Source: Erinaceus europaeus (Eukaryota; Chordata; Mammalia; Eulipotyphla; Erinaceidae). From it: 64,000 nt of DNA. Made by a program: the position numbers and the translations under genes. Below, piece after piece: positions 1 to 64,000 of this stretch. The stretch covers positions 75,319,577 to 75,383,576 of the forward strand of contig NC_080172.1 in the NCBI RefSeq assembly GCF_950295315.1, in the 5' to 3' direction. Position 1 is the stretch's first letter. Each line of letters opens with the position of its first letter. Below the pieces are notes generated by a model. It ran no database searches. It saw only the letters and a list, made by a program, of their open reading frames with translations, and was not told the origin of the DNA.

Positions 1-49
1 TAATAGTCTGAGCCCCTTTGTCAAAGATTAGATGTCCATAGGTATGGGG
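1..49 (-). mobile_element. L1 ORF2 fragment, cut by window edge
   Basis: Same sequence and orientation as 46345-46392, the 5' end of the L1 piece at 45165-46392. Lies head-on to the + strand L1 at 326-1020. Confidence 0.75.
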
Positions 50-110
50 GCTCATCTTTGTGTATTCTAACACATGCGCTTAACCAGGTGCACCACAACT
101 CAGCCCCATA
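50..110 (-). repeat. SINE head fragment (B family)
   Basis: Only the tRNA-like head (CATGCGCTTAACCAGGTGCACCAC reverse strand) remains. Confidence 0.5.
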
Positions 111-111
111 A

Positions 112-325
112 AAGCCTTATTTTATTTTTATTATCTTTATTTATTGCATAGAGACAGCCATAAATTGAGAGGGAAAGGGGAGACAGAGAGAGAGAGACAG
201 ACACTTGCAGTCCTGCTTCACCATTTGCAAAGCTTTCCCCCTGCAGGTGGGTACTAGGGGCTTGGACGTGGGTCCTGTGCATTGTAACATGCGCACTCAA
301 CCAGGTGTGCCACCATCCAGCCTCT
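112..325 (-). repeat. SINE B
   Basis: Full length, separates the two L1 pieces at 1-49 and 326-1045. Confidence 0.85.
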
Positions 326-1045
326 TGGTGGTAATAGCAGCAAATGATGGAGAGGGTGTGGGGTCAAAGGAACCCTCCTACACTGCTGCTGGGAATGTAC
401 ATTGGTCCAACCTCTGTGGAGAACAGTCTGGAGAACTCTCAGAAGGCTAGAAATGGACCTACCTTATGATCCTGCAATTCCTCTCCTAGGGATACAACCT
501 AAGGAACACAACATATCCATCCAAAAAGATCTGTGTACACATATGTTCTTGGCAGCACAATTTGTAATAGCCAAAACCTGGAAGCAACCCAGGTGTCCAA
601 CAACAGATGAGTGGCTGAGCATATTGTGGTATGTATAGACAATGGAATACTATTCAGCTGTAAAAAATGGTGACTTCACCGTTTTCAGCCGATCTTGGAT
701 GGACCTTGAAAAAATCATGTTGAGTGAAATAAGTCAGAAACAGAAGGATGAATATGGGATGATCTCACTCTCAGGCAGAAGTTGAAAAACAAGATCAGAA
801 AAGAAAACACAAGTAGAACCTGAAATGAAATTGGCGTATTGCACCAAAGTAAAAGACTCTGGGGTGGGTGGGTGGGGAGAATACAGGTCCAAGAAGGATA
901 CAGAGGACCTAGTGGGGGTTGTATTGTTATATGGGAAATTGGCGAATGTTATGCATGTACAAACTATTGTATTTACTGTTGAATGTAAAACATTAATTTC
1001 CCAATAAAAAAATCAGAAAAGAAAAAAAAAAAAAAGAAAAATAGG
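326..1045 (+). mobile_element. L1 3' end (ORF2 C terminus, 3' UTR, poly(A))
   Basis: Translates to the L1 ORF2 tail (WRTVWRTLRRLEMDLPYDPA..., TKMEYYSAVKNGDF-type residues) and ends ATTTCCCAATAAAAAAATC plus an A-rich tract. Probably one insertion with the inverted piece at 1-49, separated by a B SINE. Confidence 0.85.
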
Positions 1046-1080
1046 TAAAGTATATACAGCCAGTACAAAAAAAAAAAAAA

Positions 1081-1252
1081 TACACAAAGACCCAGTTTGA
1101 GACCTGGTCCCCCCCTGCAGGGGGAAAGTTTTGCGAGTGATGAAGCAGTGCTACAGGTGTCTCTCTTTTTCTCTCCCTCACCATCTCTCCCTACCTTCTT
1201 GATTTCTGGCTGTCTCTACTCAATAAATAAAAATAATAAAATTAAAAAAGGG
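1081..1252 (+). repeat. SINE B, 5'-truncated
   Basis: Lacks the A box; ends GGCTGTCTCTACTCAATAAATAAA. Confidence 0.75.
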
Positions 1253-1259
1253 GGGAGGA

Positions 1260-1403
1260 AGGGTAGACACTTGAAGACTTGATTCACTGCTAGTGGAGTG
1301 TCCCCCCTGCCCTGCCGGTGTGGAGTGAGGGACCTGAACCTGGTTCTTGTCACTGATAATGTGTGCCCTCAACAGAGTGTGCCACCACGCAACCTTATTT
1401 CTG
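1260..1403 (-). repeat. SINE (A/B-like), diverged
   Basis: Head and core recognisable, tail absent. Confidence 0.55.
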
Positions 1404-1422
1404 TCTTTTTGTCTTCTTTTTA

Positions 1423-1713
1423 AATTTTATTTATTTATTTTCCCTTTTGTTGCCCTCTTTGTTTTTTTTATTATTGTTGTAGTTATTGTTGTTGTTGTTA
1501 TTGATGTTGTCATTATTGGATAGGACAGAGAGAAATGGAGAGAGGAGGGAAGACAGAGAAGGGGAGAGAAAGATAGACACCTGCAGACCTGCTTCACCGC
1601 CTGTGAAGCGACTCCCCTGCAGGTGGGAAGCTGGGGGCTGGAACCAGGATCCTCACACAGTTCCTTGCCCTTTGTGCCACATGCACTTAAACCACTGTGC
1701 TACAGCCCGAATC
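1423..1713 (-). repeat. SINE A
   Basis: Full length from the CCCTTTTGTTGCCC tail to the head. Confidence 0.85.
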
Positions 1714-1797
1714 CTATTTCTGTATGATATTTTCACAGGTGTAAAATGGTTAACTCCCCATGATAGGCATGCAAACCTCTTTTAACATCTTTTTCTT

Positions 1798-1960
1798 AAT
1801 TTTTTAAATTATCTTTATTTATTTATTGGATAGAGACAGTCAAGTAAGAGGGTAAGGGATATAGAGAGGGAGAGAGACAGAGAGACATCTGTAGCCCTGC
1901 TTCACAACTCAAGAAGCTTTGCCCCTGTAGGTGGGAACCGGAGTAACATGTGCGCACAAG
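1798..1960 (-). repeat. SINE B
   Basis: Tail and core; head partly replaced by unique DNA. Confidence 0.7.
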
Positions 1961-2004
1961 GCCCCTCTTATAACTTGATAAGAGGGTGAACAGCAGTCCA
2001 GTTA

Positions 2005-2150
2005 TAAAAATGGGTTAGAAGTCCGCAAGGTAGTGTACCTGCATAGTGTGCTTGCTTTGTCATGCACTCAACCCACTGAATCAAACTTCAGTGCTGTGGT
2101 ATTTCCCCCTCTTTCTCTGTCTCTAGTATTCTCTATCTGAAAAAGTCATA
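2005..2150 (+). repeat. SINE E, diverged
   Basis: GTAGTGTACCTGCATAGTGTGC head and a CTCTATCTGAAAAAG end. Confidence 0.55.
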
Positions 2151-2154
2151 CTGG

Positions 2155-2235
2155 AGAGTGAAGTCCTGTCAGTGCCACCAGGGTTATTACTAGAGCTCAG
2201 TGCTAGCACTGCAAAGCCACTATGCCCAGACACTA
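2155..2235 (-). repeat. SINE A-long 3' extension fragment
   Basis: Only the CCACCAGGGTTATTACTAG part. Confidence 0.5.
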
Positions 2236-2261
2236 GCTTTCTTTCTCTTTCTCTTTTCTTT

Positions 2262-2601
2262 CTTTTTTTTTCTTCTTGCCTCCAGAATTATTGCTGAGGC
2301 TCAGTGCCTGTACTAAGAATCAACTGTTCCTGGAGACCATTTTTCCCATTTTGTTGCCCTTATTGTTTACCTTGTTGTTATTATTATTGCTGCCATTGCT
2401 GTTGGATAGGACAGAAATAGAAATTGCGAGAAGAGGAGAAGACAGAGAGAAGGAAAGACAAACACCCATATACCTGCTCCACTGCCTGTGAAGCGACCCT
2501 TCTGTACGTGGGGAGCCGGGAGCTTGAAAGGGACCCTTATACAGGTCCTTGCACTTCGCACCATGTGCACTTAACTTGATGTGTTACCACTAAGCCCCCT
2601 T
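2262..2601 (-). repeat. SINE A-long
   Basis: Complete element. Confidence 0.85.
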
Positions 2602-2614
2602 TCCCTCTTCCTCT

Positions 2615-2841
2615 CATTCTTTCCCTCCAGGGTTATTGTTGGGGCTCAGTGATGGCACTGCGAATCCACTGCTTCTGTGGCCACTTTTTCGAATTTTTGG
2701 ATAGGAAAAAGAGTAATTGAGAGAGGGGGAAGATAGACACCTGCAGGTAGGGGAGCTGGGGGGAATCAAACTGGGATCTTTGAGGGGATCCTTTCGCTTT
2801 GTACTATGTATGCTTAACCCAGTGCGCCACCACCGAACTCC
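2615..2841 (-). repeat. SINE A-long, internal deletion
   Basis: Core CTTCACCGCCTGTGAAGCG is missing; head and extension present. Confidence 0.75.
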
Positions 2842-2861
2842 TATTTCTTTCTTTCTTTCTT

Positions 2862-3225
2862 TCTCCCTATTTTAGTTGATATGACAGAGAGAAACTGAGA
2901 GGAGGCAGTCCAGGAGGTGGCACAGTGGATAAAGCATTGGACTCTCAAGCAGGAGGTCCTGGGTTCAATCCCTGGCAGAACAAGTACCAGAATGATATCT
3001 GGTTCTTTCTCTCTCCTGCTATCTTTCTCATTAATAAATAAAATATTAGAGAGAGAGAGAGAGAAATTTAGAGGGGAGGGGTGATAGAGAGAAAGAGACA
3101 CCTGTAGATCTGTTTTACCACTTGGGAAGCATCCCACTTGCAGGTGTGGAGCAGGGGCTCAAACCCAGGTCCCTACACATGGTAACATGTGCGCTCAACC
3201 AAATATACCACTGCTTGGCCCCCTG
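2862..3225 (-). repeat. SINE (A/B-like) interrupted by a C SINE
   Basis: Outer element at 2862-2904 and 3048-3225, with an inner C SINE and a (GA)n at 3046-3064. Confidence 0.7.
2905..3047 (+). repeat. SINE C
   Basis: Complete, nested in the preceding SINE. Confidence 0.85.
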
Positions 3226-3280
3226 AATTAAATGTTTAAAATGTAAATGCAAGAATGGGTAAAAATAAGTGAATGGATGC

Positions 3281-3614
3281 TGGGGTCAAGCAGTAGTGCA
3301 GTGGGTTAAGCGCATGTGACGCAAAGTGCAAGGACCAGCATAAGGATCCGGGCTCAAGCCCCCGGCTCCCCACCTGCAGGGAGTTCGCTTCACAGGTGGT
3401 GAAGCAGGTCTGCAGGTGTCTTTCTCTTCCCCTCTCTGTCTTCCCCTCCTCTCTCCATTTCTCTCTGTCCTATCCAACAACAATGACAGCAATGACAACA
3501 ATAACAATCACAACAACAAGGACAACAAAAGGAGAAAAAATGACCTTCAGGAGCAGTGGATTCCTGGTTCAGGCAAGGAACCCCATCGATAATCCTGTTT
3601 AAAAAAAAAAAAAG
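3281..3614 (+). repeat. SINE A-long
   Basis: Near-matching target copies AAGTGAATGGATGC (left) and AAGTAAATAGATGC (right). Confidence 0.85.
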
Positions 3615-3658
3615 GAGAAGGAGAAGAAGTAAATAGATGCTTCACTAAAGAATATGTC

Positions 3659-3782
3659 AGAGTGTCTGGGCGGTGGTTATGTGGACAAAGCATTGAGCTC
3701 TCTCAGGCATTGAGGCCCTAGGCTTTATTCCTGGCCATTAAATAAGCCAGCATGATGTTCTGGTCTTTTCACTTAAGTAAAA
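3659..3782 (+). repeat. SINE C, diverged
   Basis: GTGGACAAAGCATTGAGCTCT head. Confidence 0.55.
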
Positions 3783-3792
3783 TTTTTTTCTT

Positions 3793-4058
3793 TCTCTCTT
3801 TATTTCCTTACGTTGCCTTTGTTGTTTTATTGTTGTAGCTATTACTGATGTTATTGTTGTTGGATAGGACAGAGGAAATGGAGAGAGGAGGGGAAGACAG
3901 AGAAGGGGAGAGAAAGATAGACACCTGCAGACCTGCTTCACCACCTGTGAAGCAACTCCCCTGCAGGTGGGGAGCCAGGGACTGGAACCGGGATCCTTAT
4001 GCAGGTTCTTGCGCTTTGAACCATGTGCACTTAACCCACTGCGCTACTACCTGCCCCC
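3793..4058 (-). repeat. SINE A
   Basis: Complete. Confidence 0.85.
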
Positions 4059-4364
4059 CCCTTTTTTTTTAGAACATACCAGAATAGTTGAGAATCAGGG
4101 GCCAGACAGAAAAATCAGGCAACAGAGACACCAGTTTGGCCATAGGGCTATACCTCAGGAGTGACTCTAGGTAATGGCAAAGAGCAGTATCTGCCACCCA
4201 GATCACTAAAGTAAAAAAAAAAAAAAAAAAAAAACTATTCAAAAACTTTTCTTGTTCACATTAAACTTTGAGCTGTGGCTATACTGAACTATTTCAGAGG
4301 GCAAGTATTAGTTAGCCAAGAAAGAAACAGGAAAAAGTAAGTCCTTAAATCATTATGGATTTTG

Positions 4365-4491
4365 CTGAGGACCTAGTGGGGGTTGTACTGTTATGTGGGA
4401 AACTGAGAAATGGTACGCATGTACAAACTACTGTATTTACTGTCAGATGTAAAACATTCATCCCCCAATAAAGAAATTGTAAAAAATCATT
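4365..4491 (+). mobile_element. L1 3' UTR fragment
   Basis: GACCTAGTGGGGGTTGTACT through CCCCAATAAAGAAATTG, homologous to 908-1015. Confidence 0.8.
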
Positions 4492-4563
4492 GTGGATTTT
4501 GGAATTGTGGGCAATCGAAACCCAAAATTCACCTCTAAAGTGATTTTAAAATGCTGGGGGCTT

Positions 4564-4564
<1 letters not shown>

Positions 4565-4600
<36 letters not shown>
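4565..4600. repeat. (TA)n microsatellite
   Basis: About 17 TA units. Confidence 0.95.
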
Positions 4601-4603
<3 letters not shown>

Positions 4604-4761
4604 TCTTTATTTTAATTTGCAGAAATCTGCCTGGAATTAATTTTGAGGGTTCAGATTTAGCTTGGGGAAAAACATACTTTAAATCCTTCAGTATAGGAAA
4701 TGGGGGAGTGAGAAAATATTTTTTGAAGAAGCATTTCTGTAAAATTAGAAATTACTTTTTT

Positions 4762-5098
4762 GGGGGTCAGGCGGTGGCGCAGTGGGTTAAGCGAGCGCAA
4801 GGACCTGCGTAAGGATCCAAGTTCGAGCCCCCGGCTCCCCACCTGCAGGGGAGTCGCTTCACAGGCGGTGAAGCAGGTCTGCAGGTATCTATCTTTCTCT
4901 CCCCCTCTCTGTCTTCCCCTCCTCTCTCCATTTCTCTCTGTCCTATCCAATAACAAACAACATCAACAGTGGCAATAATAATAACCACAACGAGGCTACA
5001 ACAAGGGCAACAAAGGGGGAAAAATGGCCTCCAGGAGCGGTGGATTCATGGTGCAGGCACCGAGCCCAGCAATAACCCTGGAGGAAAAAAAAAAAAAA
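4762..5098 (+). repeat. SINE A-long
   Basis: Flanked by AGAAATTACTTTT and AGAAACTACTTTT. Confidence 0.9.
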
Positions 5099-5294
5099 AG
5101 AAACTACTTTTCTTAAAAATCTATTTAAAGTTTGCCTTAGAGAATGCCCTTTCTGCTTATATGGCCTTGATTTGCAAAACAGATCAGTAGCGGGGTGCCT
5201 GTTGTGGTGTGAGTGTGTGCAGGAGTAACTGAAGCCAAAACTGTTGTCATATTAGTAAATGATTTGAAAACTGAATGTGATACTTGACTAGATT

Positions 5295-6215
5295 TTTTTA
5301 AAAGACTTTATTAATTTATTCCCTTTTGTTGCCCTTGTAGTTATTGTTGTTGTTATTGCTATTGTCGTTGTTGGACAGAGAGAAATGGAGAGAGGAGGGG
5401 AAGACAGAGAAGGGGAGAGAAGGACACCTGCTGACCTGCTTCACCGCTTGTGAAGAGACTCCCTGCAGGTGAGGAGCCAGGGGTCCTTACACCTGTCCTT
5501 GCGCTTTTTTTTTTTTTAATTTAAGAAAGGATTAATTAACAAAACCACAGGGTAGGAGGGGTACAACTCCACACAATTCCCACCACCCAATCTCCATAAC
5601 CCACCCCCTCCCCTGATAGCTTTCCCATTCTCTATCCCTCTGGGAGCATGGACCCAGGGTCATTGTGGGTTGCAGAAGGTAGAAGGTCTGGCTTCTGTAA
5701 TTGCTTCCCCGCTGAACATGGGCGTTGACTGATCGGTCCATACTCCCAGTCTGCCTCTCTCTTTCCCTAGTAGGGTGTGTCTCTGGGGAAGCTGAGCTCC
5801 AGGACACATTGGTGGGGTCTTCAATCCAGGGAAGCCTGACCAGCATCCTGATGGCATCTGGAACCTGGTGACTGAAAAGAGAGTTAACATACAAAGCCAA
5901 ACAAATTGTTGAGCAATCATGGACCCAAAGCTTGGAATAGTGGAGAGGAAGTGTTAGGGGGGTACTCACTGCAAACTCTAGTGTACTTCTGCTTTCAGGT
6001 ATATATTTTGCAGTAGTTTATGGATACGTGTGAACATGTGCTGTCTCTCACAGAAACTGGTGTATATCTAGGTTTTGGGACTTTGTTAGAAAGTGAACCA
6101 CCTGAGATGAAATTAGAGTATACTATGAAAGGAAAGGTCTCACCCGAGTAATGAAGCTGAAGGGTTGCGCTTTATGCCACATGCACTTAACCTGCTGTGC
6201 TACCGCCTGATTCCC
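5295..6215 (-). repeat. SINE A split by R1 retroposon
   Basis: Tail and core at 5295-5508, head at 6164-6215. Confidence 0.8.
5509..6163 (-). mobile_element. R1 poly(A) retroposon, copy 1
   Basis: Minus-strand copy with its A tail at 5506-5520 (T run on +). It is inserted in an A-family SINE whose halves lie at 5295-5508 and 6164-6215; the target TTGCGCTTT is duplicated on both sides. Compared with the copy at 22366-25571 it lacks an internal block of several hundred bp (near 5940). No long ORF. Probably moved by L1; its source is not recognised. Confidence 0.75.
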
Positions 6216-6878
6216 CTTTGAGTAGATTTTATTTTCAATTTGAAATTTAGACTGCCTTTTTTACTTTATTAATATTTCATTCAACAAGCTGTTACACTCT
6301 GATTGTACTTGGGAATATGACTGATTACCAATTATTTTGAAACTCAAGGAAAGAGAGGGAGTTATTCAAAAGAAATGGAAATTTATCTTAGTTCTAAGTG
6401 GATAAGTCAAGCAGATGTTAGAGGTTTGAACTACCCTATGATTGCTTTCCCCCTAAATTAGGGAAAGTTTTTTTTTTCTTCTCTGTATGTTCTGTCACTA
6501 CTCCAAAGCAAATTAACCAACTGCCTACTATGTAGATTTCTAACTGCTTTGACCAGTCATCTTAAATCATGTAACTGTTCTAAATTTCTGAACTGAACAT
6601 CAAAGTATTTTACTCTTCTATTTGTGTGTTTAAATTTTTAGATGCCAGGATGATAGGGCAAACTGACCTTACATTAATTTATTTTTGTTAATGTTGAAGA
6701 TGAAGCATTATGTAGAAGTAAAATGAAAAAAAAAATAAGGCTTAATTTGGTGACAACTTTTTGCAGTGTATTTATCACCTTTCCCTTCTCAAAAAAGTCT
6801 GGCATTCATTGAAATAGCACTGCAAGTCAGGACATTTTTTGAGTTAAGGTGAGAAAGGCAGTTTGTTTTGTTCTGTTT
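6216..6878. other. Unannotated intergenic DNA
   Basis: AT-rich; no gene, RNA or recognised repeat seen. Confidence 0.5.
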
Positions 6879-7088
6879 TTGCCTCCAGGGTTATCGTTGG
6901 AGTTCGGTGCCTGCACTATGAATCCACTGCTCCTGGAGACCATTTTCCCCATTTTGTTGCCCTTGTTGTTGCACTTGTTATAGTTGTCATCATAGCTATT
7001 GTTGTTGGATAGGACAGAGAGAAATCAAGAAAGGAGGGGAAGACAGAGAGGGGGAGAGAAAGATAGACACCTGCAGACCCGTTTCACC
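6879..7088 (-). repeat. SINE A-long, 5'-truncated
   Basis: tRNA-like head missing after GACCCGTTTCACC. Confidence 0.8.
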
Positions 7089-7135
7089 TTTGTTATTTTA
7101 TTTAATATACCACATAGAAGTAAAATTATATGTCA

Positions 7136-7268
7136 TTTGGGAGGAGGTGCAGTGGATACATTTTTGCATTCTCAAGCTTGAAGTCTTGACTTGAACCCAG
7201 GGCATCATATGTGCCAGAATGATGCTTTGATTCTCTCTCTCTCATTTATCAATAATACATCTTTAAAA
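7136..7268 (+). repeat. SINE C, diverged
   Basis: GTGCAGTGGATACATTTTTGC head and AATAATACATC tail. Confidence 0.7.
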
Positions 7269-7394
7269 AAGAAGAAATAATGTTTGCCATCCTCTGATTT
7301 ATTTCACATAGCATTAACATACTTTGGGTCCATTTACATTATCACACATGACAGAATTTCATCTTAAATGTATTTATTTATTTATTTACTTATT

Positions 7395-7550
7395 TAGCCA
7401 GAGAATTAGCTCACTTGGATAGTGTGCTGTAGTGCTGTATGTGTGATCCAGGTTTGATCCTGGCCCCCATTGCACTGAAAGGAGCTTGGGTGTTGTAGTC
7501 TCTATTCACTTTATCTTGCTGAATCTGTCTCTATCTTAAAATAAATTCTG
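7395..7550 (+). repeat. SINE E
   Basis: AGCTCACTTGGATAGTGTGC head. Confidence 0.75.
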
Positions 7551-7555
7551 AAGGG

Positions 7556-7730
7556 GGTAGAGTGGAGAGTGGGGATAGCATAATGGTTATGCAAAGAGAC
7601 TCTCATGCCTGAGGCTCCAGGGTCCCAGGATCAATCTCCTGCATCACCATAAGCCAGAGTTGAGCAGTGTTCTGGAGAAATATATAAACAAACAAACAAA
7701 CAAACAAATAAAACTCAGAGAGAGAGAGAG
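7556..7730 (+). repeat. SINE D with (CAAA)n and (GA)n tail
   Basis: AGCATAATGGTTATGCAAAG head. Confidence 0.85.
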
Positions 7731-7777
7731 AGAGGATGGGAGAGGGGCAGGCACTTCACAGCCTTTCCTTCCTTCCT

Positions 7778-7862
7778 TTTTTTCTAGTTGAGTAGTATTC
7801 AATCATTGTGTATATATACCACTTCTTCATACAGTCATTTGTCTACTGGCCCTTAGGTTTTA
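7778..7862 (-). mobile_element. L1 ORF2 end fragment
   Basis: TTGAGTAGTATTCAATCATT is the reverse complement of the ...MEYYS coding stretch of L1 ORF2. A TTCC tract follows. Confidence 0.6.
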
Positions 7863-7879
7863 AGGAAGAATATCCCGTC

Positions 7880-8050
7880 TTTCCCTCCTTTCCTTCCTTC
7901 CTTCCTTCCTTCCTCTCTCCTTCCCTTCTTTCCTTTCCTACCTTCCTTCTTTCCTTCCTTCCTTTTCTACTTCCTTCTTGTTCCACCCTTCTTTGAACCC
8001 AGGGCCTCATACATGAGAAACATGCCCTCCACCGCTAAACTACATCCTAG
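7880..8050 (-). repeat. (TTCC)n tract and SINE head fragment
   Basis: Imperfect TTCC repeat to 7985, then a reversed tRNA-like head ending CCACCGCTAAACTACATCC. Confidence 0.65.
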
Positions 8051-8249
8051 GAAGATTATTCACATTTCTGAATTTGTCTCTGAGGTATTACACAGATTAT
8101 TGGGCCTTGATGACCACCTAACAGAAACCTTGAGAACTTAGCCCAAATGTTCTCCAAAACGGATGTTCTATTGATAAGGCTGTATGATAAATACAACTAT
8201 TTGAGTATTATCTTTACAGATCTTGTAACCACATTTTTTTTTTCTTTAT

Positions 8250-8309
8250 ATCTCCAGGATTATCTCTGGGGTTGGATGCCTGTACTACGAATCCACTGCT
8301 CCTGGCAGT

Positions 8310-8349
<40 letters not shown>

Positions 8350-8525
8350 ATTGCTGTTGTACGGGACAGAGAGAAATTGAGAGAGGAGGGGAAGACAGAG
8401 ATGGGGAGAGAAAGACACCTGCAGACCTGCTTCATGCTTGCTAAGCAACCCCCATTGTGGGTGGGGAGCCAGGGGCGGGTCCTTGCACTTCTCACTGTAG
8501 CTTAATCCTGACTACTGCCCGACCC
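8250..8525 (-). repeat. SINE A-long
   Basis: Contains a long pure T run at 8311-8346 in place of part of the tail. Confidence 0.8.
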
Positions 8526-8698
8526 CCCTTTAGCCATTTTTAAAATAGAACTTTTTTCAACCAAAACGTGTGAAAGACAATGAAGACTAATTTATAATAA
8601 ACTACATTATAAAATAATTTAGAGTGAAACATGAAAGGCAGCAGATTTAAATTTTATTATAACTATTAGAGAAGCAAAGGTATGAAAAAGTATAACTA

Positions 8699-8980
8699 TG
8701 GAGTCGGACGGTAGTGCAGCCGGTTAAGTGCACCTGGTGCAAAACCCAAGGACCAGCAGAAGGATCCTGGTTGGAGCCCCTGGCTTCTCACCTGCATGGC
8801 AGTCGCTTTACAAGTGGTGAATCAGGTATGTAGGTGTCTTTCTCTTCCTCTCTCTCTGTCTTCCCCTCCTCTATCCATTTCTCTCTGTCCTATCCAACAA
8901 CGATGACATCAATAACAACAATAATAATAACCACAACAATAAAACAAGGGCAACAAAAGGGAAAATAAATAAATGCTAAA
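8699..8980 (+). repeat. SINE A
   Basis: Perfect 14-bp target duplication AAAAAGTATAACTA at 8685-8698 and 8981-8994. Confidence 0.92.
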
Positions 8981-9097
8981 AAAAAGTATAACTAAGATAC
9001 TTGAAATATCAAATGAGGTGGTTAAAATGAATACACTTATTTACCAAATCCTGACATTACAGGTTGAGGGAACCCATTTAGAAATATGAGCAAAGTC

Positions 9098-9375
9098 GGG
9101 ACTGGGTGGTGGTGCAGCTGGTTGAGTGCCCGAGGTATAATGTGCAAGGACCTGGGTTCAGCCCCTGGTCCGTACCTGCAGGGAGCAAGCTTTTCGAGTG
9201 GTGAAGCAGTGCTGCAGGCGTCTTTCTGTCTCTCTCCCTCTCTATCTCTCCATTCCTCTCAATTTCTGACTGTCTCTATCAAATGAAAGAGCAAAGATAA
9301 CACGGAAATAAAACAATAAAATAAAAATTAAAGAAGTGTTAAAAAAGAAATATAAAAAAAAGAAAGAAAAAAAAA
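9098..9375 (+). repeat. SINE B
   Basis: Perfect 17-bp duplication GAAATATGAGCAAAGTC at 9081-9097 and 9376-9392. Confidence 0.92.
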
Positions 9376-9392
9376 GAAATATGAGCAAAGTC

Positions 9393-9536
9393 TTGTTTCA
9401 AGATGATGAGAAAGGATCCAAACTGTGGGTGACAGTGCTCTGCAGAGTACTTCCATGGGGGTAATGAGAGATTGTATCCATGTGCCAGCAGCTGCACTGT
9501 GATCCAATAATTCCCTAATAAAAATTATTTTAAAAA
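9393..9536 (+). mobile_element. Unidentified short poly(A) retroposon
   Basis: Starts after GAAATATGAGCAAAGTC (9376-9392), ends CCCTAATAAAAATTATTTTAAAAAA and is followed by GAAATATGAATAAGTC (9537). Contains no tRNA boxes; family not recognised. Confidence 0.5.
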
Positions 9537-9552
9537 AGAAATATGAATAAGT

Positions 9553-10229
9553 CAATTTTAGGTTACATGATGTACTTTTTCAGTGAGAGCAAAGCTCATG
9601 GTATTAATTAACTTCATCATGTAATGTGAGACAAGTACTTAACACGATTTCAAAAACATTTTGACAAAGTCATAAACAAAGGTACCACACGTGGCTACTG
9701 AGGGACCTGGTTTGTATATATCAGTGTCAAAGAGACAAGCATGCAATGCAGTGCACTCTCAGTTTGTCACTTGGGACCCCTATCGGCAGCAGAATACTGA
9801 CAGGTTGAAGGTTCTGCCCTAGAATGAAAAATGCTATATTCCCAAATAAATGTTTCTGCAGGGGATTATTTTTCAGATTTTTATCACACTTAAGCCCTCC
9901 ACCCCACCAAAGGGTGGAGAGGGAAAGTCTGAAAAATCTTCTGTATAAACAATTCCCATTAGCAGGAGATTTGGGGCTGGACAGTAATTGTCCAATAAAA
10001 TTTAATTCTCACATATAGAGTCTCCTCCCACGCTGATAGAATTTGGAATAGCAGGCCTGAGAGTGAAGATAGAAGAAACAGGTTTATCTAAGGTTTTCTC
10101 CACGGAATTGATAGCGGCACCGCAAGATGCAGAAAACACAGTCCTATGTTTGGGCAATTGGATATGCACAGTAAGGGATGCACACAACGCTCTTTATATG
10201 AGAGAAGGCAGGACAACATACGGCCAAGA
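9553..10229. other. Unique DNA upstream of the MTF2 promoter
   Basis: No recognised repeat. A CCAAT-like GTCCAATAAAA near 9990 is the only regulatory hint. Confidence 0.5.
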
Positions 10230-10260
10230 GCGCAAGACACACTATTGTGTTAGTGTCGAC

Positions 10261-10269
10261 GGCGGAAGT
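10261..10269 (+). promoter_or_regulatory. ETS-family site
   Basis: GGCGGAAGT contains the GGAAG core used by GABPA/ELK-type factors at CpG-island promoters. It lies about 150 bp upstream of the ZNF143-like site. A short motif, so chance occurrence is possible. Confidence 0.4.
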
Positions 10270-10414
10270 ACTTGGCCCACAGAGACGTTAAAGAGTTCCT
10301 CTTTGTTCAGCTTCGGCCGTGGACGCAGGCAGAGGTGTTCTTCCGCGCTCGTCTCGCAGTCTCCGCCCCTTCGCGGCTCTGGAGAGCTGCCATTCGGCAC
10401 CCGAGTCCCTCCGC

Positions 10415-10428
10415 ATTCCCAGAATGCA
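10415..10428 (+). promoter_or_regulatory. ZNF143/STAF-type site
   Basis: ATTCCCAGAATGCA matches the core of the ZNF143 (SBS) motif, which is usually within 100 bp of a transcription start in CpG islands. It sits 19 bp before a YY1 site, a common pairing. Confidence 0.65.
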
Positions 10429-10446
10429 CCGGCAGTCCGCGGGAAA

Positions 10447-10460
10447 CCAAAATGGCGAAG
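10447..10460 (+). promoter_or_regulatory. YY1 site, probably just downstream of the start of transcription
   Basis: CCAAAATGGCGAAG is a near-consensus YY1 site in the sense orientation. In many mammalian genes this orientation lies just inside the transcribed region, which suggests initiation around 10430-10450 and a 5' UTR of about 235-250 nt. The TSS itself is inferred. Confidence 0.6.
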
Positions 10461-10631
10461 GGCTGTAGCGAAGTGGGCTGTATTTGAGGCCGGTGTAAGA
10501 ACGCTTGTTCTACGCCCCCCCAACTCTTGTCTCCAGGACCTCGGTTTGTGCGTGTGCATGTGCGGGGTGCCCTGTGGGGCGGGTGTCCAGTAAGTGCGCG
10601 AATTCGCAGGGGAAGTGCCCACAGGGACGTG

Positions 10632-10636
10632 ATTGG
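10632..10636 (-). promoter_or_regulatory. Inverted CCAAT box
   Basis: ATTGG within GTGATTGGTTGC is an NF-Y-type inverted CCAAT box 47 bp before the ATG. If functional it would serve a start close to exon 1's end; otherwise it is transcribed 5' UTR. Confidence 0.35.
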
Positions 10637-10682
10637 TTGCTTTTTTCCTGTATGAAGCGGTTGGCACCACTGAAGTGACCGA

Positions 10683-10687
10683 ATGAG
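10683..10687 (+). CDS. MTF2: MTF2 exon 1, coding part (Met-Arg start)
   Basis: ATG at 10683-10685 is followed by AG and a good donor (GTGAGA at 10688). Joining ATGAG to exon 2 gives M-R-D-S-T-G-A-G, the known MTF2 N terminus, with codon 2 split 2+1. Most of exon 1 is 5' UTR. The start is chosen because it is the only ATG that joins in frame to the exon 2 protein at a splice donor. Confidence 0.93.
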
Positions 10688-11250
10688 GTGAGAGACCTTG
10701 GTCTGGGAACCGACTCTTCCGGGAAGGTGGGGGGTTGGGGAGGAGGAAGAAAGGAAGCAAATAGAAAAGGGAAAGATGGAGGACCGAGGTGGGGGTGGGA
10801 GCTCCAGTGTGTGTGTATGTGGGTGTCTTGCATTTCTGTGTGTGCTGAAAAGAACGGTCCGAAGGGAGTCGTTCGTTGGGTGCTGGAGAAAATAGGGTGG
10901 GCAGAAGCCAAGCCCAGCGTTGGGGAAGTCGCTTGGAGGCACAGATGAGACGTTGAGGCGGGGCAGCTGTGTTTGGAGGGGCAGGAAGGAACCTGAGGCA
11001 GGGAGCCGGTTGGAAGGGCTGGGTGAACCTGGTGACGGCAGGGGGCTGGGGGGGTGCGGGGTGCTGAGTCGGGGGCTGCCTGGGACCTGCGGGGGCGCGA
11101 CGGGCAGTCGCGGCTCGGACCCGACCCGGAGGGCAGTGGAATTGTTTGCAACTGACGTGTGGGGGGTAGGATGGATGGAAGGGCAGACTGGAGTAGGGAG
11201 ACACTGAGTGGAACCTGGGAGAAACCCTGGAAGTTTAAGGGGGGGGAGAG

Positions 11251-12100
11251 TGGGAGGGAAAGTATGAGGTGGAGAAAGGGGTTCGGACCCTGTACCCTGA
11301 TATTTGGGGAACACCAGACAGTCTTCTATTTACTTAAATGTAACTCAGATCCCAGCTCAGATGATGTAGATTTATATTACTGTATTCATTTCTTACAGCT
11401 GAGGTAATAATGATGGAAGGTGTTTTTGATTTTTTTTTTTTAAACTAATTTGTCAAGTTCACTTAACAGAAATCGGTAATGCCAGAATTCTTAACTCTCC
11501 AGTTTACAATCTGGTTGCTAGAATTTTTCTTTGGAAGCAACTCGAGAGAACAGATGGATTTCTTAGGGTGACTTGAGGATCAGTGAAGGTTTTTGTGAAC
11601 AATGGGCAAAGCATAAAGCATCTAACTTGGGTTTAGGACAGGGCCCATTTTATATAGCAAACGTGAAAACCTAGGTAGGCCTGTATATAGCATGTAAGAG
11701 AGCACCATCTGAAGTCAGTACGGAAGGAGATCTATGTAAATAGTGCCTGACTTAATGACTCCAGATGCTCTGGGAGTGACTTTCCCTTTCAGGTTGTATA
11801 TACCCTGGCTGCAGGATGGTTTTAATTTCCATGTGTTTGTGCTCCATAATTCTTTTTTTTGGGAGGGGGCAGTGAATTTGAAAATATGTGGGCAAAGTAA
11901 AATCGCCTTAATTCTTACATGACCTTCTTCAAAGGTTTGAAAAAATGCTTTACATGGGAGCATTTTGACTAACAGCTCTACATGTCTACATGCCCAGTAA
12001 TTTCAAAAAGGATTGTCAACATGATATCCTATTCTTAATTTGGAATATCATTCACAGTTTTCAGCATTTGCAGTGATCGTTTGAGAGGGAATACAAGGTG
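11251..12100. other. MTF2: Repeat-free start of MTF2 intron 1
   Basis: No exon, RNA or repeat recognised; possible unique regulatory DNA next to the CpG island. Confidence 0.5.
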
Positions 12101-12104
12101 AATT

Positions 12105-12257
12105 TTTTTTTAAACAAAGGTTTTTTACTTATTTACTAATGAGAAAGGAAGAGAAAGAGAACCAGACATCACTCTGGTAAATGAGCTGGGGTGTGAACTG
12201 GGGACCTCAGGCTTGAGAGGCCAACGCTTCATCCACTGTGCCATCTCCTGGACCACC
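12105..12257 (-). repeat. SINE C
   Basis: Complete. Confidence 0.8.
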
Positions 12258-12259
12258 AA

Positions 12260-12890
12260 GGTGAAATTTTTGTTTTAATTATATTTCTGATTATAAGATA
12301 TATATTTGAATTCACATTCTAAATCTCATTTTCAATTTTTTAAACGCTAAAAATATTTTAAGATATTTGAGTTAAGAATGCACCTGCTTCCTAGTACTGC
12401 ATACTCGTGTTAATGAGCATTAACAGAAGTCTGTACATATCAATGAAATAACAGAGTTTTAAATATGGACAAAAAAAGAAATCATCTGGGAACATTTTTG
12501 TTCCTAGATGAAACAAAATACATTTTTAATTATGCTTGTAGCCTCAGAGCTCAGTTGGGAAAGGGATTTTATTTTGTGTATTTTGCTGTGGGTCATAAAC
12601 TGCTTGCTGTCATGAATTGTAAATATATCCTTTCGTTAGAGCTTTGACTAAAAGAATGATTTGTTTTTCTCATCTTTTGACATAATCTTGGCATTTGACT
12701 TTAGGGAAATAGCAGTGTAGTGATTTTAACAGATAGGAAAATTTACCTCTTGAGTGGTTGTTGCTATGGCCAGTATCCATAGTTTGTTTGTTCTGAAAGT
12801 AAACTATAACCACTACTTTAGTCTAAACTTACTTGAATGATATTCCTTGCTTGGTATTTTTATGCTTTGTTTCACCTGTTTCTCAGGATA
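12260..12890. other. MTF2: Unannotated intron 1 DNA
   Basis: AT-rich, nothing recognised. Confidence 0.5.
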
Positions 12891-12894
12891 ATTA

Positions 12895-13036
12895 AAAATA
12901 TTTTATTTTATTAGGGAGAGGCATCCTCCATAACACTGCTCTGCTCTAGTTTATGGTGGGTACCGGGGACTCAAACCTGGGTCCTTGTGCCTTGTAGCAT
13001 GTGCACTCAACCAGGTATGCCACCACCCATCCCCTA
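12895..13036 (-). repeat. SINE (B/D-like)
   Basis: B-type head with a short tail. Confidence 0.65.
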
Positions 13037-13157
13037 ATAGAAATTGCTAACTCATTAACTAGAGATCACAAGAACTCAAAACCAAGGACATGTTAGTTAG
13101 CATTGAAGAAATTCCTGTTTTCTTCATACTGTTTTTCAAAGGCAAGTTGCTTTTTAT

Positions 13158-13328
13158 TTACTTATTTATCTTTATTTATTTACTGGAAAGAGACAGCTAG
13201 AGATTGAGAGGGGAGAGGGAGATACAGAAGGAAAGAGACACCTGCATCTCTGCTTCGCCACTTGTGAAGATTTCCCCCTGCAGGTGGGGACCAGGGGCCC
13301 AAACTGGGGGTGTGCCACCACTGGCCCC
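13158..13328 (-). repeat. SINE B
   Basis: Head shortened. Confidence 0.8.
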
Positions 13329-13357
13329 ACTTCTTTTATTTTATTTTTTAAAAAAGA

Positions 13358-13476
13358 GGCTGGGTTTATTATTTATTTTTTAACCAGAGCACTACTCGGT
13401 TTATTGGTGGTGCTGGGAATTGAACCTGGGACATGAGAATCACAGGCACTAAACCATTATGCTATCTCCTCAGCCT
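13358..13476 (-). repeat. SINE D
   Basis: ACCATTATGCTATCTCC end present. Confidence 0.75.
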
Positions 13477-13486
13477 GGATTTATTT

Positions 13487-13800
13487 ACTTTTTTTTTTCT
13501 CCCTCCAGGGTTATTGCTGGGGTTCAGTGCCTGCACTACAAATCCACTGCTCCTGGAGGAGTTTTTCCCATTTTGTTGCCTTTGTTATTGTTATTTGTTG
13601 CCATTGTTGTTGTTGGATGAGGAGGAGAGAAATCGAGAGAGGATGGGGAGAGAAAGGTAAGACACCTGCAGACCTGCTTCACCGCTTGTGAAGTGACCTC
13701 CCTGCAGGTGGGGAGCCGGGGGGCTGGAACTGGTATCCTTAGGCAGCTCCCTGTGCTTCGCATCATGTTCGCTTAAACCACTGTGCTATGGCCTGCCCCC
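13487..13800 (-). repeat. SINE A-long
   Basis: Complete. Confidence 0.85.
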
Positions 13801-13807
13801 CCCCTTT

Positions 13808-14001
13808 TTTTAAAAAATATTTTTAACTTTATTTTATTTGATAGGACAGGGAGAAATTTAGAGGGGAGGGGGAAAGAGAGGGAGAGCACTGCTTCACTGT
13901 TGGTGAAGCTTTCTCTTTGCAGGTGGGGACTGGGGACTTGAACCTAGGTCCTTGTGCACTGTAATGTGTACACTTAACCAGGTGCACCACCACCTGACCC
14001 C
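13808..14001 (-). repeat. SINE B
   Basis: Complete. Confidence 0.85.
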
Positions 14002-14030
14002 GATTTATTTACTTTTAAAAATTAATTTGT

Positions 14031-14232
14031 TGGGGTAGGGTGGTGGTGCACTTGACTGAGTGCGCATGCTATGATGCAGGAGGATTTAAGCTCCGGGTCC
14101 ATACCTGCAGGGAAACTTCATGAGTAGTGAAGCAGTGCTACAGATGTCTCTCTTTCTCTCTTCTCTGTCTCCCCCATACCCCTCAGTTTCTGTCTCTATT
14201 TCAATACATAAATAAAATAATTTTAAAAATTA
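14031..14232 (+). repeat. SINE B
   Basis: Complete. Confidence 0.85.
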
Positions 14233-14238
14233 TTTTCA

Positions 14239-14493
14239 GGAGTCAGGTGGTAGCGCAATGGGTTAAGCACATGTGGCGCAAAGTGCCAGGACCAGCATAA
14301 GGATCCGGTTTGAGGCCCCAGCTTCCCACTTGCTGGGCAGTCGCTTCACAAGTGATGAAGCAGGTCTGCAGGTGTCTTTCTCTCCCCCCCTCTGTTTTCC
14401 TCTCCTCTCTCCATTTCTCTCTGTCCTATCCAGCCACTGCATCAATAACAACAATAAAACAACAAAAGGGAATAAATAAATATTTTAAAAACT
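14239..14493 (+). repeat. SINE A
   Basis: Complete; flanked by ATTATTTTCA and ATCATTTTTA. Confidence 0.88.
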
Positions 14494-14510
14494 GTTAAAA
14501 ATCATTTTTA

Positions 14511-14712
14511 GGGCCAGGCTGTGGCGCACCTGGTTAAGTGCACACAGTGAGCAAGGACTCAGGTTCAAACCCCTAGTCCTCACCTGCAGGGGAAAGCTTC
14601 ACGAGTGAAGTAGAACTGCAGGTATCTCTCTCTCTCTGTCTCAGTCTCCCCTCCCCCTCTCAATTTCTCTCTGTCTCTATGCAATAATAATAATTAAATA
14701 AAATTTAAAAAT
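14511..14712 (+). repeat. SINE B
   Basis: Complete. Confidence 0.85.
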
Positions 14713-14724
14713 ATATGTATATTT

Positions 14725-14882
14725 TTAAAAATTTTAATCTTTATTATTGCATAGAGATACCTGCAGCCCTGCTTCACCACTTGTGAAGCTTTTACCCTGC
14801 AGGTGGGGACCAGGAGCTTGAACCTGCGTCCTTGTGCACTGTAATATGAGCGCTTAACCAAGTGTGCCACCACCTGGCTCCT
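14725..14882 (-). repeat. SINE B
   Basis: Forms an inverted pair with the preceding B copy. Confidence 0.85.
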
Positions 14883-14900
14883 ATATATATATTTTTCTAT

Positions 14901-15178
14901 GGTGCTGGGCAGTGGCATGCTCCATTAAGCATATGTATCACTATGCACAAGGATTCAGGTTCAAGCCCCCCACTCCCCACCTGCAGGGAGGACACTTCTG
15001 AGAGGTGAAGCCTGTCTGCTTTCTTCCTCTCTATCTACCCCTCCTCCTGTTAAATAAAATAAAATAGAAAAATGGAAAAAATAACCACCAGGAGCTGTGG
15101 ATTTATAGTGCTGGCACCAAGCCCCAGTGATAACCCTGTTGGCAATGATTATATATATATATATATATATATATATTT
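14901..15178 (+). repeat. SINE A-long, diverged, with (TA)n end
   Basis: A-long extension ends at 15146; (TA)14 follows. Confidence 0.75.
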
Positions 15179-15179
15179 A

Positions 15180-15335
15180 ATGGGGGAGGCTTGTGAAATA
15201 GTTCACTTGAATCCTGTACTGCTTTGCTATTTGAACAACCTAGGTTTGAGCCTGTCTTCCACCATAATGAGGGAAGTTATGCTGTGGTTGCTTTCACTGT
15301 CTCTCTGTCTGTTTTATTAAAAAAAAAAAAAAAAG
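15180..15335 (+). repeat. SINE E
   Basis: GAAATAGTTCACTTGAATCC head and poly(A). Confidence 0.7.
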
Positions 15336-15339
15336 TAAT

Positions 15340-15463
15340 GCCAGGGAAGAGAAAGAGAGACGAGAATACTGCTCAGCTTTGGAATATGGCTGTCTAGGGT
15401 TGAACCTAAGACTTCAGTCATGCAAATACTGTGCTGTCAGGCTGAGCTTTCTCATCAGCCTCC
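15340..15463 (-). repeat. SINE D, diverged
   Basis: ACTGCTCAGCTTTGG and a TGCAAATACTGTGCTGTC head. Confidence 0.6.
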
Positions 15464-15482
15464 CCCCACCCCCACCCCCCAT

Positions 15483-15607
15483 TAGGGGTAGAGAGGCAAA
15501 GAAAGAGTGAAGTAGACCATAGCACTGAAGTTTTCCTTAATGTGCTGGGGATGGTGTTTTAACCTGGGTCATGCACATGGCAAAGCAGCACGCTATCCAA
15601 GTGAGCC
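15483..15607 (-). repeat. SINE E
   Basis: Ends GCACGCTATCCAAGTGAGCC. Confidence 0.7.
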
Positions 15608-15737
15608 CACACACTTTATACATTTTTAAGATGAAGTACTCATTTTTGTTACACAATTTCTTAGTTTATACATTGCAAAAATAAAATAAAATAATGAAGT
15701 CTGCAACATCCCTGGTCTTTTAAAGATATAAGGTTGT

Positions 15738-16027
15738 GGGGGTCAGACCACAAAGCACAAAGCCCAGTGTAAGGATCCCGGTTTGAGCCCTCAGCTCCCC
15801 ACCTGCAGGGGGGTCGCTTCACGAGCGGTGAAGTAGGTCTGCGGGTGTCTATCTTTCTCTCCCCCTCTCTGTCTTCCCCATCAACAATGACATAAATAAC
15901 AACAATAATAACAACCACAACAACAGTGAAACAAGGGCAACAGAAGGGAAAAGAATAGCCTCCAGGAGCTATAGATTCTTGGTCCAGGCACTGAGCCTCA
16001 GCAATAACCCTGGAGGCAAAAAGAAAA
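15738..16027 (+). repeat. SINE A-long
   Basis: Flanked by AAGATATAAGG and AGATATAAAGG. Confidence 0.85.
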
Positions 16028-16267
16028 AAAGATATAAAGGTTGTTTACATTGTCAAAAAAGTAAAAATTGATGTTAGGAAAGTGAGTTTACTATATTATT
16101 TTTTAGATTTCCTTTTAATCTTTTTATATCAGTTAAAAATTTAAGGAAAAAATTGAAAAATAGAGTAAACCAGTAGTATAGTTAATATTTTTTATATCCA
16201 TGCTTCATCTCTACCTACTTCATTATATTTACTTTTTTAAAAAATAATTAAATAATTAATTAGTTAA

Positions 16268-16394
16268 TTATTTTACTTTATTACCAGAGCACTACTCAGC
16301 TGGGGCTTATGGTGGTATAGGGGATTGAACCTGGGAAAAGCCTCAGACATGAGAGTCTCTTTGCATAACCATTATGCTATCTACCCCTGCCCTA
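16268..16394 (-). repeat. SINE D
   Basis: Complete. Confidence 0.85.
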
Positions 16395-16462
16395 TATTTA
16401 CTATTTTAAATATCTTTTATGTAAATTTTTATATATATTGAAATATACAAATCTCAACTGTA

Positions 16463-16730
16463 GATTTTTTTTTTTTTTTCCCCACCAGGGTTATCAATGG
16501 GGCACTGCATCTGCTTGCATCTTTGCTCCTGGTGGACTAATTTTTAGAGACAAGAAGGATCGAGAGATGGAGAGTGAGACAGAGAGGATAGGGATCACAG
16601 CACCAATCTGCTACCACTTGAGAAGCTTCCCTTGTGTGGGTGCTTCTGTGTGGTAAATAGAGACATGAACCTGGGTCTTGGTTCATGGTAAAGTTCGTAC
16701 TCTATGGAGTGAGGTATCTCCCAGCTCCAA
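16463..16730 (-). repeat. SINE A-long, diverged
   Basis: Extension and core recognisable. Confidence 0.65.
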
Positions 16731-16771
16731 GTGTAGGGTTTTAAAAACCTTTGTTGAAATAAAATTCATGT

Positions 16772-16903
16772 GTCTGGTACTGGGGACAGCTTAGCTTGTT
16801 AGGACCAACTAGTATGCCTGAGAACCACTCCCTCAACCTGGAGGCCACAGAGTCAATCCCTGGCACTACTTTCGTCACATGTATTATAATAAATAAATCT
16901 AAA
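16772..16903 (+). repeat. SINE C/D, diverged
   Basis: B box AGAGTCAATCCCTGGC and an AATAAATAAATC tail. Confidence 0.6.
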
Positions 16904-16916
16904 AAATTCATATGGT

Positions 16917-17287
16917 AGGGGTGCCAGGGGCTGGGTTGCCGCTTCCCTGGTTGAGTGCACGCATTACCAGGTGTAAGGACCTGAGTTCAGACCTCCACTC
17001 CCCACCTTAATGATTCCCTCCTCCCCCCACCGAGGTTCTTGCTGTGGCTCAGTGCTGGCACTAGGAATCCACTGCTCGTGGCTGACAGTTTTTTCCTTTA
17101 GAAAATTTGAGAAATTGAGATGGGAGGGGAGATAATAGAGGGAAAGAGAAAGAAAGATAGACACCTGCAGCCCTGCTTCACTGCTTATGAAACGTCCTCC
17201 CAGTAGGTGGGGAGCAGGGACTTGAACCTGGATCCTTGCACATGGTGATGTCTGTGCTTAACCAAGTGCACACCACCACCCAGTCCC
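16917..17287. repeat. SINE B head (+) abutting SINE A-long (-)
   Basis: + strand B head to 17008, then a minus-strand A-long. Confidence 0.7.
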
Positions 17288-17745
17288 CATGACTTTTAAT
17301 ATGTTTACAGATTTGTGCAACCATCAACATTATCTAATTTCAGAATATTGTCGTCTTTCCAAAATGAAGATCTGAAATTTACTAGCACAAACTCCCATTA
17401 TTTCACCCTCCTCTGCCAGTCCCTGACAACCACTAATATTTTGGTATTTATATTTTCCCTATTTTGGACATTTCATCAAAACAGTCATATAACATGTGGC
17501 ATTCTGTTTGCCACTGATTTAGAGGAATGTTCCCAAGTTATAACCATTTTTCTAGCATGTAATAAAATTTTTGTTGTTGTTGTTCTTTGCCAGGGCTTCC
17601 AGCTCTGGAATGACTTTTTGTTCTTGTTGTTTGTTTGCCTTTTTAAACATTATTATTATTTTTTTACTAGTGATTTTTGTCATAGCTTACCTAATTATGG
17701 AATTACAAGGGCATAATTTCTGGAAGTAGGATCATGATTTTTTAA

Positions 17746-17820
17746 TTTTTTTTTTATTTCTTTATTGGGGAATTAATGTTTTACATTCAACAGTAAATAC
17801 AATAGTTTGTACATGCAGGA
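17746..17820 (-). mobile_element. Young L1 3' end fragment
   Basis: TTTATTGGGGAATTAATGTT followed by ACATTCAACAGTAAATACAA; reverse complement of the end of the 326-1045 L1. The flanking AGGATCATGATTTTTT repeats on both sides (17728 and 17817), a target duplication. Confidence 0.8.
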
Positions 17821-17828
17821 TCATGATT

Positions 17829-17977
17829 TTTTTAAAGATTTACTTATTAATAGGGGTTAGTAGGTGGTGGGGAAATAAAGCAAAGCAGAGCATCACTGTA
17901 GCACACAGGATGCCAGAGGTTGAACTTCATGCATAAGAGTCCAAGCTTTATCCATTGCACTACCTTACAGACCCCCG
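17829..17977 (-). repeat. SINE C
   Basis: GTCCAAGCTTTATCCATTGC end. Confidence 0.7.
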
Positions 17978-18318
17978 CTTTGGGACTTTTATGAATAATG
18001 CATATATATATATATATATATATTTCTATGCAGATTTTGTGTAGACATATTTCCATTTCTCTGGGATACATACCTAGGAATGGAATTGTTGGATCAGATG
18101 CTAGCTTCATCTTGAGAAAATGCCAAATCATCTTCTAAAGAGCCTGCACCATTTTAGTTTCCCTAGCAACTGTGTGTTCTAATTTCTTCCATCCTTGCCA
18201 ATACTTGTTTATTATAATCACCCTAGTAATTGTACAGTGGTATCTCATAATGATTTTGATTTGCATTTCCCTGATCATTAATGATGACATTTTTTTTCGT
18301 GTTGTTATTGGCCATATA

Positions 18319-18612
18319 CATAACTTTTTTTTTTTTTTGCCTCCAGGGTTATTGCTTGGGCTCGGTGCCTGCACTATGAATCCACTGTAGCCATTTTTTT
18401 TCTATTATTTGGATAGGACAGAGATAAATTGAGAGGGGAAGGGAAGATAGAGGAGAGAGAAAGATAGACACCTGCAGACCTGCTTCACTACTTGTGAAGC
18501 TTCTCTCCTGCTGGTGGAGCCAGTGCTTGAACCGGGATCCTTGTGCTGTTTCTTACCCCTTTTACTATGTGTACTTCACCAGATGGGCCACTGCACCACC
18601 ACCCAGTCACCT
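18319..18612 (-). repeat. SINE A-long
   Basis: Complete. Confidence 0.85.
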
Positions 18613-18644
18613 GTATAACTCTCTTTGGAGATGTGTGTTTTTTT

Positions 18645-18905
18645 TTTTTTTTTAATATTTATTTATTTATTCCCTTTTGTTGCCCTTGTTGTTTTATTGT
18701 TGTTGTATAGGAAAGAGAAATGGAGAGAGGAGGGGAAGACAGAGGTGGAGAGAAAGATAGGCACCTGCAGACCTGCTTCACCGCCTGTGAATCGACCTCC
18801 TGCAGGTGGGGAGCCAGGGCCTGGAACCGGGATCCTTCTGCCTGTCGTTGTGCTTTGCGCCATGTGCGCTTAACCCGCTGTGCTACCACTCGACTCCCCC
18901 CCCCC
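18645..18905 (-). repeat. SINE A
   Basis: Complete. Confidence 0.87.
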
Positions 18906-18911
18906 TTTTTT

Positions 18912-19035
18912 TAAATGAATTTATTTATTCATGTGAAAGGAGAGAAAGAACCAGACATCACTCTGGTACATGTGGACCGAACTCGGGACCTCATGGTTGA
19001 GAATCCAATGTGCCACCTCCTGGACCAGGAGACCT
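18912..19035 (-). repeat. SINE C
   Basis: Complete. Confidence 0.8.
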
Positions 19036-19072
19036 GTCTTTTGAGTTCTGTTCCCACTTAAAAATTGGATTA

Positions 19073-19214
19073 CTGCTGCCAGGAAGTGGCACAGTGTATT
19101 AAAGTGTTAGGCTCTTAAGTATGAGGTCCCAAATTTGATCCCCAACGTTGCATGTGCCAAAGTAATATTCTGGTTCTCCCCCCACCCTTCACTAATAAAT
19201 TAACATTTTAAAAA
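19073..19214 (+). repeat. SINE C
   Basis: Complete; inverted partner of the preceding copy. Confidence 0.8.
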
Positions 19215-19444
19215 TCATTTGGGATGGTTTAGTGACTTACAGTATAATTGTTGATAAATGGGTATAGCTTCTCAGCCCCCTGTGATATATATCTGCAAAA
19301 TATCCCAAACTTAAATCCTTTTCTGTTAGCATGCACCAAGACCTCAAAGCACCGCCCCCATCCCTTCCCCACTTTTTCCAGAGTTCTTTGCTTCAGTACA
19401 GTATAAATACATGCATGTTGTTTGTTCTTTTTGTTGTTTGCTTT

Positions 19445-19743
19445 TAATTGAGTTGGCTCACCCAGCAGAGTGCACATGTTACCATGCCCACAGACCCTAG
19501 TTTGAGCCTTTTGTCCCCACCTGCAGGGGGAAAGCCATGAGTGGTAAAGCAGTACTGCAGATATCTTTCTCTCTATATCAAAAATAAATAAAAGGAAAAA
19601 TATGACTGCCAAGACCTTGTGAAGCGGATCCCCCACCCTCATCCACCGAAGGTGGCGAGTTAGGGTCTCAAACAGGATCCTTGCTCAGGTCCTTGAACTT
19701 GGTACTATATGCGCTTAACCTGTTGCGCTACTGCCTGGCCCCC
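19445..19743. repeat. SINE B (+) followed by SINE A fragment (-)
   Basis: B to about 19596; reversed A head and core from 19610. Confidence 0.7.
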
Positions 19744-19744
19744 A

Positions 19745-20592
19745 GTCTTAATTTCTTGACTGTTGTTTTGAAATTGAGAAATTGAATCCTCTAGTTTTGG
19801 GTCTTTTGCAAGGTTACTTGGGATGTTCTAGCATTGTTTTTTTTTTTACTTGAATTTTAGGGTCTGTAATTTTTGCATTAAGGGCAACTGGGATTTTTGA
19901 TAAGTATTTTCTAGAATCTGTAGATCACTTTGAAAGCTATTGCCATTCTTAACAGTGTGAACATCTGTGAACACAGGATGTCTTTCCAACCATATATGGT
20001 TTTACATATATGGATTAACCTTTTTCTCTTTAATGTAGTTTTATTGTACAATTCTTGTACTTGTGTTAGATTTATTCTCTACACTTGTTCTTTTTGATGC
20101 TCTTACAAGTGGAATTCTTTTTATTTTATTTTCAGATTATTCTTTGCTATTGTTTTGAAATGCAGTTAGTTTTTGTGCATTGATCTTTTTTTTTTATTTT
20201 TTCCTCCTCCAGGGTTATTGCTGGGCTGGGTGCCTGCACCATGAATCCACCGCTCCTGGAGGCCATTTTTTTTTCCCCCTTTTGTTGCCCTTGTTGTAGC
20301 TTCGTTGTGGTTATTATTATTGCCCTTGTTGACGCAATTCGTTGTTGGATAGGACAGAGAGAAATGGAGAGAGGAGGGGAAGACAGAGAAGGGGAGAGAA
20401 AGACAGACACCCGCAGACCTGCTTCACCGCCTGTGAAGCGACTCCCCTGCAGGTGGGGAGCCGGCGGCTCAAACCGGGATCCTTACGCCGGTTCCTGCGC
20501 TTTGCGTCACATGCGCTTAACCCACTGCGCCACCGCCCGACCCCCTTGTGCATTGATCTTATATTCTACTTTTTCTGGTATAGTACTCGTTT
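19745..20592 (-). mobile_element. Old L1 ORF2 fragment split by a SINE
   Basis: Diverged L1 ORF2 (reverse complement) at 19745-20187 and 20546-20592, split by the A-long SINE at 20188-20545 with its 15-bp duplication TTGTGCATTGATCTT. Confidence 0.6.
20188..20545 (-). repeat. SINE A-long
   Basis: Perfect 15-bp duplication TTGTGCATTGATCTT at 20173-20187 and 20546-20560. Confidence 0.95.
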
Positions 20593-20604
20593 TTTTTTTT
20601 TTTT

Positions 20605-20830
20605 TCTTTCCATTTTTTTTTCTTTATTGGGGGGATTAATGGTTTACAGTCCACAGTAGTTTGTATATGTATAATATTTCTCAGTTTTCCACATAATCTA
20701 ACCCCCCGCCCCCCAGGTCTTCCTCTGCCATCATGTTCCAGGACATGAACACTCCCACCTACTCCAGGGTCTTACTTTGGTGCAGTACACCATCTCCATC
20801 CAAGTTCTGCTTTGTGTTTTCCCTTCCTAT
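20605..20830 (-). mobile_element. L1 3' UTR
   Basis: TTTATTGGGGGGATTAATGG through ACTTTGGTGCAGTACACC; reverse complement of an L1 3' end related to 326-1045 but from another subfamily. Confidence 0.75.
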
Positions 20831-20837
20831 TTTTCTT

Positions 20838-20970
20838 TTTCACTTATTTATTTTCTCTTTTGTTGCCCTTGTTTTTTATTGTTGTAGTTATTATTGTTGT
20901 TGATGTCATAGTTCTTGGATAGGACAGGGAGAAATAGAAGAGGGGAAGACGGGGACAGAAAGATAAGACA
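20838..20970 (-). repeat. SINE A, 5'-truncated
   Basis: Stops after GAAAGATAAGACA; L1 follows directly. Confidence 0.75.
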
Positions 20971-21865
20971 ATGGCCATATAACACATTTTGAGATCTGGG
21001 AGTGTGATGCCTCCAGTTCTGTTCTTCCCAAGATTGATAACTCTAGGTATTTTCTGGTTCCAGATAAACATTTGTAGCTTTTGTCCTATTCTCCTAAAAA
21101 ATTGGGTGAATCCTTGATGGGGATTGCATTTAATTTGTATATGGCTCTGGGCAATATACTCATTTTGATAATGCTAATCCTTCCAACCCATGAACGCAGA
21201 ATATCTTTCCATTTCTTTGTGTCTCTTTTTTCCCTTGAATAGTGCCTCGTAATTTTCAATATACAAATCTTTCACTTATTTTGTTTATTCTTATAGTAAA
21301 AGGGGTTGATTTCTTCTGACTTAGTGTTTGCATAGAGGAATGCCACTGACTTTTGTATGTTAATTTTGAAGCCTTACTATATTACCTGATATTCCTGCTG
21401 TATTATTTAGGTTTTTCTATGTATCTATCATATCATCTGCAAATATGACATCTGCAAAAAATGACAGTTTGACTTCTTTTTCAATCTGTATCCCTTTAAT
21501 TCCTTGCTCTTGCCTGATTGCTATGGCAAGAACTTCCAGCACTGTGTTGAGTAATGGTGATAGTAGGCAGCCCTGTCTATTACCTGATCTGAGGGAGAAT
21601 GCTTCTAGTTTTTTATCATTGAATATGATGTTGGTTATAGAGTTGCTGTATATGGACTCGATTAGGTTAAGGAATTCCCCATCTATTCCTATGTTTTGTA
21701 ATGTTTTAATCATGAAGGGATGTTGGATTTTGCCAAAGGCTTTCTCTGTTTCTATTGATATGTAATCATGTGGTTTTTGGTCTTGCTTCTGTTTGGTCTT
21801 GCTTCATGTTTTTGATCATGTTATATATTATATGGATCATGTTATTGATGTGGTGAATCATGATG

Positions 21866-22022
21866 GAGGGGGAGAGAAAGATAGGCACCTGCAGACCTGC
21901 TTCATTGTCTGTGAGGTTCCCCCCCCCCACAGGTGGGGAGCCCCGAGCTTGAACCAAGATACATACACTGGTTCTTGGGCTTTGTGCCATGTGTGCTTAA
22001 CCCCTGCTCTACCACCCGACCC
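21866..22022 (-). repeat. SINE A, 3'-truncated
   Basis: Core and head only, inside L1. Confidence 0.8.
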
Positions 22023-22184
22023 CTTCCTTAGTTTTATTTTTTTGTTGTCTCTGCTTTTGGTATCAGCGAGAAGTTGGCTTCATAGAAAGTGGAAGGGAGT
22101 ATTCCTGTGTCTTCAAGTAGTGGTATTAACTCTTCCTGGGAGGTTTTGTAAAATTCATTTGTAAAACCATCTGGTCCAGGACCT

Positions 22185-22356
22185 TTTTTTAATATATATT
22201 TTTCTAATTTTATTTTTGAGAGAGATGCAGAGAGAGAGAAACACCAGAGCACTGCTCAGCTCTGGCTTATGGTGGTGCGGTGGGATTGAACCTGCAACTT
22301 TGGAGCCTCAGGCATGAAAGTCTGTTTGCATAACTATTATGCTATCTCCCCCGCCC
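22185..22356 (-). repeat. SINE D
   Basis: TGGTCCAGGAC on both sides (22172 and 22358). Confidence 0.85.
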
Positions 22357-22484
22357 TGGTCCAGGACTTAAAAAAAAAAAAATTCATAAAAAGGAAACAC
22401 TGACAAAAACCATAGGATAAGAGGGGTACAATTCCCACCACCAGAACTCCATATCCCATCCCCTCCCCTGATAGCTTTCCTATT

Positions 22485-22741
22485 TTTTAAAATATTTATT
22501 TATTTATTCCCTTTTGTTGCCCTTGTTGCTTTATTGTTGTTATCATTGTTGTTGTTGGATAGGACAGAGAGAAATGGAGAGAGGAGGGGAAGACAGAGAG
22601 GGGGAGAGAAAGACACCTGCAGACCTGCTTCACCACCTGTGAAGCGACTCCCCTGCAGGTGGGGAGTGGGGACTTGAACCGGGATCCTTACACCAGTCCT
22701 TGCACTTTGCACTTAACCCGTTGCACTACCGCCTGACTCCC
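22485..22741 (-). repeat. SINE A
   Basis: Perfect 12-bp duplication AGCTTTCCTATT at 22473-22484 and 22742-22753, inside R1. Confidence 0.95.
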
Positions 22742-23998
22742 AGCTTTCCTATTATTTAACCCTCTGGGAGTATGGACCCAAAGTCATTGTGGAATGCAGA
22801 AGGTAGAAGGTCTGGCTTCTGTAATTACTTCCCTGGCAGGTCAATCCATACTCCCAGCCTGTCTCTTTCTTTCTCTAGTGGGCTGGGGTTCTGGGGAAGT
22901 GGGACTCCAGGACACATTGGTGGGGTTGTCTGTCCAGGGAAGTCTGGTCGGCATCATGCTAGCATCTGGAACCTGGTGGCTAAAAAGAGTTAATATATTC
23001 CAAAGGGCCCATGTTTATACTAGGTTGTTTTTTTTTGTTTTTTTTTGTTTTTTTCCCCTGAGCCTGACATCTGATATGCAGGTGGATCCAAGTTATTGTC
23101 TGGGGAGATGATGTCATGGCTGGAAAAAGGACCAGAAAGCTGGATCAGGGAAGTGAGTAGCTCCCAGATATGGGAAAGAGGTATAAATATTGTTGATTGT
23201 TGACTGTAAACCCCATCAATTTGATGTGATCTGGGGCCCATATTCAGCTTAGAGGCCTATGTGACCTCTGCATTCCTGGAGATCTGAGCTCACATTCTGT
23301 GGTCATGAGTAGGAACATTCCAAGCTGCCCCAATTTCAGGACCCATCTTTCTCAGGTGTAGCATAGAGTATGTTGTCCAGCCTCCCTTCAGAGGATAGAA
23401 CATTCTCTACCATGGTTGATCCAGGTTGAGGGCAGAGTCCTAGGGGGGGGCCCACAAAGAGGTCTATTGTTCTTGATAGAGATGACCAGTAACAATGGAG
23501 AGAGGGATTTATTGGAGGTCTAGGCCCATCATGTCTGTTTAGGAATCTCAGGATTCCCTGACTAGGGCCCCAGCTGATGGGGTGGGTGGCCTGATAGTGA
23601 CTAAAGAGTCATCATTAAAGTATGCCAGTCTCTTGCCCTTATTCAGCTTTTGTAGTCCTTACTTTGATATGGTTAGCTTTGGAGTGAGTGAAGGAAGTAT
23701 AATAGGAAATAGGTGAGGAGGGTGTCCAAGTCTAAGTAAACACTTTCATTATGAACTTTATAGTGTCTTTTTAGGTCTTTCTACTTGCTTGCTGCATATA
23801 CTGATTCACTGCAGACTATTGTGCACTTTTGCTTTTAGGTATATATTTTGCCCTAGTTTATGGATACATGTGAACATATGCCCTATCTCACGGGGCCTGG
23901 TCTATATTTAGATTTTGGGACTTTGTTAGGAAGTGAACCACCTGAAATGGAATTAGAGAATCCTATGAAAGAAAAGGTCTCACCTGAGTAATGAGGCT

Positions 23999-25473
23999 TC
24001 TTCTAGCGTTTGCCCTTCTTCCGTAGCCAGTCAACAGCATCAGGTTGAGCCTGATGTAAAGTTTCGAGACCTCCTTTGAATCTGGAGAGGTGGCAGTCGT
24101 TGACTATGTGGGTCATAGTCTGTCTGGAGCCGCAGGGGCAGTTCAGGTCCCCAGTCTCTGGCTCCCCAGCAATGGAACATAGCGGCGCACCGGCCATGGC
24201 CTATTCGATAGCGATTGAGGAGGGCCCAATCATAACGTGCTAGGTCAAAGCCGGGTTGACGCTTGCAGGGGTCTGTGATGAGGTGTTTGTTCTTTACCTC
24301 AGCTGACTGCCAACTCTGTTTCCAAGAGTCTGGAACAGAGAAGTTCAGTGTAGGCATAGGGGACCAGATTGGGTGACGAGACGTCAAGCGTTGGACAGGG
24401 TGGGCGAAGATATCCGCGTCTATTGGCAGGTCCGGTCGAGCGTAGACGTGGGAAATGAACTTAGATGATGCCGCATCCCGACGAATATCTGGCGGGGCGA
24501 TGTTGCTAAGAACTGGCAGCCATGGAACCGGGGTGGAATGGATGGTTCCAGAAATGATCCTCATGGAGGAATATAATTTGGAATCGACCAAGTGGACATG
24601 GGGGCTACGGAACTATACTGGGGCACAGTATTCTGCAGTGGAATAGCATAATGCCAGAGATGATGATCGCAGTGTGGAAGCGCTCGCGCCCCATGAGGAG
24701 CTGGCCAGTCTTGCAATGGTGTTATTCCTCACGCCCACCTTTGCTGCAGTTTTTATGAGATGTTCGTGAAATGACAGAGTGCGATCGAGAGTAACGCCAA
24801 GATAGACTAGCTGGGCTTCATGCCGGATTCTCGTATCGCCAAGCTGCACATTAAGCTCACGTGAGGCCGAGGCATGGTGTAGATGGAAAACAGATGATAC
24901 CATTTTTGCAGTGCTAGGGATTAGTCGCCATTTTTTACAGTAATCAGATATCAGAGACATGTCTTTCGTGAGTGTTTCCTCGAGGATGTCGAACTTGGAT
25001 GCCTGAGTTGCACAGCAGATGTCATCAGCGTAGATGAACTTCCTTGAAGAAGTTTCTGGGAGGTCATTGATGTAAATATTAAATAGCGTAGGAGCCAGAA
25101 CAGAGCCCTGGGGGAGGCCACTTGAGACAAGTCTCCATCTGCTAGACTTGTCACCCAGATGCACCCGGAATCTTCTGTTTTGGAGAAGAAACTATATAGT
25201 GTTGGCCACCCATGGAGGCAGGCATCTTGAGATCTTGACTAGGAGACCACGGTGCCAGACCGTGTCATAGGCTGCTGTGAGATCAACAAAGACTGCACCC
25301 GTCTTTAAATTCTTCTGGAATCCATTCTCAATGTAAGTTGAGAGGGCCAGGGCTTGTTCGCAGGTAGATCTTCCTGGGCGGAAACCAGCTTGGGCGGGTG
25401 ATAGGAATTTCTCTGTAAGATGAGAAATACGTGACAGAAGCAGCCTCTCGAGGAGTTTGTAACACACGGAGAG
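23999..25473 (-). mobile_element. Non-L1 non-LTR retrotransposon (Jockey/CR1-like), 5'-truncated
   Basis: 1475 bp bounded by a perfect 13-bp target-site duplication, GAGTAATGAGGCT, at 23986-23998 and 25474-25486. The related repeat at 5509-6163 shows the same target uninterrupted. Read on the minus strand, it begins inside the reverse-transcriptase domain and ends four bases after a TAG stop (24003-24005), with a short AAGA tail and no poly(A). It has many CpGs, unlike its surroundings. The reverse transcriptase is not L1 (compare the L1 RT at 21417-21713), nor like BovB/RTE or avian-type CR1 as I know them. Family placement is by motif memory and needs a search. Confidence 0.85.
24003..25473 (-). 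pseudogene. Reverse-transcriptase ORF2 fragment of the non-L1 element, disabled
   Basis: One frame runs through RT blocks: GFRPGRSTCEQ finger motif, catalytic motif DLTAAYDTVWH (about 25250-25290), SGLPQGSVLAPTLFNIYINDLP region (about 25075-25130) and the YADD box at 25021-25032. After the RT comes a thumb/C-terminal region and a CPCG-x-THIVNDC zinc-knuckle-like end, finishing in ...KGKR and TAG. Breaks seen: in-frame TAG at 25192-25194, in-frame TAG at 24613-24615 (where related elements have a Trp codon) and a one-step frameshift between about 24110 and 24190. The endonuclease domain and ORF1 are missing through 5' truncation. Few lesions over about 490 codons suggest a young copy. Confidence 0.8.
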
Positions 25474-25627
25474 GAGTAATGAGGCTGAAGGGTTGACATT
25501 CCATGCCTGACCGTCTCTGGACAAAGTCTGAAGTGAAGCATGCTGAGGGTGGTACTAGTTGCGTTGATTAGGTTTATAAATATTTATTTATTCCCTTTTT
25601 TAAAAACACACAAATTTTTAAAAATCT

Positions 25628-25888
25628 TGGGAGTTGGGCTATAGCGCAGCAGGTCAAGTGCAGGGGGCACAAAGTGCAGGGACCGGCTTAAGGATCCCGA
25701 TTCGAGTTCCCGGCTCCCAACCTGCAGGGGAGTCGTTTCACAAGTGGTGAAGCAGGTCTGCAGGTGTCTATCTTTCTCTCCCCTTCTCTGTCTTCCCCGC
25801 CTCTCCATTTCTCTCTGTCCTATTCAACAACAACGACAACAATAATAACTACAACAATAAAACAAGGGCAACAAAAGGGAATAAATAA
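25628..25888 (+). repeat. SINE A
   Basis: First arm of a tail-to-tail inverted pair. Confidence 0.88.
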
Positions 25889-26150
25889 TTAATATTTATT
25901 TTATTTATTTATTTATTCCCTTTTGTTGCCCTTTTTGTTTTACTGATGTCGTTGTTGGATTGGACAGAGAGAAATGGAGAGATGGGGACGACAGAGAGGG
26001 GGAGAGAAAGATAGACACCTGCAGACCTGCTTTACCACTTTTGAAGTGACTTCTGCAGGTGGGGAGCTGGGGGCTCGAGCCGGGTTCCTTATGCTGGTCC
26101 TTGCGCTTCGTGCCACATGCTCTTAACCCGCTGCGCTACAGCCCGACTCC
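25889..26150 (-). repeat. SINE A
   Basis: Second arm of the inverted pair. Confidence 0.88.
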
Positions 26151-26354
26151 CCGTATTTATTCCCTTTTGTTGCTCTTGTTTTGTTGTAGTTATTATTAAT
26201 GTTTTTGTTGTTGGATAGGGCAGAGAGAAATGCAGAGAGGAAGGGAAGACGGGGAGAAAAGGTAGGGAGCCGGGAGCTGGACCAGGATCCTTACACATGT
26301 CCTTGCACTTTGCGCCACCTGTACTTAACCCCTTGCGGTACTGCCTGACTCCCA
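26151..26354 (-). repeat. SINE A, shortened
   Basis: Core between the tract and head is deleted. Confidence 0.75.
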
Positions 26355-26560
26355 GTGCAGGATTTTTATTGTTGGAAAGGTTCTTGATAACTTTGTCAAT
26401 TTCTTTGGCTGTGATTGGACTATTCATATTTTCTAGTTCCTTTTGTTTAATTTTGGAAATTTGTATTTAAGGAACTGTGCATTTCTTCCAGGTTCTCTAG
26501 CTTAGTGTCATATAGTTGTTCATAGATTCTTTTTTGATAGGTGTTGAGAATCATTAACAA
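26355..26560 (-). mobile_element. L1 ORF2 fragment
   Basis: Minus strand reads NSPITAKEIDKVIKNL, the L1 ORF2 segment just before the RT domain. Confidence 0.65.
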
Positions 26561-26778
26561 ATTTATTTGCAGTTTTATATCACTTTATTGAGATTTATTT
26601 GTAGGATTTTTGTCATAAGCCATGTCTTCTCCAGATGGATGTCAGCATATTTCACCACCATCAAAGCATCATCCTTTTTTCCCCTAGAGGATACTGAATC
26701 TCGTCCCTCCCCTCACTAGCCCCTCTTCCCAGTCTCCTATCTGCTATGAGAAATCATAATCCAATAAGGTTCTATATT
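26561..26778 (-). mobile_element. L1 3' region fragment
   Basis: TCACTTTATTGAGATTTATT and the CCCCTCACTAGCCCC block resemble the L1 3' region at 27355-27620. Confidence 0.45.
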
Positions 26779-27040
26779 ATTCTTTTTAAAAATATTTATT
26801 CCCTTTTGTTGCCCTTGTTTTATTGTTGTAGTCATCATTATTGTTGTTGTTGGATAGGACAGAGAGAAATGGAGAGAGGAAGGGAAGACAGAGAGGGGGA
26901 AAGATAGACACCTGCAGACCTGCTTCACCGCCTGTGAAGTGACTCCCCTGCAGGTGGGGAGCTGGGGGCTTGAACCGGGATCCTTATGCTGGTCCTTGAG
27001 CTTTGCGCCACCTGCACTTAACCCGTTGGGCTACCTGACT
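26779..27040 (-). repeat. SINE A
   Basis: Complete. Confidence 0.88.
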
Positions 27041-27179
27041 CCTGCCATCCTTCTATATTATTCTTTGCTTTTGTCTTCTCTTAGTGAGTGAGATTGGTGT
27101 TTATTCTCCTGTTTAATTTCACTTAATGTGACTCTAACCATCTATGTTATAGCAAAGAGAAGATTTTTATCTTTTTTTC

Positions 27180-27300
27180 TTTTTACTAGAGCACTGCTCA
27201 GCTCTGTTTTTTGGTGGTGCAGGGGATTTAACCTGAGGTTTTAAAGCCTCAGGCATGTATGACAGTCTCTGCATAACCATTATGCTATCTCTCCCCTTCC
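27180..27300 (-). repeat. SINE D
   Basis: Inside L1. Confidence 0.8.
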
Positions 27301-27924
27301 CTATTTTTATCATTCTTTACTGCTGAATAGTATTCATATGTATGTATCACAGCCTGTTAAAATTAATTTTCAGTGTCATTTTATTGAGGAAATGCTGATT
27401 TACAGATTTTTGTTGTCACAATTGGCACATTTCTACCTCCCCCAAGATAGAAATCAGCACATTTCACCCTCAACTGAACAGTCATCTAATTCCATCATAG
27501 GCTCTTAGGACCCAAACCACCTCTTAGTGGCTTCCTTTTCCAATTCTGAATGCCCCCCCCCCCCGATCTACTATGATAGACTAGATAGACTATAGTCCAT
27601 TGAGGAATCACCCTGTATTTGTCCTTTGATTTGTTTTTCAGAACCCATCTGTGAGTGAGGCCATCTGATATTCATCCTTCTTGGTTATCTTAATGATCCC
27701 CCTAGGTTCATCCGTATTGTAGCTGTGTAATATTCCATTGTGTATACTATAGCTTCTTTAACCATTCATGTTGTTGGATACTTGCTTTTCTCCCTCTCTC
27801 TCTCTAATGTTGACTATAACAAATAGCACTGCCATCAACATAGGAGTGCACAGATCTTTCTCAAGGTGTTTTTGTGATCTTTGGATAGATGCCTATCAGA
27901 ACAGATGGGTCATATAGTATGGGT

Positions 27925-28172
27925 TTTTTTTAATATTTTAAAATTTATTTTCCCTTTTGTTGCCTGTTGTTGTTGTTGTTGTTATTTATGCCATTGTTGG
28001 ATAGGACAGAGAGAAATGGAGAGAGGATGGGAAGACGGGGAGAGAAAGATAGAAGCGACTGTGAAGCAACTCCCCTGCAGGTGGGGAGCCGGGAGCTCGA
28101 ACCCGTATTCTTAAGCCAGTCCTTGTGCTTTGCGCCACCTGCACTTAACCTGCTGCGCTACCACCCGACTCC
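27925..28172 (-). repeat. SINE A
   Basis: Small deletion in the core. Confidence 0.85.
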
Positions 28173-28175
28173 CAT

Positions 28176-28325
28176 TTTTTTTCCTTTTTTCTTTTTTTTT
28201 TTTTTTTAATCAGATTACTGCTCAGCTCTGGCATATGGTGGTGCAGGGGACCTGGGTACTCAGAGCCTCAGGCATGAGAGTGTTTTTGCAGAATCATTAT
28301 GCTATCTATCTCCCCAGCCTGACGT
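28176..28325 (-). repeat. SINE D
   Basis: Preceded by a T-rich run. Confidence 0.8.
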
Positions 28326-28977
28326 GGGTACTTTTCTCCACATCCTTGCCAGCACTAGTTACTGTCCTTATTATATCTTATTACTGTTTTGGTTTGCATT
28401 TATCTGATAATCAGTGATTTTGAACATTTTTTCATATGTCTGTTGGCCATGTGAAGATCTTCTTTGGAGGAGTTATTTGCTCAGTTCCCCCCCCACACAC
28501 ACTTTTTAGGGGGTTTGTGTTTCCCTCTCCACTCCCATTACTGAGTTTTGTAAGTTCTTTATATATCTGGTTATTCTGATATGTTGAATATAAATACCTT
28601 TTCTAATTCTGGAAGTTATCTTTCAGTTTGGTAATTGTTCCTTTTGCTGTGTAGAAGCTTTTCAGCTAGTTGTAGCCCCAGTAATTTCATCTTTTTTTTC
28701 TTGCTGTTGGGTCCTGACATTTCAGAGATTCAGCCCTGCCCCCCATCTCCTTCCCTTCTCCTTCCTTCTCCTCCCCTCCCCTTGTTCAGGGAATTGAATC
28801 TAGGATTTTGTAGTCTCCTTTTGCATAACCATTGTGTTATTTTACCTTTCTTTCTTTTTAAAATCCTGAACCACTTTGAGCTAAACCACCTCTCAGGAGT
28901 CGTGAGCGTGTGTTAACATATATTTTTTTGTGTGTGTGTTAACATATTTTGAGGTTGCTTGTAGAAGATAAGATAGC

Positions 28978-29220
28978 CTTTTAAAAAAATCTTTATTAGT
29001 GACTTAATATTGATTTATAAAATTATAAGATACCAGGTATAATTCTGCGCCGTTCTCACCACCAGAGTTCTGGATCCCTAATCTCTCCATTGGAAGCTAC
29101 AGCAGTTCTCCCAAGGTTGCAGATTTGGGTTGACTATTATTTTTGTAACTATCTGTCTATATTTATATATACTTGCTCATTTTTTTCCTTCTGTGGTCCT
29201 GCCTTCAAAGATAAGGCAGT
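28978..29220 (-). mobile_element. R2 retroposon
   Basis: Minus-strand, A-tail side at 28980. Shares ACCACCAGAGTTCTGGATCC, CATTGGAAGCTAC and TGGTCCTGCCTTC blocks with copies at 33700 and 44105. Confidence 0.65.
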
Positions 29221-29544
29221 CTTTTTCCCTCTCAGAATATAAAGTTTTAAAGGGGGTCATATAAAGACAAGTTAGTTGGTAAATGGTGCACAATGTGGGA
29301 AGTAAATGAGAGAATTACAGTTTACCAACAGAAAGTCTCATTTGATCTAGGTGGGTGGGTATTTGAATCAGGAAAAGAACTTTAAGAAGATAGAGCCAGT
29401 TTTTCCCCCCAAAAAGATACTGAGGTTAGGTAGTTAGGTATGTTGACTATCTTACCAAGACTAGAACAAGTGCTTATTAAATAGTTACTGAAAGAAACAC
29501 TATTAGCCTGAAAGTAAATTAAATCTGTTGGTTTCTCTTTTTTT
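29221..29544. other. MTF2: Unannotated intron 1 DNA
   Basis: No gene or repeat recognised. Confidence 0.5.
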
Positions 29545-29725
29545 TTAATTTTTTAATTCTTATTTGTATATTGGATACAGATAGCCAAAAATCGTGAGAG
29601 AAGGGGGTGATAGAGCGGGAGAGAGACAGAGAGACACCTGCAGCCCTGCTTCACTACTCGCAAAGCTTTCCTCCTGTAGGTGGGGCCCAGGGGCTCAAAT
29701 CTGGGTCCTTGTGCTTTGTAACGAT
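29545..29725 (-). repeat. SINE B
   Basis: Head lost. Confidence 0.8.
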
Positions 29726-29768
29726 CTGCTGATTTCTTTCATTATATGTTAGAAATTAATATATGCCA

Positions 29769-30032
29769 GGAGCTGGGTGGTGGCACAGCAGGTTAAGTGC
29801 ACATGGTGGAAAGTACACGGACAGGCATCAGGATCCCGGTTAGAGCCCCCGGTTCCCCACCTACAGGGAGTCTCTTCACAGGCGGTGAAGCAGGTCTTCA
29901 GGTGCCTCTCTTTCTCTCTTCCTCTCTGTCTTCCCCTCCTTTCTCGATTTCTTTCTGTTCTACCCAACAACAATGACAGCAATAACAACAATGACAATAA
30001 ACAAGGGCAACAAAAGGGAATAAATAAATAAA
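29769..30032 (+). repeat. SINE A
   Basis: Outer duplication AAATTAATATATGCCA at 29753-29768 and 30326-30341 encloses this and the next element. Confidence 0.92.
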
Positions 30033-30300
30033 AGTTTATTTTATTTTATTGCCTTTTGTTGCCCTTGTTTTGTTATTGTTGTTGTTATTGTTATTGATGT
30101 TGTAGTTGTTAGATAGGACAGAGAGAAATGGAGAGGAGGGGAAGACAGAGGGAGAGAAAGACACCTGCAGACTTGCTTCACCGCTTGTGAAGCAACTCCC
30201 ATGCAGGTGGGGAGCCAGGGGCTAGAACCAGTATCATTATGCTGGTCCTTGCGCTTTGCGCCACCTGCACTTAACCTGCTGTGCTACTGCCCGACTCCCC
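30033..30300 (-). repeat. SINE A nested in the tail of the previous one
   Basis: Tail-to-tail inverted partner. Confidence 0.9.
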
Positions 30301-30341
30301 AAGTTTTTGGGTTTTTTTTTTAAATAAATTAATATATGCCA

Positions 30342-30680
30342 AGTCCTTAATTTGCTTTTCAATGCTGGTTTAGTGGTCATTTGGATTAGCTCAGACAGAT
30401 AAAATTGTCAGGGAGGGGGAGGGAGAGAGAGAGAGAGAGAGAAATGCCAGAGTTCCACTATACCTGTGGCCTCAAGTCTCAAATCAGAATACCTCAGGGA
30501 TGGAGTTCTTCAGTTGGGCTGTCTTTAGGACCTTCAGGTTCTTGATTCTGGGTCTCAGACATTGTGGGACTAGTAAAGTAAGAAGGAAGGGCTGAACCCT
30601 TTATCTCAAGTTGGTTTCAAAGGAGGCCACTTTTGTCTAGGTAATTGCCTTCAAGATGAATATCAATTGCAATGATGAAA
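30342..30680. other. MTF2: Unannotated intron 1 DNA with (GA)n
   Basis: Only a GA tract at 30411-30442 noted. Confidence 0.5.
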
Positions 30681-30684
30681 AAAA

Positions 30685-30820
30685 ATTATTATTATTTTTT
30701 ACCAGTGCACTGTTAAGCTCTGGCTCATGGTGGTGTGAGGGATTGAACCTGGGACTTTGGAGCCTTAGGCATGAGTCTGTTTGCATAACCATTATGCTCT
30801 TTACCCTCTGCCCCCCAAAA
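30685..30820 (-). repeat. SINE D
   Basis: Complete. Confidence 0.83.
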
Positions 30821-30841
30821 TGATTCTCTAATAAACAGTAC

Positions 30842-30895
30842 ACTCTGGACCTTTAGATTATGAGACTGACATGCTGCCTACTGCGCTAAGAGGGC
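30842..30895 (-). pseudogene. tRNA-Met(CAT) retropseudogene, truncated
   Basis: Minus strand reads GCCCTCTTAGCGCAGTAGGC, the acceptor and D arm of elongator tRNA-Met, then a CAT anticodon loop (CTCATAA), and stops in the T arm. No CCA or A tail. Flanked by ATAAACA at 30831-30837 and 30900-30906, a probable target duplication, as in tailless L1-mobilised retropseudogenes. Confidence 0.8.
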
Positions 30896-31098
30896 TGCTA
30901 TAAACAATATTGTCAGTTAGTGAAAGCAAATAGTGATAGTGGGGTTGAAAATATGATCTGACTCCTGCTACTCTGCCACCTGTGCTCTGTGTTATGGCAA
31001 GGCTTTTGTAGCATTCCCTCATATTTACCAATTGTCTGAACACAGCTACTTGAATATAATATGTCCTTGCATAGGTATATCTATAAAACACATGGCAT

Positions 31099-31408
31099 TG
31101 GGGGCTGGGTGGTAGTGCAGCGGGTTAAATGCACATGGTGCAAAGTGCAAGGGCCCGCGTAAGGATCCTGGTTCGAGCCCCCAGCTCCCCACCTTTAAGG
31201 GGTCGCTTCAAGGGTGGTGAAGCAGGTCTGCAGGTGTCTTTCTCTCCCTCTCTCTTTCTTCTCTTCCTCTATTTCTCTCTGTCCTATCTAACAACAGCTA
31301 TGACAACAATAACAACTACAACAAGGGCAACTAAATGGGAAAAAAGGAGCAGTGGATTCGTAGTGCAGACACGGATCCCCAGCAATAACCCTGGAGGCAA
31401 ACAAAAAA
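31099..31408 (+). repeat. SINE A-long
   Basis: Flanked by ACATGGCATT and ACATGGTATT. Confidence 0.88.
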
Positions 31409-31566
31409 ACATGGTATTAGTATGATTGCTTTTGATAATTGTGTTGTAAGTTCTGTTCTCTGTTATTAACATATTTGCAAGATCATTCCATGCTCAATGT
31501 GTGCTCCATTTCCAAGATCACAACAATATTCTACATTTTCTTTTTAGATTTCAAGTTTCACATATT

Positions 31567-31794
31567 TGGGGGCTGGGTGGTGGCACACCTGGTTGAGTGC
31601 ACATGTTACAATGCACAAGGACCAGGGTTTGAGTCCCCCAGCCCTCAACTGCATGGGAAAAATGCTCTGAGTGGTAAAACAGTGTTTCAAGTGTCTGTCT
31701 CTTCCACTCTATCACCCCCTTTCCTCTCCTCTCAATTTCTGGCTCTATCCAATAAATAAATAAAGATAATACAAAAAAAAGAAGAAAGAAAAGT
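31567..31794 (+). repeat. SINE B
   Basis: Complete. Confidence 0.85.
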
Positions 31795-32110
31795 TTCTCT
31801 TTTTTGTCTTTAATTCATCTGGAGTTCACCCTTTTTTGTGTATTGTGAATTAAGGAGAAAACTCTTTGCTATTAATGAAAGCCAGCTTCCCCAGCCCATT
31901 TTACTAAATCATTTGTTCTTTGTGTAATTATGTGTAATGTTATAATATTTTGTCCACTTTCAATAAATGAACCTGTTTTTTAGGTACCTATTCTGTTGCA
32001 TTGGTTTTATTGTCTCTGTTCCTTGCCATTATTGACAGGTTTTCTTTGTCATTTGTCATGACAAAGACATATATGATAGGCCAAGTCTTTCCCTTTTTGA
32101 TTTTCCTTAC
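31795..32110 (-). mobile_element. Old L1 ORF2 fragment
   Basis: TCATCTGGAGTTCACCCTTT ... GCCAGCTTCCCCAGCCC matches the reverse complement of L1 ORF2 upstream of its C terminus. Confidence 0.6.
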
Positions 32111-32271
32111 ACTTGACTTGGTTATTTATGGACTTTTAGTTTTTTCATATTAATCTTACAAAATGCTTAACCTCAATATTCACATTAAAATTATGCAATA
32201 AAGATTATCTGCCACAGATAGTAAACTTGCATCAACTGCTCTTGGGAGAAGTAAGACATAGTCTAAATGTA

Positions 32272-32540
32272 AATTTTATTTATTTATTTTCCCTTTTGTT
32301 GCCCTTGTTGTTTAACATTGTTGCGGTTATTGATGTTGTTGTTGGATAGGACAGAGAGAATTGGAGAGAGGAGGGGAAGACAGAGAGGGGGAGAGAAAGA
32401 CACCTGCAGACCTGCTTCACCGCCTGTGAAGCGACTCCCCTGCAGGTGGGGAGCCGGGGGCTGGAACGGGGATACTTCCGCAGGTTCTTGCGCTTTGCGC
32501 CACGTGCGCTTAACCTGCTGCGCCACCACCGACTCCCCTC
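32272..32540 (-). repeat. SINE A
   Basis: Very close to consensus; TCTAAATGTAAATT and TCAATGTAAATT flank it. Confidence 0.92.
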
Positions 32541-32689
32541 AATGTAAATTCTAATCTTGTAAAATGAAAAATTAGATTGGAGTTTCACCAGGTCTCTTGA
32601 ATAACAGGGAGCACTTTACATAACCCAAAAGCAGAGTAGAGAGTTTAAGAAATAGTATGTGGACCAACTTTTGGTTTCTTGTCTAAAAT

Positions 32690-32998
32690 TTATTTTTGCC
32701 TCCAGGGTTATCGCTGGGACTCGATGCCTACACTATGAATCCTCTGCTCCTGTAGGCTATTTTTTTCCTTTTGTTGCCCTTGTTATTTATCTTTGTCATT
32801 GCTGTTGTTGTTGGCTAGGACAGAGGGAAATTGAGAGAGGGGAAGACAGAGGGGGAGAGAACGATAGACACCTGCAGACCTGCGTCACCGCTTATGAAGT
32901 GACCTCCTTGCAGGTGGGGAGCTGGGGGCTAAAACGAAGGGGGCTCCTTGTGCTTCTCGCCATGTACGCTTAAACCACTTTGCCACCACCCAGCCCTT
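32690..32998 (-). repeat. SINE A-long
   Basis: Complete. Confidence 0.85.
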
Positions 32999-33017
32999 AA
33001 TTTTTAATTTAATTTCA

Positions 33018-33223
33018 TTTTTTATTATCTTTATTTATTTATTGGATAGAGACTCAGAAATCGAGAGGGAAGGGAGGGATAGAGAGGGTGAAAGACAGAC
33101 AGATGCAGCACTGCTTCACCATTTGTGAAGCTTTCCCCCTGCAGGTGGGCACTGGGGGTTTGAACCTGGGTCCTTGCACATTGTAACATGTGCACTCAAC
33201 CAGGTGCACCACCACCTGGCCCC
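33018..33223 (-). repeat. SINE B
   Basis: Complete. Confidence 0.87.
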
Positions 33224-33234
33224 CTTTATTTTTT

Positions 33235-33382
33235 AATCTTTTATTTTATTTTATTTTATTTTATTTTACCAGAGCACTGTTCAGCTCTGGCTTATGTTGG
33301 TATGGGAGATTGAACCTGGGACTTTGGAGCCTCAGACATGAGAGTCTCTTTGCATAATCATTATACTATCTACCCTCTGCCT
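33235..33382 (-). repeat. SINE D with (TTTTA)n
   Basis: Complete. Confidence 0.83.
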
Positions 33383-33394
33383 TTTTAAAATCTA

Positions 33395-33640
33395 ATTTTT
33401 TAAAAAAGGACCAATTTACATTCCCACCAGCAGTGCAGGAGGGTTCCTTTGACCCCACAACCTCTCCAGCATCTGTTGCTGTTACTTTTCTGATGTCTGA
33501 CATTCTCACTGGAGTGAAGTGATATCTCATTGTTGTCTTTATTTGCATTTCTCTGACAGAGACTTGGAGCATTTTTTCATGTGTTTCTTGGCCTTTTGGA
33601 TCTCTTCTGTGGTGAATTACTTTTGCATAGTATTTGGATT
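33395..33640 (-). mobile_element. L1 ORF2 C-terminal fragment
   Basis: Minus strand reads REMQIKTTMRYHFTPVRMSD, an L1 ORF2 hallmark. Confidence 0.85.
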
Positions 33641-33872
33641 CAGTAAAATTTTTTTGTAGTGATCACATCATTTTTAGTGTGCTTTTCCCCCATACAATTA
33701 ATAATATTTAAAAATATTTTATTAGTAATTTACAAAATTACAAAATATTGGGTATACTTCCACACCATTCCTGCCACTAGAGTTCTATGTCCCCATTCAT
33801 TCCATTGGAAACTGCAGTGATTCTTTCAAGGACACAGATATGGGTTGTCTATTATTTCTGTAACTATATTTT

Positions 33873-33938
33873 TTTCCTTCCCTCCTTCCTTCCTTCCTTC
33901 CTTCCTTCCTTCCTTCCTTCCTTCCTTCCTTCCTTCCT
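33873..33938. repeat. (TTCC)n microsatellite
   Basis: About 16 units, nearly pure. Confidence 0.97.
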
Positions 33939-34055
33939 TTCTACCAGAGCACTGCTCAGCTTTGGCTTATGGTGGTACAGGGGATTGAATCTGGGACTTT
34001 GGAGCCTCAGGTATGAGAGTCTTTGCATAACCATTATGCTGTATACCCCTGCCCT
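33939..34055 (-). repeat. SINE D
   Basis: The TTCC tract occupies its tail. Confidence 0.85.
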
Positions 34056-34234
34056 TTTCCTATTTTTTCTATGGTCCTGCCTTCTCTTCCATTTTAAGTC
34101 ACTTAAAATTCTGAAAAGTCTTTTTCAGAAAAATATTTTTAACATCTGTATTACATTAAAATTTATAGCATGAGATGCTCTTTAAAACCTTTATGTTGAG
34201 CATTAGCAGGTAAGTTTTTTTGTACATTTATTTA

Positions 34235-34460
34235 TTTGTAGTGTTACCAGGGTTGTTGCTGGGATTCAGTACCTGTATAACAAACCCACTGCTTCCAGCA
34301 GCTACTTTTTTCCCTTTTTTTTTTTTTTTTTTGTTTTGATAGGACAGAGGGAAATTGAGAGGGGAGTATGGAGAGAAAGAGAGAGAGGGGAGGGAGAGGG
34401 AGAGGGAGAGGGAGAGGGACACCTGCAGCACTTGCTTCCCGAGAAGCTTATCCTCATGCA
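34235..34460 (-). repeat. SINE A-long with (GAGAGG)n, head lost
   Basis: GGGAGA repeats at 34385-34418. Confidence 0.75.
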
Positions 34461-34509
34461 AGTGAAGATAATGGATCAGTTTGAAAACCAGGCAAATAAT
34501 ATCTTTTTC

Positions 34510-34765
34510 TTTTAATATTTATTTATTTTCCTTTGTGTTGCCCTTGTTTTTTTTTTTTATTGTTGTAGTTATTATTGTTGTTGTTATTGATGTCATCATT
34601 GTTGGATAGGACGGAGAGATGGAGAGAGCAGGGGAAGACGGGGAGAGAAAGACACCTGCAGACCTGCTTCACTGCTTACAAAGCGACCTCCTGTAGGTGG
34701 GGAGCCGAGGGCTCAAACTGGGATTCTTAGTCCTTGCACTTCGCACCATGTGCGCTTAACAAGTA
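34510..34765 (-). repeat. SINE A
   Basis: Complete; the TAATATCTT target is repeated on both sides (34497 and 34764). Confidence 0.87.
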
Positions 34766-34841
34766 ATATCTTCTACACCTTCCAGTACACTACAAATTGT
34801 TAACAAATCTATGAAAAAAAGTACTTTTATAATAGAAATGG

Positions 34842-35040
34842 TGGCTTGGGAGATGAAGTAGTGGAGAAGTGCACGATTTGGAAGCATGAAATCTTGAGCT
34901 TGATCCTTGGCACCATGGTAAGCCAGAGGAATGCTCAGGTTTTCTCTTTCCCTTCCTCATAAATAAATCTTTTAGGGTGGAGGGTAGAATGCATAATGGT
35001 TATGCAAACAGACTCTCATGCCTGAGACTCCAAAATCTTT
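34842..35040 (+). repeat. SINE C/D-like, then SINE D fragment
   Basis: Two tRNA-like heads in tandem; the second (from 34976) is cut short. Confidence 0.6.
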
Positions 35041-35370
35041 TAAAGTAATAATAGAAATTGTGTGTGTGTGTTTAAATAGCAGAAGGATAATCTCTGTTGG
35101 TGAAAGTATAGGCCACTGAGTACTTAATACCTTTTGTGGAGACTCAATTACATTATAATATTAAAATACTTAATATGAATTAGACAGAAATGGAATGCAT
35201 ATTTCATACAAACTGAATGAAGATACCTGATGGTTTCTTATACTTGTTTTTGTCTACTTTTGTGTATGCTTGTGACTTTATTACAGTAAGAGGAAAACTA
35301 CATACCTAATGTAATGATTATTCTTTATGAATTTGTCCTGTTTAGTAGTTGGAGCATTAAAAAATGTAAT
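35041..35370. other. MTF2: Unannotated intron 1 DNA
   Basis: Nothing recognised. Confidence 0.5.
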
Positions 35371-35374
35371 GTAG

Positions 35375-35800
35375 AGGCCTTGGGAGATGACTAGCACTAG
35401 GTAAATTACATATCTTATCATGTAGGAGACCTTGGGTTTGAACCTCAGCCACAGCTCCATTGCTCCTGGAGGCCATCTTTTTCCCATTGTTGTTGGCTGT
35501 TGCTGCTGCTGTTGCTGTTAGATAGGACAGAGATTGAGAGAGGAGGGGAAGTTAGGGAGAGAAAGATAGACACCTGCAGATCTGCTTCACCGCTTGAAAG
35601 GCAACTCCCCTACAGGTGTGGAACCAGGAGTTCAAACCAGGATTCTTGCACTGGTCCCTGATGTAGCACTATGTGCACTTAATCCATTGTGCTACTGCCT
35701 TGGCCCCTCTGTCATTTTTATGTCTTGCTAGGGATGGAACTCAGGGCCTGATACATGTTAAGGTCTGTGCTCTCCCTGCTAATCCATCTCCTGGGCTCCA
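35375..35800. repeat. SINE cluster: E head (+), A-long (-), tRNA-like head (-)
   Basis: Junctions near 35449 and 35706. Confidence 0.65.
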
Positions 35801-35891
35801 AGTAATGCTGTTTATGCAACAACTATTACGTACAAGTTATAATTTTGTAGTGTTTATTTTGGTGTATTTTACTTAACAAAAAAGTAAATGG

Positions 35892-36183
35892 GGGGTAGTC
35901 GGGCGGTAGCGCAGCGGGTTAAGCGCAGGTGGCGCTTAGCACAAGGACCAGCGGAAGGATCCCGGTTCGAGCCCCCGGCTCCCCACCTGCAGGGGAGTCG
36001 CTTCACAGGCAGTGAAGCAGGTCTGCAGGTGTCTGTCTTTCTCTCCCCCTCTCTGTCTTCCCCTCCGCTCTCCATTTCTCTCTGTCCTATCCAACAACAA
36101 TGACATCAATAATAACTACAACAACAAAACAACAAGGGCAACAAAAGGAATAAATAAATAAATAAAATTTTTAAAAAATTTAA
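35892..36183 (+). repeat. SINE A
   Basis: First of four tandem + strand SINEs sharing target AAAGTAAATGGGG. Confidence 0.92.
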
Positions 36184-36200
36184 AAAAAAGTAAATGGGGG

Positions 36201-36534
36201 TGGGGTCGGGCGGTAGCTCAGCAGGTTAAGCATACATGAGCACAAGGACTGGCGTAAGGATCTCAGTTAGAGCCCCCGGCTCCCCACCTGCAGGGAGGGT
36301 CATTTCACAGGCAGTGAAGCAGGTCTGCAGGTGTCTTTCTCTCCCCCACTCTGTCTTACCCTCATCTCTCGAGTTTTCTCTGTCCTATCCAACAACAATG
36401 ATATTGATAACAATAATAATAACCACAATAATGATAAACCAACAAGGGCTACAAAAAGGGAAAAAATGGCCTCCAGGAGCAGTAGATTCCTGGTGCAGGC
36501 ACTGAGCCCCAGCGATAACCCTGGAGGCAAAAAA
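36201..36534 (+). repeat. SINE A-long
   Basis: Second in the chain. Confidence 0.9.
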
Positions 36535-36551
36535 AAAAAAGTAAATAGGGG

Positions 36552-36755
36552 GCTGGGAGGGTTGGGCGGTGGCACACTTGGTTGAGTGCTGCACAGTTAC
36601 CATGCTTGAAGACCTGGTTGCCTTCTGCAGGAGGAAAGCTTCATGAGTAGTGCTGCAGTGCTGCAGGTGTCTTTGTCTCACTCCCTCTTTACTCCCCTCC
36701 TCAGCTTCTCTCTGTCCTATCAAATAAAAACAAACAAAAATTGAAAAAAAATTTA
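36552..36755 (+). repeat. SINE B
   Basis: Third in the chain. Confidence 0.85.
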
Positions 36756-36769
36756 AAGTAAATAAACTT

Positions 36770-36957
36770 GGGACTGTGTGGTGACACACACTGGTAAAGT
36801 ACACACATTGCAGTGCACAGGGACCTGGGTTCAGGCACCCAGTTCCCACCTCCAGGGGGGAAACTTCAGTAGTTGTGAAACAGGTCTCTTTCCCTCTCTG
36901 CCTTCCCATTCCCTTTCATATTCTCTCTGATTCTATCTTAAATAAATACATAAAAAT
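36770..36957 (+). repeat. SINE B
   Basis: Fourth in the chain. Confidence 0.82.
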
Positions 36958-37061
36958 AGTTTTCGAAATTTATAATGTACTTCTCATTTGAGTATGACTA
37001 ACATAGGTGGTTCTCAGGCTTTTTTTTTTAAATTTATATTTGAGGGAAATTCTTTTTTTTT

Positions 37062-37182
37062 TTTTTTTTTACCAGAGCACTACTCAGCTTTGGTTTATGG
37101 TGGGGGGTGAGGGCTGAGCTTGGAATTTTAGAGCCTCAGGCATGAGAGTCTCTGTGTAACCATTATGCCATCAACACCCAAC
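37062..37182 (-). repeat. SINE D
   Basis: Complete. Confidence 0.8.
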
Positions 37183-37184
37183 CA

Positions 37185-37640
37185 GTAGTAATTCTCTAGA
37201 GAAGTAATGACTGTCTTTCCAATGAAAGGAATATACCAACTACCCTTCCAAGTCATTGGTTAATAAGTTTTGATTACATGTGGCATAATCATTTATTTAT
37301 TGAGTACTTAGAAACTGTGATTTATAACTTTTTAATAGTAACTAAACCCAATTATAAGATTCAGGATAGTTATGACCTGCTCACATTATGTCAGCTTTAA
37401 TTGCAGTTGCTGTAAATTGTTATTTTGGAATGGTTGTAAACTCCTAGCCTCATTTAGACTTAGGCAATGAATGAATATGAGACTTATCATTTTACTTTAA
37501 ACTTACTTGTTTCTGGAGAGTATTTGTGATTTGAGGTATATCACATTTTCCCTCAGTTTAAGGTTTTTAGTCAACTTTTAAATTAATACATGAACTATAC
37601 CATTGGTATAAAATAATTATAAGTAAGATAATCTTATATA
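37185..37640. other. MTF2: Unique DNA before exon 2
   Basis: AT-rich, no repeat recognised; includes the branch and acceptor region of intron 1. Confidence 0.5.
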
Positions 37641-37662
37641 TGGTCTTCTATTTCCTAAACAG

Positions 37663-37861
37663 AGACTCTACAGGGGCAGGTAATTCACTGGTCCACAAGC
37701 GGTCTCCTTTACGTCGAAACCAAAAGACCCCAGCATCCTTGACCAAGCTGTCTTTACAGGATGGACATAAAGTTAAAAAAACAGCATGCAAATTTGAAGA
37801 GGGTCAGGATGTCCTAGCTAGATGGTCAGATGGCTTGTTTTATCTTGGAACTATCAAAAAG
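37663..37861 (+). CDS. MTF2: MTF2 exon 2: N terminus and first half of Tudor domain
   Basis: 199 bp, acceptor TTTCCTAAACAG, ends phase 0 at Lys68. Encodes residues 2-68: a basic Ser/Thr-rich leader and the start of the Tudor fold (from about Cys44). Trp56 and Tyr62 of the aromatic cage that holds trimethyl-lysine 36 of histone H3 are present. The donor is AAAAAG|GCAAGT, so the intron begins with GC instead of GT; all other donor positions are consensus. Confidence 0.97.
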
Positions 37862-37966
37862 GCAAGTTACCTTAATGTGAGATATCTTTTGCTGTTCTTG
37901 GCAGTAAGCTTTTTAATATCTTTGAATTTAAAAGGAAGTCACCATAAATTTTCTTCTGTATTTCAG

Positions 37967-38048
37967 ATAAACATATTGAAACAGAGCTGCTTCATCATAT
38001 TTGAAGACAGTTCTAAATCCTGGGTTCTCTGGAAGGACATTCAAACAG
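37967..38048 (+). CDS. MTF2: MTF2 exon 3: second half of Tudor domain
   Basis: 82 bp, acceptor TGTATTTCAG, residues 69-95 plus the first base of Gly96. Holds Phe80 and Ser86; with Trp56 and Tyr62 these keep the spacing of the PHF1/MTF2 methyl-lysine cage. The frame requires an exon end at ACAG|GCAGGT, a second GC donor; a GT donor four bases later would shift the frame. Intron 2, before this exon, is only 105 bp. Confidence 0.96.
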
Positions 38049-38164
38049 GCAGGTGCTACTGTAATTCCTCCTGAACATGCTTTATACAGAAATTTGGTTT
38101 TCTCTGCTTGTTAATATTGTTTGTTGAGTATTGTGTATTAAGATAACTCAACAATTTTTTTTTT

Positions 38165-38360
38165 TTTTTTGAGTTTTTCTTATCACTGAGGCTTCATTGC
38201 TCTGGGATGACTTTTTTTAGGTAGAGGTAAAGTCTAACACTCACACACTCACGCTGTTGTTTGTGTGTGTGTGAAAGAGATCATGGTGGGGCCCAGGCTC
38301 AAACCTTGATCACACACATGGCAAACAGCACATTATCCACCAAGTTATTTGCCAGCCTGA
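38165..38360 (-). repeat. SINE E, diverged
   Basis: Ends GCACATTATCCACCAAGTTATTTGCC. Confidence 0.55.
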
Positions 38361-39250
38361 GATTTCTCAGAGGCTTTAGAGAATTAAAGTCTAAAATATA
38401 GAACATAAGAAGAATGAGGATTACTCTGTGAGAGTAGAGGTAGGGTAGAGGACAGTTGCATCACTGATATACACATAAAAACTATTGTTTGAATCCTTCT
38501 AACTTTGAACTTTGAAGAAAAAAATCTAGCTATTAATTTTGACCACTCATATGAGTAACACTTTGGGCTTCATCCTTGTTGCTGTTTTCTTGTAATAGTA
38601 CAAGGTAGTGATGAGAACGCATACATTAACCAGATGTTTTCTGGGAATTTGGACATCATAAAAATAAAGATTTAGAGTACTAGAATTATTTATTAATAAG
38701 AATGGTTTGAAATTACTGTTTAATTATGGTTTTTTATGTTTAGATGGGAAAATGCTATATTTGGGTGCAAGTAAAATTGAATACAGGTATGCCTTGGTTT
38801 GGTTATAGGTACGTTTCTTGTAATGCTTCCTAATGTTAAAACTATAATTGCTCTGTGCCCTTTGAGTCTGCTAAATCTATGTTTTTCTAGTTATTTCTTT
38901 TATGAAAAGCACTCTTAGCATGTGTGAATATTAAACATTTAAATATTTTAGCTGCACACTAAAGTCTCAGTGTTGGTTTTTCTATTACTGGGCTAATACA
39001 CCTGCATAAAGACTTGACATAATCTTATGTAAAAAGGAAAAGTAAATTCTTTCCTTCTAAGCTGTGAATATCTTTTGAAAATATTTAATGATTGAGTCTC
39101 ATATTGAATTTCAACTATAACTTTCTGTAGCTTATTCATTTCAATCTTAAAGAATAAAGTTAAAGAAATTGTGCTATTCTCATATCACATATTGATAGTT
39201 GTTGATCAGAGCAACAACAGCTGTTACTCTTATAAAATGTTTTTCTTTCT
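38361..39250. other. MTF2: Unique intron 3 DNA
   Basis: Nothing recognised. Confidence 0.5.
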
Positions 39251-39254
39251 TTTT

Positions 39255-39320
39255 TTTTTTAATTATCTTTATTTATTGGATAGAGACAGCCAGAACTTGA
39301 GAGGGAAGGGGGTGATAGCG
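39255..39320 (-). repeat. SINE B fragment
   Basis: Tail part only. Confidence 0.65.
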
Positions 39321-39935
39321 TATAAAATATTTTTCTAGAAAAACTGTCACTAAGTGATCAGTTTAAAGAACCAAAATTACATTTTAGATTTGAAAGTCAG
39401 AGGACAAGTTTGGAGATATAGAGGGTCTCTAACAGATGTGACATTTAACAGATTTTTTAAATAAACTTGGGTCACTTTATGGTGATAATGAGACATGCTA
39501 TATGTAGTATTACTTCTTATTCTCCTTCCATAAGTTCTCTGGAATGTGTTCTCTTTTTGAGGTTTCTGTGGGTTAATTGTAAGTTTTATCCTTCTGACTC
39601 TCCCTCTTTCTCTCATGTTCCATACCTCCCTTAAGAGAAAACAAGGAGAAAGTCAGAGTTATATAGAGAAAGTTGTGAAATTGAGGGTTTTGGACTGTGT
39701 CTAGCATGTGCCTCATGTAGTTTATAAGTTTAGTGATCTGTGGTTCTTTTCTGACTGGCTCCTTTTAATTCCTTAGAATTACCAAAGAGTTGTACCTGGG
39801 CCATTTAACTGTAACACCCAGAAAGCAGCATATGTGTACCTCATAGGCAAGTGAATCTGAAAATTGCATTATGGCAGATTATTTCATTATGAGAAGTAGC
39901 TTTAGTAGTTTTTCTTGTAGTAAATCTACTAGTAA
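39321..39935. other. MTF2: Unique intron 3 DNA
   Basis: Nothing recognised. Confidence 0.5.
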
Positions 39936-39939
39936 TATT

Positions 39940-40090
39940 AATGTATATATGGGATGATAGAGAGGGAGAAAGAGATGCCTGCAGTACCTCTTCACTCCTT
40001 GTGAAGCTTCACTCTAGTAGGTGAGGACCATGGGCTTGAACCCTGCTCCTTGTGCATGGTAATGTGTACACTTCACCAGGTGCACCAAAA
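39940..40090 (-). repeat. SINE B
   Basis: Diverged, complete head. Confidence 0.7.
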
Positions 40091-40529
40091 TATATAACTT
40101 AATAAAATATTTTTCTAATCTAGTAAGATATATTTCAAAAGTCTGTATAAGTAAGGAATATATATAGTAATATAGTCAAGGAAGTGTGAATCACAATAGA
40201 TATGTCAAAGCCATTAAATCAATTCAAAGACTTTATATAAGTATGGTGTTGAGGGATATACTCAGGGCCTTACGTGTTCATGATTCCACTGGACTACTTC
40301 CTCACCCTCATTTTTATTCTGCTTGATTTTTTCCTCTTATGGATAAGGGGTCTTGGCATTTGTGAATTTACTGTACCTAGGCTGTCCTCCATTGCTTTGG
40401 CAGACTTGAGGCTGAGACATGCCCTGCTCACTGAGTTCCAGCTCTTACTTGGTATTTTTGAGAGATTACTGGTGTGGTGTGAGTTTGTTGTTTAAGTGTA
40501 AAATTTTTTTCCATTTAAACTTTTTTTTG

Positions 40530-40665
40530 TTTACTGTGAGAGATAGACAGATATCAGAGTACTGCTGAGCTTTGTTATGCAGTGGATGCCAGGAATGTAT
40601 GTATGGCTTCTGGGAGCCTCAGTTATACAGTTTCTTTGCTCTGACAGACTAGGTAACTCCTAGCC
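40530..40665 (-). repeat. SINE D, diverged
   Basis: AGAGTACTGCTGAGCTTTG block. Confidence 0.55.
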
Positions 40666-40729
40666 CATAATTTCTACTTCAGATACTACTTTGGCAGTTG
40701 AATTGGATGCATAAAGTTTTTTATACTTT

Positions 40730-40872
40730 TTTTAAAAAGATTTTATTTATTCGTGAGAAATGACAGAGAAAGAACATGACATCACTCTGGTACATGTGCT
40801 GCTGGGGATTGAACTCAGGACTTCATGCTTGAGAGTCCAAAGCCTTATCCACTGCAGACTCCCTCCCCACCA
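40730..40872 (-). repeat. SINE C
   Basis: GAGAGTCCAAAGCCTTATCC end. Confidence 0.75.
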
Positions 40873-41715
40873 CCACTACATTTTAACGTATATAGCAGAC
40901 ACAATTCTGGCAGTTTATTCCAAAGTAAATGTTAGGTAAAAGTAATTGCTTTGGCTTTATTTTTCTCAACACAAAGCTCTGATAAGGTGAGGTGGCCAGT
41001 ATTTGTAGTAAGGAAGTTTAGTGGCCACTATATTACCTAAAAATTCTTGTAAATTTGATAGTAAAGAGAGATGTACTTGGGTAAGTAAAGATACTGAGAT
41101 TTCCTGAGATAAACAAAAATGTTTGTCCGATAGGCACCCCCACCCCTTTTCTGAGAAATAACTTTCTCCCTTAGCAGTCTACATGGATTTAGTGAAAGTC
41201 AGATTGGGCACCTGCTTTAGTCTGGGGTTATTGATCCTTTTCCAGGGAATTGCAGATTTGGACTGAGAGGTCACAGACTGAGTCTGGTTGCTCTCCTGAC
41301 TGAGCCGTAAACTTCGAAGCTTTGGGAGGCCATGTCCAGCCAAGTGTACAAGGAGACAAAACCTGAAAGAGGAAAGAGGACAAGAAACCAAAACAAACAA
41401 GGAAAAATGCAAAAAACAAACAAAAAAATTGGTAACTTGTTTGTCTAAGAATAAAGGCAAAATAAAGTAAATTTGATCCCCCCCCACACACACACCAGAT
41501 AGAAAAAAAAAAGCAGCTTTTAGAAGTTAAGAGTTTTGAAAACTGACAGTGTAAAAACTGCTTTTGATAGAAGAAATTATACATATAGTACTGATGAAAG
41601 GAACTGCCTCATAGTAGGGGGAATATTGGTTCTGGCATCTCAGAATTTGAATCTTAGCTTTGATGCTTTCTGACTGAAGGCCCTTAGGGGTTGTTTTTTT
41701 CATCTCTCTTGAGCC
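40873..41715. other. MTF2: Unique intron 3 DNA
   Basis: 41190-41390 is less AT-rich than its surroundings (CTCCTGACTGAGCCGTAAAC) but matches nothing I recognise. Confidence 0.45.
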
Positions 41716-41724
41716 TCAGTTCTT

Positions 41725-41828
41725 ATATTGTATTTGTTAATGGGTGTGATGTAGAGATTGAACTCAGTACTACATGCTTTTAATTTTAAGTCTAATGCTC
41801 TAACTTCTGCACTACCTCTTAGGCCACC
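41725..41828 (-). repeat. SINE-like fragment, old
   Basis: B-box-like GAGATTGAACTCAGTACTAC. Confidence 0.45.
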
Positions 41829-41829
41829 T

Positions 41830-42460
41830 CAATTCTTCTTCATTGATATATTATTTATCTAATAATTTTTAGAATTAAGCAAAGTAATATATATAATTTA
41901 ACAATACTTGGTTCATCTGCATATAATCAAATTTATTTTTGCTAATATATGTAAAGAGTGTGTAGTATTTTATCAAGTAAAATGATAATAGAGGAATAAT
42001 TCTGTGAACGTAAAAATAATCATACACTAGATGTTGTAGAATAAAGTTGCTTTTAGATTAAAATCATTTAAGGGAGAAGTAATTTACTCATTCAGGTAGA
42101 AGTATAATTAATAAATGCCAGAAAATAAAAACCCAAATTTTTGTTGTAGTGGAAATTTGTTAATGGTATAATTATGAATGTCTTATTTCTAGTTTTAGAT
42201 ACTGGGAGTAAGTAACTGGTATTCAACTTCTCTCATAAAATAATACATAAAAAATGTTCTAAATCCAGAGAGAAAAGGATCATTGACATATCTATTCCTT
42301 TTTTCTTTAGTTTCTTGTTATCAGGTGGTATAGGGGGAATAAAAACATACCTGGGTAGATGTGTGTTTTGGCATGCTGATGTTCACAAAACATCTTGTTT
42401 CCTCACCCAGTAGTAGAATGATAACAGTAGTGGTGAATAATAAAGAGATCCTGCCTGAGA
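41830..42460. other. MTF2: Unique intron 3 DNA
   Basis: AT-rich, nothing recognised. Confidence 0.5.
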
Positions 42461-42469
42461 GCAATTTAA

Positions 42470-42590
42470 AAAATAAAAGGATTTATTTGCTAATATGAGA
42501 GAGAGAGAGAATCAGAACATTACTCTGGTACATGCTATTTTGAACTTGATTCAAAGTTCAACACTTTATCTACTGTGCCACCAAAGTTTA
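42470..42590 (-). repeat. SINE C, diverged
   Basis: AACACTTTATCTACTGTGCC end. Confidence 0.65.
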
Positions 42591-42888
42591 TTTTATTTCA
42601 TTTTTCTTATTTTAGCATTGCTTGGCTCTAGCTTCTGGTGATAACAGTTGTAAGTTACGCTCTCTGCTGAAAGGCAGTTTGAGTCGTGGGTGTGGAATGT
42701 TAATTATCTAAAGGTATGAAAAGCACAAGGAATCGAGATACTATTCTATTTATGGTATTTTATCTTGATAGGTAATTATTACATAATAAGTAAACAGTGC
42801 AAATACAGGCTACTTGCTTAGTCAAAAAATTTTGTCTTAAGCAACATTTTCATGATGACCCTTTTAATGTATATTTTAAATGTTTCAG

Positions 42889-42984
42889 GAGCCACTGGAA
42901 GTGGGGAGATGGTCTGTACAATATGTCAAGAAGAGTATTCAGAAGCTCCCAATGAAATGGTTATATGTGATAAGTGTGGCCAAG
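42889..42984 (+). CDS. MTF2: MTF2 exon 4: PHD finger 1, first half
   Basis: 96 bp, acceptor AATGTTTCAG, donor CCAAG|GTAAAC. Residues 96-127. Provides zinc ligands Cys105, Cys108, Cys122 and Cys125 of a Cys4-His-Cys3 PHD finger. The next intron is only 340 bp. Confidence 0.97.
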
Positions 42985-43324
42985 GTAAACACTCATCTCT
43001 TTTAATCTTAATAAATCATTTTTGTTACATACTTACTGCCCCTGTTGAAGAAAAAAAAGTACTTTTCATTGGCAATTCAAAACTATTACTATAATTTTAT
43101 TAACCCGTTGTAAATTTTGTAGAACAAAATTATTTTTAGATTAAAAACACTTAAGGAAGAAATAATTTGCCTGTTCAGGTAAAAAATTAGATTAATAAAA
43201 GAAACCCCCACTTTTGTTGAGTGGAAAGTCATAGGAGAAGATAATACTAAAGTACCTTCTTAAAAATGTGTTGTAGTATTTATTAATAAAATAGAATTTG
43301 CTTTATGCTTTTTTTGATGTTAAG

Positions 43325-43425
43325 GATATCATCAGTTGTGTCACACACCTCATATTGATTCCAGTGTGATTGATTCAGATGAAAAATGGCTCTGTCGACA
43401 GTGTGTTTTTGCAACAACAACAAAG
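43325..43425 (+). CDS. MTF2: MTF2 exon 5: PHD finger 1, second half
   Basis: 101 bp, acceptor TTGATGTTAAG, donor ACAAAG|GTATCT, ends phase 0 at Lys161. Completes PHD1 with His130, Cys133, Cys151 and Cys154. In PCL proteins this finger contributes to PRC2 contacts rather than to strong histone reading. Confidence 0.97.
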
Positions 43426-43808
43426 GTATCTTTTAAGTGTTTTGGGCTAGAGCCCTGAGTGGAACTTGTAAGGTGCTATTCAACGTAATGATTGTACGTT
43501 GAAAGATTATTTGAATGAAATGAACAGTCTATCCTGGGTAGAAAGAGGTACTGTTTATTATCTGACTAATGATGCTCAAGCCACTTACAATTATTCTTGC
43601 ATTGATTTTATGATAGTAGACTTGAAAGTGGGGCAGTAATTTGAAAGAAAAGACAACAGTAATAACTACTATTGATCAAACAGTTTGTGTTGTGCTAAGA
43701 AGTTTAGAATGGAAATTTCTTCAGAACTTTCAGACACATTTTAAAATTAAAATTGTATTTAAAATTTTATTCTTCAATTTTTAAAATAACTTTTTCCCTC
43801 TAACATAG

Positions 43809-43957
43809 AGGGGTGGTGCACTTAAGAAAGGACCTAATGCCAAAGCATTGCAAGTCATGAAGCAGACATTACCCTATAGTGTGGCAGACCTTGAATGGGA
43901 CGCAGGTCATAAAACCAATGTTCAGCAATGTTACTGCTATTGTGGAGGCCCTGGAGA
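43809..43957 (+). CDS. MTF2: MTF2 exon 6: linker and start of PHD finger 2
   Basis: 149 bp, acceptor CCTCTAACATAG, donor GGAGA|GTAAGT, ends phase 2. Residues 162-210 make the basic linker and open PHD2 with the Cys-rich CYCYCGG segment at 202-208 (probable ligands Cys204 and Cys206). Confidence 0.97.
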
Positions 43958-44104
43958 GTAAGTAAATACTGTTATTTAGTTCCTTTGAACTATTTTCTTT
44001 ATTGTTTATTTTTCTTACTGATAGTAATGTAAAGTTATTAGTGAATTGCAAGTGTATAACATGTAAGGAAAAAGCCTGAGACAATCAGAAGCATAGCTGA
44101 ATGA

Positions 44105-44394
44105 TTTTTTTTTTTTTTTTTAACAGTGATTTACAAAATTACAAGATAATGGGTATAATTCCATAGCATGCTCACCACCAGTGTTTTGTATCACCATTCC
44201 CTCCACTGGAAACTGCGGTCATTCTCCCAGGGTCACAGTTATGAGTTGACTAATATATAAATATATATTTATAAACTCTAAATATATATTTAGTGATTTT
44301 TTTATATAATGTAGTATATGATACTATAATTATATATAATTAATATATATCCTTTTTTTTTTTCCTATAATCCTGCCTTCTCTCTTCTACCAGA
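44105..44394 (-). mobile_element. R2 retroposon with AT-rich interior
   Basis: Matches R2 at ACAAAATTACAAGATAATGGG and CTCCACTGGAAACTGC; the interior has degenerated into a TATA-rich tract at 44240-44345. Confidence 0.6.
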
Positions 44395-44500
44395 GAAAGA
44401 AATGGTGGGGGGTGGGGATTTAACTTGGGACTTCCTGAGCCTCAGGCATAAGAGTCTGTTTTGTATAACCATTATGCTATCTATCTACTCCTGCCCCTGC
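44395..44500 (-). repeat. SINE D
   Basis: ACCATTATGCTATCTATC end; joined to R2. Confidence 0.7.
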
Positions 44501-44524
44501 CTTCTCTTTCTAAGTCACTCCTAT

Positions 44525-44690
44525 AGAAAAAGAGAGACATTAAGAGGGAATGAAGAAAGTCAGTCACCTGTAGTACTACTTCACTATTTATGAAGCTTCT
44601 CCCTGGCAGGTGGGGAACAGAGCATTGAATGCATATTTTTGTGCTTGGTAATATGTGTGTTCTACTAGGTGTGACACCATTCTGCCCCCA
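44525..44690 (-). repeat. SINE B
   Basis: Diverged. Confidence 0.7.
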
Positions 44691-44741
44691 TTATCTTTCA
44701 AGAGCCTGTAAATTCTAAATAAGAGACAAAGAATAAAATGG

Positions 44742-44820
44742 TTGACATTGATCTTTTTGCAAAAGAAACGCAGATATAGTGGTTGACTTAGATCTTTTTG
44801 CAAAAGAAACGCAGATATAG
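44742..44820 (+). repeat. Tandem duplication, period 39 bp
   Basis: GATCTTTTTGCAAAAGAAAC plus CGCAGATATAG occurs at 44751-44780 and 44790-44819. Confidence 0.95.
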
Positions 44821-44844
44821 AACAATCAGAACGGCATTCTTTTG

Positions 44845-44968
44845 TTGTTTGTTCTTTTTACTGGAGCCACTGCTCAGCTCCCGCTTATGGTGATGTTAGG
44901 GGTTGAACCTGGGACATCAGAGCTTCTGACATGAAAATCATTTACATGGTCATTATGCTATCTTCCAA
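44845..44968 (-). repeat. SINE D
   Basis: Complete. Confidence 0.75.
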
Positions 44969-44984
44969 GCCTTTTTTTTTTTTT

Positions 44985-45108
44985 TTTTTAAATAACTTTA
45001 ATTTACATATTAGTGAAAGAGACTCAGAACATTACTCTGGCACATGTGATACTGGGCATCTCATGTTTGAGAGTCCAGTGCTTTATCCACTATATCATTC
45101 CCATGGCA
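44985..45108 (-). repeat. SINE C
   Basis: Complete. Confidence 0.75.
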
Positions 45109-45164
45109 GCTATAGTTGTATTCTTTATACTGCCACTTTTATTGGTTGTTTTAAAATATATTTT

Positions 45165-46392
45165 TTAAATTTATTTCTTTATTGGGGAATTAATGTTTTG
45201 CATTCAACAGTAAATGCAATAGTTTGCACATGCATAACATTCCCCAGTTTCCCATTTAACAATACAACCCCCACTATGTCATTTATCATCCTTCATGGAC
45301 CTGTATTCTGCCCACCCACCCACCCCGAGTCTTTTACTTTGTTGCAATAAGCCAATTCCATTTCAGGTTCTACTTGTGTTTTCTTTTCTGATCTTGTTTT
45401 TCAACTTCTGCCTGAGAGTGAGATCATCCCATATTCATCCTTCCATTTCTGACTTATTTCACTCAACATGATTTTTTCAAGGTCCATCCAAGATCGGCTG
45501 AAAACGGTGAAGTCACCATTTTTTACAGCTGAGTAGTATTCCATTGTGTATATAGACCACAACTTGCTCAGCCACTCATCTGTTGTTGGACACCTGGGTT
45601 GCTTCCAGCTTTTGGCTATTACAAATTGTGCTGCCAAGAACATATGTGTACACAGATCTTTTTGTGTACACATATGGATGTGTTGGGTTCCTTAGGATAT
45701 ATCCCCAGGAGAGGAATTGCAGGGTCATAGGGTAGGTCCATTTCTAGCCTTCTGAGAGTTCTCCAGACTGTTCTCCACAGAGGTTGGACCAATTGACATT
45801 CCCACCAGTAGTGTGGCAGGGTTCCTTTGACCCCACACCCTCTCCATCATATGTTTCTCGGCCTTTTGGATCTCTTCTGTGGTGAATATTCTGTCCAAGT
45901 CCTCCCCCCATTTTTGGATGGGGTTATTTGTTGTCTTGTTGAGTATGGCAAGCTCTTGATATATGTTAGTTATTAAACTCTTATCTGATGTATGGCATGT
46001 AAAGATCTTCTCCCATTCTGTGAGGGGTCTCTTGGTTTGGGTAGTGGTTTCTTTTGCTGTGAAGAAGCTTTTTAATTTGTAGTCCCATAGGTTTATACTT
46101 GTTGTAGTCTTCTTTGTAATTGGGTTCGTTTCATTGAAAATGTCTTTAAAATTGATGCGGAAAAGAGTTCTGCCAATATTTTCCTCTAAGTATCTGATAG
46201 TTTGTGGTCTAACATCCAAGTCCTTGATCCACTTGGAATTTGTATTTGTATTTGGTGAAATACAGTGGTTCAGTTTCATTCTTCTGCATGTTTCAACCAT
46301 TGTTTCCAACACCATTTGTTGAAGAGACTCTGCTTTCCCCATTGAATAGTCTGAGCCCCTTTGTCAAAGATTAGATGTCCATAGGTGTGGGG
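45165..46392 (-). mobile_element. L1 3' end, 1.2 kb, 5'-truncated
   Basis: Minus-strand ORF2 tail (KTTNNPIQKWGEDLDR; MEYYSAVKNGDFTVFSRSW) and 3' UTR. ORF broken near 45725. In intron 6, antisense to MTF2. The 5' break is at the same L1 position as the fragment at 1-49. Confidence 0.88.
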
Positions 46393-46949
46393 GAAATTAT
46401 TTAATAAATACTCAACATAGAAACAAAAAAATATTAAACACACACAGAGAATAAAATAGGGTCTGAGGATGTAGCTTAGTTCCAGAGGTCCTGTGTTTGA
46501 TTCCAGTCATTGCCAAGACAAAAACAAATTAAATGATGACACTGAAAAATAAATTTAAACATACACACCTATCTGGAATTAATTTTGTTGTATAGAGGGG
46601 GGGAGATTACTTTAAATTTAGTATTTTTCTATAGTTACTTAGTAATTCCAAAACAATTTGATAATTCTTTAATATTCAATAATGTTTATAGCTTATTCCA
46701 TTTTATTAATAATGACTTGCTTATTATTTTATAAAATGATAAGTAAATGGATTATTAAAGTACGAATGATAAATTTGACATTTAAATACCAAAGGGTAAG
46801 TATAGTACAATAAAACATAAAACCTTTCTCTGCCAGCTCATGCCTGTACCATTCAGCTATTGTTCAGTCAAGTCTTAGTTGCCCACAGAAAATAAAGAGG
46901 GAAATACTGGTCATTCAAGAACACCAGGTGTAAGCCACCAGCTTACAGA
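46393..46949. other. MTF2: Intron 6 DNA with a tRNA-like fragment
   Basis: GGATGTAGCTTAGTTCCAGAGG with GTGTTTGATTCCAG (46465-46510) looks like an old tRNA-derived SINE head; the rest is unrecognised. Confidence 0.45.
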
Positions 46950-47275
46950 TGTACCATGACACCAGCCTAAATGCCATGGGCAGATGACCTCATCAGTGTG
47001 TCCTAGAACCCCACCTCCTTAGAGCCCTGCTCCAGTAGCGAAAGATGGAAACAGGCTGGGGGTATGAGTCAACTCATCAACACTCATTTCCAGCAGAGAA
47101 GCAATTACAGAAGCCAGACCTCCCACCTTCTGTACCCCATAGAGATCTTTGGTCCATATTCCTAGAGTGATAAAGAATAGGGAAACTTCCAGTGGAGAGG
47201 ATGGGATACCAAACTCTGGTGATGGGAATTGTATGGAATTGTACTGTTCTTATCCCACAATCTTACTGATCATTA
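46950..47275 (+). mobile_element. Old R1/R2-related retroposon
   Basis: Plus-strand relative of R1: AAGCAATTACAGAAGCCAGACC at 47101 onward and GATGGGAATTGTATGGAATTG near 47220 match R1's minus-strand reading with many differences. Intermediate between R1 and R2. Confidence 0.6.
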
Positions 47276-47309
47276 TTAAATCAATAATAGAAAATAACAA
47301 AAAACAAAA

Positions 47310-47560
47310 TTTTTTTTTTTTGGCCTCCAGGGTTATTGCTGGGGCTTGGTGCCTGCACTGTGAATCCACTGCTCCTGTGGCCCTTTTTTTTTTTTTTTTT
47401 TCTTTTTTGGATAGAACAGAGAAATTGAGAGGGGAGGGGGAGATAGAGCTTGTGAAGCAAAACACCCCCCCCCCCGCAGGTGGAGAGTTGGGGACTCGAA
47501 CCGGGATCCTTGCACTTCATACTATGTGCATTTAACCTGGTGTGCCATTGCGTGGCCCCC
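47310..47560 (-). repeat. SINE A-long
   Basis: Contains T18 and C11 runs. Confidence 0.82.
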
Positions 47561-47579
47561 TGCTTAGAACTCTTTTACC

Positions 47580-47745
47580 TCTAGGATTGGTGAAATAGCT
47601 CACTTGGATGGTGGTATGCTTTGTCATTTGTGCAAATCAGATGTGAGCCCAGCCCACACTGCATTGAAGGAAGCTTTGGTGCTGTGGTCTCTTTTGACTC
47701 TCTGTCTCTGTCTTTATTTATTTATTTTTCTTCAAAAGGTAATAA
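47580..47745 (+). repeat. SINE E
   Basis: Ends about 30 bp before exon 7's acceptor, so its T-rich tail may border the polypyrimidine region. Confidence 0.8.
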
Positions 47746-47776
47746 TTTTAACCATGCCATGAATTTTCTGTTATAG

Positions 47777-47872
47777 CTGGTATTTAAAGATGCTACAGTG
47801 CTGCAAATGTAAACAGTGGTTTCATGAAGCTTGTGTGCAATGCCTTCAAAAGCCAATGCTATTTGGAGACAG
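47777..47872 (+). CDS. MTF2: MTF2 exon 7: core of PHD finger 2
   Basis: 96 bp, acceptor TTTCTGTTATAG, donor GACAG|GTGAGA. Residues 211-242 with Cys219, Cys222, His227 and Cys230 as likely zinc ligands, and the WFHEAC signature typical of PHD fingers. Confidence 0.97.
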
Positions 47873-48194
47873 GTGAGAAGGGCCTTTAAACTTTACTTAT
47901 CAGTTTGTTTTAGTTCCTTTATTTATGCCTGCAGTTTCAGATTTCTTAAAGTATTTTAAGCAATCATTTGTTCAGGAGTTATGTTGGATAGAAAATAACT
48001 GAAAACCTTAAGGTCTTTAATCAGTGATTATATTTGTTTCAGTTGCCCCACAATGCCCACTATTCTCACTGGTACCTTTCTATAAAGAACTTCATATATA
48101 TATATATTCATTCTATGGTAAAACAATTGAAAAGGCTACAGAATTTGATAGGCACAGCTTACAACTTAAAGTTTAAATAATTTCTATTTATTTA

Positions 48195-48478
48195 TTTTTT
48201 TAGTGCCACCAGAGTTATAGTTGGAGCTCGTTGCCGTTGCCTATACTATGAATCCACTGCTCCTGGAAGCCATTTTTTTCTTTTTCCCTCCTTTCCTCTT
48301 TTTCTTTGTAATTTGATATGACAGAAATTGAGAAGGGAGGGGGAATTAGAGAGGTAGAACGACACCTGCAGACCTGCTTCATAACTTGTGAATCTTCCCA
48401 CCTACAGTTGGGAGTGAGGCTCTCAAACCTGGGTTCTTGCATATGGTGACCTGCACATACCACTGCCTGCCTGGCCTT
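48195..48478 (-). repeat. SINE A-long, diverged
   Basis: Extension, core and head visible. Confidence 0.75.
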
Positions 48479-48497
48479 CTAAATAATTTCTTAAAAA

Positions 48498-48706
48498 ATT
48501 TTTTTTTATTATCTTTATTTGTTTATTGGATAGAGACAGCCAGAAATTGAGAGGGATGGGGGCGGGGCACAGACACAGAAAGACACCTGCAGTCCTGCTT
48601 CACAACTTGTGAAGTTTTTCCCCTGCAGGGGGGGACCAGAGACTTGAATCCAGGTCCTTATACACTGTAACATGAGCTCTCAACCAGGTGTGCCACCATC
48701 TGGCCC
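48498..48706 (-). repeat. SINE B
   Basis: Complete; CTAAATAATTTCT on both sides. Confidence 0.88.
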
Positions 48707-48709
48707 CTA

Positions 48710-49165
48710 AATAATTTCTAAAAGCAGACCTGATGTGCTTTCTTGATTAGGTGAATATGAATTAATGACAAAAACTCTAGGAAGAAAAATTAAAAGCACT
48801 AAACTTGTTATTAGAACATCTGCTTTTAAATTTTGGTTTGTTCTTCTGAAGTTGGACTTACTTTACCAGTTTGCTTTGAACATTCAATGTGGGGGTCACT
48901 GTCAAATTTTCTATTACATACGTTCCACTAATAAATCACATATGCATAATTCTATATGACCTCTCAATAGTTTTAAAAAAATACTGTGTGTGCGCCCTCC
49001 CCCCATTTGTCTCCATTACTGTAGTGGAGAGTTTAAATCACAATGTCATGATCAAGTTGTATCTTGTGAATTCTTGTCAGCTATCATTTTCATTAGCTTT
49101 ATTGTTGAATGATTTATGGGTACACTCTTACTATATAAAGATATTTTGTTTGTTTGTTTTCTTTC
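48710..49165. other. MTF2: Unique intron 7 DNA
   Basis: Nothing recognised. Confidence 0.5.
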
Positions 49166-49171
49166 CTTTAG

Positions 49172-49240
49172 GTTTTATACATTTATTTGTTCTGTCTGCA
49201 GTTCTGGACCAGAATACCTCAAACGCCTACCATTGCAGTG
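49172..49240 (+). CDS. MTF2: MTF2 exon 8: end of PHD finger 2
   Basis: 69 bp, acceptor CTTTCCTTTAG, donor GCAGTG|GTCAGT. Residues 243-265 plus two bases of Trp266; the last zinc pair is Cys249 and Cys252. Confidence 0.97.
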
Positions 49241-49309
49241 GTCAGTATAGATTTATTTCCATAAAGGAGCAAAAGAGCCGTATTCTTAAGCCTATAGGAT
49301 GAGACTTTC

Positions 49310-49695
49310 TGTATAATGTACTTATATTTGCCTTAACTAAAAATGTGTGTGTGTCTTTATTTCTTTAATTTCTCTTCAAATCTGAAGTCATCTTCCAAAT
49401 AATATCTAGTTATATTGCCAGTGTATGGAGGCCATTTACTTTCAGATAACATACAGTGTTACATTAAAAATCTTTACTAGATGTCGTTCTTTTATATCTT
49501 CAGACTCCTTAATCATACTTCTTGATATTTTGGACAATCTTCAGTAGAAAATATAATGGTTTTATAACAAATATATTATTTTCTGCTTCAGTATAGTAGT
49601 TATTGGGTATGAGAATTGTAATTTTGGTACTCTGATAAAATGCTTATAGAGGTACTTAGAAATTTTGTAAGCTGTTTCATGTATTTAGGAAAAGA
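49310..49695. other. MTF2: Unique intron 8 DNA
   Basis: Nothing recognised. Confidence 0.5.
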
Positions 49696-49702
49696 TAAGA
49701 CT

Positions 49703-49983
49703 TTTTAAAAATTTATTTTATTTATTTTTAGTCTCTTTTGTTGCCCTTGTTGTTTATTGTTGTAGTTATTATTGTTGTCGTTGTTGGATAGGACAGAGAG
49801 AAATGGAGAGAGGAGGGGAAGACAGAGAGGAGGAGAGAAAGATAGACACCTGCAGACCTGCTTCACCGCCTGTGAAGCGACTCCCCTGCAGGTGGGGAGC
49901 CGGGGTTCGAACCAGGATCCTTATGCCGGTCCTTGTGCTTTGCGCCACCTGCGCTTAACCCGCTGCACTACAGCCCGACTCCC
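49703..49983 (-). repeat. SINE A
   Basis: Close to consensus; AAGATAAGACTTT on both sides (49691 and 49983). Confidence 0.92.
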
Positions 49984-50084
49984 AAGATAAGACTTTACTC
50001 AGAAGTCAATGTCTACTAAATAGGTCATTTTTGCAACATATTTAGTATTGAAAATAACGATTTTGATTATTAGTTTTTCTTTTT

Positions 50085-50284
50085 AAATTTTTAAATTATC
50101 TTTATTTATTTATTGGGTAGAGACAGCCAGAAATTGAGAGGAGGGGGGAGATAGAGAGGGAAAAAGACAGACACCTGCTGCCCTGCTTCACCACTCGCAA
50201 AGCTTTCCCTCTGCAGGTAGGTTCCAGGGACTTGAACCTGTCTTTGTAACGTGTGCTCAAACAGGTGTGCCATCACCCGGCCCT
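50085..50284 (-). repeat. SINE B
   Basis: Complete. Confidence 0.85.
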
Positions 50285-50314
50285 AATTGTTATTCTTCCT
50301 AAAAGTCAGATCTG

Positions 50315-50466
50315 TGGTCCGGGAGGTGGCGCAGTGGTAAAGCTTTGGACTCTCAAGCATGAGGTCCCGAGTTTGATCCCCGGCAGCACATGTGCCAGAG
50401 TGATGTCTGGTTCTTTCTCTCTCCCTCTATCTTTCTCATAAATAAATACAAAATAAAAAAATTTAA
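50315..50466 (+). repeat. SINE C
   Basis: Close to consensus; AAAAGTCAGATCT on both sides (50302 and 50465). Confidence 0.9.
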
Positions 50467-50708
50467 AAGTCAGATCTTTGAATACATTTTAAGAAATTGA
50501 ATACCTGTTTATAGTTGCTATTCAGGATAACCAAATACTTAACTAATGTTTTTCATATGCAGTACTTTATTGTATTGTGAACTTAAGATATGTATACACT
50601 ATTTCCTAAATAGTTCACTTTGGATGTTTTAATTTCTGGCTTTATAAAAACACTATGATTTCTTAGCAGTAACCATGAAAACATTATTTTTGGTTATTTT
50701 GATTCCAG

Positions 50709-50832
50709 GGTAGATATTGCACATCTATGCCTTTACAACCTAAGTGTTATTCACAAGAAGAAATACTTTGACTCTGAACTTGAGCTTATGACATATATTA
50801 ATGAAAACTGGGATAGACTGCACCCTGGAGAG
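50709..50832 (+). CDS. MTF2: MTF2 exon 9: extended-homology winged helix, first part
   Basis: 124 bp, acceptor TTTTGATTCCAG, donor GGAGAG|GTAGGT, ends phase 0 at Glu307. Residues 266-307 begin the extended-homology domain that in PCL proteins folds as a winged helix binding unmethylated CpG-containing DNA. Confidence 0.97.
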
Positions 50833-50839
50833 GTAGGTG

Positions 50840-51420
50840 GTCTTGGAGCTAATTTCATTAACTATTTGCTGGTGTGTGTAATTTTACTTTTAGTGCAGAG
50901 AAATAATTTTGTTAAAATAGAATTTATCTTCGTGTCTTTCTGTTGACTCAAGGGAAAGTAGGAGGACATAATTTTAAAAATTACTTGATTCTTTCCTTTT
51001 CTGAAGTAGAATCGTTGTCACTAATGATACAAAGGAAGGAGAAATCCTTATTTTTCTATCTTACGATTTCTCCTCTTTCTCTTTTAAGTTTTCTTGTAAA
51101 CTTTAGGAGGTAGGCAAACCTCTTCTTTCCCCGTGTTGGTATTCCATTATGTATTATACCTTCCGGGAATGGTGGGACTCACTAATAATAATACAAGGAT
51201 AATAAATTTTAGATAATGAAGATCCCTGTATTACAGTTTGTCTCCTCTGACATCTCAGTTTGATAGTAATTTCTGAAGTAAAACTACTTATATTGGCTTA
51301 CAAATGCTAAATATGTTCGTTGAAGATTTTTAAGCTATTAAGATAGAGAGAAAATTAGTTCAAGTTTGATAGTCACCTTGTTTTTAGCATTTATTTAAAT
51401 TATTAGTATATAAAGGTAAC
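50840..51420. other. MTF2: Unique intron 9 DNA
   Basis: Nothing recognised. Confidence 0.5.
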
Positions 51421-51426
51421 CACTCT

Positions 51427-51712
51427 GGGGCCAGGCGGTAGCACACCGAGTTAAGCACACATGGCGCAAAGTGCAAGGACCGGCACAAGGATACTAGTTC
51501 CCCACCTGCAGGGGGATCGCTTCACAAGCGGTGAAGCAGGTCTGCAGGTGTCTATCTTTCTCTCCCCCTCTGACTCCTCTTCCTCTTTCAATTTCTCTCT
51601 TTTCTATCCAACAAAAACAACAGCAATAACAAGAACAATAACCACGATGGCAATAAAATGGAAAAAATGGCTTCCAAGAGCAGTGGATTCCTAGAGCAGG
51701 CACCAAGCCCCA
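51427..51712 (+). repeat. SINE A-long
   Basis: Runs directly into a second partial copy. Confidence 0.85.
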
Positions 51713-51905
51713 GGGGTGTCACTTAACAGGCGGTGAAGCAGGTCTGCAAGTGTCTATCTCTCCTCCCCCCCAATCCTTCTCTCAGTTTCTCTCTGTCCTA
51801 TCCAACAATGGCAACAAAAATGGGAAAAAATGGCCTCCAGGATCAGTGGATTTATAGAGTGTAGGCACTGAGCCCCAGCAATAACCCTGGATGCAAGAAA
51901 AAAAT
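51713..51905 (+). repeat. SINE A-long, headless tandem copy
   Basis: Begins in the core (GTCACTTAACAGGCGGTGAAGC) and has its own extension; looks like unequal recombination or a template switch. Confidence 0.75.
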
Positions 51906-51999
51906 TACATATTAGAGAACAAACTATAAAACAGATAAACATATCCTAGCAGTATGCTTCATTTTCCATAGACCATGAACTGTCATGAAAAGCTGAAAT

Positions 52000-52102
52000 T
52001 TCAGGCCAGCCAAATAATTTGCTTGGATAGTGTGCTGCTTTGCCATGTATGCAACTAGCTTTGAGCCCAGACCCAACCACATAGAAAAAAACTTTAGTCC
52101 TG
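52000..52102 (+). repeat. SINE E
   Basis: Target of the next insertion. Confidence 0.75.
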
Positions 52103-52391
52103 GGAGTCGGACTGTAGAGCAGCGGGTTAAGCACAGGTGGCGCAAAGCACAAGGACCGGCTTAACGATCCCGGTTCGAGCCCCCAGCTCCCCACCTGCAG
52201 GGGAGTCGCTTCACAGGCGGTGAAGCAGGTCTGCAGGTGTCTTTCTCTCCCTCTCTCTGTCTTCCCCCATCTCTCTCCATTTCTCTCTAACCTATTCAAC
52301 AACGACGACAACAACAACAATAACTACAATAAGAAAACAACAAGGGCAACAAAAGGGGATAAATAAATAAAATAAATATTTAAAAAAAAAC
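52103..52391 (+). repeat. SINE A
   Basis: Duplication AAACTTTAGTCCTG at 52089-52102 and 52392-52405. Confidence 0.93.
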
Positions 52392-52499
52392 AAACTTTAG
52401 TCCTGTGGTTTTTTTTTTTCTCTGAAAAGAAGCAGATACTTTTAGACCATATTAGAGGATAACATATTCCTCTCTCTTGTTTGCTGTATTTTTTTAAAT

Positions 52500-52708
52500 A
52501 AAAAATTGTTTCGTATTACCTTTATTTATTGGATAGAGACAGCCAGAAATTGAAAGGGAAGAGAGTGAGAGGGAGAGAGACAGAGAAACCTGCAACACTG
52601 CTTTACCACTTGCAAAACTTTCTCCCTGCTGGTGGAGAACAAGGGCTCAAACCTGTATCTTTGTGCATTGTAGCATGTGCACTCAACCAGGTGCACCACC
52701 AGGCCCCT
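52500..52708 (-). repeat. SINE B
   Basis: Complete. Confidence 0.82.
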
Positions 52709-52709
52709 G

Positions 52710-53088
52710 TATTTGTTTAAACATCATAATACTTGTTACCTTAGCTACTATTTTACAAGTGAGCAGAGTAAGTGTATTTATTTGAGAAACCACTGTGTTT
52801 TGAAACTCTTTGAGATAGTAAAATTATGTAGTCCAACACATCCCTAAATAAAGATTGCTTACATATATAAACTGAGCTATAAAGTTGCTGTCTACAGTTA
52901 TCAAAAGTCTTTGGAGCTAAACTAAGATATTAATATGTTTTGAGAATTTGTTGTCTTGTTTGATTCCTAAATTGTTTTGAAGCTCTCGTTTCGAAGTTCT
53001 ACTTCTGTATAAAGACAACCCACTTTCCTGTTATCAGTGGTCTTAAATTTACAAAGAACCCAAAAGTTGAGAGTATATCTACCATCTC
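52710..53088. other. MTF2: Unique intron 9 DNA
   Basis: Nothing recognised. Confidence 0.5.
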
Positions 53089-53091
53089 ACT

Positions 53092-53385
53092 TCTTTTTTT
53101 TTTATTGCTGTCACTAGGGTTCAAGCCTGTACAATGAATCCACTGTACCTGGGGACTGTTTTTTCCTTTTTTTTTTTTTTTTCTTTTTATTTAATAAGAC
53201 AGAAATTGAGAAGGGAGGGGAAATAGAGGGGGAGAAAGAAAAAGGACCCTGCAGCACTGCTTCAGAGCTTGTGAAGTCTCCCATCAGGTGAGGACCAGGA
53301 GCTTGAAACCAGATCCTTGAGCCTCCATCCTTTCACATGGTAACAATGTGTGTGCTTAATTAGGTGTGTCATCATCACCCTTGTT
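53092..53385 (-). repeat. SINE A-long, diverged
   Basis: Extension and core visible. Confidence 0.72.
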
Positions 53386-53539
53386 ATCTCACTTTGGAAG
53401 GATATGAGGATAAAAGTGTGGATAAAACTCAAATACTGTGGCAGAAATAATGTGGCTAGAGCAAAGTGTAGTATAAAAGAGTCGGTATAATGCTTAAATG
53501 GAGATTTTTGAAAAACTGATTAATAATAATACTCAGGGT

Positions 53540-53697
53540 TTTTTTAATTTAAATTTAATTTAATTTAATTACTAGAAAGATAGGAGGAGAGAAAGAACCA
53601 TACACCACTCTGGCACTTGTGCTGCCGGGGATCGAACTAAGGATCTCATGCTTGAGAGTCCAGTATTTTATCCACTGTGCCACCTCCCGGACCACTG
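53540..53697 (-). repeat. SINE C
   Basis: Complete. Confidence 0.83.
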
Positions 53698-53699
53698 CT

Positions 53700-54185
53700 T
53701 AGGGCTTTTGTATGTTAGTATTTGTTATACTTAAGCCCAGAAGGCATGCAATTCAGTAATTGAACAATATATGGGCATGTATATCCACTTTTTGAAAGTT
53801 TGTATGATGGCTACTTTGCTATTATATGTTTAAAAAATAAACTAGATTTAGTGACATCGCTAATTAAAAAAAAAATTCCAAAAGAATTTTCACTTCTATT
53901 ACTAAAAAAAAGTAAACCCTTTACTCTGACCTGAATGATTTCCTAGGCCACTGCTACTTCACTTTGTACTGTTTTAACCTATGAAAGTTTCATAGAAACA
54001 ATTTACATTCAAAAAGTGGGGAAAACAGCATTTTATTGAAGAGAAGAAATGTAGCTATAAATCAAGGCATTAGTAGAGGGAAGAACAGAAGTGATTATCC
54101 TGTTGGAAATGTATGTAATAAATTATAAGATAGTCCTATGCAAAATAGTCCTGGAGTGGTATAAAATATACAAGTTTTAAAAAAA
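53700..54185. other. MTF2: Unique intron 9 DNA
   Basis: Nothing recognised. Confidence 0.5.
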
Positions 54186-54189
54186 AATT

Positions 54190-54358
54190 GAGGGCTGGAG
54201 ATACAGCATAGTGGTTATGCAAATAACTTTCATACCTGAGGCTCTGAGGTCCCAGGTTCAATCCCCAGCACCAACAGCCAGAGCTGAGCAGTGCTCCCCT
54301 TTCTCTATATCTTTCTCTTTGTATCTCTTTCTCTTACTAAAATAATAAATAACATATA
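54190..54358 (+). repeat. SINE D
   Basis: Complete. Confidence 0.82.
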
Positions 54359-54387
54359 TTTTAGAATTCATAGTACCAAAAGAAAGA

Positions 54388-54510
54388 AGGCCAAGGAGAT
54401 GGTTGCACAGTGGTTATACAGAGACTTTATTCTTCATTCTCCAAGGTCCCATGTTCAATTTGTGGCACCATAAACCACAGCTGAGTACTGCTCTGCTTTA
54501 AGAAGAAGAA
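54388..54510 (+). repeat. SINE D
   Basis: Complete head. Confidence 0.75.
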
Positions 54511-54512
54511 AA

Positions 54513-54655
54513 AAGTGGTCCAGGATATGGCGCAATGGATAAAGCATTGGACTCTTGAGCATGATGTCCCAAGTTCAGTCCCTGGCAGCACATGTGCCAA
54601 AGTGATATCTGGTTCTTTCTCTCATAAACAAATAAATATATAAAAATAAAGGATA
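54513..54655 (+). repeat. SINE C
   Basis: Third + strand SINE in a row. Confidence 0.85.
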
Positions 54656-54950
54656 AATGATCATGATTTTTTAAAAAGAATTGAAAAAGTATATTTGAGA
54701 AACTAGCAAGTCAATTCTGTTGATGACTATTAGAACTGTAGAACAGATTTTTCAAATGTGTGGTTTGTAAATATTTAAAAATACCAGAAAACACAATTAG
54801 AATAGTTAAGTACCTGGTTTCTTTTTTAACCTTTCAGCAACACTGGTGTGTTGTATGCTGTGTACCTGGAATATAACTTGATATCATAGTATAAGTTAAT
54901 TTCAGATGTATTGAAAAGTGAACCGTTTAAACATAGAAGGATTATTAACT

Positions 54951-55205
54951 GGGAGTCGGGCGGTAACGCAGTGGGTTAAGTGCACGTGGCTGGCGCGAAG
55001 CGCAAGGACCAGCGTGAGGATCCCGGTTCAAGCCCCCAGCTCCCCAGCTGCAAGGTCGCTTCACAAGCGGTGAAGCAGGTCTGCAGGTGTCTGTCTTTCT
55101 CTCCCCCTGTCTTTACCTCCTCTCTCTATGTCTCTGTCCTATCCAACAACAAGTACAACAATAAAACAACAGGGCAACAAAAGAGAATAAATAATTTTTT
55201 AATAA
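54951..55205 (+). repeat. SINE A
   Basis: Perfect 14-bp duplication AAGGATTATTAACT at 54937-54950 and 55206-55219. Confidence 0.95.
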
Positions 55206-55269
55206 AAGGATTATTAACTAAGGTAGTAGTAACAGAAGCAATCAAATTCTTAGCCATATAGTTGAAGGA

Positions 55270-55548
55270 TTTTTTTTTTTTTTCCCCTCCAGGGTTATTG
55301 ATGGGCTCGGTGCCTGCACCATGAATCCACCGCTCCTGGAGGCCATTTTTCCCCCTTTTTGTTGCCCTAGTTGTTGCAGCCTCGTTGCGGTTATCATTGC
55401 CATTGTTGACGTTGCTTTGTTGTTGGATAGGACAGAGAGAAATGGAGAGAGGAGGGGAAGACAGAGAGGGAGGGGGAGAGAAAGATAGACACCTGCAGAC
55501 CTGCTTCACCGCCTGTGAAGCGACTCCCCTGCAGGTGGGGAGACGGGG
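55270..55548 (-). repeat. SINE A-long, 5'-truncated
   Basis: Stops at the GGTGGGGAGACGGGG core edge; tRNA head missing. Confidence 0.85.
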
Positions 55549-55628
55549 AAGGATATTTTAATGGAGAGAGCCATAGGATTTCTCCCTCTATAAGAAAGAT
55601 GATACAGATTCCAGAAAAAGATCATATA

Positions 55629-55830
55629 TGGGGCCAAGTGGTGGCACACATAGTGGAGCACACATGTTACAATGCGCAAGGACCCAGGTTCAAGCCCCTG
55701 GTCCCCACATGCAGGGGGAAAGCTTTGGGAGTGGTGAAGCAGGGCTGCAGGTGTCTCTCTCCCCATTTTCTCCCCTTTTTCGATTTCTGGCTGTCTCTAT
55801 ACAACAAATAAAGATTTAAAAAAAGAAAAA
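55629..55830 (+). repeat. SINE B
   Basis: AAAAAGATCATAT and AAAAAATCATCTT flank it. Confidence 0.88.
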
Positions 55831-56024
55831 ATCATCTTGAACAGAGCTGAAAATCAAATTAATAATATTCACAATATCCTTTTATTAGACTTAAAGATAT
55901 AGTTAACAGTCTATTAGGCTTAAATGAACATAAACCATTATATATATGGTAAAGGATACTTGATATTAGTTCATCTGCTAAGATAGCTACAATATTTAAA
56001 AAACCTTAATTATGAGAGAGTTAT

Positions 56025-56300
56025 AGAGTGATCTGGGAGGTGATTAGTGGATGGTGTTGTACTCAAGCATGAGGTCCCAGGTTTGATCCCGGATTTGCAT
56101 TTTGCCAGCAATAATCTGTATTCTTACTCTCTCCTTCTCCCCTAGATGAATGAATGAGTGAATGAATGAATGAATCTATCTTTAAAAACAGAGATAGACC
56201 AGAGCGTCACTATGCAGTTCAGGAAGATTGACCCTATAACCTCATTTAAGCAAGCCCTGTATTCCACCTGCAGAGCCATCTCTCCAGCCACTAGTTAGCT
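56025..56300. repeat. SINE C (+) with (GAAT)n, then D/E-like head (-)
   Basis: GAATGAAT tract at 56147-56172. Confidence 0.65.
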
Positions 56301-56945
56301 CAAGATTAATGTGAAATTATGTGATATAATTGCTAAAATCTTTAATCTTATATTTAGCCATAATAACTGCTGACATATATTTTAAAAATTCTCTGTTGGG
56401 GTTGAGAGGAGGGGAATAGAAGAATTCTAGGAAGGAAGCTTTTGTCCAGTAATAAGAGTGGTCTCAGTAGGGACCTCATCAACCGTGGGTTGAATAAGTT
56501 ACCTGTTCTATAAAAGTCATTGTTCATTGATGGAAGTTTCAGTTAGATGGATGAATATCTAGTCTCTTTCAAGCTTTAAAGTCTGATTCTGTTGTTTTGA
56601 TGTACTTAAACCAAATCACAGTACAAAGGTATTATATGGTATTGAGCAGTGAACACCAAACTAAAGAGCAAGAAGCACAAGTCCCCCTTTCCTTTTCCTT
56701 TATCCACCCCCTCCCCCACAGCACCCAGTGAACTGACACAGAAGAGGCTCTCAGTGACTATTGAGTGAATGGACTTGTCACTTGGTCTCAATAACCGGCC
56801 ATGCCAATTGGAACAGTTCATTTAACCTGAATCTAATAACCTGTAAAACAAAGTCACAATATCAATAGATGACTTTGTAAGTCTCTTCTACCTTCAGTAA
56901 TCTGTTTGGCAAATTTCTTTGGTAGTTTTAATTGGTAAAGAGCAT
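56301..56945. other. MTF2: Unique intron 9 DNA
   Basis: Nothing recognised. Confidence 0.5.
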
Positions 56946-56949
56946 ATGG

Positions 56950-57062
56950 ACTTGGGGTCAGGTTGTGGTGAAGCAGTGCTGAGGTGACTCTTTTACCTTT
57001 CCCCTCTTCCCTCTCAGTTTCTATCTCCAATAAATTAATTAATTAATTAAATTTTTTAAAAA
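56950..57062 (+). repeat. SINE B, internally deleted
   Basis: Head fused to GTGAAGCAGTGCTG, with (AATT)n tail. Confidence 0.65.
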
Positions 57063-57129
57063 TGCACTTTAATTTTGAAAATCAACTGAGTACTTTGGAA
57101 GTTTTATTTTTTTTGTGGCTTGAGGATAG

Positions 57130-57610
57130 GTGTTTTTTTTTTTTTTTTCCCCTTCACATTTTATTAGCACAAGGTTTCTCATTGGGGCTAAGTGCCTGCA
57201 TGATATATTCACCAGTCCTGGTAGCCATTTATTTCCCTCTGCCGTTCCTTCCCTCCTAACAGAGGAAGGGAAAATGGGGTAGAGAGAGACCTGTAGCACT
57301 TATTCACTGCTTATGAACCCCCACATTCATGTGATGGCCAGGGGCCAAGGTCCTTGTGCATGGAAATGTGTGTGCTCAACTGGGTGTGCCACCACCCCTT
57401 TTTTTCTTTTGGCTGCTTCTGAAGCCTTATGCCTACATGATTCCACTGTTTTCCATTTTTTTCCCTCTCCTTCCCTCCCGACTATGGGACAACTCCACCA
57501 TTCTTGGAGCTTTTCCCTTCACTGTTGAGGATCGTCTCCTATGTGTTTACAGGCTCTCAGTCCTGGTTTTCACACTTGACAAAATATCACTCTGCTAGGT
57601 GAGCTGTGTC
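57130..57610 (-). repeat. Two diverged A-long SINEs in tandem
   Basis: Boundary near 57396; second copy without a clear tail. Confidence 0.6.
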
Positions 57611-57747
57611 CCTCCTGACTCCAAGAATGGTACTTTTATAGTTTTTCAAATTTTACTTTTGCATCCTAGTCTTTAAACCTTAATAAAGAGGCAGAGATGA
57701 CTCTGGTGACAGTCCTTTTGTAGTACAATAGTATATTTTCTGTCTTT

Positions 57748-57927
57748 TAAAAAAAATTTATTATCTTTATTTGATAGAAACATCTGGAAGGGGGATATAT
57801 AGAGAGACATCTGCAGCATTGCTTCACCACTTGTGAAGCTTCTCCCCTGCAGGTGGGGAGGGCTTGAACCTGGATCCTGCACATTGTAACGTGCACTCAA
57901 CCAGGTGTGTCACCACCCGGCCCCCCA
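57748..57927 (-). repeat. SINE B
   Basis: Flanked by CAATAGTATATTTTCT on both sides (57726 and 57926). Confidence 0.88.
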
Positions 57928-58164
57928 ATAGTATATTTTCTACAATTGATTATTTTAGATTTTAAACTGATTTGTGATGATTTAAAAATTACTGAGTTAT
58001 TTTGTGTTTAGGTATGACTAATTGTTAATCTTAAAAATCCTCTCAGTTTTATGGCACTTAAATTATAAAGGTTATTTGTACTAATGTCGTAATTACTGGG
58101 AAATGAGATGGTATCTCATTACTTTTTAGATCTTTTATTAACAGCTATTAGACGCTTTTATTAT

Positions 58165-58310
58165 GAGGTGAGGGAAGCATAATGGTTATGCAAACAGACT
58201 CCTGATTCAGATTCCTGAATTTGAAGTCCTAGGTTCAATCCCCCCACACCATTATAAAATAAAGTTAAGCAGTACTCTGATAAAGCAAAACCAAAAGCAA
58301 GTAAACAAGT
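58165..58310 (+). repeat. SINE D
   Basis: Complete. Confidence 0.78.
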
Positions 58311-58475
58311 TTTTATTTTGGAATAGTGGTAAAATCTTGTTACCTCCAGTTATAAAATTAAAAGAAGTTTAATAACTAAGAATAAAATCCCATTTTTATA
58401 GTATTCTATAGCTTATAGTTCTTTTTGACATTTAGCTTATAGTTCTCATTTGACCTATGCAATTATGTAAAGCTA

Positions 58476-58554
58476 CTGGGTTGTTGGAAAAGCCATGACA
58501 CATTTTTGCAAAAGAAAACAGAAAAATTATGCTATGACTTTTCCGACAAAACAG
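58476..58554. mobile_element. Mariner-like MITE, 79 bp
   Basis: Nearly whole-length imperfect inverted repeat: left CTGGGTTGTTGGAAAAGCCA and right, reverse-complemented, CTGTTTTGTCGGAAAAGTCA. Flanked by TA on both sides (58474-58475, 58555-58556), the Tc1/mariner target. No coding sequence. In intron 9, 250 bp before exon 10. Confidence 0.75.
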
Positions 58555-58802
58555 TAGTAACTTTATGAAGTTGGTGAAGGCTTTATATTCCCTCTCCTAT
58601 AGATGAGAGAAAACAGAGAGAGTTTAAATGGCATTTAGTCAAACAAGTAGTTAGTGAGGACCTAAATTAGAACTGTGATTTTTTTTTTTTACAACCAGTC
58701 AGCATGTTTTTTTTTCTTGCATCATATTGCCTCTATCTAGCACCTGTATATTATTACTTCATGAAATCATAGTACTTTAAATTGTTTCTTGATACTTCAC
58801 AG

Positions 58803-58870
58803 CTGGCAGACACACCAAAATCTGAAAGATATGAGCATGTTCTGGAGGCATTAAATGATTACAAGACCAT
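58803..58870 (+). CDS. MTF2: MTF2 exon 10: extended-homology domain, middle
   Basis: 68 bp, acceptor GATACTTCACAG, donor GACCAT|GTAAGT. Residues 308-329 and two bases of Met330. Preceded by a repeat-rich 7970-bp intron. Confidence 0.97.
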
Positions 58871-58874
58871 GTAA

Positions 58875-60175
58875 GTTGATTTATATATCCCTGTGAAGGA
58901 GACATTTAGTAAGTATAAGGAGTAATGACATTGCTTAATAATTGGGGGATTGGTTTTATAGCATTAATTTTTTTTTTTAATGCTTAATGTTCTATATTCT
59001 CTGCCAGTCAGAGTAAACTAGTGATTTTCATGGGTTGGCAAAGGGAATAGTAATACTCTGGGAATGGTGGATGAAGGAGGCATATTTGAATATCAGACAT
59101 TTGACTGGCTTAGCTGAAAAATATGTTCAGTAATACCCTGTTTGTATATACTTACTGGCAGAGGAGATAACATGATCTCAAAGGTGGTTTTCCCAGGGCA
59201 AAACTTACCTTTTGCACTCCAGATGTGTTAACCTCTGTGATTCTGTGATTACCTCAAACGTGGGAAACTTGACTGAATAATTTGTGTTAATGGGGGACTG
59301 TGTTTGTGCTACCCCCCCAGCTTGCTTTTGTGATATAATCTGTTGAAAATAAAATATCATTAATTGATAGAATGATACATTGGAGAAGATATGACTTGTA
59401 CTGACTGAAGTCTTCACTGGTTTTTAAGACCATCAAAAAGGGTTAAAATCAGTATTGATCTAAGTGAATAATTAGGTGATACTGTTTGATTTTTTTTTTG
59501 CGTTGATCTTTTTAAGATCTGCAAATCGATATTTCTTTACAATGTTTTTATAATACAGTAGGAATATTAAAAATAATGTGTTAGCTCCAAGAATTACTAT
59601 TATAAAATTCTCATGGGTAACAAGTTGCTTTTTTAAACTTGACAGAGCTTCTTCAATTTAAAAAATGTTACTGCTAGTGATCTTTAAGTCAGTTCAAAAG
59701 GCTATAAAATTCCTGAGCAGTTATTATACTGGTAAAATTATTCCATAGGACAGTAATCCAATTTAACATACCAGAAATAACACCTGTTCTTATGGTAGAA
59801 ATAGAGGGCCATTTTAAGCATTTGACAGTGGTTCTTGTGGTCAGGCAGGTTCTACTTAAGCCATGATAGATGGGAGTATTTTGAAATAAAGACCCCCAAA
59901 ACTAGGAAAGCAAGATTTTTTCAGAGGCTTAAACCCACACTTGGAGTAACATTTCACTGCTCTATGTTGTTTCTAATTCCTAATCTGACACATACATTCC
60001 TTCCTTTTATTTTCTGGACCGCTCAGATTGATGGTCTTCTATTTCCTTTTGTAGTGCTATCATCTGTTATTTCTGACTAGGATTTCTCTCTCTATAGAAC
60101 TACTCTGAAATAGAATTCTTTTTCTAAATATCAAGGTATCACAGATGACTAGGATATAAGTTAAAAAGAACATTA
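58875..60175. other. MTF2: Unique intron 10 DNA
   Basis: 1.3 kb without a recognised repeat or exon. Confidence 0.5.
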
Positions 60176-60179
60176 TTGG

Positions 60180-60325
60180 GTGGAAGGTAGATAGCAAAAT
60201 GGTTATGTAAATAGACGCTCATGCCTGAGACTCCAACGTCCCAGGTTCAAGCCCCTGTACCACCTACCATAAGCCAGTGCTGAACAGTGCTCTGGTTAAA
60301 AATTAAATTAAATTAAAAGCTTTAA
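60180..60325 (+). repeat. SINE D
   Basis: Complete. Confidence 0.83.
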
Positions 60326-60368
60326 AAAGATAACATTATGCTTCTCGCCTTTAAAAAGTTAGACCCAG

Positions 60369-60525
60369 TGGTCCGGGAGGTGGCACAGTGGATAAAGCAT
60401 TGGACTCTCAAGCTTGAGGTCCTGAGTTCAATCCCCGGCAGCACATGTACCAGAGTGATGGCTGGTTCTTTCTCTCTCCTCCTATCTTTCTCATTAATAA
60501 ATAAATAAAATCTTTAAATATATAT
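60369..60525 (+). repeat. SINE C
   Basis: Close to consensus. Confidence 0.9.
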
Positions 60526-60779
60526 ATATAGTTATATCCTAACTTTACAGAAAACTTTACGTGTGCTCCTCTCCCTTTTGATGCCACCTCTCCCTTCCTT
60601 CTCACTTGTCATGCTCTATTTTGTATGATTTCAGGTTAGATAAGAATAAAAAACAATAAGAAAGTACAAGTTTTTCTAGCATTGGGTGGATTTTTCATGT
60701 ATCTCAAAGTTGTGAGTTAGTATCTGCCATGTTATATGTTCAGTTTTTATATTTTTAGTTAATTTTTTTAAAAATTCAG

Positions 60780-60950
60780 GTTTATGTCTGGGAAAGAAAT
60801 AAAGAAGAAGAAGCATTTGTTTGGGTTGCGAATACGTGTTCCTCCTGTGCCACCAAATGTGGCTTTCAAAGCAGAAAAAGAACCTGAAGGAACATCCCAT
60901 GAATTTAAAATTAAAGGCAGAAAGGCATCCAAACCTATATCTGATTCAAG
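60780..60950 (+). CDS. MTF2: MTF2 exon 11: DNA-contacting loop and basic tail
   Basis: 171 bp, acceptor AAAAATTCAG, donor TTCAAG|GTAAAA, ends phase 2 in Arg387. Residues 330-386 include the IKKKKH stretch at 337-342; Lys338 and Lys339 are the residues shown in the literature to be needed for CpG-DNA binding by MTF2. Followed by a proline- and lysine-rich tail. The next exon is outside the window. Confidence 0.97.
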
Positions 60951-61159
60951 GTAAAAGTTGATCTGTGGTTTAGTTTTTCTCTTTAGTCTACTTGTGATTT
61001 TTAAAATTGTGATATTTAGTTCATTAGTATATTTGAAAATGCAAGTGGCAGTTACCCTGATTGATTTTTCTGTTTATAATTTTAGATCTTAGGTCTTCCT
61101 AGAGTAGGCCCTATTGCTGCTGTTAGTAAACAGCTTACATACTGGCCTTTTCATTTGTT

Positions 61160-62650
61160 TAATTTCTCATTCATTCATTAGTTCCACCTATCAGGTACTT
61201 TATTTAAGTACTGTAGATACAATAAAATTTTTGTCCTCATGGAGCTTACATTATAATGGGGGAAAAGAAAGTGATAAGTCAAATAATTACAGCTCATGTG
61301 AGTTTTATTTGAGATATATCATAGTTTTAGATTATGGTGGGGTAAATGGAGATAAAGGGACCTACTTTCAGGAGTCTCATGAAAGACCTATTTAAATTAG
61401 GATTGTGCTTCAACTGAAACGTAAATGTGAGAAGGATGTAATAGTGTGAAGAATAAAGAGAATACTCTTTTAAGTAGTGAAAATTTATCAAGGGTGGTAG
61501 CTATAAGACTTGATCTAGGAGCTCACAAAAGGCTGATGTATGAATAGGAAAGTAGCATCAGGTGTTGGAAAAGCTGACTGAGGCTTGATGTAAAGTCTTA
61601 AGGTCTTTTCTGGAGTTTAAGTTGTTTTCTAAGATTAATCAGTACACTATTTTAAAGATTTAAGCAAATTAAATTATTAAAAAATTCTTTGGATACTGTT
61701 TGGAGAAATGGACTGGTACAGAGGAAAGAAACAAGAAAATTAAGACATAAAATTGTATAGGTGAAAGATGACTGCAGGGATGGGTGGTAGCAGCCATATA
61801 GTGAGAAAAATAGATTCAGGACTTCTGGTGGAGACAACTTAATTGACCTTACTAAGTTTACAAAAGAAGGGAGGGATAAAGTGGGATTTCTGGTGGGTCG
61901 TGAGATCTAGATTTTGGTAAGGTAAATGAGGCATTCTTCTGACTTTGAAATTCTGAGGGATAACTGTGAAGTTCTGATTTACATATAAATGATTGTGTAC
62001 ATATAAATGATTGTGTGCATCAGGAACTTAAAGGTCAGGGCAGATGCTGTAAGTTTGAGAATGGTGATTTATGAAGCCATGAGAATGAAGGAAAATTACT
62101 GAAAGAGCAAGTTGAGAATGAAGGAAGAGAAAGTAACCCAGAATAATGTTCTATCATGGAAGAGTTGAGATAAACAAAGGAGATAAAAAAGAATAACCAT
62201 TGAGGAAATATTGGTATAATGAAAAGCAGGAGGGAGTGTTTCAAGAAAGATTTGTGTTTTGTATACTAGTTAATACTAGTTAGTGTTCAGTTACTAGTTA
62301 ATCTTGACAAAAAATTTTGGGGTGTGGGGGAGGATAAAAGACGAGTGGGTTGGGAAGTGAGATTGAATCTAGTATTGCCTGTTTTACATATTAAAACTGA
62401 ATCTTTTCTATAAGCAAGAGATGTAAGTAGATTCAAAATGATGATGATGAAAATAGAAAATAGTCTTCTATAATTCTTAATGAGAGGGAGAAAGTGGCAG
62501 GAATTTGTGTTATCAAATGAGCTTAATTTTAAAGGAATTAGACAAGTGGAATGAAAGCTAAAGCATGAAAGGAAATAGTCAGGTGAAGAAATTTGGGGGG
62601 GGAGAACTTTTTGGTGTGAGTATAGGTAGGGATGATGCAGTGGAGATGAA
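61160..62650 (+). repeat. Ancient mammal-wide interspersed repeat
   Basis: TCCTCATGGAGCTTACATTATAATGGG and following text (AAGATGACTGCAGGGATGG; GGAGGGAGTGTTTCAAGAAAG) follow, with heavy divergence, a common old eutherian repeat. Class (L1M or L2 type) not decided. Confidence 0.45.
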
Positions 62651-63660
62651 ATTGGTTGATGAGAGAAGAAAAGTAGTAATTGAAGATGTTATAAAATCTT
62701 TGAGAAACCAAGATAGATTTAGAACCTAAATGTGGAAGTGGCATTCAATAGTAGGATTTGGGGGGGGGGAGGTACAAATGCTATTTCTTGTGTAGAGTTA
62801 GCATTTAAAGATCATAAAGATTATAAATTGTGACTTTGGTATTTAGGATCCCTATTTTCTGAATTAAATGAGAGGTAGCTGAGAGGGGCAAGAGAGAGAA
62901 ATTTAAAGAGTAAATAAAAGGCACAACATAAGTTATTTTGAAGAGAAAGTAATTATGTGGATTCACAGTGTTTCCTGTCCATATATGATTGTAATAAGGT
63001 ATATGTTACATTAAGGCTTTCTTTTTTCTTTGAGGAAAAGAATATTATCACTTTCAGGTTATATCGTTAGTGTTTTGTTAGAATTATCCATGTTATGAGC
63101 TAGAAAAGAAGTTTTCATAAACTTATTTTCTTATTTCTATTATGACTTTAGTAGAAAATTCCATCTGTGGTATCTGCCAGGTTTTTATTTGATACCACCA
63201 TGTATATGATTTCTTTTAAGTCATTCTGAATTCCTTCTGGGCTATATGTACAAATTGGTTCTTTAACCTGAGGGTATTTTCTTTAGTCCAGGGATTTTTT
63301 ATAAATGCCATGTTGATGATCTTTCAAAAAGAAAGATGCATAACCTGTATTATCCTTGAGACTGTTTTTTATTGCTTTCTTTGTTCCTCTAGTTTTCTTT
63401 GTATTTCACTTTTCTTTCTGAATCTTGGTGTTTGGAGGAATAGCAGTATAAGCTTTCCTAGTTTTCTATTCATACTTAATGTATAGTATTGCTTCCTTTC
63501 CTTTTTTAAATGAAATTTCTTGAACAATTTTTTTCTACTGCCTGACCCATTTTACTAGCCTGCTGTACACAGATTTGTCACATAACTGTATTGTGGCAAA
63601 GAAAACACCTTTGTAATTCTTAACCTAATAATATTGTTTAATGTGCTGAATAAATGAAAT
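62651..63660. other. MTF2: Unique intron 11 DNA
   Basis: No recognised young repeat or exon. Confidence 0.5.
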
Positions 63661-63663
63661 TAC

Positions 63664-63779
63664 CTAGGTGGGGGAGACAACATAATGGTTATGCAAACAG
63701 ACTCTCATGCCTGAGGCTCCTAAATCCCAGGTTCAATTCCCCGCACCACCATAAACTAGAGCTGAGCAGTGCTCTCTGG

Positions 63780-63822
<43 letters not shown>

Positions 63823-63880
63823 CTCTCTCTCTCTCTCTCAAAAATAAAATAAATAAAATTTTAAAGAAAAATAAAATTAC
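63664..63880 (+). repeat. SINE D with (TC)n
   Basis: CT repeat at 63785-63840; AAATTACCTA on both sides (63656 and 63873). Confidence 0.88.
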
Positions 63881-64000
63881 CTATTAGTTGAGTTTTCCCT
63901 TCTTCCCTTTTATTAAAGATGCTTTAACTAGTGCATTTTCCTTCCTTTTGTTTGTTATTTACTTTTATGTCTTAAAAATAACTAAGATCTTCCTTGTTTT

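Follow-up and report, generated by a model that had tools for sequence, protein, structure and literature searches.

An element encoding a reverse transcriptase (RT) unlike that of LINE-1 (L1) is present in the hedgehog DNA studied here, a stretch of 64,000 nucleotides (hereafter, the window). It raises the question of whether a foreign LINE recently entered the hedgehog lineage, possibly from an arthropod, as an initial annotation had proposed, and of the family to which such a LINE might belong. We conclude that the element is real but not new, being most likely a member of a hedgehog family that has already been published.

The window itself appears, from its coding matches, to be located at an MTF2-like gene: two exon-like stretches of an ORF at 37571–38074 (plus strand) have PDB matches to metal-response element-binding transcription factor 2 (MTF2). 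These matches point to an animal host, most likely a mammal, and the tRNA-type SINEs of the window suggest a hedgehog. A GC-rich tract at 9501–11475 (55% GC in 10001–11000), with long overlapping ORFs and a CpG observed/expected ratio of up to 0.69, is perhaps a CpG-island promoter. At the other end of the window, 61001–63000 combines a low GC content with a strong excess of G over C (skew 0.33 and 0.55), and Tandem Repeats Finder, applied to 60500–64000, gave no repeats apart from one of 18 bp and a TC run.

The insertion and its empty site

The element occupies positions 23999–25473 on the minus strand (1,475 bp) and, on the basis of its target-site duplication (TSD), its empty site and its RT homology, is classified as a 5′-truncated non-LTR retrotransposon (LINE), probably of the Vingi family. 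The TSD is a 13-mer, GAGTAATGAGGCT, starting with AGCC in the sense direction and present at 23986–23998, on the 3′ side of the element, and at 25474–25486, on its 5′ side; the two copies are identical at 13/13 positions, as the initial annotation had indicated for this minus-strand insertion.

The insertion adjoins a host repeat (23806–23998, plus strand) that is 85.5% identical to 5966–6158, and the second copy of this repeat (5966–6167, plus strand) carries the empty site. Alignment of the joined flanks of the element with 5966–6167 was gap-free, with 174 of 202 positions identical; 193 of the aligned positions correspond to the left flank and the duplication, and nine to the right flank. 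The second copy contains the duplicated site once (12/13), followed by the right flank (9/9), beyond which the copies diverge. The empty site is paralogous, and its right arm is short: the claim that the other repeat copy lacks the element held, though the right-flank match extends only 9 bp past the duplication. The same annotation had described the host repeat as young and lineage-specific, a description that stands as a proposal; its two copies differ by K2P 0.155. The data support an insertion postdating the separation of these copies. Further shared pieces, at 22742–22997, 5618–5891 and 46933–47187, may be parts of the host repeat. No second match to the element DNA was found in the window at E≤1e-5; at E≤1, there were only three 18-bp matches (E 0.27) with one scoring scheme, and none with another.

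The perfect TSD, within a host repeat of which the other copy is empty, therefore identifies a real insertion, consistent with the earlier opinion that the element is not a contaminant. Contamination of the assembly with foreign DNA might be suspected from the location of the closest protein among the matches listed, on an ENA contig, but it is rejected by the TSD and the empty site, and we consider its probability negligible.

Coding content, distinction from L1 and mode of insertion

The minus-strand frames 25192–25554, 24613–25191 and 24040–24612 constitute a single frame interrupted by two TAG stops, from which a frameshift leads into 24003–24200 (minus strand); the count of lesions given at the outset, two stops and one frameshift, was correct. 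Within the LINE ORF, positions 24163–25473 (minus strand) encode the RT and C-terminal portions, as judged from RVT_1 matches and from an intact relative, P0166, with 97% identity. Each of the two RT pieces contains the RVT_1 domain (PF00078; E 1.8e-12 and 1.2e-11), and all the RT motifs that had been noted (GFRPGRST, AAYDTVWH, LPQGSVLAP and YADD) are present. The end of the ORF, beyond the frameshift (24003–24200, minus strand), carries a zinc knuckle of the form CPCG...H...C, matching the previously noted CPCG...THIVNDC; this assignment is based on the frame and on the last 45 residues, which differ from those of P0166 at one position. The 3′ end of the element lies just past the stop codon (24003–24005), after a tail of 4 nt without poly(A) (23999–24002, minus strand), such that the element ends in TAGAAGA, followed directly by the TSD. 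At the other end, the first residues of the element, LSVCYKLLE, align to the interior of longer relatives, such as P0166, and the copy is therefore 5′-truncated. An endonuclease domain was detected in one relative, P0202, in a part absent from the truncated window copy.

The window provides its own L1 sequences for comparison, in the form of ORF2 fragments at 21417–21803 and 45725–46363 (minus strand). These L1 pieces match LINE-1 ORF2 chains in PDB at 2e-36 (RT piece) and 8e-39. By contrast, the best match between the RT of the element and the L1 RT of the window covers only 12/40 identical residues (E 0.081), and L1 ORF2 was absent both from the five PDB matches obtained at E≤1 with a 192-aa RT piece and from the 20 PDB matches of the element RT profile, which included an R2 protein at 0.63. 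The element is thus unlike the L1 of the same window, in agreement with the initial annotation, and an L1 identity was rejected on the basis of an RT without an L1 ORF2 match and the lack of a poly(A) tail.

The structure of the copy is consistent with insertion by target-primed reverse transcription, in which an endonuclease would have nicked the target, reverse transcription would have begun at the 3′ end of the RNA and stopped early, at the RT domain, leaving a 5′-truncated copy, and the 13-bp target duplication would have resulted. L1-type target sites start A-rich. Mobilization of the copy in trans by the hedgehog L1 machinery is very unlikely: L1 ORF2 fragments do occur in the window, but the element has no poly(A) tail and its TSD starts with AGCC. 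The element was probably moved by LINE machinery of its own rather than by that of L1, because both poly(A) and an L1-type A-rich target start are lacking.

Relatives, family membership and age

Relatives were abundant at E≤0.001: 1,126 of 1,286 candidates for the 192-aa RT piece, 45 of 118 for a 190-aa C-terminal piece, and 1,898 of the 7,990 candidates scored for a 437-aa read-through; those of the 192-aa piece and of the read-through are described here from the best 120 of each. P0166, a stop-free protein of 582 aa encoded on a 2,072-bp ENA contig, was the closest among the matches listed, with 97% identity over all 437 aa, whereas the other 119 matches listed for the read-through were 43–73% identical. 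The window sequence and P0166 differ at 12 of the 437 positions, and polarization with 33 relatives assigned six of these differences to the window and four to P0166, with two unclear. The existence of private changes on both sides suggests that the two may both be decaying copies of one young family. It is quite unlikely that P0166 comes from another animal, such that a donor or vector of the hedgehog Vingi still carries a 97%-identical element; if it did come from an animal other than a hedgehog, the question of the donor would be directly testable. Scans of viral contigs with P0001, alignment A1 and P0166 gave 2, 11 and 2 pattern matches, respectively, none of which was confirmed as a relative.

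The initial annotation had assigned the element to the Jockey/CR1 group; in the literature, hedgehog elements of this sort are called Vingi. The Vingi clade is sister to Ingi, its elements are not known to carry an RNase H domain, and RepeatMasker places Vingi under I-Jockey. Kojima, Kapitonov and Jurka reportedly described Vingi elements in hedgehogs in 2011, and we take the hedgehog family to be the one named Vingi-1_EE. At E≤0.1, RNase H was not matched by any of the four window pieces, any of the ten long RT proteins scanned (P0166 among them) or any of four C-terminal relatives (P0121, P0122, P0123 and P0125). This absence fits Vingi but is common to other clades, so it does not single Vingi out. 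In the available sections of PMC3183009, Vingi-1N3_EE is credited with 311 copies of less than 1% divergence. We consider it highly probable that target-primed reverse transcription of a Vingi-type LINE gave rise to the window element, now a decaying, 5′-truncated copy, Vingi-1_EE being matched by description rather than by sequence; the element would then presumably belong to Vingi-1_EE specifically.

A different, undescribed LINE family, from Jockey, Daphne, CR1 or some other clade, might instead have reached the hedgehog lineage independently of Vingi, which is not the only clade without RNase H. A survey of the African hedgehog, Atelerix albiventris, reports, in the part available, 51 unclassified LINE consensus sequences, seven of which were called a possible unknown family of this species, and the word Vingi is not used there (PMC12026660). 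Nevertheless, I-Jockey LINEs form a separate class in this survey (4,476 copies, 2.232 Mb), and, according to PMC3183009, young LINEs other than L1 are already explained by Vingi in the European hedgehog. A separate family is, therefore, improbable, and we retain the assignment to Vingi.

The initial annotation had argued for the youth of the copy from its few lesions and its many surviving CpGs, and our estimates point in the same direction. The element has 61 CpGs in 1,475 bp, an observed/expected ratio of 0.66, as against a mean of 0.22 over the 126 tiles of the window and 0.03 in the left flank; only three of the 126 tiles reach 0.66, one corresponding to the element and the other two located in the GC-rich tract (9.5–11.5 kb). 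Private divergence was estimated at 0.8–1.1%, from 6–8 private amino-acid changes and the two stops; the two stops alone gave 4%, with a range of 0.5–15%. At 2.2e-9 substitutions per site per year, the rate used in the portion of PMC12026660 available, and on the assumptions that this rate is correct and that P0166 is a member of the family to which the window element belongs, the copy would be about 4–5 My old (95% ranges together, 1.6–8.9 My). On the same assumptions, the pair of host-repeat copies provides a loose upper age limit of about 35 My. The data thus support the view that this is a young copy.

Origin and comparison with known elements

Among the best 120 of the 1,898 relatives of the 437-aa read-through, the named fish sequences were those of carp (59% identity over 68% of the query) and eel (60% over 80%), whereas the named arthropods, a pseudoscorpion (45%), a planthopper (47%), a psyllid (45%) and aphids (45–48%), were more distant. 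With the 192-aa piece (best 120 of 1,126), the fish Muraenolepis was 48–50% and a psyllid 52% identical, and fish were therefore not uniformly closer. A quick tree was inferred from 70 rows, the window sequence and 69 of 281 proteins, picked by hand and mostly from metagenomes; it includes no reference LINEs, so its groups do not name a clade, and none of its rows is named as an amniote. In this tree, the window element and P0166 formed a pair (SH-aLRT 99) within a six-row group (SH-aLRT 97). A group of 16 rows around the window element, with a value of 92, below the 95 mark, included the carp protein, and a group of 47 rows (SH-aLRT 100) included the proteins of carp and eel and no named arthropod sequence. 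An arthropod, previously suggested as a possible source, is not favored as the donor, given the identities, in which named sequences are a minority of the matches listed, and the composition of the 47-row group.

Vertical inheritance of Vingi from an amniote ancestor, with survival in hedgehogs and no horizontal transfer, is the less probable origin but by no means a negligible one. Kojima, Kapitonov and Jurka are said not to have ruled it out in 2011. Vertical descent would demand that active copies disappeared from most other mammals, and the window element falls in the 16-row group with the carp protein (SH-aLRT 92, <95), in a tree with no row named as an amniote. In its favor, the human genome retains a Vingi trace, X12_LINE, and reptiles are reported to carry Vingi elements (PMC5753468).

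A recent entry of a foreign LINE into hedgehogs remains plausible, and it is a published hypothesis: the accessible parts of PMC3183009 and PMC5753468 name Vingi in hedgehogs as a likely horizontal transfer, the former citing Kojima, Kapitonov & Jurka 2011 for "likely horizontal transfers in mammals such as Vingi TEs in hedgehogs". In the main text, as available, of a survey of transfers between vertebrates (PMC7070016), neither "hedgehog" nor "Erinaceus" occurs. The reading given in the initial annotation stands as regards a non-L1 LINE, a real insertion and a young copy; the data do not support the view that such an element is unexpected in hedgehogs. The locus adds a copy, found independently and firmly anchored, of what is most likely a young, previously published hedgehog LINE family other than L1, and it offers a useful test of the ability to pick out foreign LINEs from raw sequence.

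RTE1_Sar, of the common shrew, offers a parallel as a LINE family whose arrival in a single eulipotyphlan lineage has been attributed to horizontal transfer, probably from nematodes, but it belongs to the RTE class; its authors, in the text available, report no significant matches in hedgehog reads (PMC6542046), and identity with it was rejected by description rather than by sequence. Like LINE-1, the window element is a non-LTR retrotransposon apparently inserted by target-primed reverse transcription, but its RT does not match L1 ORF2 and it has no poly(A). The closest likeness, by description and not by sequence, is to Vingi-1_EE and the Vingi clade, with which it shares what looks like a hedgehog host, an apparently young non-L1 LINE character, the absence of any RNase H found and a proposed horizontal transfer, differing in that the window copy is 5′-truncated and broken.
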